Shown here piece by piece: positions 1 through 64,000 of a stretch of DNA of 64,000 nt. The DNA is from Methylococcales bacterium. GTDB lineage: Bacteria > Pseudomonadota > Gammaproteobacteria > Methylococcales > Methylomonadaceae. A model generated the notes under the pieces. The model was not told the DNA's origin. It saw only the letters and a program-made list of their open reading frames with translations, and searched no databases. Location of the stretch: positions 62,001 through 126,000 of the forward strand of contig JASMBU010000001.1 of assembly GCA_030753675.1 (NCBI GenBank). Reading direction: 5' to 3'. A program made the translations under genes and the position numbers. How positions within the stretch are numbered: position 1 is the stretch's first letter; each line of letters begins with the position of its first letter.

Positions 1-38
1 CACTTGATGTTAATAATTTAGACGTTTAAAGGGTTGTT

Positions 39-833
39 ATGTTTAATGTAGGTGATATTGATCCTGTCGCATTTAGTTTAGGTCCACTTAAGGTTCATTG
101 GTATGGCTTAAGTTATTTGCTTGGTTTTGCGGGCGTCTGGTTTTTAGGGCGCATTAGAGCTCAGAAACCGTATGCACCTATTCCGGTTGAAGCCATTGAT
201 GACTTGGTCTTTTACGGTGCCATGGGTGCTATGTTGGGGGGGCGTATTGGTTATCAGTTGTTTTATAACTTTGATGTTTTTATTGCTGATCCGATTTTGA
301 TAATAAAGATATGGCAAGGCGGGATGTCATTACATGGTGGCGTGATAGGAGTGTTTGTTGCCTATTGGTTTATGGCTAGACAATATAGCTGTAAGATGCT
401 GCAACTCATTGATTTTCTTGCACCTTTATCTTGTGTGGGCTTGTTCTCAGGGCGTGTTGCTAATTTTATAAACGGTGAGCTGTGGGGTAAAACAACAGAT
501 TTGCCGTGGGGCGTTATTTTTCCACGCGTAGATTATTTGCCTCGGCACCCTTCTCAGCTTTATGAGGCGTTACTTGAGGGTTTGTTGATGTTTGTTGTGC
601 TTTGGCTATTTACCGCTAAAGAGCGTCCTTATATGGCCCCAACGGGGTTGATTTTTATGGGTTATGGTTGTTCGCGATTTTTTGTTGAGTTTTTCCGTTT
701 ACCTGATGCCCATTTAGGGTATATCGCGTTTGGTTGGGTCACGATGGGACAACTCTTAACGTTGCCAATGATTTTGATCGGTGCCTTGTTGTTTTATTTT
801 GCTTATAAGAAAAAAACATGCAGCAATATTTAG
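39..833 (+). CDS. lgt: Prolipoprotein diacylglyceryl transferase
   Basis: Lgt moves a diacylglyceryl group from phosphatidylglycerol to the lipobox cysteine of prolipoproteins in the inner membrane, the first step of lipoprotein maturation. The 264-residue protein is strongly hydrophobic with several membrane segments. It carries the HGG motif at residues 99-101 and the signature [13 protein letters not shown] at 138-150, with the conserved Arg and Asn residues. A second conserved block, [15 protein letters not shown], lies near the C-terminus. The 3' end overlaps thyA by 16 bp, which suggests translational coupling. An lgt-thyA order is common in Gammaproteobacteria. Only 38 bases lie upstream, so the promoter may be outside the window. 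Confidence 0.97.
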
Positions 834-1612
834 CCTTACTTCAGGACGTTCTTGATAACGGAAGCATTAAAACAGATCGTACGGGCACGGGGACGAAAAG
901 TGTTTTTGGACGACAAATGCGTTTTGATTTAGCACAAGGGTTTCCGTTGGTCACCACAAAAAAGGTTCATATTCCTTCGATTATTCATGAGCTACTTTGG
1001 TTTCTTTCAGGACAAACAAACATAAGGTATTTGAAAGAAAAGGGTGTTCGAATTTGGGATGAGTGGGCTGATGATAACGGGGAATTAGGCGATGTATACG
1101 GCAAACAGTGGCGAGCTTGGCCTGGAAATGAGGGTGAAACCATTGACCAATTATCACTATTGGTTGAACAAATAAAAAATAACCCGGATTCAAGGCGCCA
1201 TATTGTAAGCGCTTGGAATGTTGCCCACATCAATCAAATGGCTTTGCCTCCCTGTCATTATTTTTTTCAGTTTTATGTTCTTGAAGGTCGATTAAGCTGT
1301 ATGTTTAATATGCGTTCTTGTGATGTTTTTTTAGGGCTTCCATTTAATGTTGCGAGCTATGCTTTGCTAACACACATGCTGGCTCAGCAGTGTGACTTAT
1401 TGCCCGGAGAATTGATTTGGACCGGCGGGGACGCTCATTTATATTTAAATCATTTAGAGCAGGCGCAATTGCAATTAACACGAGAACCCAGGGCGTTATC
1501 GACACTGACGGTGTTACGAAAGCCACGGAGCCTTTTTGATTATGTCTTTGAAGATTTTGTTATTACGGGTTATGACGCTCATCCCCACATTAAAGCCCCA
1601 GTAGCTGTTTAG
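818..1612 (+). CDS. thyA: Thymidylate synthase
   Basis: ThyA methylates dUMP to dTMP with methylene-tetrahydrofolate, releasing dihydrofolate. The protein is 264 residues, the same length as the E. coli enzyme. The nucleophile is Cys146 in the [12 protein letters not shown] block. Phosphate-binding Arg21 and the Arg pair in [10 protein letters not shown] (125-134) are present, as is the [13 protein letters not shown] block that orients the pyrimidine. It overlaps lgt at its 5' end and is followed after 2 bp by folA, which regenerates the spent folate, so the pair forms a metabolic and transcriptional unit. Confidence 0.98.
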
Positions 1613-1614
1613 CG

Positions 1615-2109
1615 ATGAAACTTTCCATTATTGTTGCGATGGCTAACAATCGGGTTATTGGTTGTGACAATCAAATGCCTTGGCATTTGTCAGCGGACTT
1701 GAAAAAATTTAAAGAAATAACCATGGGTAAACCTATTTTGATGGGGCGAAAAACATTTGAATCCATTGGTCGCCCTTTACCGGGGCGAACAAATATTGTT
1801 ATTAGTCGAAATGAAGCTTACTCACCATCCGGGTGTCAGGTTTTTTCGAGTATAGATCAAGCATTAAAAGCACATAAAAATGCTACAGAAATAATGGTTA
1901 TTGGCGGCTCAGGAATCTATAAAGCATTGTTACCGTTAACCGATAGAATTTATTTGACACAAATTAATAGCACTTTTGAGGGTGATGTTTTTTTTCCAGA
2001 AATGAAAGACTCACAATGGCGGGAGGTCGTTAATTCAAAGGTTATTAATGATAAAACGGTGTCTTTTGAATACAGTTTTAAAATACTTAATAGAATCGGC
2101 CACGTGTAA
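1615..2109 (+). CDS. folA: Dihydrofolate reductase
   Basis: FolA reduces dihydrofolate to tetrahydrofolate with NADPH and recycles the cofactor oxidised by thymidylate synthase. At 164 residues it is typical for a chromosomal enzyme. Visible motifs are MPWHLSADLKKFK with the catalytic acidic residue at Asp28, the NADPH-binding MGRKTFESIG stretch, GRPLPGRTNIVISR, and the MVIGGSGIYK glycine motif. The ATG lies 2 bp after the thyA stop, giving a tight thyA-folA unit. Divergence is ordinary and there is no sign of an acquired trimethoprim-resistance form. Confidence 0.97.
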   Translation: MKLSIIVAMANNRVIGCDNQMPWHLSADLKKFKEITMGKPILMGRKTFESIGRPLPGRTNIVISRNEAYSPSGCQVFSSIDQALKAHKNATEIMVIGGSGIYKALLPLTDRIYLTQINSTFEGDVFFPEMKDSQWREVVNSKVINDKTVSFEYSFKILNRIGHV

Positions 2110-2240
2110 ATCGTTAAAAAAGTTGTTTTTTTATAAAATGTCTATAGAATGACTGACTACCAAAATTTTTAACATCAATTTTTGGGCATAAAGGTTGTAA
2201 TAAAATATTAAAATTTTCTTTAAACTAAATTGTGAGAACT

Positions 2241-2624
2241 ATGAAAAAATTTCTATCAGCTATAATTATTGCCGGTTCTGTTTTGGGTATGAGTGTGTTT
2301 TCTACTGCAGCAGTTGCCCAAGGTGGAGTGATGGTAACTTTCGCAGATATTGCTAAAGCGATTGATGATTGTGAAGCTTTATTAGCTAAAGCAGGCACAT
2401 TAAATGCAGAAGGCGGCGATAAAGCTACGATTATGAAACTAATGAAAGCAGCACGCCAATCTTCTAAAATGATCACCGGAGATAACTTTGGTGCAGAATT
2501 AGATTTTACTCAAGATAAACTAAAACGTGCTTATTTTGGTGTTAAAAAAGATAAAGATAATCGTCAAGAAAGCATTGCAGAAGCAGTAAAAGGTTTTCAA
2601 ATATTGAAAACAATGATTAATTAA
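2241..2624 (+). CDS. Small secreted helical protein, divergent member of a three-paralogue family
   Basis: Function is unknown. The 127-residue product begins with a clear Sec signal peptide, and cleavage is predicted after the AVA near residue 26. A GTG 9 bp upstream is in frame, but the ATG gives the usual MKK signal-peptide start. The mature part is about 100 residues, alanine- and lysine-rich and apparently all-helical, with one cysteine. It shares the signature ARQ-x-SK and a following Gly, plus a C-terminal Phe-x-x-(I/L)-K ending, with the two tandem proteins at 9.7-10.8 kb. I read the three as one family, with this the most diverged. It is monocistronic and followed by a strong hairpin. 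Confidence 0.8.
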   Translation: MKKFLSAIIIAGSVLGMSVFSTAAVAQGGVMVTFADIAKAIDDCEALLAKAGTLNAEGGDKATIMKLMKAARQSSKMITGDNFGAELDFTQDKLKRAYFGVKKDKDNRQESIAEAVKGFQILKTMIN

Positions 2625-2640
2625 AAGCAACTTGTTATGA

Positions 2641-2680
2641 ATACACTGGGTATAAGTACTCAGTGTATGTTGTTTTCTTT
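2641..2680 (+). terminator. Intrinsic terminator after the small secreted protein gene
   Basis: A 12-bp stem runs from 2641-2652 to 2657-2668 with one G-T wobble and a TAAG loop, and is followed by a T-rich stretch. It sits 16 bp after the stop codon and reaches the end of the convergent apaH gene. Confidence 0.7.
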
Positions 2681-3500
2681 AGTAGTGATTAAGAGGACAG
2701 GTTAAGGAAATTCGTTTTACTCTTTTTTCAAGTCTCAGTGCTGTAAGTTGCCCCCCCCAGAGGCAACCGGTGTCAATGCAGTAGCAGTTGTTTTTTTCAA
2801 AATATCCTAAGTCTGACCAGTGGCCAAAGATGATTCTATTGGGACTTTGGTGTCGTTTTGGCATATCAAACCATGGAATGAGTTCTTTCGGTTGTACGCC
2901 AGGCGGATCCTTATTTTCAAAATCAAGCGCACCATTTTCGTAACAAAATCGCATTCGAGTAAAGCTATTCAAAATATACCTTAAGCGTTTATAGCCGATA
3001 AGGGTATCGCTCCAGCGGTCAGGAGTATCACCGTACATTTTTTCCAGTAGTTTTAGATAGCGATCGTTATCTTGTAATTGCATTTCTACTTCGCGAGCCA
3101 TTTTTTGGGCCGTCTTTAAATCCCATTGTGGCGCAATGCCGGCGTGAACCAGATAATAAGGTTCTTGGTAATGCAGTAATGGGCGACAACGTAACCAATG
3201 CAAGAGTTCGTCGCAATCGTCAGCTTGCAGGATAGCGTTAAGCGATAATTCTTTTTTACGGTTTTTTTTTATCTTATGGGCAATCGCCAATAGGTGTAAG
3301 TCGTGATTGCCTAAAACAGTAATAGCAGAAGGACCTAGTGATTTGATGAACCGAAGGCACTCTAGTGATTTGGGCCCTCGATTAACCAAATCACCGACAA
3401 ACCAAAGTTGATCAGAGTGTGGATTAAATTTAATTTTATCTAGTAGGCGTAATAAGTCATCGTAACAACCTTGAAGATCCCCTATTGCATAAGTCGCCAT
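2679..3500 (-). CDS. apaH: Bis(5'-nucleosyl)-tetraphosphatase, symmetrical
   Basis: ApaH cleaves diadenosine tetraphosphate into two ADP and can remove Np4N caps from RNA. The 273-residue sequence has the metallophosphatase motifs in order: GDLQG at 7-11, GDLVNRGP at 36-43, and GNHD at 64-67, with metal-binding His and Asp residues further on. The gene follows apaG on the minus strand with a 2-bp gap, the classic apaG-apaH arrangement. It converges with the secreted-protein gene, from which a hairpin separates it. Confidence 0.96.
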   Translation of the reverse strand: MATYAIGDLQGCYDDLLRLLDKIKFNPHSDQLWFVGDLVNRGPKSLECLRFIKSLGPSAITVLGNHDLHLLAIAHKIKKNRKKELSLNAILQADDCDELLHWLRCRPLLHYQEPYYLVHAGIAPQWDLKTAQKMAREVEMQLQDNDRYLKLLEKMYGDTPDRWSDTLIGYKRLRYILNSFTRMRFCYENGALDFENKDPPGVQPKELIPWFDMPKRHQSPNRIIFGHWSDLGYFEKNNCYCIDTGCLWGGQLTALRLEKRVKRISLTCPLNHY

Positions 3501-3502
3501 CG

Positions 3503-3877
3503 TTAGTGCAGTGTGCGAGGAATTGATAACGTAAAGCGGGGAATGGGGCAGTTAAAATTAATGCCGTCATCAGAGATTAAAATGTATTTACCTTGCATCA
3601 CACCGATAGGTGTTTCAAGCATAGCACTGCTGGTGTATTGAAAAGATTTCCCTGGTTTTAAATAAGGTTGTTCACCGACGACGCCGTCGCCACTCACCTC
3701 TTGTGTTTTGCCATTAGAATCTGTAATTAACCAGAATCTACTGAGTAAGGTGGCGGCTACGGTACCCCTATTTGAAATAGTAATGGTATAGGCAAAAACA
3801 TAACGGTTATCTTGGGGCGAAGATTTTGAGGGAATGTAACAGGGTACGGTTTCCACAGATATTTTATTTTGGCCCAT
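3503..3877 (-). CDS. apaG: ApaG protein (DUF525)
   Basis: ApaG is a small beta-sandwich protein of about 125 residues usually encoded with ApaH. Its biochemical role is unsettled. The 124-residue product matches the family in length and has the typical blocks: YVFAYTITISNRG, then RFWLITDSNGK, then GVVGEQPYLKPGKSFQYTS, and GVMQGKY near the end. It precedes apaH by 2 bp and is the first gene of this pair. Divergent mpl starts about 120 bp away, so both promoters should lie in that gap. Confidence 0.96.
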   Translation of the reverse strand: MGQNKISVETVPCYIPSKSSPQDNRYVFAYTITISNRGTVAATLLSRFWLITDSNGKTQEVSGDGVVGEQPYLKPGKSFQYTSSAMLETPIGVMQGKYILISDDGINFNCPIPRFTLSIPRTLH

Positions 3878-3998
3878 AGTATTCTCAGGTTTTAGAGTGG
3901 ATTATTTGAACTGAATGTAACAATAAACGCAAGTAGAAAATATTGTGTTGATGGTGAATAATAGGTTTTAAAGTAATGATGAAATCAAAGGAAAGATT

Positions 3999-5360
3999 GT
4001 GCATATTCATATTTTAGGTATTTGTGGCACCTTTATGGGCGGGATTGCCCAGATCGCAAAACAATTAGGTCATGAGGTCAGTGGAACGGATCAAAATATT
4101 TATCCACCGATGAGTGCGCAATTGGAGGCTTTGGACATACGATTAATGTCCGGTTACCAAAAAGCGCATCTAGAATTATTAAAACCCGATTTAGTGATTA
4201 TTGGTAATGCATTGTCGAGAGGGAATCCGGCTGTTGAGTATATTTTAAATCGCGGTCTTCGTTATTGTTCTGGTCCACAATGGTTGAGTGAAGCCGTTTT
4301 GCGAGACCGATGGGTCTTGGCCGTTGCAGGAACACACGGTAAAACAACGACAGCAAGTATGCTCGCTTGGATACTGGACTATAATGATTATTCGCCGGGT
4401 TTTTTAATTGGGGGTGTTCCGCTTAATTTTACCCAATCAGCACGGCTAGGTGAGTCTGATTTTTTTGTTATTGAGGCAGACGAGTATGATACTGCTTTTT
4501 TTGATAAACGCTCCAAGTTTGTACACTATCACCCGAACACGGTGGTTTTGAATAATTTGGAATACGATCATGCTGATATTTTTCCAGATTTAGAGGCGAT
4601 TAAACGTCAATTTCATCATTTGGTTAGGCTGGTTCCTGAGCAAGGACTTATTATTGCTCCTAGTCATGAGGATGAGATTTCGAGTGTTTTATTACAAGGG
4701 TGTTGGACAACTGTTGAGAGAAGTTCTATTGGAGGGGAAAGTGAATGGAATGCAACATTGTTGAACCCTGATGGTAGTGATTTTCGTGTGAGCTTTGAAG
4801 ATAAAAATGAAGCGTTGATCAACTGGAATTTAACGGGGTTACACAATGTAAGTAATGCGGTGTCAGCTATTGCAGCGGCTCGAAATGTCGGTATTTCGGT
4901 GGCTGACTCGAGCGCAGCATTAAACCGGTTTGAGAATGTTAAGCGGCGTATGGAAGTTATTTACCAGAAAAAGGGCATCACTGTTTATGATGATTTTGCG
5001 CATCATCCAACGGCGATACAAACGACCTTGGCAGGGTTGAGACAAAAAGTGGGTGATGAGCCCATTATTGCAATTGTTGACCTGGCATCTAATAGTATGA
5101 AGCAGGGCATTCACCAAAATACTTTAGGGCCGTCACTTAAGGACGCTAATATAGGGTTTATTTATCGGTCATCGGGAATGCAATGGGATCTGACGACATT
5201 GGAACAAGCCGACAAACAACTTCATATCATGGATTCTATTGATGAAATACTAACTGCCTTAGTGGTCGCTGTTAAAGGTCGTTGTCATATTTTAATTATG
5301 AGTAATGGTCATTTTGAGGGTTTGTATAATCGTTTAAAAAAACAATTAGACGTTGATTAA
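3999..5360 (+). CDS. mpl: UDP-N-acetylmuramate:L-alanyl-gamma-D-glutamyl-meso-diaminopimelate ligase
   Basis: Mpl recycles peptidoglycan by joining the salvaged murein tripeptide to UDP-MurNAc in the cytoplasm. The 453-residue protein is a Mur ligase. An N-terminal Rossmann-like part begins HILGICGTFMGG, the ATP-binding loop GTHGKTTT lies at 111-118, and NNLEYDHADIF and the C-terminal YDDFAHHPTAI follow. The last of these is typical of Mpl and MurC. The start is GTG, chosen because an AAAGGAAAG SD site lies just before it and because it aligns the N-terminus with E. coli Mpl. Its stop directly abuts the stop of the convergent ABC permease gene. Confidence 0.96.
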   Translation: MHIHILGICGTFMGGIAQIAKQLGHEVSGTDQNIYPPMSAQLEALDIRLMSGYQKAHLELLKPDLVIIGNALSRGNPAVEYILNRGLRYCSGPQWLSEAVLRDRWVLAVAGTHGKTTTASMLAWILDYNDYSPGFLIGGVPLNFTQSARLGESDFFVIEADEYDTAFFDKRSKFVHYHPNTVVLNNLEYDHADIFPDLEAIKRQFHHLVRLVPEQGLIIAPSHEDEISSVLLQGCWTTVERSSIGGESEWNATLLNPDGSDFRVSFEDKNEALINWNLTGLHNVSNAVSAIAAARNVGISVADSSAALNRFENVKRRMEVIYQKKGITVYDDFAHHPTAIQTTLAGLRQKVGDEPIIAIVDLASNSMKQGIHQNTLGPSLKDANIGFIYRSSGMQWDLTTLEQADKQLHIMDSIDEILTALVVAVKGRCHILIMSNGHFEGLYNRLKKQLDVD

Positions 5361-7844
5361 TTAGTGTTCTCGAAGAATGGATAAGGGGCTTTTATTAACG
5401 ACCTTTCGAATACTCCAAAGCCCCGTTAAGGTAATGAGTGTAGTCCCTATTAGGGGTACGAGTACCCAGAGCATCAGGCTGGGAAGGTAAGCTATTTTTA
5501 GAATAAAGTGATACAGGGCGAAAGAGGCGATGTCGTGTAACAGGACAGCGAATAGGCTAGAGAAAAAGCCAAGACTGATAAATTCCAGCAAGTGGTTATT
5601 TCGAAGCAGTGATCGGTTGGCACCTAGAGTACGCAGTAAGGCACTTTGGTGGCGACGTTCATCAAGTGTGGCATTGATTGTGGCGGCTAAAACAATTAGC
5701 CCTGCAATTAAGGCAAAGATCAGTAGGTAGTTAATGGCTTGGGTGAGTTGTTTTAAAATGAGACTCAATTGGTTCAGAATAAAGTCAACTTCAAGAATAG
5801 TGATGGCGGGATATTTTTTAGCCAACGTATTTAGAAAGTTTTTGTTTTCCGGGGCTAAATAAAAACTGGTAATAAAGGTTTTGGGAAAAGAGGTTAATGA
5901 GCCAGGTGAAAAAATAAAATAAAAATTAGGTTTCATGGAATCCCAATTAACTTGACGAACGGTGGTAACAGTCGCGTTGATGGTTTCATGGCCAATGGTA
6001 AACGTCAATGCATCATTGAGTTGAATATTGAGGCTAGTGGCTAGTTTTTGTTCAATAGAAACTTGATGGGATGGGGGGCTTTGGTGCCACTTTCCAGATG
6101 TGATGAAATTACCCTCTGGCAATTGTTTGGACCACGTTAAACTGAGATCACGATGGATAGCGCGCTCACCTTGGGAGTCTTTGCTCACTATTTTTTGTAC
6201 CGCTTGGTTGTTAATTTTGATGAGACGGCCGCGTACGATCGGGAACAAAGCCTGAGCGTTTATGTTATGCGTTGTTAAATCTGTTTTAAAGTCATCACGT
6301 TGGTGTTCAAAAAGGTTTAAGACAAAATGATTGGGTGTTGTTTTGGGTAGTTGTGTTTGCCAGTCGCTTATTAGATTTTGGTGAACCGAAAAACTTAATA
6401 GCATCGCCATTAAGGTGAGACTAAAAGCCAGTATTTGAGCGGCGGTGTTCTTCCTGTTTTTAACTAACGACAGTAATGCAAAACGAACATTTAAATTAAC
6501 CCGTGATTCGAGTTTTTTTATGACGGTTAGCAGTGCGTAGATAAGCCCCATTAATAACGTAATGCCTAATGAGGCGAGAAGTGTTAATAACAAGGTAAAT
6601 TTTATATCTAAGGTGAAGGTATAAATCAATCCTGAAATAACCAAAAGTGCCATGCCGTAAACGATTCCGGATTGAGTGGGTATAGGATCCAGTTCGCGTC
6701 TCAAAATACGTAAAGGGGAAACTTTTTTTAGTTGAAGTAATGGCGGTAGTGCAAACCCTAATAAGATAACCATGCCGGTGATCAGGCCAAAAAAGGCCGC
6801 AAGCGGATTGGCACTGGCAATAGTTTCAGGCAGTAAGCTTTTAAGTAATGCAAAGAGCCCGGCATGGCTGACCCAACCTAAAAGGCAGCCTAAAAGGCTG
6901 GCTAAAAAACCTAAGAGCACCAGTTGAGTGATAAATAGTTTTACGATTTGAGCTTGGGTACAGCCTAAGCAGCGCAAAATAGCCGCGGAATTAAAATGAC
7001 GTTCACTGTAGCGCCTTGTAGTGATTGCAATGGCCACACCGGCGATGAGTATTATAATGACACTCGATAGGCGTAAATATTTTTGAACGCGATCTAAGGC
7101 GGTACCAATTTCTGGTCTGTCGACATGAATATCCATAATCCGTTGTGAGGGATTCAGACGTTTTTTGGAAAATTGTTTAAAGGATTTAAGAGCAGAGTCT
7201 TGACCGGTAAATTGATAATAGTAATGAACGTGACTGCCGGGTTTAAGAATACCGGTTTCAGGAACATCCTGTGTGTGCATCATGAGTCGGGGGGATAGGC
7301 TGTAAAGGTTGCCGCGCTTATCTGGTTCGTAAGTTATTATTTTACTGAGTATGAGTTTTTTGTTACCGACGTGTAGGCTTTCGCCCAGTTTTAAATTGAG
7401 TGCTGATAAAATGCGTTTATCAATCCAGGCTTGACCGGGTTGGGGGCCGTGAGTGATTGTTTGTTCTTGATCAAAATGGTTACCGGTTATTTTGAGTGAG
7501 CCACGCAAAGGGTAGTGGTTGCTAACGGCTTTAATGCTCGCTAAAAGGAAGCTATCGTTTTCAATGAGCACACTGGAAAATTCAGCGGTCATGGTTTGTT
7601 TTAATGCTAAGGTTTTGGCGACACTGAGCCAGTCACTAGTGAGTGTTGTTGGGCTGGTCACAACAAGGTCGCCAGCAAGAAACTGCCCGGCTTGTGAAAC
7701 CATGGTGGTTTCAAGTCGATCAGAAAAAAGGCTGATTGTGGTTGCGCTGGTTACGGCAACGATTAATGCAAAGCTTAAAAGGGTAAGTTCACCCGAGCGC
7801 CCTTCTCGACGCAACAGGCGACACGCTAATAAAAAAAGGTTCAT
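5361..7844 (-). CDS. ybbP: ABC transporter permease of the YbbP/FtsX-MacB type
   Basis: This 827-residue inner-membrane protein has the double FtsX/MacB-like arrangement. One N-terminal membrane segment is followed by a large periplasmic domain of about 200 residues. Then come two membrane blocks (about 260-480), a second periplasmic domain (about 500-690) and a C-terminal block of three segments. The order and length match E. coli YbbP. It overlaps its ATPase ybbA by 4 bp and tesA is divergent, the same neighbourhood as in E. coli, where a functional YbbAP-TesA link has been proposed. As a mechanotransmission-type ABC system it probably extracts a hydrophobic substrate rather than importing one. 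The substrate is unknown. Confidence 0.9.
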   Translation of the reverse strand: MNLFLLACRLLRREGRSGELTLLSFALIVAVTSATTISLFSDRLETTMVSQAGQFLAGDLVVTSPTTLTSDWLSVAKTLALKQTMTAEFSSVLIENDSFLLASIKAVSNHYPLRGSLKITGNHFDQEQTITHGPQPGQAWIDKRILSALNLKLGESLHVGNKKLILSKIITYEPDKRGNLYSLSPRLMMHTQDVPETGILKPGSHVHYYYQFTGQDSALKSFKQFSKKRLNPSQRIMDIHVDRPEIGTALDRVQKYLRLSSVIIILIAGVAIAITTRRYSERHFNSAAILRCLGCTQAQIVKLFITQLVLLGFLASLLGCLLGWVSHAGLFALLKSLLPETIASANPLAAFFGLITGMVILLGFALPPLLQLKKVSPLRILRRELDPIPTQSGIVYGMALLVISGLIYTFTLDIKFTLLLTLLASLGITLLMGLIYALLTVIKKLESRVNLNVRFALLSLVKNRKNTAAQILAFSLTLMAMLLSFSVHQNLISDWQTQLPKTTPNHFVLNLFEHQRDDFKTDLTTHNINAQALFPIVRGRLIKINNQAVQKIVSKDSQGERAIHRDLSLTWSKQLPEGNFITSGKWHQSPPSHQVSIEQKLATSLNIQLNDALTFTIGHETINATVTTVRQVNWDSMKPNFYFIFSPGSLTSFPKTFITSFYLAPENKNFLNTLAKKYPAITILEVDFILNQLSLILKQLTQAINYLLIFALIAGLIVLAATINATLDERRHQSALLRTLGANRSLLRNNHLLEFISLGFFSSLFAVLLHDIASFALYHFILKIAYLPSLMLWVLVPLIGTTLITLTGLWSIRKVVNKSPLSILREH

Positions 7845-8530
7845 GCGGTTTTTCCATTTTCAAGCATAAGCGTTCGGCTACAGAGTGTTGCTAGCGATTG
7901 GTCATGGGTAACCAGTACCAGTGTGGTTTTGTTTTCTTCGTTTAAAGCAAAAAGCAAATCAATAATAGTCTTACCGGTTTTTTGGTCTAAGTTACCGGTG
8001 GGCTCATCGGCAAAAAGAATACTCGGTTGGGTGACAAAGGCTCTTGCTAAAGCAACGCGTTGTTGTTCGCCGCCGGATAATTGGCTAGGGCGGTGGTTGT
8101 AGCGATGAGATAACCCGACCCGATCAAGAAAATTAAGGGCTTTATCTTTGGCATGAGGGTGGCCAATGATTTCCAGGGGTAGCATGACATTTTCAAGGGC
8201 AGTCAAATTATTCAGGAGTTGGAAATTTTGAAAAACAAAACCGATAAATTGGTTTCGAAGGCGGGCTTTATCATCTTCAGTCATGGTCGTAAGCGGTTGA
8301 CCATTAATCGTGATAGTGCCGGAAGAGGGCGTATCAAGACCGGCTAACAGGCTAATCAGAGTGGTTTTTCCTGATCCGGACATTCCCATGATAGCCAGGC
8401 TTTCGCCATGGTTAATGTTAAGATGAATGCCAGATAAGATGCTGAGTGAGCCGTTTGCAGTTAAGACGGTTTTACTGAGGTTTTTCGCGCTAATAATAAT
8501 TTCCGATAAGGCGTCGGATTGGATAGACAT
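7841..8530 (-). CDS. ybbA: ABC transporter ATP-binding protein, YbbA type
   Basis: This is the ATPase of the YbbAP system, 229 residues. It has Walker A GMSGSGKTT at 49-57, signature LSGGEQQ at 151-157, Walker B ILFADEP at 171-177, and the switch histidine in LVTHD. The sequence belongs to the LolD/MacB-like subclass. The start is fixed by the conserved N-terminus and by the lack of a later in-frame start before Walker A. That start codon is separated from the divergent tesA start by a single base, so each gene's promoter should lie inside the other's coding region. Confidence 0.95.
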   Translation of the reverse strand: MSIQSDALSEIIISAKNLSKTVLTANGSLSILSGIHLNINHGESLAIMGMSGSGKTTLISLLAGLDTPSSGTITINGQPLTTMTEDDKARLRNQFIGFVFQNFQLLNNLTALENVMLPLEIIGHPHAKDKALNFLDRVGLSHRYNHRPSQLSGGEQQRVALARAFVTQPSILFADEPTGNLDQKTGKTIIDLLFALNEENKTTLVLVTHDQSLATLCSRTLMLENGKTA

Positions 8531-8531
8531 A

Positions 8532-9146
8532 ATGAAAAAAATCCTGATTATTTTAATGGTCTGTGGGTTAAGCCCAGTTGGGGCTTCACCGGCAACTATT
8601 GTTATTTATGGTGACAGTATAAGTGCTGCCTATGGTATCGGGTTAGATCAGGGTTGGGTTATTTTTTTACAAAAAAAAATACAATCTGAAGGGTATAACT
8701 ATGTTGTTAGCAATGAGAGTATTAGCGGTGAAACCACCGCGGGCGGGGTTGCTCGAATTGATGAAGTCTTAGCGGCCACTAAGCCTAAGGTTTTGATTTT
8801 GGAATTAGGGGCAAATGATGGTTTGCGTGGGTTGTCGCCTGTCATTATGAAACAGAATTTAAGTATAATTATCAATCGAGCTCACAAATCAGGGGCTAAG
8901 GTTTTGTTAATAAGTATGCGGATTCCGCCAAATTATGGCCCGCGTTACACGGAACTCTTTTATCAGATCTATCCGGCCTTGGCGAAAACGTTAAAAATTT
9001 CATTTGTGCCCTTTATTTTAAATGATATCGCCCTGAATAAAAAATTAATGCAAGGTGATGGCCTTCATCCTAATGCAGAGGCTCAGCCGTTGATTGCGGA
9101 TAAAATATGGCTTTATTTGCAACCCTTGTTAGCCACTGTCCAATAG
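8532..9146 (+). CDS. tesA: SGNH-hydrolase esterase/lysophospholipase TesA
   Basis: TesA is a periplasmic thioesterase, esterase and lysophospholipase. The 204-residue product has a signal peptide of about 19 residues (MKKILIILMV start, Ala-Ser before the mature end). The nucleophile block is YGDS with Ser29, the GxND motif is GANDG, and the catalytic Asp-His pair lies in DGLHPN. The frame stays open further upstream, but that extension would lie antisense inside ybbA and would bury the signal peptide, so I chose this ATG. E. coli TesA is 208 residues. Confidence 0.95.
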   Translation: MKKILIILMVCGLSPVGASPATIVIYGDSISAAYGIGLDQGWVIFLQKKIQSEGYNYVVSNESISGETTAGGVARIDEVLAATKPKVLILELGANDGLRGLSPVIMKQNLSIIINRAHKSGAKVLLISMRIPPNYGPRYTELFYQIYPALAKTLKISFVPFILNDIALNKKLMQGDGLHPNAEAQPLIADKIWLYLQPLLATVQ

Positions 9147-9170
9147 CGGTTTACTTTTTAACGATTAAAA

Positions 9171-9485
9171 TTACTTGACTTCAGGTGCCGTACTTTTTTT
9201 AATCACGGCTGGGCTGGTTTTCTCTTGTGGCGGTATGGGCGTGTTCTTTTGTTGATTGGCTAGTTTTTCTTTGGCCCGTTTGACGTTTTCAGGCGAAATG
9301 GGTGCGTCTCTAAGTCCTTCGCCGTACATGGTGGCGGCAGTCATGATTAAGGATAAAGAAATCAGAACCGGTCCTAGGCGGGTAGGCTCCTTCATCCAGA
9401 ATAAGGCCCAGTTAGGTTTGATTAATCCGACGATAAGGTAACAGACAGCGAAGATAAAAATATTAAAAGACCAGATGATTAACAT
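9171..9485 (-). CDS. Hypothetical two-segment membrane protein
   Basis: I do not recognise this 104-residue protein. Residues 1-22 and about 38-54 look like membrane helices, with a short GLIKPNWALFWMKEPTR loop between them. The C-terminal half is hydrophilic and rich in Lys, Pro and Glu, probably disordered. The shape is like small conserved membrane proteins found near tesA or lipid genes in aquatic Gammaproteobacteria, but I cannot name a family. It converges with tesA across 24 bp and has its own upstream region shared with the secreted-protein gene to its right. Confidence 0.65.
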   Translation of the reverse strand: MLIIWSFNIFIFAVCYLIVGLIKPNWALFWMKEPTRLGPVLISLSLIMTAATMYGEGLRDAPISPENVKRAKEKLANQQKNTPIPPQEKTSPAVIKKSTAPEVK

Positions 9486-9674
9486 AATAGTAACTTGAAG
9501 GTGAGTGAGTAAAGAATCTTGAATTGTATTAAAAAATGGCAGGTGAAGAAAGTTTTTCTGTTAATTTTTTAGTCAAATAACTCTATTTGTGTTATCGTGA
9601 TCGGCTTTATTGTCTCCTTGTCGGAGGGATTTGTGGGGTAATAAAAAACGAATTTAAAATTTTGAGGAAATTAA

Positions 9675-10106
9675 ATGACACTTGTAAAAAGATTTTTAGT
9701 AGCACTAGTAATGACCTTTTCAATGGCGGCCATGACAACTTACTCATCTTCAGCAGCGGCTAAAGGTGTCGAAGAAAGTGGTCAGTCAGTTGCACAAGAG
9801 GTAATTAATATACTTACTGAAGCACAGAACAAAGCAGAAACAGCAACATCACTCGAGTTAAAAGGTATTCTTACGGATGCACGTCAAAAGTCTAAATTAT
9901 TGTCTGTTGGCGCTTTGGCTTCAAAAGTACAAAGAGCTTGGGACGGTATTCGTGTTGCTAAGAAACATTACAGTTATGCTAGTAAAGCAGCAAAAGGTAC
10001 AGGGTCTTACAAAGGCGCAACAGAAGCAGAGCATCGTGCTTTAGGTGCACCGCAAGTTGTTAAATCAATTGCTGATTTTGAAACAATTAAAGCAACAATT
10101 TTGTAA
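9675..10106 (+). CDS. Small secreted helical protein, first tandem paralogue
   Basis: Function is unknown. The 143-residue product begins with a signal peptide, positive MTLVKR then a hydrophobic core, with cleavage likely after a run of Ser and Ala near residue 29. The mature protein is about 114 residues with no cysteine or histidine cluster that would suggest heme. It is predicted mostly helical. It carries ARQKSK and a near-invariant block KAAKGTGSYKG followed by TEAEHRALG, shared almost word for word with the next gene. An AGGAAA SD site precedes the ATG. A strong terminator follows, so it is probably transcribed alone. Confidence 0.82.
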   Translation: MTLVKRFLVALVMTFSMAAMTTYSSSAAAKGVEESGQSVAQEVINILTEAQNKAETATSLELKGILTDARQKSKLLSVGALASKVQRAWDGIRVAKKHYSYASKAAKGTGSYKGATEAEHRALGAPQVVKSIADFETIKATIL

Positions 10107-10135
10107 GATAACTGTTTTTACGTTGTTAAATAATT

Positions 10136-10172
10136 TAGGCTGTCTGTTAAATAAACGGATAGCCTATTTTTT
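10136..10172 (+). terminator. Intrinsic terminator after the first tandem paralogue
   Basis: A 13-bp stem pairs 10136-10148 with 10054+100 onward (10154-10166), with two G-T wobbles and a five-base AAATA loop, and is followed directly by a T-run. Confidence 0.85.
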
Positions 10173-10194
10173 AGAAAATTATTAAGATAGGTTG

Positions 10195-10208
10195 TTGATA
10201 TAGATCAA
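10195..10208. promoter_or_regulatory. Perfect FNR/ANR-type binding site
   Basis: The 14-mer TTGATATAGATCAA matches the FNR/ANR consensus TTGAT-N4-ATCAA at every defined base. Its centre lies 41.5 bp before the start point expected from the TAGAAT element at 10231-10236. That is the class II activating position known for FNR and CRP family proteins. It lies between the terminator of the first secreted paralogue and the start of the second, so the second gene is the likely target. Binding and oxygen control are inferred. Confidence 0.65.
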
Positions 10209-10230
10209 GTAGTGAGCGATAAAGTTCATT

Positions 10231-10236
10231 TAGAAT
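10231..10236 (+). promoter_or_regulatory. Candidate -10 element of the FNR-type promoter
   Basis: TAGAAT stands 5 of 6 to the sigma-70 -10 consensus and predicts a start near 10243, giving a leader of about 114 nt before the second secreted paralogue. No good -35 hexamer is seen, as expected for an activator-dependent promoter overlapped by the FNR-type site. An alternative -10, TAAAAT at 10239-10244, would place the site at about -49.5 instead. Confidence 0.45.
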
Positions 10237-10356
10237 GGTAAAATACAAGGAGAGAGTGTAATATCCTAGTATTTTAGTTGGAAGTATTTTAGACTATCTT
10301 TACATTTGATGGTTTAGATGTAGAAAATGAGTTTTTTAAAATTTTAAGGAAATTAA

Positions 10357-10791
10357 ATGATATTTGTAAAAAAATTTTTAGTAGCGCTGGTAATGACATT
10401 TTCAATAACGGCAATGATGACTTATTCATCTTCAGCTAATGCAGCCGAAAAATTAGCTCCCCAATCTGTTATTGCGGAAAGAATTGACGAGGCATTTCTA
10501 CACATAAAAACAGCTATTGGGCAAGATGAATCGTCAAAAGTATTGAAAGGCCTTGCTAAGGTTGCGCGTCAAGAATCTAAAGAATTATCTGTTGGCGCTG
10601 CGGAATTTGAATTGGATACAGTGAAAGATCTTATTGGTAAAGGTGGGAGACATTTTAGTTATGCGGCTAAAGCAGCAAAAGGCACAGGGTCTTACAAAGG
10701 TAAAACAGAGGCCGAACATCGTGCTTTAGGTTCACAGCACATAGATGAAGCAATAGCTAGTTTCGAAAATGTTAAAGCGGCGATTGAGTAA
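10357..10791 (+). CDS. Small secreted helical protein, second tandem paralogue
   Basis: Function is unknown. The 144-residue protein is a close relative of the product 250 bp upstream. The signal peptides are nearly identical (FLVALVMTFS core), both carry ARQ-x-SK-x-LSVGA, and both share KAAKGTGSYKG and TEAEHRALG. The middle helix region differs more. Cleavage is likely after ANA near residue 28. The bases just before the start (TTTTAAGGAAATTAA) are also nearly identical to those of the first copy, so the duplication included the ribosome-binding site. A perfect FNR-type site lies 150 bp upstream, suggesting oxygen-dependent expression of this copy. Confidence 0.82.
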   Translation: MIFVKKFLVALVMTFSITAMMTYSSSANAAEKLAPQSVIAERIDEAFLHIKTAIGQDESSKVLKGLAKVARQESKELSVGAAEFELDTVKDLIGKGGRHFSYAAKAAKGTGSYKGKTEAEHRALGSQHIDEAIASFENVKAAIE

Positions 10792-10822
10792 AGTAGTAGC
10801 GATTTATAATACTATTAAATTT

Positions 10823-10858
10823 TAGGTTACTCGTTTTAGGCGGGTAGCCTATTTTTTT
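10823..10858 (+). terminator. Intrinsic terminator after the second tandem paralogue
   Basis: An 11-bp stem (10823-10833 with 10841-10851, two wobbles) and a seven-base loop are followed by seven T. Its lower stem (TAGG...CCTA) resembles the terminator after the first copy, so the terminator seems to have been duplicated too. Confidence 0.8.
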
Positions 10859-10985
10859 GAGTAACGGCCACGCTGAATTTTTTGATATTTATTTTGTCAG
10901 TAAAAAATTAATTTTTGTTTTTGTCTTGTTAACTAAAGTTTTATAATCTCTCTTTAATTTTATCTTTGAATTTTAGGGGATGAAT

Positions 10986-11219
10986 ATGAAACAGGATAAG
11001 AATAAGAGTGATAACTCTTGTGAGCAATTGATTAATGCTTTAGATGAGTTGGGCGATAATTTGAAAAAAATTAATAATAGTTCTGTAGTCACGGAAGATA
11101 AAAATAATGTTATAAAAAGACTTGCCGATACTCAGCAGTTAAATCAGACAGCAGATGTGGAGAAAGATTTTCTAACCAAGATTAAGCGTACTTTTGGAAT
11201 TAATTCAAAAAAACGATAA
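10986..11219 (+). CDS. Small hydrophilic hypothetical protein upstream of mnmG
   Basis: I do not recognise this 77-residue protein. It has no signal peptide or membrane segment, is rich in Asp, Asn and Lys, and looks helical (EQLINALDELGDNLKKI). An ATG two codons upstream is in frame, but TAGGGGA ends right before it. The second ATG stands 6 nt from the AGGGG and is the better start. The gene ends 28 bp before mnmG and points the same way, so the two may be cotranscribed. It could be a lineage-specific regulator or filler. Coding potential is supported by the SD site and codon pattern only. Confidence 0.6.
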   Translation: MKQDKNKSDNSCEQLINALDELGDNLKKINNSSVVTEDKNNVIKRLADTQQLNQTADVEKDFLTKIKRTFGINSKKR

Positions 11220-11247
11220 GATTTACAAATGTTAGTTTTTAAGTTTA

Positions 11248-13116
11248 GTGAAATATCCTACAATTTTTGATGTTATTGTGGTTGGTGGTGGTCATGCCGG
11301 TACTGAGGCGGCTTTAGCCTCGGCAAGGACCGGTGCGCAAACACTTTTATTAACACAGAACATTGAAACCTTAGGGCAAATGAGCTGTAATCCGGCGATA
11401 GGCGGGATTGGTAAAGGTCATTTGGTCAAAGAAATTGATGCTTTGGGCGGTGTGATGGCAACAGCAACTGACCATGCCGGTATTCAGTTTCGTACTTTAA
11501 ATGCCAGCAAAGGTCCAGCTGTTCGTGCCACACGAGCGCAGGCTGACCGAAGTCTTTACAAAAAATATATTCGTGGGCAGTTAGAAAACCAGCAGAATTT
11601 AGCTATTTTTCAGCAAACCGTTGCAGATTTGCAATTTGATGGAGATCGGCTTTGTGGTGTTAAAACCCAGATGGGTTTGGTGTTCTCAGGTAAAACCGTG
11701 GTGTTAACCACGGGTACTTTTCTGGGCGGTAGAATTCATATTGGTTTGGAAAATTACACCGGCGGACGGGCGGGTGATCCGGCATCTATTGCCTTGTCGG
11801 AGCGGCTACGGGAATTACCTTTTAATGTCGGTCGGCTAAAGACTGGTACACCACCACGCATTGATGGCAGAACCATTGCTTTTGACCGTCTCCAAAAACA
11901 GCCTGGAGATGACCCGGTGCCGATGATGTCATTTTTGGGTAAGCCGGAACATCACCCGCGACAGATTTGTTGTTATATCACTCGCACTAACCGTAAGACG
12001 CACGAGATTATTCGTTCCGGATTGGATCGATCGCCGATGTACTCGGGTGTGATTGATGGTGTGGGCCCGCGTTATTGTCCCTCGATTGAAGATAAGGTGG
12101 TTCGTTTTGCTGACCGTGATTCCCATCAGATTTTTGTCGAGCCGGAAGGGTTAGATACCCATGAGATTTATCCTAATGGAGTATCAACTAGTTTGCCTTT
12201 TGATGTGCAATATGACTTTATTCGCTCAATGGAAGGGTTTGAACAAGCTGAGATCATTCGTCCTGGTTACGCGATTGAATATGATTACTTTGATCCTCGT
12301 GGGCTTAAATCCTCGCTGGAAACAAAGCCTATGCCTGGGTTGTTTTTTGCCGGTCAAATTAACGGCACGACCGGTTATGAAGAGGCGGCTGCCCAAGGTT
12401 TAATCGCCGGTTTGAATGCGGCGCGTCAAGCACAAGGTTTAGAGTCGTGGTGTCCACGGCGTGATGAGGCTTATATTGGCGTTATGATTGATGACCTTAT
12501 AACGCATGGAACGATAGAGCCTTACCGGATGTTTACCAGTCGCGCAGAATACCGTTTGTTTTTACGCGAAGATAATGCTGATTTACGGTTAACGGAAAAA
12601 GGTCGGGAATTGGGTTTGGTGGGTGATCAGCGTTGGCAGTTATTTGAACAAAAGAGTAAGGCGATTACGGCGTTAAAAACCGTCTTAACGAAAAAATGGC
12701 TAAAGCCAGACACCGAGGCGGCAGCAAAGGTTGATGCGTTTTGGGGTAAGCCTTTGCGACGAGATACCAATTTGATTGATTTATTGCGTCGGCCTGAAGT
12801 TCAGGTTGAAGCGGTATTAAGTTTTCTTGAGAATCCAGACTATACCAAAGAGGTTTCAGAACAGGTCGCAATCCAAGCGAAATATTCGGGTTATATTGAT
12901 CGTCAACAGAACGAGATTGATCGGACTCGTCGGTTTGAAGGTCTGCGGTTACCCAGCGCTTTTGATTATCAAGAAGTTCGTGGGTTATCTGCTGAAGCAA
13001 GCGAGAAGTTACAAAAACACCTACCTGAAACGTTAGGGCAGGCGGCGCGTATTTCAGGGATTACGCCCGCGACCATTTCACTTTTGTTGGTTCACCTTAA
13101 AAAGAAAAGCGCTTAA
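11248..13116 (+). CDS. mnmG: tRNA uridine-5-carboxymethylaminomethyl modification enzyme, FAD subunit
   Basis: MnmG (GidA) works with MnmE to install the 5-carboxymethylaminomethyl group on wobble uridine 34, using FAD, NADH and a folate. The 622-residue protein has the FAD-binding GGGHAG at 13-18, the [17 protein letters not shown] block, [11 protein letters not shown], and the [14 protein letters not shown] signature near residue 370. The start is GTG. It was chosen because it aligns the N-terminus with E. coli MnmG (length 629). It heads the mnmG-rsmG-parA-parB cluster often found near the replication origin. mnmE is not in the window. Confidence 0.97.
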
Positions 13117-13186
13117 CAATAGGCGCCGATTTTACGCGCTAAATCACCTTATGATTTTTTAAAGTCGCTATAATGATATTTTTTTA

Positions 13187-13834
13187 ATGTCGTTTAGCGA
13201 ATCAATCATGCAAAAATGCCAAGAAATTTTAAATGAAGGGCTTGACGCACTTGATTTGTTGCTAACCCAAGCGCAGCAAAAGAAACTTATAGCGTTTATT
13301 GTTTTAATAGAAAAATGGAATAAGGCTTATAATCTAACGGCTATCCGTAATCCTGAAGAAATGGTAAGGCTGCATCTTTTAGATAGTTTAGCCATAGCGA
13401 ATTATATTCAAGGACCCAAGGTATTAGATATAGGTACCGGTGCTGGTTTGCCGGGTATTCCTCTAGCATTAATATACCCTCATTATTCGTTTGTTTTATT
13501 AGACAGTAATATTAAGAAAACACGATTTGTTCAGCAAGCGGTTATTGAGCTGGGTTTAAAGAATGTAACAGTGTGGCACGGGCGTATTGAGAATTATCAG
13601 CCGACGATTTATTTTAATAGTATTGTTTCTCGGGCGTTTTCAAGCGTGCAAAGTTTTGTTAGTGTAGCATCTGAACGGCTGAGTTCGGGAGGTGTGTTGT
13701 TGGCCATGAAGGGACAGCACCCTGATAAAGAATTACAACAGATCGATAATGATTTTTCTGTGATTCCTATTATGGTTCCAGGGGTTGATGCAGAGCGGTG
13801 TCTGGTTCAATTACATAAGGTAAAGAGAGCATAA
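13187..13834 (+). CDS. rsmG: 16S rRNA (guanine(527)-N7)-methyltransferase
   Basis: RsmG (GidB) methylates G527 of 16S rRNA with S-adenosylmethionine. The 215-residue protein has the family entry motif EKWNKAYNLTAIR near residue 43, the SAM-binding VLDIGTGAGLPGIPLA, and the VSRAFSS block. A perfect TATAAT lies at 13169-13174, only 13 bp before this ATG, with a weak -35. If that promoter is used, the in-frame ATG at 13208 might be the true start. E. coli RsmG is 207 residues, between the two choices. The stop overlaps the parA start by one base. Confidence 0.94.
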   Translation: MSFSESIMQKCQEILNEGLDALDLLLTQAQQKKLIAFIVLIEKWNKAYNLTAIRNPEEMVRLHLLDSLAIANYIQGPKVLDIGTGAGLPGIPLALIYPHYSFVLLDSNIKKTRFVQQAVIELGLKNVTVWHGRIENYQPTIYFNSIVSRAFSSVQSFVSVASERLSSGGVLLAMKGQHPDKELQQIDNDFSVIPIMVPGVDAERCLVQLHKVKRA

Positions 13835-14613
13835 TGGGTAAAGTGATAGCGGTAACCAATCAAAAAGGCGGGGTCGGTAAGACGACCACGACGGTGAACT
13901 TAGCAGCGTCATTGGCAGCTAAGCAATGTTCGGTTTTATTGATTGATCTGGATCCACAAGGAAATGCGGCTATTGGTTGTGGGCTGGATAAAAATACCGT
14001 GCAGTTTTCCAGTTGTGACTTATTGTTAGAGGAGGCCTCCGCAATAGAAACTATTATCACCATTGAAGAGGTTGGATTAGATGTTATTGCTGGGAACAGT
14101 GACTTAACGGCTGCAGAAGTTGCCTTGATGGCTGCTGAAAATAAGGAAAGTCGGTTGTTGAAGGGTCTGAAACCCGTGCGTGAACGGTATGATTTTATTC
14201 TTATTGATTGTCCGCCATCCTTAAATATGTTGACGTTAAATGCACTGGTTGCAGCCGATAGTGTATTGATCCCCATGCAATGTGAATATTATGCCTTGGA
14301 GGGGTTGTCGGCTTTAATGGAAACCTTACGAAATATTCAGGATACCGTTAACAGTAATTTAAAATTGGAAGGTATTTTGCGTACTATGGTCGATACACGC
14401 AGTCGGTTAACCAAGGATGTCTCTCAGCAATTATTTAAGTTTTTTGATCGAAAAGTTTATCAAACCAGTATCCCACGAAATATTAGGTTGGCCGAAGCCC
14501 CGAGTCATGGCTTGCCGGTTAGGTTTTATGATAAGTCTTCGCGCGGAGCGATAGCTTACGAAAAATTAGCGGTAGAGTTTTTGAAAAATGAAAAGAACGG
14601 TGAAAATAAATGA
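13834..14613 (+). CDS. parA: Chromosome partitioning ATPase ParA (Soj)
   Basis: ParA is a Walker-type ATPase that binds DNA nonspecifically and drives origin segregation with ParB. The 259-residue protein has the deviant Walker A KGGVGKTT at 11-18, Walker B-like FILIDCPPS, and the DLDPQGNAAIG switch region. It lacks the long N-terminal DNA-binding domain of plasmid ParA proteins, so it is the chromosomal type. Its start overlaps the rsmG stop and its end overlaps parB by 4 bp (ATGA), giving tight translational coupling. Confidence 0.97.
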   Translation: MGKVIAVTNQKGGVGKTTTTVNLAASLAAKQCSVLLIDLDPQGNAAIGCGLDKNTVQFSSCDLLLEEASAIETIITIEEVGLDVIAGNSDLTAAEVALMAAENKESRLLKGLKPVRERYDFILIDCPPSLNMLTLNALVAADSVLIPMQCEYYALEGLSALMETLRNIQDTVNSNLKLEGILRTMVDTRSRLTKDVSQQLFKFFDRKVYQTSIPRNIRLAEAPSHGLPVRFYDKSSRGAIAYEKLAVEFLKNEKNGENK

Positions 14614-15461
14614 CAACAAAAGCCAGAGGGTTAGGGCGAGGATTAGATGCGCTGTTAGGCGATGGCAAGAGCACAGTAGAGCCAAGTCAACGGTCATTTA
14701 AAATGTTGCCTATTGAGTTTTTGCAGCGGGGGAAATATCAGCCTCGTCAAGATATGAATACTGAAAAGTTGCAGGAACTTGCGGATTCGATTCGGGAACA
14801 AGGCATTGTGCAACCTATCATCGTTCGTGAATTAGGCGATGAACGTTATGAAATTATTGCAGGTGAACGACGCTGGCGCGCAGCGCAACTCGCACAATTG
14901 GAAGCGGTTCCTGTGGTCATTAAGGATTTTGATGATCAAACGGCTATGGCAATTGCCTTAATAGAAAACATTCAACGGGAAGACTTAAATGCATTGGAAG
15001 AAGCACAAGCGCTCAAACGTTTGGGTGAGGAATTTGGAATGACCCATCAAGAGATTTCTAAAGCGGTAGGCAAGTCGAGAACGACAGTGAGTAATTTGTT
15101 GCGGTTGAATGAGTTAACGCCAGCGGTTATGCAATTGTTAGCGGTGGGCGAGATAGAAATGGGCCATGCGCGTGCTTTATTGGCATTGTCTGGTAAAGAC
15201 CAATTGGCCGCTGCAAAGCAGGTTGTGGCTAAAGCGATGTCGGTGCGGGAAGTAGAAAAGTACGTTCGTGATTTTGCAAATCCCCGGGTGGTTAAGGTGG
15301 CGTCAGAAATGGATCCGGATGTCATCAGATTGCAAGAGCGTTTGTCTGAAAAATTAGGTGCGAAAGTAGCGATTAATCATCACCCTAAAGGCAAAGGAAA
15401 ATTAGTGATTAGTTATACTAATTTAGATGAATTAGACGGTATTTTAAAACGCATTAATTAA
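14610..15461 (+). CDS. parB: Chromosome partitioning protein ParB
   Basis: ParB is a CTP-dependent clamp that loads at parS and spreads along the origin region. The 283-residue protein opens with the RGLGRGLDALL motif that contacts ParA. The CTP-binding box GERRWR is at 85-90, the ALIENIQREDLN motif at 116-127, and the helix-turn-helix at about 143-166 (MTHQEISKAVGKSRTTVSNL). The C-terminal dimer domain follows. It overlaps ogt by 8 bp tail to tail. No perfect parS was found in the window, but a partial match lies in atpD. Confidence 0.97.
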   Translation: MTTKARGLGRGLDALLGDGKSTVEPSQRSFKMLPIEFLQRGKYQPRQDMNTEKLQELADSIREQGIVQPIIVRELGDERYEIIAGERRWRAAQLAQLEAVPVVIKDFDDQTAMAIALIENIQREDLNALEEAQALKRLGEEFGMTHQEISKAVGKSRTTVSNLLRLNELTPAVMQLLAVGEIEMGHARALLALSGKDQLAAAKQVVAKAMSVREVEKYVRDFANPRVVKVASEMDPDVIRLQERLSEKLGAKVAINHHPKGKGKLVISYTNLDELDGILKRIN

Positions 15462-15951
15462 CAGTTTTCTCTAAAGCCAGTAGATATTCTTTGCGCCATA
15501 TTTTGCCAGCATAACCGCTCGGGCGATTGTTTTTTTTGATAACGCGATGGCAAGGAATAATCAGTTCCATTTTGTTACGGCTATTGGCGGTGCCCACGGC
15601 TCGGTAAGCTGTGGGTTTGTTGATTGCAATGGCTTGTTCTTGGTATGAAAGTGTTGTGCCGTACGGTATTTTTTTTAATATGTTCCAGGCGGCTTGTTGA
15701 AAAGGGCTACCATAACAGTTGATCGGTAAGGTAAAGGTTTTTCGGGATTGATTAAAGTATTCTATAATCTGAATTTGAGTTTGTTTTAAAATGGTTTGGG
15801 GGTCATAACGATGAACTGAAGTGCCAATTATCTGCACTTCAGCGAGCAGTTGGGTGACTTGGGCCGAATCAGTGAATTTTAATAAACACAGTCCTTCTGA
15901 ATTGGCAAAAGCAATCATTTCTCCTAGAGGAGTTTTGATTTTTTGAAGCAT
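15454..15951 (-). CDS. ogt: Methylated-DNA--protein-cysteine methyltransferase
   Basis: This suicide repair protein transfers the alkyl group from O6-alkylguanine, and to a lesser extent O4-alkylthymine, to its own cysteine. The 165-residue sequence has the active-site motif IIPCHRVI with Cys134. Preceding it are the helix-turn-helix with the flipping Arg (AYRAVGTAN) and the YGTTLSYQ block. No Ada-type N-terminal zinc domain is present, so it is Ogt-like. It is transcribed toward parB and its 3' end overlaps parB by 8 bp. Confidence 0.93.
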   Translation of the reverse strand: MLQKIKTPLGEMIAFANSEGLCLLKFTDSAQVTQLLAEVQIIGTSVHRYDPQTILKQTQIQIIEYFNQSRKTFTLPINCYGSPFQQAAWNILKKIPYGTTLSYQEQAIAINKPTAYRAVGTANSRNKMELIIPCHRVIKKNNRPSGYAGKIWRKEYLLALEKTVN

Positions 15952-16007
15952 GATTATGGATAAGTGCAGTGCATTAGATAGTGATTGATAAAATCAAACA
16001 TATGATC

Positions 16008-16036
16008 TTGATTTAAAAGCATATAATCTATATACT
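16008..16036 (+). promoter_or_regulatory. Candidate sigma-70 promoter of the ATP synthase operon
   Basis: TTGATT at 16008-16013 and TATACT at 16031-16036 are separated by 17 bp, predicting a start near 16043 and a 21-nt leader before atpI. A perfect TATAAT at 16022-16027 overlaps the spacer but lacks a matching -35 at the right distance. Confidence 0.6.
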
Positions 16037-16063
16037 CAAAAAGTTATTAAATGAGGCGGTCAA

Positions 16064-17223
<1,160 letters not shown>

Positions 17224-17250
17224 TTTTTTAAATTCGTTAATATTATTTAG

Positions 17251-17550
<300 letters not shown>

Positions 17551-17586
17551 TTTAGCTAGTCTTTATTACAAATTGAGGAATTCATT

Positions 17587-18069
17587 ATGAGTATCAATTT
17601 GACTCTAGTCGGACAGATGATCACCTTTACGCTTCTGGTATGGTTTACCATGAAGTATGTGTGGCCACCTTTGTTTGATGCTTTGGAAGAACGAAAAAAG
17701 AAAATTGCTGATGGCTTGGCCGCGGCAGACCAAGGTAATCAACAGTTGGATCGGGCAGAGAAGAAATCGAAAGATATTTTAAAAGATGCTAAATCGCAGT
17801 CCGCTGAAATTATTGATATGGCTCAAAAAAGGGCCAGTGAGATTGTTGACGAGTCGCGGGTAGATGCAAAAGTTGAAGGTGAGCGTTTGTTAACGTCGGC
17901 AAAGTCTCAAATTGAGCAAGAAATACAGCAGACCAGAGAGAAATTAGGCAAAGAAGTTTCTGATTTGGCCATAAAAGCAGCTGAACAAATTTTGCAAGAA
18001 GAGATTGATGAAAAGAAACATCAAGCTATTTTGACAAAAGCAGCAGCTGAATTAGGTAAGTTAAAATGA
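17587..18069 (+). CDS. atpF: ATP synthase Fo subunit b
   Basis: Subunit b is the peripheral stalk that anchors F1 to Fo. The 160-residue protein has one N-terminal membrane helix (about residues 5-26, ending [14 protein letters not shown]). A long charged helix rich in Ala, Glu, Lys and Gln then runs to the C-terminus as a right-handed coiled coil. E. coli AtpF is 156 residues. It follows atpE by 36 bp and overlaps atpH by 4 bp (ATGA). Confidence 0.96.
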
Positions 18070-18596
18070 GCGAATTAGCAACTTTGGCACGGCCTTACGC
18101 TGAAGCGGTTTTTACTAGCGCACAAGCTTCTAAGAGTACTGAAAAGTGGTCTGAAATGCTGGTATTTTTAGCTGTAGTCATGTCCGATGAAAGCTTGCTC
18201 GGCTTGTCAAATAATCCAAAAGTCAGTCAGGAACAATTGACGGCATTAATGTTGGATATTTGCGATAAACAACTTAACCCACAAGGAATCAATCTACTTA
18301 AGTTACTGATTGAAAATCATCGTTTAACTTTACTGCCTGAGATTAGTCGTCTCTTTGAAGAAAGTAAGGCAGAGGCTGAAGGCTATATAGGTGTGATTGT
18401 TAAAACAGCCTATGCGCTTACTAAAGCAGAGGAAAAAAAGTTAGCTGAAGTGCTTGAAATAAAACTCAACAAAAAAGTTAATTTAGAAATGACGGTTGAT
18501 AAGTCATTGATAGGAGGCTTTTTAGCGCACGCTGGTGATTCAGTAATTGATGGTTCTATTAAGGGACACATTCAACAATTAGCAAATAGACTCTAA
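18066..18596 (+). CDS. atpH: ATP synthase F1 subunit delta
   Basis: Delta ties the top of the F1 hexamer to the b-subunit stalk. The 176-residue protein matches the family length. It has the N-terminal [13 protein letters not shown] helix, the [15 protein letters not shown] central block, and the C-terminal [21 protein letters not shown] signature. The start overlaps atpF by 4 bp, and atpA follows after 22 bp. Confidence 0.96.
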
Positions 18597-18618
18597 CCGT
18601 TAGAGTGAGAAAATAATT

Positions 18619-20160
18619 ATGCAACTAAATCCATCTGAAATAAGTGATCTGATTAAGAAAAGGATCGAAAATTTTGACCTGAGTGTCCAATCTCATTGTG
18701 AAGGTACTGTGGTTAGTGTAACCGACGGTATCGTGAGAATTCACGGGCTATCCGATGCCATGCAGGGCGAGATGCTTGAATTTCCAAATAATATCTTCGG
18801 TATGGCGTTGAACTTAGAGCGTGATTCGGTTGGGGCCATTGTTTTAGGCGCCTATGAACAAATCTCTGAAGGCGATGTCGTTAAATGTACCGGTAAAATT
18901 TTAGAAGTTCCGGTTGGCGAGGCTTTACGAGGTCGCGTGGTCGACGCTTTGGGTAATCCGATTGACGGAAAAGGTCCGATTGAAACCAACATAACCGCAC
19001 CGATTGAAAAAATTGCGCCTGGTGTTATTGCGCGTCAATCAGTAGATCAACCGGTCCAAACAGGATTAAAATCGCTTGATGCTATGATTCCAATTGGCCG
19101 TGGCCAACGGGAATTAATTATTGGTGACAGACAAACCGGTAAAACAGCCATTGCGATCGATGCAATTATTAACCAAAAAGGCACCGGGATTACCTGTGTT
19201 TATGTTGCTATCGGTCAAAAACAATCGTCTGTAGCTAATGCCGTACGTAAGTTAGAAGAGCATGGCGCCATGGAACACACCATTGTCGTTGTTGCATCGG
19301 CTTCAGAATCAGCGGCGCTACAATACATTGCACCTTATACCGGTTGCTCAATGGGTGAGTTCTTCCGTGATCGCGGTGAAGACGCTTTAATTGTTTATGA
19401 TGATTTAACAAAACAAGCTTGGGCATACCGTCAGGTTTCGTTGTTATTGAAACGCCCACCGGGACGTGAAGCCTACCCAGGTGATGTGTTCTATTTACAT
19501 TCGCGTTTATTAGAGCGTGCAGCCAGAATTAATGCAGCGGCGGTAGAAGAGTTGACCGGTGGTAAAGTAAAAGGTCAGACTGGCTCTTTAACCGCATTGC
19601 CAATTATTGAAACCCAAGCCGGTGATGTATCTGCTTTTGTTCCAACTAACGTGATTTCGATTACTGATGGTCAGATTTTCTTGGAATCTGATTTATTTAA
19701 TGCCGGTATTCGTCCTGCGGTCAATGCTGGATTATCGGTATCTCGGGTTGGTGGTGCAGCACAAACGAAGATCATTAAAAAACTCGGTGGTGGTGTTCGA
19801 CTTGATTTAGCGCAATACCGCGAGTTAGCGGCTTTTGCACAGTTCGCCTCAGACTTGGATGAAAGTACCCGAAAGCAGATTGAGCGGGGTCAACGAGTGA
19901 CTGAGTTAATGAAGCAAGACCAATATTCTCCGTTATCAGTTGCGCAGATGGCCATTTCGTTATTTGCAGCCAATGAAGGCTATCTTGATGAACTTGAAAT
20001 TACGGCAGTACGTAGTTTTGAAAGTGCATTGCATGATTATATGAAATCGAAACATAAGGCATTAGTTAACAAGATCAATAAGACCGGTGATTTTTCTGAT
20101 GAAATTTCAGATGGAATCCGTGCGGCTATTGACGCCTTTGTTAAAACACAAAGCTGGTAA
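18619..20160 (+). CDS. atpA: ATP synthase F1 subunit alpha
   Basis: Alpha is the non-catalytic nucleotide-binding subunit of the F1 hexamer. The 513 residues equal the E. coli length. The Walker A loop GDRQTGKT lies at 169-176. Other family blocks are the [19 protein letters not shown] stretch, the [12 protein letters not shown] region, [24 protein letters not shown], and the arginine-finger region [10 protein letters not shown]. Codon use matches its neighbours. It is followed by atpG after 11 bp. Confidence 0.98.
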
Positions 20161-20171
20161 CGGATTAGATC

Positions 20172-21038
20172 ATGGCTGTTGGAAAAGAAATACGCACAAA
20201 AATTGCGAGTATTAAAAATACGCAAAAGATTACCCGCGCGATGGAAATGGTTGCGGCGAGTAAAATGCGTAAAACGCAAGATCGCATGCGTGCAACGCGT
20301 CCTTATGCAGAAAAGATCGCTCAAATTATTAAGCATTTAGCGCATGCACACCCAGAATACCAGCATTCCTTTTTGGTTGAAAAGAAGCAATGCAAGCGTA
20401 TCGGTTTGATAGTTATTTCGTCAGACCGGGGTCTGTGTGGTGGTTTGAATTCAAATTTATTTAGAAAAACATTGATTCAAATGGAGCAATGGGGTTCTGA
20501 ACAAATTGAAGTGGATGTTTGTACGATTGGGCAAAAAGGCGCGGGTTATTTCAGAAACATCAGTGCCAATATGGTTGGTCAGGTTGAGAAGCTGGGTGAT
20601 ACACCGCACTTAGAAGATATCGTCGGTATTATTAAAATTATGCTTGATGGATATGCGCAAGGGACAATTGATGAAATTCATGTGGTTCATAATGAGTTCG
20701 TGAATACCATGACGCAAGATCCACAAATTAAGCAATTAGTTCCCGTCAAGGTTTCTGAGATTGAAGAGAAATTGAAAGGAAACTGGGATTATATTTATGA
20801 ACCTGATGCGGTTGAAGTTTTAGACACGTTAATGGTTCGTTATATTGAGTCCATTGTTCTTCAGGGCGTAATAGAGAATAATGCGTGTGAACAAGCGGCA
20901 CGAATGGTGGCGATGAAGAGTGCTTCTGATAACGCGGGTACATTGATTGACGAGTTACAATTGGTTTATAACAAAGCGAGACAAGCCGCTATCACACAAG
21001 AAATATCGGAAATTGTTGCAGGGGCTGCAGCAGTTTAA
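20172..21038 (+). CDS. atpG: ATP synthase F1 subunit gamma
   Basis: Gamma is the central rotating shaft. The 288-residue protein has the conserved N-terminal helix ([28 protein letters not shown]), the [11 protein letters not shown] loop near residue 87, and the C-terminal helix with [11 protein letters not shown] and [22 protein letters not shown]. coli AtpG is 287 residues. atpD starts 46 bp later. Confidence 0.97.
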
Positions 21039-21057
21039 TGTGGGCAAATTATTTTAA

Positions 21058-22467
<1,410 letters not shown>

Positions 22468-22488
22468 TAGCCGAGCGAGAATGGAAAA

Positions 22489-22911
22489 ATGACGATGACG
22501 GTACATGTAGATATAGTAAGTGCAGAAGGTGAGATCTTTTCAGGACTTGCTGAGATGGTTTTTGCACCCGCTGAAATGGGCGAAGTGGGTATTGCGCCCC
22601 GTCACGCACCATTTATTTCAAATTTAGTTCCTGGCGAAGTTCGTGTGAAGGTTTCCGAAGGGGAGAATCATCCCTTTTATGTCTCAGGCGGTGTTATTGA
22701 AGTACAGCCATATCTGGTGACTATTTTAGCAGACACGGCAATTAGAGCTGATGATATCGATGAGTCGGCAGCACTTGAAGCAAGAGCAAGAGCTGAAGAA
22801 GCATTAGCGGATAAATCAGCTACGATTGATTATGCTAAGACACGAAACGAACTGGCACAGGCCGTTATGCAGCTACAGACCTTAAATAGATTAAGAAGTC
22901 GATCTCGATAG
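22489..22911 (+). CDS. atpC: ATP synthase F1 subunit epsilon
   Basis: Epsilon couples gamma to the c-ring and inhibits ATP hydrolysis through its mobile C-terminal helices. The 140-residue protein begins MTMTVHVDIVSAEGEIFSG, aligning well with E. coli AtpC (139 residues), so the start is secure. An N-terminal beta-sandwich is followed by a helical hairpin rich in Ala and Arg (about 88-140). It is the last gene of the operon and a good terminator follows within 25 bp. Confidence 0.97.
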   Translation: MTMTVHVDIVSAEGEIFSGLAEMVFAPAEMGEVGIAPRHAPFISNLVPGEVRVKVSEGENHPFYVSGGVIEVQPYLVTILADTAIRADDIDESAALEARARAEEALADKSATIDYAKTRNELAQAVMQLQTLNRLRSRSR

Positions 22912-22932
22912 CTTTGATCTGTGACAATAATT

Positions 22933-22970
22933 AAACCCGGCAGTTCTGAAAATGACTGTCGGGTTTTTTT
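22933..22970 (+). terminator. Intrinsic terminator of the ATP synthase operon
   Basis: CCCGGCAGT pairs with ACTGTCGGG (one G-T wobble), extended by AAA with TTT, around a ten-base loop. Seven T follow. It closes the atpIBEFHAGDC transcript. Confidence 0.9.
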
Positions 22971-23070
22971 GTATTAGCCATTGATAGATTGCTTGTGGTA
23001 TAAAATTTATAAGTAGTGGCATAAAAATCATTTTTACTGTTATTAATAATCCGATTAAGGAAAGGAAACG

Positions 23071-23664
23071 ATGCCATTAGATCAAGTACCATCTGGAAAT
23101 AATATTCCCAATGATTTTAACGTTATTATTGAAATTCCAGCACAGAGTAATCCTGTTAAGTATGAGATTGATAAGGAGTCAGCGGCATTATCGGTTGACC
23201 GTTTCATGGGAACGGCGATGCAGTACCCAACTAACTATGGTTATATTCCTCAGACCATATCCGATGATGGTGACCCTGTAGATGTCTTGGTGATTACCCC
23301 GGTGCCATTACTGGCACGGTGTGTTATACGTTGTCGAGCGGTGGGGTTATTGGATATGAGTGATGAAGCCGGTAGGGACCCTAAGATACTCGCCGTACCT
23401 ATTGCTGCATTAACGTCTTATTACAATAAAATTAAAGATTTTAATGATTTGCCGAAAGCATCATTAGATACTATTAGTCATTTTTTTGAACATTATAAAG
23501 ATTTGGAAGAGGGTAAATGGGTCCGCATAGACGGTTGGTTGGGCCAGAATTCTGCTGCGGATGAGATTAATTTATCGATACAATCCTATAATAAACAACA
23601 AGATTTACCTGACCAGGCAGTAGATGTTTTAATGTCATTACAACCGCAAACGATAAGTTTGTAG
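23071..23664 (+). CDS. ppa: Inorganic pyrophosphatase
   Basis: This cytoplasmic family I enzyme hydrolyses pyrophosphate and pulls biosynthetic reactions forward. The family signature [10 protein letters not shown], with three metal-binding Asp residues, lies at about 65-74. The [11 protein letters not shown] block precedes it and [14 protein letters not shown] follows. At 197 residues it is longer than E. coli Ppa (176), mainly through an extended C-terminus. An AAGGAAAGG SD site precedes the ATG. It is likely a single-gene unit between the atp terminator and glmU. Confidence 0.95.
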
Positions 23665-23692
23665 AAAGTTAGCTGTTAGTAAGGGATTATTT

Positions 23693-25060
23693 ATGGGAAT
23701 AAAAAGTATTATTTTAGCCGCGGGTAAAGGAACACGGATGCATTCTTTACGGCCCAAGGTTTTGCACCCGTTAGCGGGAAAGCCGTTGGTTGAACATGTT
23801 TATGATCTGTGCAAGCAATTAGAAAATAATTCAATCACCATAGTCTATGGTCATGGCGGTGAGACTGTTCGAAAGGTCTTGGACTCGTTACCGGTGAATT
23901 GGGTCGAACAGGCAGAACAATTAGGCACGGGACATGCGGTTCAGCAAGCACAGAGCCAGATTAATGATAGTGATACCGTTTTGATCTTGTATGGTGATGT
24001 ACCTTTATTGCAGGTTGCAACGGTTCAGCAGTTGCTGACTGATGTATCGGCGAATACGTTAGCGTTATTAACCGTTGAGCTGGACGAGCCTAAAGGTTAC
24101 GGGCGTATTGTTAGAGATAACAAGAACCAAGTCATTAACATTACTGAAGAAAAAGATGCGTCAGCAACGATTAAACAAATTCGTGAGGTAAATACCGGTA
24201 TTTTGGCAGTAGCAGGGGCGTCATTAAAACGTTGGTTGGGGTTATTAGAGAATGATAATACTCAGAACGAATATTATTTGACCGATATTATCGCACTGGC
24301 AGTGAGTGAAGGTGTTGCCATTAAAACCAGTCAGCCAGTTCACAGTAGTGAGGTATTAGGGGTAAATAATAAAAGCCAATTGAGTTATTTGGAGCGTGTG
24401 TATCAGGCCCAGAAGGCTGAAATGTTAATGTTACAAGGCGTGACCTTAGCAGACCCTAATCGTTTTGATTTGCGGGGTGAGATAACTAAGCTGGGACAAG
24501 ATATTTCCATTGATGTTAATGTGATTTTAGAGGGGACTCTTGAAATTGGCGATGGGGTGACTATTGGCCCTAATTGCGTGATTAAAAATTCCACAATAGC
24601 GAGAGGCGTTGAGATATTGGCAAATTGTGTCATTGAAAATGCTACTGTGGGCGCTGATTCACGAATAGGTCCTTTTGCACGATTAAGACCTGCGGCAGAA
24701 ATCCAATCATCTGTACATATTGGTAATTTTGTTGAAGTGAAGAAATCAATGATTGGGCAGGGTAGTAAAGTTAACCATTTAAGTTATATCGGTGATTGCC
24801 TAATAGGTGAGGGTGTTAATGTCGGTGCTGGGACAATTACGTGTAATTACGACGGTGTCAACAAGTCACTGACAACGATTGAAGACGGTGCTTTTATCGG
24901 CTCCAGTACTCAATTAGTAGCACCGGTAACGGTGGGTAAAAATGCAACGATTGCAGCGGGATCAACAATTACTAAAGACACACCAGAAGAGCAGCTGACA
25001 CTCAGTCGAGCAAAACAAATTACAATTAAGGGCTGGCGTCGTCCGGTTAAGAAAGGATAG
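23693..25060 (+). CDS. glmU: Bifunctional UDP-N-acetylglucosamine pyrophosphorylase / glucosamine-1-phosphate N-acetyltransferase
   Basis: GlmU acetylates glucosamine-1-phosphate and then uridylates it to UDP-GlcNAc, the precursor of peptidoglycan and LPS. The 455-residue protein has an N-terminal nucleotidyltransferase domain with LAAGKGTRMHSLRPKVLHPLAG (about residues 8-29) and the GTGHAV and YGDVPLL motifs. From about residue 250 a left-handed beta-helix of hexapeptide repeats forms the acetyltransferase. GTITCNYDGVNK marks its active site. It is followed by glmS after 3 bp. Confidence 0.98.
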   Translation: MGIKSIILAAGKGTRMHSLRPKVLHPLAGKPLVEHVYDLCKQLENNSITIVYGHGGETVRKVLDSLPVNWVEQAEQLGTGHAVQQAQSQINDSDTVLILYGDVPLLQVATVQQLLTDVSANTLALLTVELDEPKGYGRIVRDNKNQVINITEEKDASATIKQIREVNTGILAVAGASLKRWLGLLENDNTQNEYYLTDIIALAVSEGVAIKTSQPVHSSEVLGVNNKSQLSYLERVYQAQKAEMLMLQGVTLADPNRFDLRGEITKLGQDISIDVNVILEGTLEIGDGVTIGPNCVIKNSTIARGVEILANCVIENATVGADSRIGPFARLRPAAEIQSSVHIGNFVEVKKSMIGQGSKVNHLSYIGDCLIGEGVNVGAGTITCNYDGVNKSLTTIEDGAFIGSSTQLVAPVTVGKNATIAAGSTITKDTPEEQLTLSRAKQITIKGWRRPVKKG

Positions 25061-25063
25061 TTT

Positions 25064-26893
25064 ATGTGTGGAATTGTCGGAGCTATTAGCCAACGAGATA
25101 CCGTTCCTATTCTTTTAGAAGGATTAAGTCGGCTAGAATATCGGGGCTATGATTCTTCTGGGCTTGCCGTGATTGCGGATCAACAAATACACCGGAATCG
25201 GCAAATAGGCAAGGTGAGTCAATTAAGGGCGGCATTGCTGAATAATCCATTTCAGGGTCAGGTGGGTATTGCACATACGCGTTGGGCTACGCATGGCAAA
25301 CCTTCTATAGAGAATGCGCACCCCCATATTTGTCAAAATCGTGTGGCAATTGTTCATAACGGTATCATTGAAAATCATGAGCCATTAAGAAAAAAACAAC
25401 AACAATTGGGTTACTCGTTTAATTCTGAAACTGATTCTGAAGTCATTGTGAATGAAATAGTTCACCATATGGCGGATTCAACGAATTGCATAGTGGCCGT
25501 TAAAGAGGCGGTAAAGCATTTAACGGGTGCTTATGCGCTAGGAGTGATTGCGCGCGAAGACCCTGAAACACTGATTGCATGTCGTAACGGTAGCCCTTTG
25601 GTGATTGGCATTGGCATTGGGGAATATTTTATAGCTTCAGATATTGCCGCCTTATTGCCCGTAACACAGCGATTTATTTTTCTTGAAGACGGTGACGTTG
25701 CTGAACTCAATTGTGAAAAAATAACCATTTTTAATGCTCAGGATGAGCCGGTAGATCGGCCCATACAAGAAAGTAAATTAAATGCCGATACCGTCGGAAA
25801 AGGCTCTTTTCGGCATTTTATGTTGAAAGAAATTTATGAGCAACCTCAAGCGATTGAGCAAGCATTGGCCGGGCGATTACTTGACGGGCGATTGAATGAA
25901 TGTTCATTTGGGCATAATGCCAGTGAAATTTTCAATCAAATAAAGTCAGTGCAGATTTTAGCGTGTGGCACCAGTTATCATGCCGGGTTAGTCGCTCGGT
26001 ATTGGTTTGAAAAGTTGGCACGGGTGCCGTGCTCAGTGGAAGTGGCCAGTGAGTTTAGATACCGTTATCCCATTATTGATAAAGATACCTTAATTGTAAC
26101 GTTATCACAATCTGGAGAAACTGCGGATACGTTGGCGGCATTACAAGAGGCTAAACGATTAGGGGCGGCTAATTCATTAGCTATTTGTAATGTACCGGAA
26201 AGTTCGTTGGTGCGGGCGTCTGATTTAGTGATGTTAACGAATGCAGGTCCTGAAATAGGGGTGGCCTCAACGAAGGCTTTTACGACTCAATTAGTGGTGT
26301 TATATTTATTGGTCATCGCCATAGGGCGGCGCTTTGATTTAGATGAGAAAACAGAGCTAAAAATTCTATCTGAATTAATGGAGTTACCGAAATATATTAC
26401 CCGGGTGCTACAGCTTGATGATGAAATTAAACAGTTGGCTGAGCGTTTTTCCGATAAAAAGAATGCCCTTTTCCTAGGCCGTGGTAGTCAGTTTCCGGTT
26501 GCCATGGAGGGGGCTCTAAAGCTTAAAGAGATCTCGTATATTCATGCCGAGGCTTATCCTGCCGGTGAGCTCAAGCATGGACCATTAGCTTTAATTGATA
26601 ATGCCATGCCGGTAATTACGGTGGCCCCTAATAATTCATTGTTACAAAAGTTGCGTTCCAATATCCAGGAAGTCAGCGCAAGAGGCGGGCAGTTAATTGT
26701 TTTTATGGACGAGGACTTACCGGCGACTAATGATCAAAATGTGACCATAATCAAGGTTGCCTCTGTGGTTAATGAGTTGGCACCATTTGTATATACCATT
26801 CCGCTTCAGTTATTAGCATATCATGTTGCCGTTTTAAAAGGTACGGATGTTGATCAGCCGAGAAATTTAGCTAAATCGGTTACTGTCGAATAA
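25064..26893 (+). CDS. glmS: Glutamine--fructose-6-phosphate aminotransferase (isomerizing)
   Basis: GlmS makes glucosamine-6-phosphate from fructose-6-phosphate and glutamine, the first committed step toward UDP-GlcNAc. The 609 residues equal E. coli GlmS. The nucleophile is Cys2 (MCGIVG), followed by the glutaminase motifs RLEYRGYDS and HTRWATHGKP. Two SIS sugar-isomerase domains fill the rest (ILACGTSYHAGL, LSQSGETADTL, and EGALKLKEISYIHAEAYPAGELKHGPLALI). It forms a glmU-glmS operon. No glmS ribozyme-like space exists upstream. Confidence 0.98.
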   Translation: MCGIVGAISQRDTVPILLEGLSRLEYRGYDSSGLAVIADQQIHRNRQIGKVSQLRAALLNNPFQGQVGIAHTRWATHGKPSIENAHPHICQNRVAIVHNGIIENHEPLRKKQQQLGYSFNSETDSEVIVNEIVHHMADSTNCIVAVKEAVKHLTGAYALGVIAREDPETLIACRNGSPLVIGIGIGEYFIASDIAALLPVTQRFIFLEDGDVAELNCEKITIFNAQDEPVDRPIQESKLNADTVGKGSFRHFMLKEIYEQPQAIEQALAGRLLDGRLNECSFGHNASEIFNQIKSVQILACGTSYHAGLVARYWFEKLARVPCSVEVASEFRYRYPIIDKDTLIVTLSQSGETADTLAALQEAKRLGAANSLAICNVPESSLVRASDLVMLTNAGPEIGVASTKAFTTQLVVLYLLVIAIGRRFDLDEKTELKILSELMELPKYITRVLQLDDEIKQLAERFSDKKNALFLGRGSQFPVAMEGALKLKEISYIHAEAYPAGELKHGPLALIDNAMPVITVAPNNSLLQKLRSNIQEVSARGGQLIVFMDEDLPATNDQNVTIIKVASVVNELAPFVYTIPLQLLAYHVAVLKGTDVDQPRNLAKSVTVE

Positions 26894-26902
26894 ATCCAGT
26901 GA

Positions 26903-27049
26903 TTAAGCTTTAAAACAGTGAATGCCGTTGAGGGTGCGTTCATCTTGCAATGGACTTAACCCGTTAAACCATGAAGAGTAATCACGCTTGTCGCCAAATT
27001 GTCTATTTTGACTGACATCATTTGTCTGCTTTCTGCCATTTTTTTCTGT
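26903..27049 (-). pseudogene. Possible 3' remnant of an unidentified gene
   Basis: Forty-eight codons are open on the minus strand, closed by TAA at 26903-26905 and bounded upstream by a TAA at 27050-27052. There is no start codon in a suitable place. The translated tail, which includes FGDKRDYSSWFNGLSPL then QDERTLNGIHCFKA, is compositionally protein-like: mixed polar and aromatic, unlike random AT-rich sequence. I cannot name the parent family. It may be the C-terminal end of a decayed gene. Confidence 0.3.
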
Positions 27050-27186
27050 TTAAAAAAGCCTTATTATAGAATTGTCGAAACTTAAAAAGGGGAATCCCCA
27101 GTTTTGAGTACAAAGGATTTTTTTAAAGGAATATCCCTACTATTTTGCGATGGAATGCTCGCTCAACACCTCCGCTGTTCGACTTG

Positions 27187-27222
27187 TAGGCTTACCATAA
27201 GGATTTGATAAGCCTATTTTTA
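27187..27222 (+). terminator. Terminator-like hairpin in the relic region
   Basis: TAGGCTTA at 27187-27194 pairs perfectly with TAAGCCTA at 27209-27216 across a 14-base loop and is followed by TTTTTATA. No intact gene ends just before it, so it may be left from a lost gene. Confidence 0.4.
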
Positions 27223-27352
27223 TAATTTAAAATTAATATGGGATAGCGTTTGGTGCGTGTAATCACTGTAGTTAATGGGTTTTAGTGTAAAAGTTCATTT
27301 AGCAATAATGTTTGAATGAATGGCAGTTAAAGGATTAAAGGAGTTAATAGAT

Positions 27353-27745
27353 ATGAGTATTCGATTAGATATTTTATCGTGTATTGATGAGGGTGTAGTT
27401 ATGTCGAGTGATATTATTGAAAAGTTATCCATTAATGGACGTTCTTTTCATAATTCAATTCGGTTTATGTTAAATCAGGGCTGGTTGCTTTCAGCAGGAT
27501 TAGGTCAGAAGCATTTCACAGATTATACGATAACGGCTTTGGGTCGGGAAAAGCTTGATAAGAAAATGATTGATAGTCCGCCTGAAGGACAAAAAAGATT
27601 GTCGCCAGACTATGATCGTATGCGTCAATATTTACAGTCTAACGTTGAAATCAGTAATACACAATTGGTGGGTTTGTGGAATGATAATACCGATTATTAT
27701 TTACCTTATGAAGGCGAAATTGATTTTCGTTTAATGCATGATTGA
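27353..27745 (+). CDS. Hypothetical protein with a winged-helix-like N-terminal half
   Basis: The family is not recognised. The 130-residue product starts MSIRLDILSCIDEG. Residues 5-70 read like a winged helix: helix, helix (SSDIIEKLSINGRSFHNSIRFMLN), then GWLLSAGLGQKHFTDYTITALGREKL, which resembles the wing of MarR/PadR-type regulators. The C-terminal third (about 80-130) is unlike known domains and ends YYLPYEGEIDFRLMHD. An upstream in-frame ATG at 27320 exists, but AAAGGAG at 27337-27343 stands 9 nt before this ATG and decides the start. A very strong terminator follows, so it is monocistronic. DNA binding is inferred. Confidence 0.65.
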   Translation: MSIRLDILSCIDEGVVMSSDIIEKLSINGRSFHNSIRFMLNQGWLLSAGLGQKHFTDYTITALGREKLDKKMIDSPPEGQKRLSPDYDRMRQYLQSNVEISNTQLVGLWNDNTDYYLPYEGEIDFRLMHD

Positions 27746-27807
27746 TGATAATGGTTATTGTTTAGGAGAGAACTTTGTAACGTAGTCTTTGTCAGTCCGG
27801 TTACTTA

Positions 27808-27845
27808 AACCCCACATAATCTTAAAGATTATGTGGGGTTTTTTG
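27808..27845 (+). terminator. Strong intrinsic terminator
   Basis: AACCCCACATAATCTT and AAGATTATGTGGGGTT form a perfect 16-bp stem around a single base (in practice a small loop), followed by more T. Being nearly symmetrical with A before and T after, it could work in both directions. Confidence 0.9.
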
Positions 27846-27930
27846 TGTGTATTGAATAGGAAAAAGGTATGGTATTACTATTTTTATTAATCAGTGACGA
27901 TTAAAAGGCAGAACCCGAAGAGGAGGGCAA

Positions 27931-28194
27931 ATGGCATATGCAATAGAGTTTCACATAGATTTTTATTATCTGGATGACACAGTAGTTACCAAAAAAGGGG
28001 TTTATGGTTTTGATGATGAGGAAGTAGGGAGTATCGAAGAAGCTTTTGAGTGGTTTTGTCAAGATTTTGCCGATGCCGTAGAAGAAGACCTCGTAGATTG
28101 TGATGATATTGATTTTGACAATATTAAGGAAACAGCGATGGGTATTGATGTGATTACCGATACGACTGAAGGGGTTAAAGAAGAATACGTTTGA
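27931..28194 (+). CDS. Very acidic small hypothetical protein
   Basis: I do not recognise this 87-residue protein. By my count 27 residues are Asp or Glu, only 4 are Lys and none are Arg, so it carries a strong negative charge. It starts with a beta-like stretch (AYAIEFHIDFYYLDD) followed by helices, ending with alternating acidic and hydrophobic residues. There is no signal peptide or membrane segment. The GAGGAGGG SD site just before the ATG is excellent, supporting real and efficient translation. Very acidic small proteins can be DNA mimics, chaperones or metal buffers, but nothing here decides among them. Confidence 0.7.
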   Translation: MAYAIEFHIDFYYLDDTVVTKKGVYGFDDEEVGSIEEAFEWFCQDFADAVEEDLVDCDDIDFDNIKETAMGIDVITDTTEGVKEEYV

Positions 28195-28285
28195 CCGATA
28201 CGAAAATCTCTCTGGAATAAAGATTTTAATTGGTATGATTAAAGTTAGTTTTTAGCAGATATTTTTTTAAGAGAAAATACAGGAC

Positions 28286-29206
28286 ATGAGATATATTTTT
28301 TGGGGGTTGATGACGGTGTTTTATGGGCAGGCTGCTTTAGCACAATTACCGGCGGATGATCGTGGCGGTTTTGGGACTGAAGCACTATCGCGCGTAGCAT
28401 TAGTACTGACCGAAAATCATTATTTTATTATTTTAGAAAATGGTGAAAAACAGGCAGTAGACGATAGTGCCCTTTTAGGAACGGAGGGCTTTGAAACGGT
28501 TTGGTATTTACACGACCAAAAAGCTTGGGAAGGAATGCGTGATAAGGGCGAGTTAGTAGGCCCGGTAACACAGTGGTATGAAAATGGGCAGAAAAAACAA
28601 GTAAATAATTATAACCAAGGGCTCTTGGAATTGGATCAGTTCTATTGGTATGAGGACGGTCAATTAGAACGTCTCGAACAGTTTCAGAACGGTGAATTAC
28701 ATGGGCGGTTTAGCCAGTGGTATGCGAATGGGCATCGTAAACAAGAAGCCAATTACACGGCAGGATTATTGGATAAAACAAATTTTATTTGGTACTCCAG
28801 TGGTCAGTTGGCAGAGTTGGGAGGGTATATTGACGGAGAACTCGATGGCTTTGTTTTGTTATGGCATCGTAATGGTCATAAAAAACAAGAAGGTTATTTT
28901 CAACAAGGAGTGATGGATGGACCAATAAGGCTGTGGCATGCTAATGGAGCGATGGCTTGGGATGGTATTTATAAATTGGGGCAATATGATGGTTTGGTTC
29001 AGGAGTGGTATGACAATGGTCAACTGGAGTGGTCAGCAAATTATACTGCTGGACAGTTAGATGGGATAGTGACGCGTTGGGACCGAGAGGGTATGAAGGT
29101 TTTTGAATTAAATTATCAGAACGGTATAAGGGATGAGGCGTATCAACCGATACCCGCCATATCATTGGCTCCCCCTAAAGCCTCTTCAAAGAACGTTCAG
29201 GATTAA
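28286..29206 (+). CDS. Exported MORN-variant repeat protein (YwqK-like)
   Basis: The 306-residue protein has a signal peptide (about residues 1-19, cleavage after ALA). A domain of about 80 residues follows, and then roughly eight repeats of 20-24 residues built on W-Y-x-N-G-x, for example QWYENGQKKQ, WYANGHRKQ, LWHRNGHKKQ and EWYDNGQLEW. These are the MORN-variant repeats of the YwqK family, sometimes annotated as an antitoxin component. No toxin partner is seen here. The repeats should form a beta-rich, surface-exposed scaffold in the periplasm. Its 3' end overlaps convergent sixA by 4 bp. Confidence 0.8.
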   Translation: MRYIFWGLMTVFYGQAALAQLPADDRGGFGTEALSRVALVLTENHYFIILENGEKQAVDDSALLGTEGFETVWYLHDQKAWEGMRDKGELVGPVTQWYENGQKKQVNNYNQGLLELDQFYWYEDGQLERLEQFQNGELHGRFSQWYANGHRKQEANYTAGLLDKTNFIWYSSGQLAELGGYIDGELDGFVLLWHRNGHKKQEGYFQQGVMDGPIRLWHANGAMAWDGIYKLGQYDGLVQEWYDNGQLEWSANYTAGQLDGIVTRWDREGMKVFELNYQNGIRDEAYQPIPAISLAPPKASSKNVQD

Positions 29207-29727
29207 CTAAGGGCTAAGTCGTTTTTAAAATCTTCAGGTCCCTTCAAGAAAATCAGTTCTGATTGTCCGGGTTGGAAGGGGTTTTTTATAGCGGGTAGTG
29301 ATAACTTTGCAAGATTGCAGGTGGTCATTGTTTTATCTATTTTTAATTTATCGGGTTGAGTTTCTGTTAGCCAGATTAGTAATTGTTCAAATCCAGGATT
29401 ATGGCCAACTAAGAGTACTCGTTGATAATGAGCCTCAATAGAAGCCAATACCGTTATAATATTTGAAACGGATGGAAGATATAATCGCTCATCATTATGT
29501 ATGAGTGATGGAGGCAGTAATGATTGCGTGGCGAGTTGGAGAGTATCTATCGCACGTTTAGCGGGTGAGCAAAGAATATAATCAGGGTGACAGTCAGGGT
29601 TATTCTGAAGCCATTTTTTTAATAATTTAGCATTAGTTTTGCCGCGTTGGTTTAGCGGACGATTTAGGTCTGAGCTATGTGAGGACCAGTCTGATTTTGC
29701 ATGTCTGAGCAGCAATAATTGTTTCAT
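29203..29727 (-). CDS. sixA: Phosphohistidine phosphatase SixA
   Basis: SixA removes phosphate from phosphohistidine on signalling or phosphotransferase proteins. The 174-residue protein is a short histidine phosphatase with the catalytic RHAKSDW near its N-terminus (nucleophile His8), the CSPAKRAIDT block, and the second catalytic His in VGHNPGFEQLL. It lies one base after greB and forms a minus-strand run DUF2288-greB-sixA. Confidence 0.92.
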   Translation of the reverse strand: MKQLLLLRHAKSDWSSHSSDLNRPLNQRGKTNAKLLKKWLQNNPDCHPDYILCSPAKRAIDTLQLATQSLLPPSLIHNDERLYLPSVSNIITVLASIEAHYQRVLLVGHNPGFEQLLIWLTETQPDKLKIDKTMTTCNLAKLSLPAIKNPFQPGQSELIFLKGPEDFKNDLALS

Positions 29728-29728
29728 T

Positions 29729-30220
29729 TCAGCCGTAGGTTATATTCAGTATAGTGTAAGTTTTTTCGCCGTATTCTGTGGAAATTGAAACGGTATCGTC
29801 AATAGATTTTCTTAGTAGTGCTTTAGCTAAGGGAGAGTCTAGACTGATGTTTCCGGAGTTTGATATTTCATCTGGCCCCATTATTCGGTATTGTACTTTT
29901 TTGTTTTGATCATTTTGAAGCGTAACTTGAGCGCCAAAAAAAATACAGCTTAGGTCTGCGGGTTGGTCTCGGATGACTTTAAGATTCGGTAATCGTTTTT
30001 GTAGGTAGCGGATACGACGATCAATTTCACGCAATTCTTTTTTTCGATAAATATATTCAGCATTTTCAGAACGATCGCCTTCTGCAGCGGCGGCAGATAA
30101 GGCTTCGGTGACTCCTTTTCGTTTATGCCAAAGTTCTTTTATTTCAAATTGTAATGTTTCAAAGCCTTTAGCGCTAATGTACGGCGAGGATTTTGGTGCG
30201 GGAGGCCTCCATCGGCTCAT
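29729..30220 (-). CDS. greB: Transcription elongation factor GreB
   Basis: GreB rescues backtracked RNA polymerase by stimulating transcript cleavage through its secondary channel. The 163-residue protein has the N-terminal coiled coil with the acidic tip (AAAEGDRSENAEYIYRKK), where the catalytic Asp and Glu sit, then the LREIDRRIRYL helix and a C-terminal FKBP-like domain ending with DSPLAKALL. The DRSENAEY motif and the IRYLQKRL segment favour GreB over GreA. It lies 4 bp after the DUF2288 gene and one base before sixA. Confidence 0.94.
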   Translation of the reverse strand: MSRWRPPAPKSSPYISAKGFETLQFEIKELWHKRKGVTEALSAAAAEGDRSENAEYIYRKKELREIDRRIRYLQKRLPNLKVIRDQPADLSCIFFGAQVTLQNDQNKKVQYRIMGPDEISNSGNISLDSPLAKALLRKSIDDTVSISTEYGEKTYTILNITYG

Positions 30221-30224
30221 GATT

Positions 30225-30545
30225 TTAGTCCGCCTTAGGCGTGATGGGTTGAACCAGTAGCCAAGGTTTTACAACAACGGTCCACGTTGAAATATCTTTG
30301 GCAAGCCATTCTTTGGCTTGCTCATCAGTGACTGGGTGAATGGTCTGATTAGCGATGGCCTTTTCAAGGAAGACTTTATTGTCAGCGACCATGTGTTGGG
30401 CCGTGCAAATGAGATCTAGGTTAGATGCAATAAAGATCGCTTGACCGGCTGCAAAGAAACGTTGTAATTCAGACCACTTCATTTTGGCCGTTTCTTGATT
30501 TATTTTTTCTAGTTCAATAGTGTTGTTATGTTGGGGCGTGCTCAT
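30225..30545 (-). CDS. DUF2288 family protein
   Basis: This is a 106-residue cytoplasmic protein of the DUF2288 family, whose function is unknown. Recognised blocks are ETAKMKWSELQRFFAAGQAIFI, then DLICTAQHMVADN, then DEQAKEWLAKDISTWTVVVKPWLLVQP. The family is common in Gammaproteobacteria and cyanobacteria. It opens the minus-strand run with greB and sixA, only 4 bp before greB, so it is probably cotranscribed. Confidence 0.88.
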   Translation of the reverse strand: MSTPQHNNTIELEKINQETAKMKWSELQRFFAAGQAIFIASNLDLICTAQHMVADNKVFLEKAIANQTIHPVTDEQAKEWLAKDISTWTVVVKPWLLVQPITPKAD

Positions 30546-30814
30546 TGGGTAGCCGTTAATATTATGCGTAGTGAGAGTGATTAATAGTTTATATTTTTTT
30601 AATCAGGAAGGCACGGATTCGTCCAGATAATTCTTTAAGGAAGGGGATACGTACCATGTAAATGAGTAAAAAAATTGTAACAGAATTTTTGTAGTGGTGA
30701 AAAGGGTCGGAGCAAAGTTAAATTTAACGGAGCAATGCTAACAATTTAGGGCTAAAAAAGGTAAAATTAGAGGTTTAAATATAGCTTAATGGCGCTAAAT
30801 TAATTAGTTAAAAA

Positions 30815-31894
30815 ATGGTAAAAATGGTAGAGAAAAAACTAAATACTGACGATCTTCGTATTAGCGAAACAAAAGAGGTGATTGTTCCTGATGCGGTTCA
30901 TCAAGAATTACCGATTACAGAGTCTGCAGCGAAAACGGTTTTGCAAGCAAGACATGCGATTCATAATGTTCTTAAGGGGGAAGATGATCGACTAGTTGTT
31001 GTGGTCGGTCCTTGTTCTATTCATGATCCGGTGGCGGCATTGGCCTATGCTGAACGACTGACTCAGATTAAAAAGAGCTTGGGTGACGAGTTAATTATAA
31101 TTATGCGGGTTTATTTTGAAAAGCCCCGTACCACCGTGGGTTGGAAGGGGTTAATTAATGATCCTGATTTAGATGTTAGTTTTAATATTAATAAGGGTTT
31201 GCATGTCGCCCGTAAACTATTGGTCGATGTTAATAGTTTGGGGATTCCTGCGGCGACTGAATATTTAGATTTAATTACTCCACAATATGTTTCTGATTTG
31301 ATTTCTTGGGGGGCTATTGGCGCCAGAACCACGGAAAGTCAGGTGCATAGAGAGTTAGCGTCAGGCTTATCTTGTGCCGTTGGTTTTAAGAATGCAACCG
31401 ACGGTACGGTTAAAATTGCGGTGGATGCGATTGGCTGTGCAAGGAGTCCGCATCATTTTTTATCATTAACGCACGCGGGGCATTCGGCTATTTTTTCGAC
31501 CATAGGTAATGAAGACACGCATTTGATCTTAAGAGGCGGACATGCAGGCCCCAATTATGATGCGGTGGGTGTGGATCAAGCGGCTAAAGTATTAGAAAAA
31601 GCACAATTAATGCCAAATATTATGATAGATTTTAGTCATGCTAATAGTATGAAGCAGTGTCACCGTCAACTTTTGGTCGGCGAGGACGTTGCCGGCCAGA
31701 TAACCGGAGGAGATGATCGTATTATGGGCGCGATGATTGAAAGTCATCTGGTTGCCGGTCGCCAAGATGTTACCAGCGGTATACCTTTAGTGTACGGGCA
31801 AAGCATAACGGATGCTTGTTTGGGCTGGGAAGATACTGTTAATTTGCTAGATGTATTAGCAGATGCAGTCAGACAACGTAGAAAAAGTAATTAG
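30815..31894 (+). CDS. 3-deoxy-7-phosphoheptulonate synthase (DAHP synthase, class I)
   Basis: DAHP synthase joins phosphoenolpyruvate and erythrose-4-phosphate, the first step of aromatic amino acid biosynthesis. The 359-residue protein resembles E. coli AroF, AroG and AroH, with [13 protein letters not shown] near the start, [11 protein letters not shown] (metal-binding Cys), [31 protein letters not shown], and FSHANS. Which amino acid inhibits it cannot be read from the sequence, so no letter is assigned. A second in-frame ATG at 30824 is an equally possible start. thiSG follows 17 bp later in the same direction. Confidence 0.95.
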
Positions 31895-31911
31895 AATTAA
31901 AGGGTAACCGT

Positions 31912-32889
31912 ATGGAAATTTATGTAAATGGTGAGATGAAGGTATTGCAAGATGGTTCGACTATTGCAGAGTTAGTCAGTACCTTAGGCTATAACAATGA
32001 GCGTATTGCTGTTGAGTTGAATAAAGAGATTCTACCCTTTGACCAGTATGTGAGTAAGACTTTGAGTGCTAATGATCGTTTAGAAATTGTGCATGCTATT
32101 GGTGGTGGTCAAGCTGATGAGTTGATCATTGCTGGGCAAAGTTTTCATTCGCGTCTGTTGGTTGGAACGGGTAAATATAAAGATTTAAATGAAACTTATT
32201 TAGCGATTGAAGCCAGTGGTGCGGAGATCGTAACCGTTGCCATTCGACGTACAAATATTGGTCAGAATCCTGATGAGCCAAATTTGCTTGATATTATTTC
32301 ACCGGATCAGTTTACGCTTTTACCTAACACGGCGGGGTGTTATACCGTTGATGATGCTGTTCGGACGTGCAGGTTAGCTAGAGAGCTTTTGGGCGGACAT
32401 CGGTTAGTTAAGCTAGAAGTATTAGGGGATGAGAAAACACTTTTCCCCGATATCGTCGCGACATTAGAGGCGGCTAAAATATTGGTTGCAGATGGTTTTG
32501 ATGTAATGGTGTATACCAATGATGATCCCATTGTTGCTAAGCAATTGGAAGATATTGGTTGTGTTGCGGTTATGCCGTTGGCGGCACCGATCGGGTCGGG
32601 CCTGGGAATACGTAATCCTTATAATATTTTAACCATTGTTGAGAATGCCAGTGTGCCTATCTTAGTCGATGCAGGCGTGGGTACTGCTTCAGACGCAGCT
32701 GTGGCGATGGAGTTAGGGTGTGATGGTGTACTCATGAATACCGCTATTGCAGAGGCTAGAGATCCAGTATTAATGGCCTCGGCAATGAGAAAAGGAATTG
32801 AAGCAGGTAGAGAAGCGTATCGAGCGGGGCGTATGCCACGGAAGCGATTTGCATCGGCATCCTCACCTATAGACGGGCTGTTTTTGTAA
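31912..32889 (+). CDS. thiSG: Fused sulfur carrier ThiS / thiazole synthase ThiG
   Basis: In thiamine synthesis ThiS carries sulfur as a C-terminal Gly thiocarboxylate and ThiG assembles the thiazole phosphate from it. Here both lie in one 325-residue chain. Residues 1-66 are a beta-grasp ThiS (MEIYVNGEM to IVHAIGGG). From about 70 on is a complete ThiG ([12 protein letters not shown], catalytic Lys167 in [30 protein letters not shown]). The Gly-Gly end of ThiS runs straight into ThiG, so a free carboxylate would need cleavage or another chemistry. Such bifunctional proteins are known in some Proteobacteria. No TPP riboswitch fits in the 17-bp gap upstream. Confidence 0.95.
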
Positions 32890-32934
32890 ATTAAAGCCTG
32901 ACTGTTTTCTCTTCGGATTATCTAAGGATTAATA

Positions 32935-33624
32935 GTGTTAGAGCATTTGAAAACTAAAACGCCAGTCATTCGTAGCTTTATCAGGCGACAGGGGCGGATT
33001 ACCTTAGGACAACAATTTGCATTGGAACAATGGTGGGATAGGTACGGGTTATCTTATGAAAAACCGTTAGAGGCCGTAGCTACTTTTGGACGAGAAGCGC
33101 CGTTGATTGTTGAGATAGGTTTTGGTAATGGTCAGGCGCTTGCGGAAATGGCGCGTGTAAATTCAGAAAATAATTATCTTGGTATCGAGGTTCATCGTCC
33201 CGGCATTGGACATTTATTCTTGAATCTTGATAATCATCAAACTGATAATGTCAGGATCTATTGTCATGATGCGATAGAAATTTTGTCGGAAAAAATTAGT
33301 GATAATAGCCTAGCAGGATTACAGCTTTTTTTCCCGGATCCGTGGCCGAAAAACCGGCATCATAAAAGGCGTATTGTTGATAGTTCTTTTATTACGTTGG
33401 TGAGTCAAAAACTAAAGCCAGGCGGTTATTTACACATGGCAACGGATTGGCAGGCGTATGCTAAGGTGATGTTAAGTGTTGCCGGGAAAAATAAATCATT
33501 AGTCAATGAAAGCCCAGACAGCACTTTTTGTCTGCGACCAGATTATCGACCACTGACAAAATTTGAGCGTCGTGGTATTAGATTAGGACACGGTGTTTGG
33601 GATCTTATTTTTCGTAAAGCCTAA
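32935..33624 (+). CDS. trmB: tRNA (guanine(46)-N7)-methyltransferase
   Basis: TrmB forms m7G46 in tRNA variable loops using S-adenosylmethionine. The 229-residue protein has the SAM-binding VEIGFGNGQAL near residue 59 and the family motif FPDPWPKNRHHKRR with catalytic Asp. The C-terminus ends with TKFERRGIRLGHGVWDL. The start is GTG with an AAGGA SD site 7 nt upstream. Its 3' end overlaps convergent pyrE by 4 bp. Confidence 0.95.
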   Translation: MLEHLKTKTPVIRSFIRRQGRITLGQQFALEQWWDRYGLSYEKPLEAVATFGREAPLIVEIGFGNGQALAEMARVNSENNYLGIEVHRPGIGHLFLNLDNHQTDNVRIYCHDAIEILSEKISDNSLAGLQLFFPDPWPKNRHHKRRIVDSSFITLVSQKLKPGGYLHMATDWQAYAKVMLSVAGKNKSLVNESPDSTFCLRPDYRPLTKFERRGIRLGHGVWDLIFRKA

Positions 33625-34268
33625 AAGGCTACCCCGTAGGTGTTTCGGTATTCAGTGATGATAGCCAATTTATCTTTAAATTGGGGTTGCTGAGACAGGT
33701 AGCTAATAATGGTCTCTAAATTAATTATAGAGACAACGGGTATGTTGAATTCTTCTTCTACTTCGGCGATCGCTGAACGGTTATTAGGACCTTGCTCTTG
33801 TCGGTCCAACGCAATTAAGACGCCGCAAGGGGAAGCGCCGGCTTGGGTGATTATTTCAACAGACTCTCGGACAGAAGTGCCGGCAGTAATGACATCATCT
33901 AAAATTAGAATTTGTCCGTGTAAGGGGGCCCCAACGAGCGCACCGCCCTCGCCGTGATCTTTGGCTTCTTTACGGTTAAAGGTAAAGGGCGTCTCTTTAT
34001 TGAAAAGTCGGCTATAGGCAATGGCAGTTGTGTTCACTAATGGGATACCTTTATAGGCCGGGCCATACAGAACGTCAGGGTTTAATGTGGATTGTTGCAA
34101 GGCCAGTGCATAGAATTCACCTAATTTTCCAAGTTGTTCGCCAGTGTTAAATAATCCGGTATTAAAAAAATAGGGGCTTATACGACCAGATTTTAATGTA
34201 AATTCACCAAATTTGAGTACTTGGGCATTAAGGGCGTAAGTGATAAAGTCTTTTTGGAAGTCAAGCAT
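33621..34268 (-). CDS. pyrE: Orotate phosphoribosyltransferase
   Basis: PyrE converts orotate and PRPP to OMP in pyrimidine synthesis. The 215-residue protein has the PRPP-binding motif LILDDVITAGTS, the YGPAYKGIPL block and the FNRKEAKDHGEGG flexible loop that closes over the active site. E. coli PyrE is 213 residues. It is the last gene of a minus-strand series rph-rdgB-hemW-pyrE, 66 bp after hemW. The rph-pyrE association is known from E. coli, here with two genes between them. Confidence 0.96.
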   Translation of the reverse strand: MLDFQKDFITYALNAQVLKFGEFTLKSGRISPYFFNTGLFNTGEQLGKLGEFYALALQQSTLNPDVLYGPAYKGIPLVNTTAIAYSRLFNKETPFTFNRKEAKDHGEGGALVGAPLHGQILILDDVITAGTSVRESVEIITQAGASPCGVLIALDRQEQGPNNRSAIAEVEEEFNIPVVSIINLETIISYLSQQPQFKDKLAIITEYRNTYGVAF

Positions 34269-34334
34269 AGTTTTAAATTGATAGCGAGGGTAACGGCATT
34301 ATTATACATGGGGTTAGGGTCAGCGGGAGCTGCT

Positions 34335-35495
34335 TTAATTGACACAAAATTGTTCTAAAATGCGATCCAAAAAATTCCAGCCTTGGGGTGTGCAACGGAC
34401 CATGCCACAGTGATTAGTTAATAATTTTAGGTCTATACAGTATTGTAATGCGGGATAAAGTGAAGCGATGGGTAGTCCAGTTTTTTGTTTGTAATCTGAA
34501 AGCATAAAGCCTTGATTTAATCGTAAGTGATTCATTAAATATTCTAAAGGTAATTCAATGGCTGCAATGGTTGTGCGGTTACCAATGCGTTGGTCACTAC
34601 TGGCGGCGTTAAGATAGTGTTGTGGGTTTTTTAGTTTCCAATAGCGGTAGCGGGAATCGGTTGTTTGTTGTGTGATCTTGCCATGGGCGCCAGCGCCAAT
34701 GCCAAGATAATCAGCAAAGGTCCAATAATTGAGATTATGACGACATTGTTTATTGACTTGAGCATATGCAGATATTTCGTATTGCTGGTAATCGTGATCT
34801 TTTAAGTGTTGTTGGCAAATCGTTTGCATTTGAAAGATGTCATCATCAGTGGGTAGTACTGGAGGAAATTTATGGAAATAGGTATTGGGTTCAAGAGTTA
34901 GTTGGTAAAAAGAAATATGACTAGGCTCTAATGAAATAGCGGTTTGTATATCGAAGAGGCTACTTTTAAGAGAGCCTTGAGGTAAGCCAAACATGAGGTC
35001 TACGTTAAAATTAGTGAACTCGGCCGAATGAGCTATTTCGCCGGCATTTAATGCCATTTGACTATTGTGGGTACGCCCGAGGTTTTTCAGCAATGAATCA
35101 TTAAAGCTTTGAATGCCAATCGAGAGTCGGTTAATACCGGCGTTGTTAAATTCTGAAAATTTTTGATTTTCAAAAGTACTTGGGTTGGCCTCAAGGGTGA
35201 TTTCTGCATCGCTCTTTACAGGAATAAGCTTTTTGATATTTTCTAATAATGAGTGAATAGCCTCTGGGGAAAAAAGGCTGGGAGTGCCGCCACCCATGAA
35301 AATACTCTCAATCGGTCGGGATTCTTTAAAGAAGTTAATATCTTGTTCTAGGTCAGTTAGTAAGGCATTGATGTAGCTTTGTTCCGGCAGATCTCCGGTA
35401 AACTCATGGGAATTAAAATCACAATAGGGGCATTTTTTAAGGCACCAAGGAAAGTGTATATAGAGGCTTAAAGGAATCGATTGAGTCGGTTTCAT
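34335..35495 (-). CDS. hemW: Radical SAM heme chaperone HemW
   Basis: HemW, formerly annotated as an oxygen-independent coproporphyrinogen oxidase, binds heme and helps insert it into proteins. The 386-residue product has the radical SAM cluster motif C-x3-C-x2-C at Cys18, Cys22 and Cys25 (FPWCLKKCPYCDFNSHEF), then FMGGGTPSLF and LTLEPNTYF. The extra cysteine found after the third cluster Cys in HemN-type decarboxylases is replaced by Phe here, which supports HemW over HemN. It lies 32 bp after rdgB. Confidence 0.93.
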   Translation of the reverse strand: MKPTQSIPLSLYIHFPWCLKKCPYCDFNSHEFTGDLPEQSYINALLTDLEQDINFFKESRPIESIFMGGGTPSLFSPEAIHSLLENIKKLIPVKSDAEITLEANPSTFENQKFSEFNNAGINRLSIGIQSFNDSLLKNLGRTHNSQMALNAGEIAHSAEFTNFNVDLMFGLPQGSLKSSLFDIQTAISLEPSHISFYQLTLEPNTYFHKFPPVLPTDDDIFQMQTICQQHLKDHDYQQYEISAYAQVNKQCRHNLNYWTFADYLGIGAGAHGKITQQTTDSRYRYWKLKNPQHYLNAASSDQRIGNRTTIAAIELPLEYLMNHLRLNQGFMLSDYKQKTGLPIASLYPALQYCIDLKLLTNHCGMVRCTPQGWNFLDRILEQFCVN

Positions 35496-35527
35496 AGGCG
35501 CTGTTGACAGCGATAAGAAAGTGAGTT

Positions 35528-36136
35528 TTAACTAGAAAAATGTCGGAGTTGATGTTGTAATTGGTGTAAGGCTTGGCCACGGTGACTTAACTTGTTTTTA
35601 ATTTTTGGGCTAAGCTCTGCGGAGCTACAGTTTTGCTCAGGAAGCCAAAATATTGGATCGTAGCCAAAGCCATTTTCACCTTTTGACTCAAAGAGTATTT
35701 GCCCTTCCCAAGCCCCTTGGGCAATGATGGGGCAAGGGTCGGCAGGGTACCTTAAAAAGGCAATGACACAAATAAATCGGGCACTACGTTTTGTCATAGG
35801 CGTAGTGCCTAATTGTTGTAATACTTTTTGTAGGTTTTCTGTATCGTTCGCATGAGCTCCGGCATAACGTGCGGAAATGACGCCCGGTGCTCCGTCAAGC
35901 GCATCGACAACTAAACCTGAGTCATCGGCTATAGCCGGGAGTTGACACAATGCTGTGGCTTGACGAGCCTTGATGAGTGCATTTTCAATAAATGTTTGAC
36001 CTGTCTCTTCAGCCCCCGGAAGGTTGAAGTGTGATTGTGGGATAATAGTATGTTTGTTTAAAATAGCTTGAATTTCACGAATTTTACCGGTATTCCCACT
36101 GGCTAAAACAATTTTCTCTACTTGCTGTGGCAGCAT
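35528..36136 (-). CDS. rdgB: Non-canonical purine NTP pyrophosphatase (ITPase)
   Basis: RdgB hydrolyses dITP, ITP and XTP to keep deaminated purines out of DNA. The 202-residue protein has the ASGNTGKIREI substrate loop, the ENALIKARQA helix, the metal-binding ADDSGLVVDALDGAPGVISARYAG block, and the FGYDPIFWLP and SHRGQAL motifs. It follows rph by 5 bp, and the two almost certainly share a transcript. Confidence 0.95.
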   Translation of the reverse strand: MLPQQVEKIVLASGNTGKIREIQAILNKHTIIPQSHFNLPGAEETGQTFIENALIKARQATALCQLPAIADDSGLVVDALDGAPGVISARYAGAHANDTENLQKVLQQLGTTPMTKRSARFICVIAFLRYPADPCPIIAQGAWEGQILFESKGENGFGYDPIFWLPEQNCSSAELSPKIKNKLSHRGQALHQLQHQLRHFSS

Positions 36137-36141
36137 ACAGA

Positions 36142-36855
36142 TTAACGTAATGCTTCAGTTTGAAGTGCTAATAATTGGGCAATACCCGCTTCTGCTAAAG
36201 AGGTCATTTGATCTAATTCTTCTTTTCGAAAGGCATGACCTTCGGCGGTACCCTGTATTTCAATAAATGCACCGGCATCATTCATAACCACATTCATATC
36301 CGTTTCAGCATTGCTATCTTCTTGGTAATCAAGATCTAAGACAGGAACGCCTTGAAAAATACCCACTGAAATCGATGCAATTTGACCAATGATAGGGTTT
36401 TTCTTAATTTGCCGTTCGGCGAGTAATTTATTGATTGCAAGGTTTAAGGCGACAAAACCGCCGGTAACTGCGGCTGTGCGTGTGCCGCCATCGGCCTGTA
36501 GCACATCACAATCTATGGTGATGGTTCTTTCGCCTAAATAGTCGAGGCGCATTGCCGCACGCAGTGAGCGACCAATAAGACGTTGGATTTCAAGGGTGCG
36601 TCCACCTTGTTTACCCATACCGGCTTCGCGTTTCATTCGACTATGGGTTGAGCGGGGTAACATGCCATATTCTGCAGTAACCCAGCCTTGTCCAGAACCT
36701 TTGAGAAAACGAGGAATACGATTTTCAACGCTGGCATTACAAAGGACTCGGGTTTCACCGAACTCAATTAATACAGAGCCTTCAGCATGTTTAGTATAGC
36801 CACAAGTGATGTTAATTTCTCTTAGTTGGTTTGGGGTGCGTCCGCTGGGTCTCAT
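36142..36855 (-). CDS. rph: Ribonuclease PH
   Basis: RNase PH trims tRNA 3' ends by phosphorolysis. The 237-residue protein begins [14 protein letters not shown] and shows the [18 protein letters not shown] strand block, [17 protein letters not shown], and [11 protein letters not shown] with the phosphate-binding residues. The C-terminal [13 protein letters not shown] block is complete. The frame is intact, unlike the frameshifted copy in some E. coli K-12 strains. It leads the minus-strand run rph-rdgB-hemW-pyrE, divergent from yicC. Confidence 0.96.
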
Positions 36856-37026
36856 GAGTCTGCCTTAGTATGAAATTGAAAGATTATACCGTATTTGGTT
36901 GTTTATGATGGATTCAGTATGCACTCAGGTAAAGTTCATTGAAGCTTAAATCGTTATTTTGATTACCAGTACTTTATAATAGTTTTTGATAAGATAGATT
37001 AATTTTTTTGGTGGTAGTTGAGTAAT

Positions 37027-37893
37027 ATGATTAGAAGTATGACAGCCTTTGCAAGTGGTGAAACGGGTATGGCGCAGATGAGTATTCACTGTGAATTGCG
37101 TTCAGTTAATCATCGCTATAGTGACTTGACGATAAAGCTGCCAGAACTTTTCAGGTTTGCCGAGTCGGATATTCGTAGCTTACTGGGGCAATCGTTAAGT
37201 CGTGGTAAAATTGAGTGTGTATTGAGTTATAAGAAAATAATAGCAACAACCTCATCGGTGCAAATTAATACCTCTGTTGTTCAAGCGATAGTTTCAGCGA
37301 CTGAAGAAATAGAAGGGGTGATGAAAGAATCACAATTGCTTTCAGCATTGGATATTTTAATGTTCCCGGGTGTGCAAATTGAACAGGTTGTCCCTATGGA
37401 TGATTTAGCACCGGTTCTTAATCGCTTGGTTCATGATACCTTAAACGATCTAGTTGAATTAAGGGTTAGAGAAGGTGCGGAGTTAGCCTCATTGCTTAAG
37501 CAGCGCTGCCAACAAATGCAGTATTTCGTAGCGCTTGCGTCAGAGCGTCTTCCTGAGGTATTGCAGCAAATTCGTCAACGAATGAATCGGCGCCTTGAAG
37601 AATTATCGGTTAACCCTGACTCTGATCGGTTAGAGCAAGAAATGGTGTTAATTACCAATAAACTAGATGTGGCAGAAGAGCTAGATCGCTTGACAACCCA
37701 TCTTAAAGAGGTTGAGCATAATTTAAATCAAGATAAACCGGTCGGCCGACGGCTTGATTTTCTAATGCAGGAACTGAACCGTGAGGCAAATACCTTAGGG
37801 TCTAAATCAGGTGATAAGGAAATGACGCAAATTGCGATTGAATTTAAGGTGTTGATCGAGCAAATGAGAGAGCAGGTTCAAAATATAGAGTGA
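37027..37893 (+). CDS. yicC: YicC family endoribonuclease-like protein
   Basis: YicC proteins are reported to be endoribonucleases acting on small RNAs. The product of 288 residues starts MIRSMTAFASGE, matching the E. coli N-terminus. A TTG 9 bp upstream is in frame but less likely. Conserved blocks are LRSVNHRYSDLTIKLPE, SRGKIECVLSY, and the C-terminal EELDRLTTHLKEVEHNL and GRRLDFLMQELNREANTLGSKS. A perfect TATAAT at 36975-36980 may be its -10, though the -35 is poor. gmk follows in the same direction, the usual yicC-gmk pairing. Confidence 0.93.
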   Translation: MIRSMTAFASGETGMAQMSIHCELRSVNHRYSDLTIKLPELFRFAESDIRSLLGQSLSRGKIECVLSYKKIIATTSSVQINTSVVQAIVSATEEIEGVMKESQLLSALDILMFPGVQIEQVVPMDDLAPVLNRLVHDTLNDLVELRVREGAELASLLKQRCQQMQYFVALASERLPEVLQQIRQRMNRRLEELSVNPDSDRLEQEMVLITNKLDVAEELDRLTTHLKEVEHNLNQDKPVGRRLDFLMQELNREANTLGSKSGDKEMTQIAIEFKVLIEQMREQVQNIE

Positions 37894-37933
37894 TTTTTTC
37901 AGAGGGTTGATATATTAATAGGTGGATAGATCA

Positions 37934-38557
37934 TTGAGTAATGGAATGTTTTTAGGGCAGTTGTTTATTATTTCAGCACCATCTGGTGCAGGAAAGACCA
38001 GTGTCGTTAAGCGACTTATTCAAGACCTTGATAATTTAAGAGTTTCAATCTCCCATACGACACGAGATAAAAGACCCGGCGAGATAGAGGGGGAAGATTA
38101 TTTTTTTGTTTCGGTTGAGCAGTTTAGAACATTACTCGTGCATGATGGCTTTATAGAGCACGCTCAAGTTTTTGATAATTTTTACGGTACATCAAGAAGT
38201 CATTTGCAGCATTTGTTGCGACAAGGGATTGATGTTATTTTAGAAATTGACTGGCAGGGGGCGCAGCAGGTACGCAAAGCGTTGCCGGAAAGTTATTCTA
38301 TTTTTCTTTTACCGCCGTCACGGGGTATTTTAGAGCAGCGATTACAAGACCGCGGGCAAGATAGTGAGGAAGTGATCGCGCGTAGAATGAAATCTGCCGT
38401 GAGTGAAATGAGCCACTACGATGAATATGATTTTATTGTGGTGAATGATGATTTAGAGCAGACAATTAAGACCGCAACGACGCTGATTATCAATCGTGGT
38501 AGCGATTATCAACCACTACCGGGGTTAACTGAGTTATTGGAGCGTTTGCTTCATTAG
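37934..38557 (+). CDS. gmk: Guanylate kinase
   Basis: Gmk phosphorylates GMP to GDP. The P-loop is [10 protein letters not shown] near residues 14-23. The GMP-binding [20 protein letters not shown] block, [13 protein letters not shown] and the lid [13 protein letters not shown] follow. The frame is open from a GTG at 37922, but that codon lies inside AGGTGG at 37920-37925. The TTG 8 nt downstream of it gives a 207-residue protein, the same as E. coli, and is preferred. An ATG at 37946 is a less likely alternative. It converges with trpC. Confidence 0.94.
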
Positions 38558-38574
38558 GACAATTTTTTCGGGCG

Positions 38575-39384
38575 TTACGGTGTTGTTGTAAAAAATAATT
38601 CGTGCATTTTTTGCCCGGGATGTTTAGCGCGCATAAAGGATTCACCGACTAAAAAGGCATAGATGTCATTTTCAAGCATCAGTTTCACGTCATCTTGTGT
38701 ATGAATACCGCTTTCGGTAATGACGAGACGGTCTTCGGGAATGACTTCTTTAAGTTCAAGGGTTGTTTGAAGTGATGTTTCAAAAGTGCGTAGGTTTCGG
38801 TTGTTAATACCGATCAGGGGGGTGTCAATAACCAGAGCACGTTGTAACTCAGCGCTGTTGTGTACTTCAACTAATATGTCCATGCCCAGTTGGGCGGTTG
38901 TTTGGGCTAACTCGAGCATCTGGCCATCGTCTAGTGCCGCTACTATAAGCAGAATACAGTCTGCACCGAGGGCGCGTGCTTCGTAAATTTGATAAGGATC
39001 TATCATGAAGTCTTTTCTTAATGTCGGCAATGGGCTGGCTTCTCTGACCAGTTGCAGATAGACTTCAGAGCCTTGGAAGTATTGTTTGTCAGTGAGTACC
39101 GAAAGACATGTCGCACCATGAAAGCTATAGTCGTTGGCAATTTCAATAGGGTGAAAATTTTCACGAATCACGCCTTTGCTGGGAGAAGCTTTTTTTATTT
39201 CTGCAATGATTGCCGGTTGCTTTGCCTGTGCTTTAGTTTGCAGTGCATTGGCAAATCCTCTCGGTGCTTCGACTTGTTGAATAATGCTCTCTAAGTCGCT
39301 AATTGACATACGGTCTTTTCTACGGCTGATTTCATCCGCTTTTGTGGCTAAGATTTTAGTGAGAATATTGGGTGCGTTAGTCAT
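38575..39384 (-). CDS. trpC: Indole-3-glycerol phosphate synthase
   Basis: TrpC closes the indole ring by converting carboxyphenylaminodeoxyribulose phosphate to indole-3-glycerol phosphate. The 269-residue barrel has the [21 protein letters not shown] loop, [35 protein letters not shown] and the [12 protein letters not shown] phosphate region. It is monofunctional, with no TrpF domain as in E. coli. It is the last gene of trpEGDC, 24 bp after trpD. trpF, trpB and trpA are not in the window, a split arrangement common in Pseudomonas-like genomes. Confidence 0.96.
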
Positions 39385-39408
39385 AATGTATAAGAGAGAA
39401 GGTAACGG

Positions 39409-40425
39409 TTATAAGCGATTGGAAATTTGGCGTAGTTGTTCTAGTTTTTCAAAAGCAAACCCATTATCAATATTGTGTTGTGCTTTTTGGATTCCTGATT
39501 CTAGGGAATCTGTTAAATTTGCTGCATAAATAGCAGCACCTGCATTGAGACAAACAATATCTTTTGCCGGTCCGGGCTCTCCCTGAAGCACTCCTTTTAA
39601 TGTGTTAAGGCTACTTTGAATGCCATCAACAGCTAGGGTGCTGAGTGGCGCGCGTTGAAAGCTAAATTGTTCGGGGGTAATTGAATAAGTACGAACGCTA
39701 CCGTTTTGCAATTCAGCAACAGTTGTCGCTGAATTAATACTGATTTCATCAAGCCCATCTTCAGCATTAACAATGAGCACATGTTCGCTGCCAAGTTTCT
39801 GAAGTACTTGAGCTAAAGGCTCTACCCATTGCTCGGAGAAAACACCGATTAATTGATTTTTAGCACCGGCAGGATTTGAGAGTGGGCCTAATAAATTGAA
39901 AATAGTTCTGACGGCCATTTCTTTACGCGGGCCAATGGTATGTTTCATAGCACTGTGATGCTTGGGTGCAAATAAAAATCCGATGCCAATGGTGTTAACA
40001 CATTGGCTTACTTGTTCGGCTGACAAGTCTAAATTAACGCCAGCAGCTTCTAAGACATCAGCACTACCAGAGCGGCTGGAAATAGAGCGGTTGCCGTGTT
40101 TAGCCACTTGTCCGCCAGCAGCGGCTACAACAAAGGCAACTGTTGTTGAAATATTGAAGGTGTTTGCGCCATCACCGCCCGTGCCACAGGTATCAATAAC
40201 GTGTTGGCCGGTAATAGTAACGGGGTTGGCCAGTTCTCGCATGACTTCAGCGGCAGCAGCAATTTCATTGACTGTTTCACCTTTTAATCGTAGAGCAATT
40301 AGAAAGCCGGCAATTTGCGAGGGTGTAGCCTTACCGGACATGATATGGTGCATAATGGCATGCATTTGCTCAGACTTGAGGTCTTTTCCCTGAAGCAAAA
40401 TATTTAAGGCTTTGGGCATATCCAT
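39409..40425 (-). CDS. trpD: Anthranilate phosphoribosyltransferase
   Basis: TrpD joins anthranilate to PRPP. The 338-residue protein is monofunctional, without the TrpG domain fused in E. coli. It has the PRPP-binding [14 protein letters not shown] motif, [18 protein letters not shown], and the anthranilate-binding [17 protein letters not shown] block. The start codon shares one base with the trpG stop, so trpG and trpD are translationally coupled. Confidence 0.97.
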
Positions 40426-41021
40426 TAGCGCGTCCCAGTCAGAAAGTTTTGTAGTAAATCGTGACCGTGATCGGTCAGAATGGATTCAGGGTGAAATTGA
40501 ACGCCTTCGATGTCGTATTCTTTATGACGGACACCCATGATTTCTTCAATATTGCCGGAACTATCTTCAGTCCATGCTGTAATTTCAAGACAGGCCGGTA
40601 AGGTTTTTTGTTCGATGACTAAAGAATGATAACGTGTCGCTTCAAAAGGATTTTTCAAGCCGGTGAAAACACCGGTGTTATGGTGAAAAATGGGTGAGGT
40701 TTTTCCATGCATAATACGCTTGGCATGGGTTATTTTGCCACCGAAGGCGTGCCCAATACTTTGATGTCCAAGGCAGACACCTAAAATAGGGTAATGCTCA
40801 GAAAAAGTTTTAATAGTTTCTACCGAGATACCTGCTTCATTCGGTGTGCAAGGGCCGGGAGAAATAACTAATTTATCTGGTGCCATGGCTTTAATTTCGT
40901 TAATACTGGTCTGGTCATTACGAACCACTTCAACCTGAGCGCCTAACTCACCTAAATATTGCACTAAATTGTATGTGAATGAGTCGTAGTTATCGACCAT
41001 AACGACTTTAATTGCATTCAT
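40425..41021 (-). CDS. trpG: Anthranilate synthase glutamine amidotransferase subunit
   Basis: TrpG (class I glutamine amidotransferase) supplies ammonia to TrpE and may also serve folate synthesis in place of PabA. The 198-residue protein has [20 protein letters not shown] at the start, the nucleophile in [10 protein letters not shown], and the His-Glu pair in VQFHPESIL. It overlaps trpE by 4 bp and trpD by one base, so the three are tightly coupled. Confidence 0.96.
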
Positions 41022-42508
41022 GATTTTTGGTCCCCTTCTAGACCTGCTTCAGCCATACTGACGGCTTTGAAAATAGCGCGCCCTTTATTCATGGTTTCAT
41101 CCCATTCGTTTCTGGGTACTGAGTCATAGACAATACCGGCTCCGGCTTGAATATGTAATGTTTTATCTTTGATAACAGCGGTACGAATAGCAATTGCAGT
41201 ATCAAGATTTCCAGACCATGAGATATAGCCCACTGCGCCTGAGTATATTCCTCGCTTGACGGGCTCAAATTCGTTAATGATTTCCATCGCCCTTATTTTG
41301 GGTGCACCGCTGACGGTGCCGGCCGGAAAGGTGGCTTCTAAAACATCAAAGGCATTTTTTCCAGGTTGTAACGTTCCGGTAACATTGGAAACAATATGCA
41401 TGACATGGGAGTATCGTTCGACTATCATTTTATCCGTAAGCTCAACGCTACCTGTTGTGGCAATACGACCGGCGTCATTGCGACCTAAATCAATGAGCAT
41501 TAAGTGTTCTGCTAATTCTTTAGGGTCGGATAATAAGTCTTTTTCCAGAGCCGTGTCTTGCTGAACTGTTTCACCCCGAGGTCGTGTGCCAGCAATAGGT
41601 CTAACTGTAACTGTGTTATCTTCTAGGCGCACCAATATTTCAGGTGAAGAGCCCACAATGTAGAAGTCCTCAAGATTGAGGAAATACATGTAAGGTGATG
41701 GGTTTAAACAGCGCAAAGCGCGATAAAGGTCTAAGGCTGGTGCAGAATAAGGGATGGACATGCGTTGCGATAGAACCACTTGCATAATATCACCGGCAAC
41801 AATATAGTCTTTGGCCTTTTTGACAGCATTTTCAAAACCTTCTTGGGTAAATCCGGAGATAAAATCTTGTTCGTCAACCGTGGTGGGTTGTGATTGTTTA
41901 TGCGGTTTCGCAGAACTTTCGCGCAATTGCACAATCAGTGCATCAAGACGATTACACGCTAATGAGTAGGCTTTGGGTTGCTCTGGGCAGGCATGGGTCA
42001 GTAGTAACATCTTTCCAGATAAATTATCAAAGACCAACATTTCATCTGAGACCATTAATAAAATATCAGGTGTTTGTAAGGGGTCAGGCTTGCCTTGATC
42101 CTTTAATTTAGGTTCGATATAGCCAATGGTTTCATAGCCAAAGTAGCCCACAAGACCACCATGAAATCGAGGTAGACCCGGAATATCAGGGACATTAAAT
42201 TGTTCTTTAAAGGTTTCAATCCATCTTAAAGGATTTTCGACGGTGAGTTCTTCTTTGAGTTGACCTTGTTCTTCAATACGAACAGTATGCTCAAAAATTT
42301 TGATTTGTGTTTTGCAGGGCAATCCAATAATAGAGTAACGTCCCCATTGTTCGCCACCATGAACTGACTCAAATAAATACGAGTAGGGTTGGTCTGCTAA
42401 TTTAACATAGGCACTGAGAGGTGTGTCTAAGTCCGCTAGAATTTCACGGGTAATAGGAATTCGGTTATAGCCTTGTTGAGTGTAGTGATTAAATTCGTCT
42501 TCAGTCAT
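41018..42508 (-). CDS. trpE: Anthranilate synthase component I
   Basis: TrpE makes anthranilate from chorismate with ammonia from TrpG. The 496-residue protein has the chorismate-binding C-terminal half with [21 protein letters not shown], the IAGTRPRGE motif, [11 protein letters not shown], and [14 protein letters not shown]. The N-terminal tryptophan-sensing region is present ([19 protein letters not shown]), so feedback inhibition is expected. No Trp-rich leader peptide was found in the 142 bp upstream. TATAAT on the minus strand at 42606-42611 may be the promoter. Confidence 0.96.
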
Positions 42509-42605
42509 TTGGTCTTACATACAAATATTTAAGTAATGCGTGTTTTTATCGTGGGCAAGTAAACAGTTTTTTTATGTAATCTACCAATGGACCCATCAAT
42601 AGATC

Positions 42606-42611
42606 ATTATA
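42606..42611 (-). promoter_or_regulatory. Candidate -10 element for trpEGDC
   Basis: TATAAT read on the minus strand is a perfect -10 hexamer about 98 bp before the trpE start. It would begin a leader of roughly 90 nt. The -35 is poor. Confidence 0.4.
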
Positions 42612-42650
42612 ACTTTTTTTTGATGGATATTCTTATGGACAGTCATAAAA

Positions 42651-43598
42651 TCATGGATTCTTTACTGAATTTAACCGAACCATTGATTTTATTTCGTTCA
42701 CTAGCCGTGGTGAAATATTACCCGGTTCTTGACTAAAGAGGTTGGCTGTTGCACAGGAGATGCCTAGTTTAAGGGCCTCAGGGAATGATTTATTTTGCTG
42801 ATAGGCTAATGCAAGACCGCCCATAAGAGCATCGCCGCAACCAATGGTGTTGATGGGTTCTTGGTTGGGGAGTCTGTCGCAACGGAGTTGTATGGCGTCC
42901 GTTTGGGTGACGGCAATAATTCCATCTTTGCCAAGTGAAACAATAACTATTTGGATGCCTTGGTGAATAAAATGTTGTGCGGCGTTAATGATTGCGGTGG
43001 TGTGAGTTAATGGATAGCCAACCAGCGCTTCCATTTCAATTAAGTTGGGTTTAATTAAATAAGGGGTTGCTTTGATGCTATTGGCTAGGCTTTGGCCGCT
43101 GCTATCGAGTAATGTCCGGGTATTTTTTTTATGGCAATGGGTGATGATATCGGCATAAAAATGTGAGTTGCAACCTGGTGGCAGACTCCCTGATAAGATG
43201 ACGATGTCATTGGGTTGTATGTTTGCATTGATCTTGTTAATTAAAGCGTTAGTGTCTTTCTCTGTGACGGTAAACCCAGGCGTTCGAATATGCGTTTCTT
43301 GATCAATTGAATGGGTTTGTAGGGTGATGTTTTGGCGTACGAGTCCGGGAACTTGGGAAAAGTCAGTCGTTAATAATGTTGAGTCTAATTGGCGAAAGAG
43401 TTCGGCAGATTGTTGGCCAATAAAGCCAAGGGCGGTTACACGGGTTTTCATTGAGGTAATTGTTTTGGCCACATTAACCCCTTTACCTGCCGGAAATTGG
43501 TGTGCGGCATTGGCGACAAGGTTGCCGGTATTGAGTTGATCTAAGGTGATGATGTGGTCAATTGCCGTATGTGGAGTTACTGTAAATAGGTTGGCCAT
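42651..43598 (-). CDS. PfkB-family sugar kinase, 1-phosphofructokinase-like
   Basis: This 315-residue ribokinase-fold kinase belongs to the 1-phosphofructokinase / tagatose-6-phosphate kinase branch (LacC/FruK). It has TPHTAIDHIITLDQL at the start, AGKGVNVAKTI for sugar binding, LSGSLPPGC, and the PfkB signature with anion hole and catalytic base in NTIGCGDALMGGLAL. Without a fructose PTS nearby the true substrate is open. Fructose-1-phosphate or a related hexose phosphate is likely. It is upstream of trpE in the same direction but separated by 142 bp and a likely promoter. Confidence 0.85.
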   Translation of the reverse strand: MANLFTVTPHTAIDHIITLDQLNTGNLVANAAHQFPAGKGVNVAKTITSMKTRVTALGFIGQQSAELFRQLDSTLLTTDFSQVPGLVRQNITLQTHSIDQETHIRTPGFTVTEKDTNALINKINANIQPNDIVILSGSLPPGCNSHFYADIITHCHKKNTRTLLDSSGQSLANSIKATPYLIKPNLIEMEALVGYPLTHTTAIINAAQHFIHQGIQIVIVSLGKDGIIAVTQTDAIQLRCDRLPNQEPINTIGCGDALMGGLALAYQQNKSFPEALKLGISCATANLFSQEPGNISPRLVNEIKSMVRLNSVKNP

Positions 43599-43718
43599 AG
43601 GATGAAGAAAAAAGGCTGAGAGTGAATTTTATTTTATTATAGCGCTATTTGATGGCGGCGTATTTAGGCGGTTAAATTATGCTACTCTAATAGTTTTTTT
43701 AAAGGACGATTGAAGAAA

Positions 43719-44138
43719 ATGACAACGAGAATTAAATGGGTGGGTGATGCGATGTTTGTGGGTGAATCGGAAAGTGGTCATGCCGTTGTTATGGATGGAC
43801 CGCCTGAAAATGGGGGGCGGAATATGGGTGTTCGACCCATGGAGATGTTGTTGTTAGGAATGGGCGGTTGTACAACCTTTGATGTGATCCATATTTTGAA
43901 AAAGGGTCGCCATGAGGTGACTGACTGTGTAGCGGAAATTAGCGCTGAGCGTGTTGATACGGTGCCGATGGTTTTCAGTCGTATCCATGTGCACTTCATT
44001 GTTACCGGGCGGAAACTTAAAGAAGCGGTCGTACAGCGCGCTATTCAATTGTCGGCAGAAAAGTATTGCTCGGCTTCAATAATGTTAGAGAAGTCAGTTG
44101 AAATTACCCATGATTTTGAATTAATAGATATCGACTAG
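43719..44138 (+). CDS. OsmC family protein, YhfA-like
   Basis: OsmC-fold proteins often reduce organic peroxides with two cysteines. This 139-residue member is closest to E. coli YhfA, whose role is unclear. Visible blocks are RIKWVGDAMFVGESESGH, PMEMLLLGMGGCTTFDVIHIL (first Cys), and LSAEKYCSASIMLEKS (second Cys). Both cysteines of the OsmC pair are therefore present. A TTG 9 bp upstream is in frame, but MTTRIKWV aligns best with YhfA and leaves room from the AAAGGA SD site. Confidence 0.88.
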   Translation: MTTRIKWVGDAMFVGESESGHAVVMDGPPENGGRNMGVRPMEMLLLGMGGCTTFDVIHILKKGRHEVTDCVAEISAERVDTVPMVFSRIHVHFIVTGRKLKEAVVQRAIQLSAEKYCSASIMLEKSVEITHDFELIDID

Positions 44139-44143
44139 TTAGA

Positions 44144-44623
44144 TCATTTGTTTTTATGGGTGGTATTAGTAAGCGCCTCTTGAATAGAGCGAAACTCATC
44201 TTGTTTTGGGCGATAAAGAAAAAAGGCTAATCCTGAGAGTAGAGAAAAGATATAGAGGGTATTAATGGGGTCGCCCCAAAGGTATAAGGCAATACCATAA
44301 AAGCCAATTGAGTCGGCGGCTAACATGGAGATGAGAGTGGTCAACTGGTACCGTGATTTTGCGGTTTTATTGCCGGGCATGGTGTGGTTTAGGCGTACCA
44401 TGATATGACGGATAAGATTGGTAATAGGGAATGTGATGATGGCTAGGCCATAGAAAACAGTGCGTATAAAGACCAATGAAGTATTTGGCGGATTGAGGCG
44501 GTATTGATCACCATTGAGGTGACCTATTAAGGTGATAGTGATGAGTGCTATGACTAAAGCGCTCCATATCAGCCAGGGGATAAAGAGATCTTTTTGTTGC
44601 ACTGGCTTTGATAGGTTATTCAT
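44144..44623 (-). CDS. Hypothetical membrane protein paired with a CPBP protease
   Basis: I do not recognise this 159-residue protein. Four hydrophobic segments are visible at about 15-34, 48-66, 92-112 and 118-137, so it should lie in the inner membrane. It ends in a short polar tail. It overlaps the upstream CPBP protease gene by 8 bp and is the second gene of that pair, which suggests linked function or a shared transcript. No catalytic motif is seen. Its stop lies 5 bp from the convergent OsmC-type gene. Confidence 0.7.
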   Translation of the reverse strand: MNNLSKPVQQKDLFIPWLIWSALVIALITITLIGHLNGDQYRLNPPNTSLVFIRTVFYGLAIITFPITNLIRHIMVRLNHTMPGNKTAKSRYQLTTLISMLAADSIGFYGIALYLWGDPINTLYIFSLLSGLAFFLYRPKQDEFRSIQEALTNTTHKNK

Positions 44624-45221
44624 GATGGGTATCGGTTTTATTTAGGCGGCGGTAAGTGTGGGCGATGACTAAAAAGGCGAGGAAGTCATAGAGTCCATGG
44701 GTCACAATAGGGATGAGTAAATTACGTGAAGTCTCAATATCTAATAACAGGCCTAAGTAAACACTAACCAGTGCGGCTAATAAGAAGTAAAGGAGTGTAA
44801 CGGCATGTACCAGTCCAAATAAAAGACTGCTAACAATAAGTCCTGTCAGCATTCCCCAAGAACTTTCCATCCACGGCTGGATAACACCTCTAAATAGGAT
44901 TTCTTCAGAGATGCCGGCTATCGACGCTAAGATGAGCAAATCGGACCAGTGATAACGATGCAATATGGGGCCGAGCATATCGAGTAAGAGCGTTCTTATT
45001 TTTACTAAGGGTTTTAGATTGAGTTGATAAAGCACTAGAAAAATTACAAAGATCGGAAGTGTGGCAATAATGCCGTGGAAAAAGGCTGTTTCTGAAAAGT
45101 ATAATGATGCAAATGGGTTGATGTCGCCCGCCCAGCCTAAGGCTAGGGCAATACCAATGAGTGAGCTTTCAAAGATGCAGGCTTGTTTGAAGAAGTTTTT
45201 ACTGTTAATGGGTGTGGTCAT
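44616..45221 (-). CDS. CPBP family intramembrane metalloprotease
   Basis: This is a 201-residue membrane protein of the CPBP (Abi, CAAX-protease-like) family, with about six hydrophobic helices. The metal-binding motifs are EEILFRG at about residue 106 and HAVTLLYF and HGLYDFLAF further on, which supply the paired Glu and His residues. Family members cleave prenylated proteins, peptides or anti-sigma factors. The substrate here is unknown. dcd starts 31 bp upstream in the same direction. Confidence 0.88.
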   Translation of the reverse strand: MTTPINSKNFFKQACIFESSLIGIALALGWAGDINPFASLYFSETAFFHGIIATLPIFVIFLVLYQLNLKPLVKIRTLLLDMLGPILHRYHWSDLLILASIAGISEEILFRGVIQPWMESSWGMLTGLIVSSLLFGLVHAVTLLYFLLAALVSVYLGLLLDIETSRNLLIPIVTHGLYDFLAFLVIAHTYRRLNKTDTHHE

Positions 45222-45251
45222 GAGCGCTGGAATTAGGTTGAGGTTTATCGG

Positions 45252-45818
45252 TTACGCTTTGGGTAATGTGACACCTTCTTGCCCCTGGTATTTTCCGTTG
45301 CGATCTTTATAAGAGGTTTCACAAACCTCGTTGGCACCAAAAAATAACATTTGGGCGACGCCTTCATTAGCGTATATTTTTGCAGGTAAAGGTGTGGTGT
45401 TAGAAAACTCTAAGGTCACGTGACCTTCCCACTCAGGTTCTAACGGCGTTACATTGACAATGATTCCGCAACGCGCATAGGTCGATTTGCCTAAGCAAAT
45501 GGTGAGTACATCCCGCGGTATTTTAAAAAACTCGATAGTCCGAGCCAGTGCAAAAGAGTTAGGCGGTATGATGCAAACATCCGACTTTACATCGACAAAA
45601 CTATTTTGGTCAAAATCTTTGGGGTCGACAATGGCAGAATTAATATTAGTAAAAATCTTAAATTCATCAGAGCAGCGAACATCGTAACCATAACTTGACG
45701 TGCCAAAAGAGATTGCGCGTTCCTCTGCTTGGTGTCTAACTTGATTGTCGACAAAGGGCGTTATCATGTCGTGTTGCAGCGCCATGCGGCGTATCCATTT
45801 ATCGGGTTTAATGCTCAT
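45252..45818 (-). CDS. dcd: dCTP deaminase
   Basis: Dcd deaminates dCTP to dUTP, which feeds the ThyA substrate pool. The 188-residue trimeric enzyme shows [12 protein letters not shown], the [21 protein letters not shown] block with the catalytic region after [12 protein letters not shown], and [32 protein letters not shown]. It leads a minus-strand run with the CPBP protease and its partner. The codons for EGHVTLE include a perfect 16-bp palindrome (45412-45427), most likely a coincidence of coding. Confidence 0.96.
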
Positions 45819-46051
45819 GTTTTTTCGCTATTGGTTGGTTGTTTTTAAGGAATTGGCCACGTTAAAGAACGTTTCTATTTCAGGGTGTGTCACTGGTTTG
45901 ATATAGATTAGCAGTGCTATTTTAACATGACCCTTAAGGTTTACAGCAGAGAATTGTAGGGGTTTTGTTAAAGGGGTGGTAGTGATTCGGTTATGTTGAG
46001 GGTAAATGAGATAAGGGTATCGCTATTAAGGTGGGGTTGATCAAGGTATAG

Positions 46052-46080
46052 TTGACACTTTTTTAATATACTTTTAATGG
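46052..46080 (+). promoter_or_regulatory. Candidate sigma-70 promoter of dgkA-eptA
   Basis: A perfect TTGACA at 46052-46057 and TAATGG at 46075-46080 are spaced 17 bp apart. The start point near 46087 gives a 72-nt leader to the chosen dgkA start and leaves too little room for the upstream in-frame ATG at 46096. The rest of the 340-bp gap after dcd (45819-46158) shows no gene. Confidence 0.6.
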
Positions 46081-46158
46081 CGTGGTTCAGCGGTTATGAT
46101 TGTGGCCAAAGATGATGTCTTGACGCCTGATTCAATCAGCATTTATAGGGTTACTGGG

Positions 46159-46515
46159 ATGAAAAAACTCGACGGATTTGCGCATTTTATTCATGCGTTT
46201 AAGTGGTCTATGGCTGGATTTAAAGCGGCTTTTAGTGGTGAGGCTGCCTTTCGACAGGAAGTTGTTTTATTCATTGTGTTAGCGCCGATTGGGATTGTCC
46301 TAGGTGATAATGGGCTTGAGCGCGCCTTGTTGGTGGGTTGTTTGTTGTTGGTATTAGTGGCTGAGTTATTAAATACGGCAATCGAGTCGGTTGTTGATCG
46401 AGTGGGTTTGGATTATCACGATTTATCCAAGCGCGCTAAAGATTTAGGATCCGCCGCTGTTTTTGTGGCGTTGGTAACCGTCGGTGTTGTTTGGGGTCTG
46501 GTTTTATTAGGGTAA
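46159..46515 (+). CDS. dgkA: Diacylglycerol kinase
   Basis: DgkA rephosphorylates diacylglycerol left in the inner membrane when phospholipid head groups are used, as in EptA action. The 118-residue form has three membrane helices, GEAAFRQE at about 27-34, and the active-site VAELLNTAIESVVDRVG and KDLGSAAVFVAL blocks. The frame is open from 46096. The later ATG fits the promoter position, an AGGG SD site 8 nt upstream, and E. coli DgkA (122 residues). It lies before eptA, a known functional pairing. Confidence 0.9.
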   Translation: MKKLDGFAHFIHAFKWSMAGFKAAFSGEAAFRQEVVLFIVLAPIGIVLGDNGLERALLVGCLLLVLVAELLNTAIESVVDRVGLDYHDLSKRAKDLGSAAVFVALVTVGVVWGLVLLG

Positions 46516-46546
46516 GCATTGAGAAGTTTAGGGGTTGTGAAAAGTA

Positions 46547-48172
46547 ATGGGGTCGGGATTGAAATTTAAAGTAAGTAGCGCTAAATTGTCCGTGTTGTTG
46601 GCATTGTTTTTAGTTGTTTTTCATAATAATTCTTTTTGGCGCGCACTCTTAAAAGTCTTTGATGTAACGTGGAGTGAGCATATTGCTTTTCTTGTCGCGG
46701 TTTTTGTTGCGTTAGTTGTTTTTCTTAACCTGATGTTTACCTTGTTAAGTGGGCGTTACTTGCTCAAGCCGGTGGCTATATTATTCGTGATTGCCGCTTC
46801 ATTTGCCAGCCATTTCATGGACTCATATGGTGTTTTGATGGAGCGAAATATGCTTTTGAATGCGCTTCAAACCGATATCGGTGAGACCTATGAATTGGTT
46901 AATATTCAGATGGTTTTGAAGGTAACCCTGTTAGGGCTTTTGCCCGCTGGATTAATTTATTATGCAGATATTGATCGAAGTTCAGGGGTGAAGCGCTTTG
47001 TTCGTTTGAAAGTGGTTTTTATGAGCTTGCTGATAATGGCAAGTATTGCGGGTGTCTTTTTTCAAGAGTTTGCGTCGATGGTCAGAAATGAGCGTCATTT
47101 GCGGCATTTAATTAATCCGATTAATTTTAGTTACGCATTGATAACGCTGGCGAAAAGAAATTTAACAGCGGGCCCCGTGGTCATTCAAGCGATTGGTGAA
47201 GATGCTGTGCTAGGCAATTTTCAGCAGCCAGGTGAGAAAAATAAATTATTTATTTTGGTGGTGGGAGAGACGGCGCGCGCTCAAAACTTTTCGCTAAATG
47301 GTTATGAGCGACCAACCAACCCGGTATTAGAGAAGGAAAACCTTATTAACTTTAGTGCCGTGACTTCTTGTGGTACGGCAACGGCAACGTCACTGCCTTG
47401 TATGTTTTCTAAATTTAATCGTAGTGATTATTCGCATGCTAAAGGGCGCGCTTATGAGAATTTATTGGATGTGCTTCAAACAGCCGGTGTTGGCGTCTTG
47501 TGGCGAGAGAATAACTCGGGCTGTAAGGGCGTGTGTGACCGCGTTGATACAGATGAGTTAGTAGAGGCTGATGTGGTCGAGTTTTGTGCGACTGGAGAGT
47601 GTTTTGATGAGGTTTTATTGGCTAATCTTCAGGATTATGTATCGACGTTGAAAAAAGATACGGTCATTGTGTTGCATCAAAAAGGCAGTCATGGGCCATC
47701 GTACTATTTGAGATATCCTGAAGCTTTTGCTGTTTTTAAGCCGGTGTGTACGACTAATCAATTGCAAAATTGCCAGCAATCAGAAATTACTAATGGGTAT
47801 GATAATACGATTCTTTATACCGATTATTTTTTAGGGCAAGTGATTGGTTTTTTGAAACAAAATTCTGTGCAATTTAGTACCGCAATGCTTTACCTTTCAG
47901 ACCATGGGGAGTCTTTAGGTGAGAATAATCTTTATCTGCATGGCCTGCCTTATATGATGGCTCCAGCCGAACAAACCCATATTCCAATGGCGTTATGGTT
48001 GCCGGATGTGGCTTATGGTCAGCGGTGGAGTCGGTCCTGTCTTGACAAAGCCAGTCAACGTCCTTTGTCGCATGACAATTTGTTTCATTCCGTGTTGGGT
48101 TTTATGGGCGTACAAACAAAGGTTTATTCAACAGAATTGGATTTTTTTTCCAATTGCCAGTTGAAGCAATAA
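46547..48172 (+). CDS. eptA: Phosphoethanolamine transferase, EptA type
   Basis: EptA adds phosphoethanolamine to lipid A and lowers sensitivity to cationic peptides. The 541-residue protein has five N-terminal membrane helices (to about 175) and a periplasmic alkaline-phosphatase-fold domain. Zinc ligand Glu241 is in VVGETARAQNFS, the nucleophile is Thr277 in SCGTATATSLPCMFS, and SDHGESLGENNLYLHG holds further ligands. The length is like E. coli EptA (547). The diacylglycerol released is consumed by the neighbouring DgkA. Confidence 0.94.
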   Translation: MGSGLKFKVSSAKLSVLLALFLVVFHNNSFWRALLKVFDVTWSEHIAFLVAVFVALVVFLNLMFTLLSGRYLLKPVAILFVIAASFASHFMDSYGVLMERNMLLNALQTDIGETYELVNIQMVLKVTLLGLLPAGLIYYADIDRSSGVKRFVRLKVVFMSLLIMASIAGVFFQEFASMVRNERHLRHLINPINFSYALITLAKRNLTAGPVVIQAIGEDAVLGNFQQPGEKNKLFILVVGETARAQNFSLNGYERPTNPVLEKENLINFSAVTSCGTATATSLPCMFSKFNRSDYSHAKGRAYENLLDVLQTAGVGVLWRENNSGCKGVCDRVDTDELVEADVVEFCATGECFDEVLLANLQDYVSTLKKDTVIVLHQKGSHGPSYYLRYPEAFAVFKPVCTTNQLQNCQQSEITNGYDNTILYTDYFLGQVIGFLKQNSVQFSTAMLYLSDHGESLGENNLYLHGLPYMMAPAEQTHIPMALWLPDVAYGQRWSRSCLDKASQRPLSHDNLFHSVLGFMGVQTKVYSTELDFFSNCQLKQ

Positions 48173-48175
48173 AAT

Positions 48176-48213
48176 AACCCGTAGTGATGGACGGCTATCA
48201 GGGTTGTTCTTTT
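48176..48213 (+). terminator. Possible terminator after eptA
   Basis: AACCC and GGGTT pair across an inner TGAT-ATCA helix, with a 4-base bulge (GTAG), and are followed by GTTCTTTTTT. The bulge weakens the call. Confidence 0.4.
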
Positions 48214-48221
48214 TAATGGTG

Positions 48222-49307
48222 CTACTGAATTATAATATTGCCAAATTTAGCGCTATGGTCTTTGCTGTGTAGCGATAGTTTAGCGGTCATTTTTCGGGCA
48301 ATTTTACGGTACATGGCTGCGGCTTGGCCGTCAGGGTTGTGTGCGACTGTTGGCGTTCCGGTGTCTGTTAGTTGGCGGATAGTAATGTCGAGGGGTAGCT
48401 CGCCTAACAAGGGAACTGCATTTTTTTCAGCCATGGATGAACCGCCACCGGTTCCAAAAATAGCTTCTTCATGGCCGCATTCGCTACAAATATGAACACT
48501 CATGTTTTCCACGATACCTAATACCGGGATGTTGACCTTGTTGAACATCCCTAGCCCTCGCTGGGCATCTAATAATGCAATATCTTGCGGTGTAGTGACA
48601 ATAATAGCCGCGGTTACAGGAATTTGTTGTGCGAGTGTTAGTTGGATGTCGCCGGTTCCCGGTGGTAAGTCAATTAACAGATAGTCAAGGTTGTCCCAGT
48701 TAGTATCATTAAGGAGTTGTTGTAAGGCATTGGTAACCATGGGGCCACGCCAAATCATGGGTTGGTCTTGATCAATTAAATAGCCAATGGAATTGGTTTG
48801 AATACCGAAAGCAATTTTGGGCTCCATTGTCTTACCGTCATTACTGTTTGGGCGGCCTGAGAGGCCGAGCATGGTTGGAATGCTCGGGCCATAGATATCG
48901 GCATCTAGAATGCCGACATTGGCGCCTTCAGCCGATAATGCTAGAGCAAGGTTCGTCGATGTTGTTGATTTACCAACGCCCCCTTTTCCAGAGGCAACAG
49001 CGATTATGTTTTTAATGTTAGGCTGGAGTTTAAGGGCTTTTTGAACAGTGTGGCTGGCAATGTCATAGTCAATGGTGATGTCAAGCGAATCAAGACCTAT
49101 CAAAGGCGTAAGGGCCTGAGTAATGGATTCTTTGAGTTGGTTTTCATAGCCCTTAGCGGGATAGCCTAGCGTGATTTTTAGATCAACATGGGATCCTTGC
49201 GTGCCAAGATGCGTAACGGCTTTGGCGCTGATTAGGTCAGTTTCTAAATAAGGTTCTATGAGCGTTGTTAAGGCGGTATTAATAGCGGTTTTAAGATCGC
49301 TGGACAT
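48222..49307 (-). CDS. apbC: Iron-sulfur cluster carrier protein ApbC/Mrp
   Basis: ApbC is a P-loop ATPase that binds and passes on [4Fe-4S] clusters. The 361-residue protein has an N-terminal MIP18-like domain (about 1-85). The deviant Walker A GKGGVGKST is at 107-115, the DIYGPSIPTMLG block follows, and the cluster-binding C-x2-C lies in HICSECGHEE. It is divergent from metG across about 165 bp. This apbC|metG order ahead of rsxABCDGE is seen in many Gammaproteobacteria and fits with the Fe-S proteins RsxB, RsxC and Nth nearby. Confidence 0.95.
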   Translation of the reverse strand: MSSDLKTAINTALTTLIEPYLETDLISAKAVTHLGTQGSHVDLKITLGYPAKGYENQLKESITQALTPLIGLDSLDITIDYDIASHTVQKALKLQPNIKNIIAVASGKGGVGKSTTSTNLALALSAEGANVGILDADIYGPSIPTMLGLSGRPNSNDGKTMEPKIAFGIQTNSIGYLIDQDQPMIWRGPMVTNALQQLLNDTNWDNLDYLLIDLPPGTGDIQLTLAQQIPVTAAIIVTTPQDIALLDAQRGLGMFNKVNIPVLGIVENMSVHICSECGHEEAIFGTGGGSSMAEKNAVPLLGELPLDITIRQLTDTGTPTVAHNPDGQAAAMYRKIARKMTAKLSLHSKDHSAKFGNIIIQ

Positions 49308-49471
49308 GCGTTGAACTCCGTGCGTACGAGTAGTTTTTTTAATTGCAGTATATTTTACAGGTTACAAGGCATTTTGTATGTGGATTAACCGTTGAGAGCA
49401 ACATTTAATGTCTGGTTTATGCAATAATTAATGGTTAATTATCATATAGATTTTAATAGCCACTTACATTT

Positions 49472-51490
49472 ATGTCTGAAAGAACAATTCTAGTTACCAG
49501 TGCTTTACCTTATGCGAATGGACCGATTCATTTAGGTCATTTAGTCGAATATATCCAAACTGATATTTGGGTGCGGTTTCAAAAGCAGCGGGGACACCGT
49601 TGCTTTTTTGTTTGCGCTGATGATAGCCATGGAACCCCCATTATGTTGCGGGCTGATAGAGAAGGTATTAGCCCAGAAGAATTGATCGCTCGCGTTAGTG
49701 TTGAGCATCAATCAGATTTTAAGGATTTTTCAGTTGCCTTTGATCACTATCACAGTACACATTCAGAAGAAAATAAGACGTTATCTTCACTTATTTATCA
49801 ACGCTTAAAAGACCAAGGCTATATTTCATCTCGGGAAATTACGCAAGCGTATGACCCGATAAAGGAAATGTTTTTACCGGACCGCTTTATTAAAGGGGAT
49901 TGTCCGAAATGTGGTGCCAGCGATCAGTACGGTGATAATTGTGAAGTTTGTGGGGCGACATATGCGCCGACAGATTTAAAAAATGCAATTTCTGTGGTTT
50001 CAGGAGCTAAGCCCATTGAGAAAGATTCGTTACACTATTTTCTCAAATTATCGAGTTTTACTGAAATGCTTCGGGAATGGATTCACGGTGACCATGTCCA
50101 GGATACTGTTAAGAATAAGTTGGATGAGTGGCTTGAGCAAGGTTTGCAGGAGTGGGATATTTCACGTGACGCACCGTATTTTGGCTTTGAGATACCGGGG
50201 GCACAGGGAAAATATTTTTACGTTTGGCTAGATGCGCCCATCGGTTATATGGCCAGTTTTAAAAAACTTTGTGAAAAAGAAAACTTGGATTTTGATACTT
50301 TCTGGAAAGAGGATAGTACCGCGGAGCTTTATCATTTCATTGGTAAAGATATTATTTATTTTCATGCCTTGTTTTGGCCAGCAATGTTAACCGGTGCTGG
50401 GTTTAGAACGCCGAGTGCGATTTTTGCACATGGTTTCTTGACCGTTAATGGTGAAAAGATGTCTAAATCACGTGGCACTTTTATTAAAGCACGTACTTAT
50501 TTAGAGCACTTGAATCCAGAATATTTGCGTTATTATTTTGCGGCTAAATTGAGTTCAGGAATTGATGATATCGATTTAAGTTTTGAAGATTTTTCGCAGC
50601 GGGTTAATTCAGACCTTGTCGGTAAGGTTGTGAATATTGCCAGTCGTTGTAGTGGTTTTATTAGAAAACGTTTTGATAATCAATTGTCGGAGAGGTGTGT
50701 TGAGCCTGCATTGTATCAGCAGTTTATTGCCGCTAATGAATCGATTGGGCAATTGTATGAAGATCGTGAGTTTGGTAAGGCAATGCGTGAAATTATGGTG
50801 CTGGCGGATCTTGCTAATCAATATATTGATGATAAAAAACCATGGGTTATTGCTAAAGCGGAAAATCAAGACCAAGAGTTACATGAAGTTTGCTCAATGG
50901 GTATTAATTTGTTCCGTGTTTTAGTGGCTTATTTAAAGCCGGTAGTACCGGTGTTGGCACAAGAGGCTGAGCTATTTTTAAATATTGAAAGTCAATTATG
51001 GCCGACAGAATTTGAGCCGCTTACCGGACATACAATTAATAAATTTAAGCCGTTAATGACTCGTGTTGATAGCGATAAGATTGCAGCCGTTGTAGCGGCG
51101 TCCATAGAAAGTATGGAGGCGGTGGCAGCGCCTGTTATTGAGAAAAAACATGAACCGATTGCAGATACGATAGCATTCGATGATTTTGCAAAATTAGATT
51201 TACGGGTTGCAAAAATCATTAAGGCTGAGGCTGTTGAGGGTGCGGATAAGTTGTTGCAATTGACCGTTGATATTGGTGATGAAACGCGTACTATTTTTGC
51301 CGGTATAAAATCAGCCTATGCACCAGAATCATTAACCGGTCGATTGGTGGTTGTGGTCGCCAATCTTGAACCACGAAAAATGCGTTTTGGTCTTTCTGAA
51401 GGTATGGTGATTGCTGCCGGTCCTGGCGGTGATGATATTTGGGTTTTAGCCCCTGATACGGGTGCGCAAGTAGGTATGCGAATTAAATAA
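49472..51490 (+). CDS. metG: Methionyl-tRNA synthetase
   Basis: MetG charges tRNA-Met. The 672-residue class I synthetase has the HIGH-type motif HLGH at 20-23 and a zinc knuckle with Cys144, Cys147, Cys157 and Cys160. KMSKS lies at 329-333, followed by an anticodon-binding helical part. A C-terminal EMAP-like tRNA-binding domain (about 570-672, [14 protein letters not shown]) makes it dimeric, as in E. coli (677 residues). The stop shares one base with the rsxA start, so rsx translation may be coupled to metG. Confidence 0.98.
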
Positions 51491-52071
51491 TGCAGGAGTA
51501 TTGGCTTATTTTGGTTAGCACGATTTTGGTGAATAATTTCGTGCTGGTTAAGTTTTTAGGCTTGTGTCCTTTTATGGGTGTTTCAAGAAAACCTGAAACG
51601 GCTATGGGGATGGGTTTGGCAACGACTTTTGTTTTGACGTTGTCATCTGTTTGCAGTTATGCCGTGAATCGGTATTTATTGTTACCGTTAGAGCTTGAGT
51701 ATTTGCGAACCATTGTTTTTATTGTGGTGATTGCTTTTGTGGTTCAGTTTACTGAGCTGGTGGTTCATAAAACCAGTCCGATACTTTACCAAGCATTGGG
51801 TATTTTTTTACCGTTAATTGCAACGAACTGTGCTGTTTTGGGTGTCGCATTGCTTAATGTTCAGGCGCAAAATGGTTTTTTACAGTCGGCCCTCTATGGC
51901 TTTGGAGCAGCGATTGGTTTTTCAATGGTATTAGTTTCATTTGCTGCTTTGCGAGAGCGAATTGAGTTGGCAGATGTACCATTGCCTTTTAAGGGTAATG
52001 CGATTGCTTTGGTGACGGCCGGATTAATGTCGATGGCTTTTATGGGTTTTGCCGGATGGGTGGAAGGATAA
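51490..52071 (+). CDS. rsxA: Electron transport complex subunit RsxA (RnfA)
   Basis: RsxA is an integral membrane subunit of the Rnf/Rsx complex, which moves electrons between NADH and ferredoxin or reduces the SoxR Fe-S cluster while using the ion gradient. The 193-residue protein has six hydrophobic helices, including [23 protein letters not shown] and [12 protein letters not shown], where the conserved cysteines sit. It is paralogous to RsxE. The gene starts on the last base of metG. Confidence 0.95.
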
Positions 52072-52075
52072 TCGG

Positions 52076-52606
52076 TTGCTGTGGATTTGTTTGTTATTTG
52101 CGATTTTAGGGGTAATTTTAGGCTACGCAGCTTTTCGATTTAAGGTTGAGGGAGAACCTTTGGTGGTGGAAATTGAGGCATTATTACCTCAAACCCAGTG
52201 CGGACAATGTAGTTTTCCTGGCTGTAAACCTTATGCGGAAGCAATTGCTCAGGGAAAAGCTGATATCAACCAATGCCCACCGGGCGGAGAGGTTGGGGTC
52301 AAAGCATTGGCTGATTTACTGGGTCTTGATGCGAAACCTTTAGATGAAAGTTTTGGAATAGAAAAAGAAAAAAAAGTTGCGGTTATCGTTGAGGCGGATT
52401 GTATTGGATGCACTCTGTGTATTCAAGCTTGTCCAGTCGATGCTATTTTAGGCGCGGCTAAATACATGCATACCGTTATTGCCTCTGAATGTACCGGTTG
52501 TGATTTATGTGTTGAGCCATGCCCAGTTGATTGTATTGTAATGTCACCTATTAAGCCGAGTGTATTGAATTGGCAATGGCCAGAACCGATACAAAATAGG
52601 CATTAA
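52076..52606 (+). CDS. rsxB: Electron transport complex subunit RsxB (RnfB)
   Basis: RsxB is the ferredoxin-like subunit. After one membrane helix (residues 1-20) comes a 4Fe-4S motif with Cys42, Cys45, Cys50 and Cys67 ([10 protein letters not shown]), then two ferredoxin motifs [13 protein letters not shown] and [13 protein letters not shown]. The frame is open from a TTG at 52049, inside rsxA. I prefer the TTG 7 nt after GGAAGGA, which starts 4 bp past the rsxA stop and gives 176 residues. TTG is a rare start, but the SD site is strong. Confidence 0.9.
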
Positions 52607-52648
52607 GAGGGGCTAAAATGCTGTTGGATGGATCTAGACGGAGTAATT

Positions 52649-54151
52649 GTGTTTAAAGGTTGGAATCTGAAGGGTGGGCTTAATCTAGAAGGGCATAAGG
52701 ATTTGTCTCGTCAGTATTCGATTATTAACACGGCTATTCCAAATGAATTGATTTATCCTTTGGTAGATCGCTCTGGGAATGTACAGACAGCTTTGGTTAA
52801 AGCCGGTGAGCGGGTATTGAAGGGGCAAGTGATTGCAGGCTCAAAAGGGGTTCAAGGGACTTTATTGCATGCGGCAAGCTCAGGTCTTGTGAAAGAGAAT
52901 GAATGGCGTATGATTGCTCACCCATCGGGTTTGAAAAGCGAGTGTCTTATTATAGCAACGGATGGTTTAGATGAGTGCTGTCCGGTCGATGAGCCGGTTG
53001 ATTACACGCAGTTATCTGCAGCCGATATTTGTGAAAAAGTTCATCAAGCGGGTATTGTTGGTCTCGGTGGGGCAGGCTTTCCAACAGCGGTTAAGATTAC
53101 CCCTAATAACGTTCGTACCATAGATACCCTAATTATTAATGGGGTAGAGTGTGAGCCATACATAACGTGTGATGATAGGTTAATGCAACAATACCCAAGC
53201 GAGATATTATTGGGTATACAGGTCTTGTTACGTGCGTTGGCGATTGAAAATTGTGTGATCGGAATTGAAGAGGATATGCCAGAAGCAATAGAGGCCATTC
53301 AAAAGGCCATTGAATGTTCTGGATTTAATCAGATACAGGTTAAAGTGGTGCCCGCGGTTTATCCTGCAGGAGGTGAACGGCAATTGATTTATCAGTTGAC
53401 GGGGCGTGAAACGCCAAATCAAGGTTTTCCCGCTGATGTTGGTGTTGTTTGTCAGAATGTGGGTACGGTTATGGCCGTTTATCAGGCGATTGTTAAGGGC
53501 CAAGTATTAATAGAAAGAGTGGTAACGGTCACGGGGATGGGCATTAATAAGCCTCAAAATATGTGGGCTCGAATAGGAACACCCATTAAAGATCTTGTTA
53601 GCCAGTGTGGCGGTTATAATGGCCCGATTGAACGACTGATTATGGGTGGACTAATGATGGGGTTTAGTTTGCCGGATGACGACGTTGGCATAACAAAAGC
53701 AACCAACTGTATTTTGGTTGCAACTTCAAAGGAAGTGACGAAAAGTTCTGAAGCAGAGATGCAGCCGTGTATTCGTTGTGGTGAATGTGCGTTAGCATGC
53801 CCGGTAAATTTATTGCCACAACAGATTTATTGGCATAGCCAAGGCGGAGCACACCAAAAATGTCAGTCTTTTGGCTTGTTTGATTGTATAGAGTGTGGCT
53901 GTTGTGATGTTGTTTGTCCGAGCCATATCCCCTTGGTTCAGTATTTACGAGCCAGTAAAAGTAAAGTGTTTTTGAAGCGTCGTGAGGATGAGGCGGCCAT
54001 GTTAGCGAAGCAGCGTTTTGAGAGACGGGACACGCGCAAGGCGCAAGAAAAGGTAGCGCAAGAGCAACGCATTCGATTAAAAAAACTTGCCTTAGTAAAG
54101 CTACAAAAAGAGAGTGCTTCATCGCCTGTTAAAATGCAGGATAAGTCATGA
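52649..54151 (+). CDS. rsxC: Electron transport complex subunit RsxC (RnfC)
   Basis: RsxC holds the NADH and FMN sites and two [4Fe-4S] clusters at the cytoplasmic side. The 500-residue form starts at GTG, 6 nt after GGAG. An ATG at 52628 is an alternative. Visible are WNLKGGLNLEGHKDLSR, the NADH/FMN-binding GLGGAGFPTAVK, VPAVYPAGGERQL, and two Fe-S motifs near the end (CIRCGECALACPVNLL and CIECGCCDVVCPS). The Ala- and Lys-rich tail repeats of E. coli RsxC are missing, so it is the short type. It overlaps rsxD by 4 bp. Confidence 0.93.
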   Translation: MFKGWNLKGGLNLEGHKDLSRQYSIINTAIPNELIYPLVDRSGNVQTALVKAGERVLKGQVIAGSKGVQGTLLHAASSGLVKENEWRMIAHPSGLKSECLIIATDGLDECCPVDEPVDYTQLSAADICEKVHQAGIVGLGGAGFPTAVKITPNNVRTIDTLIINGVECEPYITCDDRLMQQYPSEILLGIQVLLRALAIENCVIGIEEDMPEAIEAIQKAIECSGFNQIQVKVVPAVYPAGGERQLIYQLTGRETPNQGFPADVGVVCQNVGTVMAVYQAIVKGQVLIERVVTVTGMGINKPQNMWARIGTPIKDLVSQCGGYNGPIERLIMGGLMMGFSLPDDDVGITKATNCILVATSKEVTKSSEAEMQPCIRCGECALACPVNLLPQQIYWHSQGGAHQKCQSFGLFDCIECGCCDVVCPSHIPLVQYLRASKSKVFLKRREDEAAMLAKQRFERRDTRKAQEKVAQEQRIRLKKLALVKLQKESASSPVKMQDKS

Positions 54152-55173
54152 ACTTTACGTGGGCTTCTGCACCGCATATCAAGCCACGAGACAGCGTGAG
54201 TAAAATCATGTTTAAGGTCTTGTTGGCGCTGCTTCCTAGTATTTTTTTGTTGGCTTGGTTTTTTGGCTGCGGCGTTTATATTAATATTTTGTTAGCCACG
54301 TCGACCGCATTAATAGCAGAAGCTATGGTGCTGAAACTTAGGGGTCGAGCAGTGCTAAAGTGTTTAAAGGATTTAAGTGCATTAGTGACAGCGGTACTTA
54401 TAGGAATTGCTATTCCGACGCTTGCTCCTTGGTGGGTAGTTGTTTTGGGAACATTTTTTGCAATCGTTATTGTTAAACAACTCTACGGCGGGTTAGGCTT
54501 TAATTTGTTTAACCCGGCAATGGCTGGGTATGCCTTTTTATTAATTTCTTTTCCGCAGGAGATGACGGCTTGGGCGATGCCAGAGAGTTTAAATGTATGG
54601 CTATTTTCTGACATCATTAGGTTAATATTTTCAGTGCAATTGCCCGATGCTATGACGATAGATGGTATCACCATGGCAACGCCATTAGACGTTGTGAAAA
54701 CTCAAGTCGCAATGAACCCGTACTCGGATGTTACCGTTTTGCCTTTGGGTATTGAAACGCTCTTTGCGCAAGGTTGGGGCTGGCTTTCTTTAAGTTATTT
54801 TGTGGGGGGGCTATGGTTGGTTCAGCAGGGCATTATTGCTTGGCAAATTCCTTTGGGTATTCTTAGTGCATTAGCCCTGATCTCTGCGGGATTTTATTTT
54901 TATGACGCTCAAACATATACTTCACCACTCTTTCATTTGTTGGCGGGTGCTACGATGGTGGGTGCTTTTTTTATAGCAACCGATCCAGTAACCGCAGCAA
55001 CAGCACCAAAGGGACGTTTTGTTTTTGGTTTTATGATCGGTGTGTTGATGTACCTTATTCGCGTTTGGGGTGGTTATCCTGATGCTATGGCATTTGCGGT
55101 TTTATTAATGAATATTGCGGTTCCAGTGATTGATTATTATACCCAGCCAAGGGTTTTTGGAACTCGACGGTGA
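54148..55173 (+). CDS. rsxD: Electron transport complex subunit RsxD (RnfD)
   Basis: RsxD is the membrane subunit with covalently bound FMN in the family. The 341-residue protein has about nine or ten helices, with blocks KQLYGGLGFNLFNPAMAGYAFLLISFP and ATDPVTAATAPKGRFVFG. The FMN-bearing threonine is probably the one in ITMATPLDV near residue 175. It overlaps rsxC by 4 bp (ATGA) and rsxG by 4 bp. Confidence 0.94.
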   Translation: MNFTWASAPHIKPRDSVSKIMFKVLLALLPSIFLLAWFFGCGVYINILLATSTALIAEAMVLKLRGRAVLKCLKDLSALVTAVLIGIAIPTLAPWWVVVLGTFFAIVIVKQLYGGLGFNLFNPAMAGYAFLLISFPQEMTAWAMPESLNVWLFSDIIRLIFSVQLPDAMTIDGITMATPLDVVKTQVAMNPYSDVTVLPLGIETLFAQGWGWLSLSYFVGGLWLVQQGIIAWQIPLGILSALALISAGFYFYDAQTYTSPLFHLLAGATMVGAFFIATDPVTAATAPKGRFVFGFMIGVLMYLIRVWGGYPDAMAFAVLLMNIAVPVIDYYTQPRVFGTRR

Positions 55174-55802
55174 GAGAAGGGTTCCAGCGGTCTTTATTTA
55201 TGGCGCTTGTTCTTGGTGCGTTTGCCATTGTAGCCATTGGTATGGTGATGTGGGTATTTTATGCGAGTAAGGCCAGAATCATTGAAAATGAACGCGCTGC
55301 TTTGGTGAAGCAATTATCAGAGTTGCTACCTGCGGGGTCCTATGATAATGATATTGTTAATGACACCGTTAACTGGATAGAGCCTGATCTTGCTGTGGGA
55401 AATCCACTTACTATTTTTCGCTTTAGGAAAAATACACGCCCCGTCGCTGTTGTTATTCCAACCGTGGCGCTCGGTGGCTATAACGGTAAAATAAAATTAT
55501 TAGTTGCGATTACCAAAGAGGGTGTTGTTTCAGCTGTTCGAGTTACTTCGCATCACGAAACGCCGGGATTAGGTGATAAGATGGAGATTGAGCGTTCGGG
55601 CTGGATTAATGTATTTAAAGGAAAGTCATTTAAGGCTCTTCCTGAGTCGCAATGGAAGGTAAAACGAGATGGCGGTGTTTTTGATCAATTTACCGGGGCG
55701 ACAATAACGCCTAGAGCAATTGTTCAGGCAGTGAAGAAAACTGTGGTTTTTTTTGAGGCCAACCGAGAAGCACTATTTTTACCCGAACAGATTAAGGATT
55801 AG
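55170..55802 (+). CDS. rsxG: Electron transport complex subunit RsxG (RnfG)
   Basis: RsxG is a periplasmic flavoprotein subunit. It has one N-terminal membrane helix (about 8-31) and an FMN-binding domain. The FMN is attached to Thr178 in FTGATITPRAI, and the HHETPGLGDKMEI block is intact. The 210 residues are near the E. coli length. The start is GTG, overlapping rsxD by 4 bp, and the stop shares a base with the rsxE start. Confidence 0.94.
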   Translation: MREGFQRSLFMALVLGAFAIVAIGMVMWVFYASKARIIENERAALVKQLSELLPAGSYDNDIVNDTVNWIEPDLAVGNPLTIFRFRKNTRPVAVVIPTVALGGYNGKIKLLVAITKEGVVSAVRVTSHHETPGLGDKMEIERSGWINVFKGKSFKALPESQWKVKRDGGVFDQFTGATITPRAIVQAVKKTVVFFEANREALFLPEQIKD

Positions 55803-56500
55803 TGAGAGCGATGACGATGTGGACCCAGTATCGCCAAATAATTACCGGAGGTCTTTGGACTAATAATCAGGCTTTTGTTGCCTTGTTAGGGTTATGCCCG
55901 TTATTAGCTGTAAGCAATACCTTGATAAATAGTTTAGGGCTAGGGCTAGCGACGACGATGACCTTGGTTTGTTCAAGCGTGACGGTTTCAGTGATTCGAA
56001 AAATAATTCCAAGTGAAATACGGTTACCGATTTTTGTGCTAGTGATCGCAGCAGTTGTGACTGCGATTGAGCTCATGATGAAGGCCTATTTTTTTGAACT
56101 GTATAAAGTTTTAGGGATCTTTATTCCGCTCATTGTTACCAATTGTGCCATCATTGGTAGAGCAGAATCTTATGCCTCTAAGCATTCACCGCCTAAGGCT
56201 TTTTTGGATGGCCTTTTTATGGGCTTAGGCTTTACGTTGGCGCTTGTTTTATTGGGCAGTGTTCGGGAGATTCTAGGCGCAGGCACCTTGTTTTCTGATG
56301 CGGCGCTAATGTTTGGTGAGTCGGCAGCCAGCTGGAAAATTGTTTTGTTTGAGGATTATTCAGGCATGCTGTTGGCTATTTTACCACCGGGTGCCTTTAT
56401 TGGTTTAGGGTTGTTGATAGCGTTGAAAAATAGTATGGATTTTCAGTTTAAATTACATCGAAAGGTGTTTAGTGTACAGCCCCTTGATAAAGGTAATTAG
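55802..56500 (+). CDS. rsxE: Electron transport complex subunit RsxE (RnfE)
   Basis: RsxE is the second small membrane subunit, paralogous to RsxA, with six helices. The 232-residue protein has LLGLCPLLAVSNTL, LGIFIPLIVTNCAIIGRAESYA with the conserved cysteines, LGSVREILGAGTLF and MLLAILPPGAFIGLGLLIA. The GTG start given overlaps rsxG by one base. ATG codons at 55811 and 55817 are alternatives. It completes the rsxABCDGE set, and nth follows 38 bp later, the usual order. Confidence 0.93.
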   Translation: MRAMTMWTQYRQIITGGLWTNNQAFVALLGLCPLLAVSNTLINSLGLGLATTMTLVCSSVTVSVIRKIIPSEIRLPIFVLVIAAVVTAIELMMKAYFFELYKVLGIFIPLIVTNCAIIGRAESYASKHSPPKAFLDGLFMGLGFTLALVLLGSVREILGAGTLFSDAALMFGESAASWKIVLFEDYSGMLLAILPPGAFIGLGLLIALKNSMDFQFKLHRKVFSVQPLDKGN

Positions 56501-56538
56501 TCGAGAGGGCTGAGTGACCTTTAGAATAGAAATTAATA

Positions 56539-57174
56539 ATGAATCAGGAAAAACGCAACATTATTTTTGATCGTTTAGCAGTAGCGATTCCGGAGCCTAA
56601 AACAGAGCTTCAATACGCGACAGTTTTTGAATTGTTGGTCGCCGTTGTGTTGTCAGCGCAAGCCACGGATAAAAGTGTCAATAAAGCAACGGTGTCTTTG
56701 TTTGCGAAAGCGAATACTCCAGAGGCAATTTTACTTTTAGGTGAGCAAGCTTTGAAAAGCCATATTAAGACTATTGGGCTTTTTAATACCAAGGCTGCAA
56801 ATATAATCAAACTTTGCCAACAGTTAATTGATGCTCATAAGAGTGAAGTACCGCGAACCAGAGAAGCACTTGAGACCTTGCCTGGCGTTGGACGAAAAAC
56901 AGCTAATGTAGTGCTCAATACGGCCTTTGGTTTTCCAACGATCGCAGTGGACACACATATTTTTAGGGTTTCTAATCGGACTAGAGTAGCACGAGGAAAA
57001 ACGGTTCTTGAGGTTGAAAAGAAATTAGACAAATATGTGCCTAAATGCCATAAAATTGATGCGCATCATTTATTAATATTACATGGCCGTTACACTTGTA
57101 CAGCTCGAAAGCCACGTTGTGGGAGTTGTGTGCTAGAGGATTTGTGTGAATCTACTGAGAAAACGTTAGTGTAG
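56539..57174 (+). CDS. nth: Endonuclease III
   Basis: Nth is a DNA glycosylase/AP lyase removing oxidised pyrimidines. The 211 residues equal the E. coli length. The helix-hairpin-helix holds the nucleophile Lys120 in LPGVGRKTANVVL, Asp138 is in VDTHIFRVSNR, and the [4Fe-4S] loop is the C-x6-C-x2-C-x5-C pattern in CTARKPRCGSCVLEDLC. Linkage to rsx is typical of Gammaproteobacteria and may reflect shared Fe-S supply. Confidence 0.97.
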   Translation: MNQEKRNIIFDRLAVAIPEPKTELQYATVFELLVAVVLSAQATDKSVNKATVSLFAKANTPEAILLLGEQALKSHIKTIGLFNTKAANIIKLCQQLIDAHKSEVPRTREALETLPGVGRKTANVVLNTAFGFPTIAVDTHIFRVSNRTRVARGKTVLEVEKKLDKYVPKCHKIDAHHLLILHGRYTCTARKPRCGSCVLEDLCESTEKTLV

Positions 57175-57280
57175 TGCCTGCATTTTACAGGTGGGGGGGG
57201 GAATGGTTGTGTGTTGACGGCTTTTAAATATAGGGCCGTAGTTAACGCGACAAAAGGACGCGATACAGTTATTAAATTCC

Positions 57281-57300
57281 AAGGTACAATAAAGGTACAA
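57281..57300 (+). repeat. Paired direct repeat upstream of the bufferin-like operon
   Basis: AAGGTACAA occurs at 57281-57289 and again at 57292-57300, one helical turn (11 bp) apart, 31 bp before the start of the peptide gene. The spacing fits a regulator that binds side by side on one face of the DNA. Confidence 0.5.
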
Positions 57301-57331
57301 ACATTATTAATAGAGATTTTGAGGATAAGAC

Positions 57332-57655
57332 ATGAAAAAGTTAAATAAAACACCGTTGGCAGCCGCATTAGGTACGGCATTGGTTTCTTCTTTAGGTTCT
57401 GCTGGAGTAAATGCTGAAGTTAGCCCTTTTGGATTGAACGAGCTTTCAGGGGGTTATATGCAACTTGCTGAGGCAGATACAAAGAAAGGTGAAATGAAAT
57501 GTGGTGCTCAAATGAAGGACATGAAGGAAGCCGAAATGAACTGTGGTGCAAAAATAGGTATGAAAGAAGGTTCTTGTGGCGAAGCTCAGTGCGGCGCTAT
57601 GATGATGGGTGAAGAGCCTAAAATGCCAGAAGGTAAGTGTGCAGGCAAAAGATAA
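57332..57655 (+). CDS. bufA: Bufferin-like Cys-motif precursor peptide
   Basis: Bufferins are secreted copper-buffering peptides modified by an MNIO enzyme. The 107-residue precursor has a long signal peptide (residues 1-28, ending VNA) and then five cysteines at 57, 71, 82, 87 and 103. Four sit in x-CG contexts (KCGAQ, NCGAK, SCGEA, QCGAM), and EGKC occurs near the end as in other bufferin/HvfA peptides. The mature part is rich in Met, Glu and Lys. Modification of cysteines into sulfur heterocycles is inferred from family knowledge. GAGGAT is the SD site. bufB and bufC follow. Confidence 0.85.
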   Translation: MKKLNKTPLAAALGTALVSSLGSAGVNAEVSPFGLNELSGGYMQLAEADTKKGEMKCGAQMKDMKEAEMNCGAKIGMKEGSCGEAQCGAMMMGEEPKMPEGKCAGKR

Positions 57656-57678
57656 TTTTTTCCTGACAATATTGATTG

Positions 57679-58533
57679 ATGAATAATCAAGGCTCTATTG
57701 TTACGGGTGCAGGACTTGGTTTGAAGCGATCGTTTATGCAAACGATCGCTGATACTTCCCCGAAGGATGTTGATTTTTACGAGGTCGCGCCGGAAAATTG
57801 GATGACCTTGGGGGGTAAACTCGGTAAGCAATTTCGAGCATTGACCGAGCGTTTCCCTTTTATTTGTCACGGTTTGTCGCTGTCTATCGGTAGCAAAGAC
57901 CCATTGGATGAAGCGTTTGTTCGAGACATAAAAGATTTTCTTCAAACACACCAGATTAGGCTGTACAGTGAACACCTAAGTTATTGTAGCCACCAAGGTC
58001 ACTTATATGATCTTTTACCCATTCCTTTTACGGGAGAAGCGGTTGATTATGTCGCTGATCGTATTCGACGTGTTCAAGATATTTTAGAGCAGAAAATTGC
58101 CATTGAGAATGTCTCTTATTATGCGGTTCCAAGTCGTGAGCTTTCAGAAATAGAATTCTTTAACGCTGTTGTTGAACAAGCAGATTGTGACGTATTGCTT
58201 GATTTGAATAATATTTATGTTAATAGCATTAATCATGGTTATGATTCGGAAGATTTTTTAAAATCAATTCCTGGTGAGCGCATAGCCTATGCACATGTTG
58301 CAGGGCATTATGTGGCGAAAGAAGATTTTTTAATCGATACGCATGGCGCGGCCATTGTTGATCCTGTTTGGGCGCTATTAGGACAAGCGTATGCCTTATT
58401 CGGTGTTTTTCCAACGATGCTGGAGCGTGATTTTAATATTCCTGAAGTGAAAGAACTTCTGAGTGAGGTTGAAATGATCAAGAATATACAAAATGATTAT
58501 CAGTCATCAAGGCGAGCAAAACGACATGGCTAG
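57679..58533 (+). CDS. bufB: MNIO family (DUF692) peptide-modifying oxidase
   Basis: This is a multinuclear non-heme iron oxidase of the DUF692 family, a TIM barrel that oxidises cysteines of its peptide partner. The 284-residue protein has the expected metal-ligand positions: EVAPEN at 35-40, HGLSLSIGS at 64-72 and SEHLSY at 97-102. IENVS at 142-146, LLDLNNIYVN at 173-182, HVAGHY, DTHG and LERD follow. A TTG immediately before the ATG is also in frame. The gene lies 23 bp after the peptide gene and before a DUF2063 gene, the standard bufABC order. Confidence 0.93.
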   Translation: MNNQGSIVTGAGLGLKRSFMQTIADTSPKDVDFYEVAPENWMTLGGKLGKQFRALTERFPFICHGLSLSIGSKDPLDEAFVRDIKDFLQTHQIRLYSEHLSYCSHQGHLYDLLPIPFTGEAVDYVADRIRRVQDILEQKIAIENVSYYAVPSRELSEIEFFNAVVEQADCDVLLDLNNIYVNSINHGYDSEDFLKSIPGERIAYAHVAGHYVAKEDFLIDTHGAAIVDPVWALLGQAYALFGVFPTMLERDFNIPEVKELLSEVEMIKNIQNDYQSSRRAKRHG

Positions 58534-59293
58534 CAAAGGTAATGTCTTTTCTTTCCAGGAGAAGCAGGCGGCATTTACTGATTATTTAAGAAACCCACAG
58601 GCTTGTCCTGTTCCAGAAGGTATCGTACCCGAGCGGATTGATATTTATCGTGAACTGATGATTAACAATATCTCTAGCTTTCTAGAAACGAGTTTTCCTA
58701 TTTTACGTTCCCTTATTGAAGATGAGACATGGAAACAATTGTGTCAGGATTATTTTCTTGTTCATAGTAGTAAGAGTCCGTATTTCTCAGAAATACCGGA
58801 AGAATTTCTGACATACCTTCAGGAGGAACGCGTTCCATTGGCAGGCGACCATCCATTCATGTTGGAATTGGCGCATTATGAATGGGTCGAGTTGGCATTA
58901 GCAATTTCTACCGATAGGCAACCTGAGAACCATAGTCCTTTGATTTTGGAGCCGTTGACTACGGAGGTCGCTTTGTCGTCCTTAGCTTGGCCATTGGCTT
59001 ATCAGTATCCAGTGCACTTAATTTCTTCAGATTTTAAACCACAATGTCCGCCCGAGGTGGCCACTTTTTTGTTGGTTTATCGGGATAGTGATTTAGATGT
59101 TAATTTTATAGAAATGACGCCGATAACCTTTCGCTTGCTTCAACTACTTCAGCAGCAGCCTGTTTGGTTGCTGGATGAATGTTTAAAGGCGTTGGCTAGC
59201 GAGTTTGTTGATTTTAAGTTGAGTGTTATTTACAACGGTGGGCTGGAAATTATTAAGGATTTAGCCGCTAAAGGGATTGTCTACCCGCCGTAA
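58526..59293 (+). CDS. bufC: DUF2063 (MNIO partner) protein
   Basis: Proteins of this family bind the peptide and present it to the MNIO enzyme. The 255-residue protein has the DUF2063 N-terminus (FQEKQAAFTDYLRNP, then YRELMINNISSFLETSFPILRSLI), followed by ELAHYEWVELAL. The frame is open from 58493, but the ATG giving MASKGN is better placed, with AAGGCGAG upstream and only 8 bp overlap with bufB. The overlap suggests coupled synthesis. It ends the operon. Confidence 0.92.
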   Translation: MASKGNVFSFQEKQAAFTDYLRNPQACPVPEGIVPERIDIYRELMINNISSFLETSFPILRSLIEDETWKQLCQDYFLVHSSKSPYFSEIPEEFLTYLQEERVPLAGDHPFMLELAHYEWVELALAISTDRQPENHSPLILEPLTTEVALSSLAWPLAYQYPVHLISSDFKPQCPPEVATFLLVYRDSDLDVNFIEMTPITFRLLQLLQQQPVWLLDECLKALASEFVDFKLSVIYNGGLEIIKDLAAKGIVYPP

Positions 59294-59331
59294 ATCAGCT
59301 GGCATTCTAGGGTTAGTCGTGGCTCGTACAG

Positions 59332-59781
59332 TTATCGGGACTTAAAAATAGTCGGTGCTTGTGGTGTTTGTTTTTGTTGTAGACAATGGAAGGCGGCATT
59401 ATCGTAGCGAATGCGAAGTGATTGTGTATTTTTTTGTTCTCTTAGGAATTTTTGAGCTTCCGTTGCGGTTAAGTCTTTCATCATATAAGTCGCGATACAC
59501 AGGCAGGGTTTTTTAAATCGAGCACGGTCAATTTCTTTATTGATTGAGTTTTTTATTTCGCGTGCGATGCACTGCTGCGCAAACTTATGTTCAAAAGGAT
59601 GCTTGTCCATGTCTTTTGCTTGGTTATGACCATGATCAAAGCTCAACTTTAGTGGCGCGTTGACAGCCGCTGAGGGTGTCTGTACGGCTTCTTTTTGGTT
59701 GTCATCCGAGCACGCGGTTAACAATAAGCTCAGGGTGAGTGCATAAAAAAACACCCAGATTTGTCGTGTTGTTTTTTTCAT
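59332..59781 (-). CDS. Hypothetical lipoprotein with cysteine pairs
   Basis: This 149-residue protein has a signal peptide with a lipobox (LLTAC, Cys24), so it should be lipid-anchored. The mature part holds an HGH and a DKHPFEHKF stretch and four more cysteines (QQCIA, PCLC, FHCLQ), which could form disulfides or bind metal. I do not recognise the family. It is convergent with bufC, so a shared role in metal handling is only a guess from position. Confidence 0.72.
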   Translation of the reverse strand: MKKTTRQIWVFFYALTLSLLLTACSDDNQKEAVQTPSAAVNAPLKLSFDHGHNQAKDMDKHPFEHKFAQQCIAREIKNSINKEIDRARFKKPCLCIATYMMKDLTATEAQKFLREQKNTQSLRIRYDNAAFHCLQQKQTPQAPTIFKSR

Positions 59782-59864
59782 CGTATTTTTTACAGCAATG
59801 ATAATTTTTTCTTTTACTTTATCACTTTCGTGATTAGCTTACTAGTCAGTGTTTTTTCCAAAAA

Positions 59865-59893
59865 ATCTGTAAGAAGAGTGTAGTGTTACAGAT
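59865..59893. promoter_or_regulatory. Inverted repeat upstream of glnE
   Basis: ATCTGTAA at 59865-59872 and TTACAGAT at 59886-59893 are perfect arms separated by 13 bp, centres 21 bp (two turns) apart. They lie 23 bp before the preferred glnE start. This could be an operator or a leader hairpin. Confidence 0.45.
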
Positions 59894-59916
59894 AATGAAT
59901 GGAGGCAGTTAAGAAA

Positions 59917-62793
59917 ATGAATACCGGTTCATGTATTAGTCATTTTGAAGCGAATTTAGCGCGCTTACCTGAATCAGTAAAACAAGAACTGGAAGTTTCT
60001 TTTAGACGGTGGTGTGAACGACTGGATGGGCGTGTGTTTAATGAGCCAGTTAATTGTGAGTTTATCGAATCAGCAATAATGGTTTGCTGTTCGAGTTTGT
60101 TTGTTGCTGAAAGTTGTGTAAGAGATGTTGAATTATGGGCGGATATAGTTTCAGGGGCAGCACTATATACAACCATTGGCGGTAAAAACGATTATAAGCA
60201 GGCTTTAGCTGCTCAAGCCGCGACTAACGAAAAAGAATTAATGGTTTTGTTGCGAGTATTCCGACGTCGTGAAATGGTTAGAATTGCTTGGCGTGATATT
60301 GCAGGCTGGGCATCTGTAGAAGAAACATTATCAGATTTATCCGCTTTAGCCGATGCCTGTGTTCAGTATGCGCTGGATTTTCTACATGCAGAAGCGACTC
60401 AGCGTTGGGGTCTGCCCGTTCTATCTAATGGCAAGGAGCAGCGTCTCGTCGTTTTGGCAATGGGTAAGTTAGGCGGTGAGGAGCTTAATTTTTCTTCTGA
60501 TATCGATTTGATTTATTGTTATGCGGAATCAGGCGTGTTAACGACAGGAAAAAAACATTTAGATTACGGTGATTTCTTTTCTCGATTGGCAAAAAAGCTC
60601 ACTCGTGTTTTGAGTGATGTAACAGAGGATGGGTTTGTTTATCGTGTGGATACTCGGTTAAGACCTTTTGGTGCCAGTGGTCCATGGGTTATGAGTTTTT
60701 TAGGGCTGGAAAATTATTATTTTACACAGGCTAGAGAGTGGGAACGCTATGCGATGGTTAAGGTTCGTATTATCGCAGGTGATGATCTAGGTGAATCACT
60801 AATGGCGACACTGAATCGCTTTGTTTACCGACGCTATTTAGATTATGGGGCTTTTGAGGAATTGCGCCGATTAAAGTACAAAATTAAAGAAAAACTGATT
60901 GTCGAAGGTAAGGCTGATAATATTAAATTAGGTCATGGCGGCATCAGAGAGATTGAATTTGTCGTTCAATCTTTTCAATTAATTCGGGGGGGAACTGATA
61001 TTGATTTGCAACATCGTCAATTGCTCGTGGTTCTGGAAAGATTAAGTGAACCGGGGTTATTGCAGGTCAATGATGTCAAGATTTTGCGAGAAGCTTATAT
61101 TTTTCTTAGGAAAACAGAAAATCGTTTACAACAATACCGAGATGAACAAGTCCATAATTTACCAAAAGAAGATAACAGAAGGTTTTTGTTGGCGTATTCA
61201 ATGGGATTTGATAGCTGGGAAAAGTTTTTAATCGTTTTAGATCAATACCGCTTGCAGGTGTCAGTAATCTTTGATCAGGTTTTTTCTTGTTCGGAACAGA
61301 AAAAAAGTAAAGGATTATCAATTTGGGATGGCGTTTTAGACGATGATGTTTTACAGGCAGATTTGTTCGATTTAGGTTATATCGACACGGAGAATCTTTT
61401 AGGGCAAGTCAAGAAACTCAGAGAGTCGGTGGGAGTCAGGCGGATAACAACTAAAGGCTCTGAAGCGTTGGATCAGTTGGTTCCTTTGGTGATTGAGAAT
61501 GTAAGACAAGTCGATAATCAAGATGAAGCTTTAATACGGTTGTTGATTTTGTTGTCGAAAGTTGCCGGTCGTAATGTTTATTTTTCTCTGTTGATTGAAA
61601 ATCCTAACGCCTTAACGCGTTTAATTAAATTAACAGCAGCCAGTGAATGGATAGCCCAACAAATGGCTACTTACCCATTGTTATTAGATGAATTGTTGGA
61701 TGGTCGAACGTTGTATGAACCGCTGTTGAAAGATCGGTTAAGCGCTGATTTGAATTTTATTTTAGAGAAAAACAAAAGTAGTGATATAGAAGTTTTAATG
61801 AATGCGTTGCGTCAGTTTAAGCAGGTTAATATGCTTCGTGTGGCGGCGGCTGGCATCATGGATATTATTCCTGTCATGGTGATTAGTGATTATTTAACAA
61901 CACTTGCGGAAGTGGTTTTGCAACAAGTGGCTCTTTCGGCTTGGGATTTGTTGGCTCAAAAATACGGTGTACCCGAGGGGTGTCAATTTGACACCAGTGG
62001 GTTTGCAGTTATTGGTCTTGGAAAATTAGGAGGCTATGAATTGGGGTATGGCTCAGATTTGGATATGGTGTTTTTATATCATAGTACTGATGAACGTGCT
62101 TTAACCGATGGGCTGAAGTCTATTAGTGTTGTTGAGTTTTATGTACGATTAGGGCAGAAGATTATCTTTTTGTTAAATAGTAAATTATTGTCTGGTGTTT
62201 TATATGAAACAGATATGCGCCTGCGTCCTAATGGCGCCTCAGGGTTATTGGCAGTTTCTGTCAAAGGGTATGCGATTTATCAGCAAGAAAATGCATGGAC
62301 TTGGGAGCATCAGGCTTTAGTTCGAGGTCGCTTTGTCGCAGGAGACCCTGCAGTGGGTGCAATGTTTACGGCTGTTCGTGAGAAAGCGCTAAGTCAACCT
62401 CGAGACTTTGATGTGTTAAAACGAGAGGTTTTAGCTATGCGTTTGAAAATGCAGGATCATTTTTTAAACCCCCATGAGAGCTTGTTTGACCTAAAATATG
62501 GGACTGGAGGTATTGTCGATATTGAGTTTATAGTACAATTTTATGTATTAGCTTATGCTGAAAGTAATTTAGATTTAGTCACCTTCACCGATAACATTAG
62601 ATTACTCCAACTTTTGCAGAAAAAAGGGCTGCTTTCTGAACGGAATGCAGATATTTTGCAACAGGCTTATTGTGAGTATCGTATTAAGAACCATCAACAA
62701 GTTCTGCAGGGTCAGAGCGTTAAGGTTGAGGTTAAATGTGTTGAAGAATTACGTTCACAGGTAGAGTCTGTATGGCACGCTATAATGGATTAA
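59917..62793 (+). CDS. glnE: Bifunctional glutamine synthetase adenylyltransferase/deadenylase
   Basis: GlnE adenylylates glutamine synthetase when nitrogen is plentiful and reverses this when it is scarce, directed by the PII protein. The 958-residue protein has two nucleotidyltransferase domains. The deadenylase lies near residue 185 (GKLGGEELNFSSDIDLIY) and the adenylylase near residue 705 (GLGKLGGYELGYGSDLDMVF). Each is followed by helical bundles. An ATG at 59899 is in frame, but GGAGG at 59901-59905 overlaps it and points to this downstream ATG. ilvE follows 30 bp later. Confidence 0.95.
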   Translation: MNTGSCISHFEANLARLPESVKQELEVSFRRWCERLDGRVFNEPVNCEFIESAIMVCCSSLFVAESCVRDVELWADIVSGAALYTTIGGKNDYKQALAAQAATNEKELMVLLRVFRRREMVRIAWRDIAGWASVEETLSDLSALADACVQYALDFLHAEATQRWGLPVLSNGKEQRLVVLAMGKLGGEELNFSSDIDLIYCYAESGVLTTGKKHLDYGDFFSRLAKKLTRVLSDVTEDGFVYRVDTRLRPFGASGPWVMSFLGLENYYFTQAREWERYAMVKVRIIAGDDLGESLMATLNRFVYRRYLDYGAFEELRRLKYKIKEKLIVEGKADNIKLGHGGIREIEFVVQSFQLIRGGTDIDLQHRQLLVVLERLSEPGLLQVNDVKILREAYIFLRKTENRLQQYRDEQVHNLPKEDNRRFLLAYSMGFDSWEKFLIVLDQYRLQVSVIFDQVFSCSEQKKSKGLSIWDGVLDDDVLQADLFDLGYIDTENLLGQVKKLRESVGVRRITTKGSEALDQLVPLVIENVRQVDNQDEALIRLLILLSKVAGRNVYFSLLIENPNALTRLIKLTAASEWIAQQMATYPLLLDELLDGRTLYEPLLKDRLSADLNFILEKNKSSDIEVLMNALRQFKQVNMLRVAAAGIMDIIPVMVISDYLTTLAEVVLQQVALSAWDLLAQKYGVPEGCQFDTSGFAVIGLGKLGGYELGYGSDLDMVFLYHSTDERALTDGLKSISVVEFYVRLGQKIIFLLNSKLLSGVLYETDMRLRPNGASGLLAVSVKGYAIYQQENAWTWEHQALVRGRFVAGDPAVGAMFTAVREKALSQPRDFDVLKREVLAMRLKMQDHFLNPHESLFDLKYGTGGIVDIEFIVQFYVLAYAESNLDLVTFTDNIRLLQLLQKKGLLSERNADILQQAYCEYRIKNHQQVLQGQSVKVEVKCVEELRSQVESVWHAIMD

Positions 62794-62823
62794 TTTAATG
62801 ATTATATGGTGGGAGAAAGAATA

Positions 62824-63747
62824 ATGATGATGGATGACAGAGATGGTGTTATCTGGATGGACGGAGAGTGGCTACCTTGGCGTGAGGCAAAGGTTCATGT
62901 CTTAACGCATACCTTGCATTATGGCGCCGGCGTTTTTGAAGGTATTAGAGCTTATAATACCGATAAAGGCCCCGCTATCTTTAAGCTTATAGAGCATACT
63001 AACCGGTTATTTCGATCCGCTCAGATTCTTATGATGAAGATGCCTTTTACTAAAGACGAGTTAAATAAGGCGCAACGAGAGGCGATTAATTTAAACCAAC
63101 TCGACAGTGCTTATATTCGCACCATGTGTTTTTATGGTTCTGAAGGAATGGGCTTGCGAGCGGATAACTTAAAGGTTCATGTGATGGTTGCCGCTTGGGA
63201 GTGGGGTGCGTATTTAGGCGATGAAAATCTTGAAAAAGGGATTCGTATTAGAACATCTTCATACACCCGTAATCATGTTAATAGCACGATGTGTAAGGCA
63301 AAAGCTAACGGTAATTATATTAATTCAATATTGGCTTTACAAGAAGCATTGTCAACCGGTTATGACGAGGCGTTATTGTTAGACCATGAGGGTTTTGTGG
63401 CTGAAGGCAGTGGGGAGAATTTATTTATTATTCGTAACGGTAAAATTTTTACACCTGAAACCACTTCAGCGCTAGAGGGGATTACGCGTGAAACAATTAT
63501 GATTATTGCTAAGGAGCATGGTTATGAGGTCATAGAAAAGCGTATTTCTCGTGATGAAGTTTATGTTGCTGACGAGGCTTTTTTTACTGGGTCAGCAGCA
63601 GAAGTAACTCCGATTCGTGAATATGATGGGCGCTTGATTGGTGATGGCTCAAGAGGGCCTATCACTCAACAAATACAAGCGTTATATTTTGATTATGTCG
63701 GTGGGCGTCGAGATGATCATCAGGAATGGTTGGATTACGTGAATTAA
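62824..63747 (+). CDS. ilvE: Branched-chain amino acid aminotransferase
   Basis: IlvE transfers the amino group to the keto acids of leucine, isoleucine and valine. The 307-residue fold-type IV PLP enzyme has the lysine at 160 (KAKANGNY) and the HTLHYGAGVFEGIRAY block. The family motif EALLLDHEGFVAEGSGENLF follows, then AEVTPIREYDGR. An upstream ATG at 62806 is in frame. GGGAG at 62810-62814 favours this ATG, giving nearly the E. coli length (309). waaF follows after only one or a few codons, an ilvE-waaF order known in gammaproteobacteria. Confidence 0.95.
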   Translation: MMMDDRDGVIWMDGEWLPWREAKVHVLTHTLHYGAGVFEGIRAYNTDKGPAIFKLIEHTNRLFRSAQILMMKMPFTKDELNKAQREAINLNQLDSAYIRTMCFYGSEGMGLRADNLKVHVMVAAWEWGAYLGDENLEKGIRIRTSSYTRNHVNSTMCKAKANGNYINSILALQEALSTGYDEALLLDHEGFVAEGSGENLFIIRNGKIFTPETTSALEGITRETIMIIAKEHGYEVIEKRISRDEVYVADEAFFTGSAAEVTPIREYDGRLIGDGSRGPITQQIQALYFDYVGGRRDDHQEWLDYVN

Positions 63748-63760
63748 GGTGGCGGGTGAT

Positions 63761-64000
63761 TTGGAAAAAATTTTAATTGTCGGTCCATCGTGGATTGGCG
63801 ATATGGTTATGGCGCAAAGTTTATTTATAACGTTAAAGAAATTAAACCCGGATACTCAGATAGATGTGCTTGCACCGGTTTGGACTTTTCCTTTATTGGC
63901 GCGTATGCCAGAAGTGAATAAGTCGGTAGCTATGCCCTTAGGGCATGGTCAGTTGGGGCTAGGGGATCGTTTTAAGTTAGGACGCCATTTAGTTGCAGAA
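63761..64000 (+). CDS. waaF: ADP-heptose:LPS heptosyltransferase II, 5' part
   Basis: WaaF adds the second heptose to the inner core of lipopolysaccharide. Only the first 80 residues lie in the window. They begin MEKILIVGPSWIGDMVMAQS and include APVWTFPLLARMPEVN and MPLGHGQLGLGDR, which match the N-terminal GT-B Rossmann domain of WaaF. The chosen start is TTG, 8 nt after AAGGTGG. A GTG at 63749 is also in frame. The gene continues past the right edge. Confidence 0.92.
   Translation, partial: MEKILIVGPSWIGDMVMAQSLFITLKKLNPDTQIDVLAPVWTFPLLARMPEVNKSVAMPLGHGQLGLGDRFKLGRHLVAE

Follow-up and report, generated by a model that had tools for sequence, protein, structure and literature searches.

An apparent FNR/DNR-type promoter switch before a duplicated small periplasmic protein gene in an uncultured marine methane-eating bacterium

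In Escherichia coli, most activated FNR sites are reported to lie near position -41.5, and the class II FNR promoters of narG, dmsA, and nirB are described as combining the TTGATN4ATCAA consensus, a center at -41.5, and a -10 hexamer (PMC3688515). In accounts of the Pseudomonas ANR/DNR regulon, two regulators, responding to oxygen and to NO, share one box type (PMC5398030, PMC4505428). The gammaproteobacterial methanotroph Methylobacter is reported to include hcp in its low-oxygen response, with hcp and hcr increased as much as 4,000-fold under hypoxia; its hcp gene is grouped with norR and a hemerythrin gene, and the words FNR and Dnr are absent from the main text of that study (PMC6977074). 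OPU3 is described as a marine pmoA clade (PMC4678205), and marine oxygen minimum zones are given as the source of its genome (PMC6222125). The genus considered here includes Methylococcales bacterium OPU3_GD_OMZ (genome G003). The OPU3 genome paper is reportedly that of Padilla and colleagues.

The locus described below has features of each of these systems. Its predicted promoter shares the consensus, the -41.5 center, and the -10 hexamer with the E. coli class II promoters, and a good -35 is absent; in contrast to the E. coli cases, the gene that it precedes encodes a periplasmic protein of one genome only, and its transcription start is a predicted one. As in Pseudomonas, two putative regulators, one for oxygen and one for NO, are matched with one box type, but here there are just seven perfect noncoding sites in a 1.7-Mb methanotroph genome. 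The likeness to the Methylobacter hypoxia/NO response lies in the kind of host and in hcp, which in this genome is divergent from a DNR-like gene rather than accompanied by norR and a hemerythrin gene.

The window, that is, the whole 64-kb stretch of DNA that was analyzed, lies on a 212-kb contig of a 1.72-Mb genome that is 99.5% complete; together with four genus mates, this genome makes up the five members of the genus that were examined. The host appears to be an uncultured marine methane-eating bacterium with a switch on a duplicated small periplasmic protein gene. The two paralogues, which have 53% identity and are encoded on the plus strand, are copy 1 (positions 9675 to 10106; 143 aa), which was present in all five members, and copy 2 (10357 to 10791; 144 aa), which has a signal peptide read by eye and a mature part predicted to form four helices. 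The gap separating them contains, at 10195 to 10208 of the plus strand, the box TTGATATAGATCAA, whose half-sites are perfectly palindromic and which, as the preliminary description had claimed, fits TTGAT-N4-ATCAA at all fixed bases, with zero mismatches. The -10 hexamer TAGAAT (10231 to 10236, plus strand) is located 22 bp downstream of the box end; by arithmetic, it predicts a plus-strand transcription start at 10243, so that the box center at 10201.5 falls at -41.5, the distance that had been proposed. A competing TAAAAT at 10239 to 10244 would place the center at -49.5. No usable -35 hexamer for TAGAAT was found at the usual spacers of 16 to 19, where one of six bases matched TTGACA (three of six at spacer 15), which fits the expectation for an activator-dependent promoter. 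The predicted 114-nt leader of copy 2 (10243 to 10356, plus strand) includes a likely ribosome-binding site, AAGGA, within its last 22 bases, and the best local alignment of the regions upstream of the two copies consisted of these last 22 bases only, 21 of them identical. The region upstream of copy 1 contained no box, its best site in 450 bp having two mismatches, in agreement with the preliminary description. Terminator-like hairpins were found on the plus strand after copy 1 (10136 to 10166), where the hairpin would isolate copy 2 from transcription of copy 1, and after copy 2 (10823 to 10851), the latter resembling, by eye, the hairpin that follows copy 1 in the genus mates. A search for RNA families returned two weak matches, both below gathering scores, which were dismissed.

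As judged from their sequences, the genome encodes both of the regulators expected to read such a box, one of them FNR-type with the four cysteines and the other DNR-like. Exactly two proteins in this genome scored above the cutoff for the Crp-type HTH family PF13545, and these were P0001 (FNR-like) and P0002 (DNR-like). P0001 aligned over its length with the FNR protein solved as 5cvr (E = 2.3e-37); its cysteines C12-x2-C15-x5-C21 and C114 fell on cysteines of 5cvr that we take to be the cluster ligands, and its recognition helix is ETVSR. Against the NCBI Fnr subfamily model NF008365, it scored 175.9 bits, below the curated cutoff of 228, and it was therefore filed as FNR-type and not as a member of the NCBI subfamily. 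The solved structure closest to P0002, which scored above the cutoff of no NCBIfam model, was the DNR protein 3dkw (150.7 bits; E = 4.5e-43), and the P0002 recognition helix is ETFSR. In E. coli, the Glu, Ser, and Arg of ETxSR are reported to make contacts with the FNR box (PMC4505428). The P0002 gene is located on the window's own contig, divergent from hcp.

The four genus mates had no PF13545 protein above the cutoff; G002 had one weak sub-cutoff match. In a direct search with P0001, 178 of 237 family genomes yielded a relative; this genome was among the 178, and the four mates were not. In G003, a contig (C162) that is 95% identical to the contig carrying fnr in this genome (C26) ends just short of the expected fnr start; G003 is thus unsafe as evidence of fnr absence, and the absence there may be an assembly gap. 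Contamination as the source of C26 was rejected, the first 4.4 kb of this contig being 95% identical to the G003 contig. C26 has a GC content of 0.393, inside the span of 0.381 to 0.449 for 25 stretches. As for tetranucleotide distances from the window, the value for C26 (0.166) is slightly greater than the maximum for ten 6-kb pieces of the window (0.154) and smaller than that for the hcp stretch, which is on the same contig as the window (0.174).

In total, the genome contained 29 perfect boxes, 22 inside and 7 outside ORFs, with ORFs of 60 aa or more counted. Across 14 strand-sites, three perfect boxes had a hexamer matching at least five of the six bases of TATAAT at exactly 22 bp, namely, those before copy 2, hcp, and a small lipoprotein gene; when the other spacers in the range 5 to 55 were counted at these strand-sites, the mean was 0.16. 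The box of hcp is in the region that separates this gene from the DNR-like gene. The third promoter, on C26 (L025, 2960 to 3200), combines a perfect box with the hexamer TAAAAT, 22 bp away, and precedes a gene for a 45-residue lipoprotein, which has a TTG start and is divergent from fnr. The fnr box is 24 bp from the fnr start and may repress fnr. The switch before copy 2 thus appears to be of a known kind, with the same design as that at hcp, which encodes a nitric-oxide-detoxifying enzyme. Among the five members of the genus, this genome alone gave a match for hcp, three gave one for narI, and two gave one for nirK above the cutoff; by the tool's count, both nirK matches span one in-frame TAA. 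The nirK gene in this genome is a 368-aa ORF on the fnr contig. The presence of nirK and narI makes NO plausible as an internal signal. On a separate contig (C18; L022, 744 to 1275), a gene for a 79-aa membrane protein with no family match has perfect boxes upstream at 894 and 944 and a one-mismatch site ending at 785, and it is flanked on both sides by ORFs that, by eye, are transposase-like. In another genus, an fnr gene (L112) has the identical 14-mer, TTGATATAGATCAA, upstream. Boxes preceded fnr in 4 of 11 cases from other genera (2 of them perfect), compared with 89 of 550 random pieces, which is suggestive only.

Chance matches exist, as the 22 perfect boxes inside ORFs indicate, and the window's other perfect box (33227 to 33240) is intragenic. 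If the box before copy 2 were likewise a chance palindrome, then copy 2 would use another promoter in the gap, such as TTTACA-N18-GAAAAT at 10299 to 10328; the region has seven sigma-70-like sites and shuffles had 6.5 on average, which is consistent with that reading. We consider it quite improbable, given that a perfect box with a five-of-six -10 hexamer at 22 bp occurred in none of 300 window shuffles and that two sister promoters with equal spacing lie beside the regulators' own genes. The window contained two perfect boxes, whereas its shuffles averaged 0.18, and shuffling of the 250-bp gap produced a perfect box in 2 of 3,000 trials. In the genus mates G002, G003, and G004, 1 of 16, 0 of 14, and 1 of 17 perfect boxes, respectively, were outside ORFs (2 of 47 pooled, versus 7 of 29 here; Fisher P = 0.023, or 0.07 without G003); the 15 perfect boxes of G001, a 65% complete genome, were left out of this placement. 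By density, calculated from rounded genome sizes, seven noncoding boxes compare with an expectation of about 0.6, which becomes about 0.9 when G003 is omitted. Although the four mates would predict 15.4 boxes and this genome has 29, this total was not relied on, because G001, with 15 boxes in about 1.0 Mb, is close to this genome in density. The gene that follows one of the seven noncoding boxes (L029, 2969; 608-aa ORF) is likewise preceded by a perfect box in G002 (L142, 1801; 485-aa ORF); since an FNR-type regulator was not detected in G002, the L029 box needs another explanation. A one-mismatch class II scan, which was kept out of the evidence, gave 24 strand-hits here versus 8 to 16 in the mates; among the 21 mismatched hits, 9 were known perfect boxes, and 8 of the other 12 were within ORFs. 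The class II activation geometry put forward in the preliminary description thus finds backing, as a predicted FNR/DNR-type promoter, in the two matching regulators, the shared architecture, and the noncoding box excess.

CRP sites are also palindromes able to sit at -41.5, and a cAMP-CRP-type or another regulator might use this site; such a reading is extremely improbable, as just two PF13545 proteins scored above the cutoff, one FNR-like and one DNR-like, TTGAT half-sites are FNR-type, and ETxSR is the pattern of both recognition helices. It is also possible, if somewhat unlikely, that the box is real and responds to NO only, with DNR, not an oxygen-sensing FNR, controlling copy 2, as the gene neighborhood suggests for hcp; copy 2 would then be a nitrosative-stress protein. 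The DNR-like gene is on the same contig and has its box region in common with hcp, and the Dnr site has been reported to be indistinguishable from the Anr box (PMC5398030), but the genome also encodes the FNR-type gene, whose own promoter has a perfect box, and the box sequence alone does not separate FNR sites from DNR sites. We regard as probable the proposal as a whole, in which the box works as a genuine class II operator and an FNR- and/or DNR-type regulator drives copy 2 at low oxygen or under NO. As read from the DNA, the regulatory prediction seems sound and the promoter of an ordinary, known kind, with binding, activation, and signal all predicted from it.

Copy 1 had the same setting in all five members of the genus, between an opposite-strand small ORF and a small ORF followed by a gene that is presumably mnmG. 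An orthologue of copy 2 was not found in any of the four genus mates, copy 2 being present in this genome alone; a genome-wide alignment query recovered the four mates, none with copy 2, and a single-protein query gave no match. At six sites, copy 1 splits this genome and G003 from the other three mates; copy 2 has the residue of the pair at three of these, that of the others at none, and neither at three. These residues mildly favor a duplication within the branch of this genome and G003. A third, more distant family member is encoded at 2241 to 2624 of the plus strand (127 aa from ATG), and the best box in the 130 bp scanned upstream of it has three mismatches. Matches to the family profile were found in 50 of 237 family genomes, five of them in this genus. 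A total of 16 distant homologue loci were fetched, of which L045 (wrong ORF) and L057 (a repeat of L007) were dropped; in the 450 bp upstream of each of the 14 distinct extra-genus loci, no box with one mismatch or fewer was found. The box had been taken as a clue to the whole family. That idea stands for copy 2 and fails for the family: copy 2 occurs in one genome only and the wider homologues examined have no box, and the clue is therefore to one copy.

Neither copy matched a Pfam or NCBIfam family above the cutoff. The small metal-binding protein SMBP (PF16785) was rejected as an identity for copy 2, the family model giving no match to either copy up to an E value of 10. The structure model of copy 2 is a predicted helix bundle (mean pLDDT, 84), for which Foldseek returned nothing at an E value of 0.001 or better; a second fold search returned generic four-helix bundles with Z scores up to 14.0, from which no function for copy 2 was derived, since such scores are common among helical bundles according to the tool's warning. 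His 99 and His 121 were invariant across six close sequences. The copy 2 product is thus a predicted four-helix periplasmic protein without a named family. In another methanotroph genus, three small secreted helical protein genes lie close together (L007, 1501 to 3070), and in L007 a gene for a small secreted protein scored 17.0 bits against SMBP, with a cutoff of 29. Arrays of small secreted helical proteins may recur.

The proposed history is that copy 2 would have arisen by tandem duplication of copy 1, retaining the ribosome-binding leader and the signal peptide, and would then have diverged to about half identity and acquired its own low-oxygen/NO promoter, while copy 1 would have kept its own upstream region, without the box. 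On a fall in oxygen or a rise in NO, the FNR-type [4Fe-4S] regulator, the DNR-type regulator, or both would bind TTGATATAGATCAA at -41.5 and recruit sigma-70 RNA polymerase to TAGAAT, at a promoter lacking a good -35. Copy 2 would be transcribed alone, between the two terminators, and would share one small regulon with hcp and the small lipoprotein gene divergent from fnr.

The fullest version, in which the duplicate periplasmic helix-bundle protein works only at low oxygen or under NO, within a tiny FNR/DNR regulon that includes hcp, in a methanotroph of an oxygen minimum zone genus, is doubtful as it stands. If it is true, then copy 2 would be a new periplasmic component for NO or metal handling in denitrification-linked methane oxidation. 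The promoter would tie a gene without an assigned role to a definite signal, in a genus with one genome from marine oxygen minimum zones, and it gives a short list of possibly coregulated genes, those for hcp, the small lipoprotein, and the 79-aa membrane protein. The locus would also illustrate compactly a gene duplication in which the second copy is placed under a different promoter.
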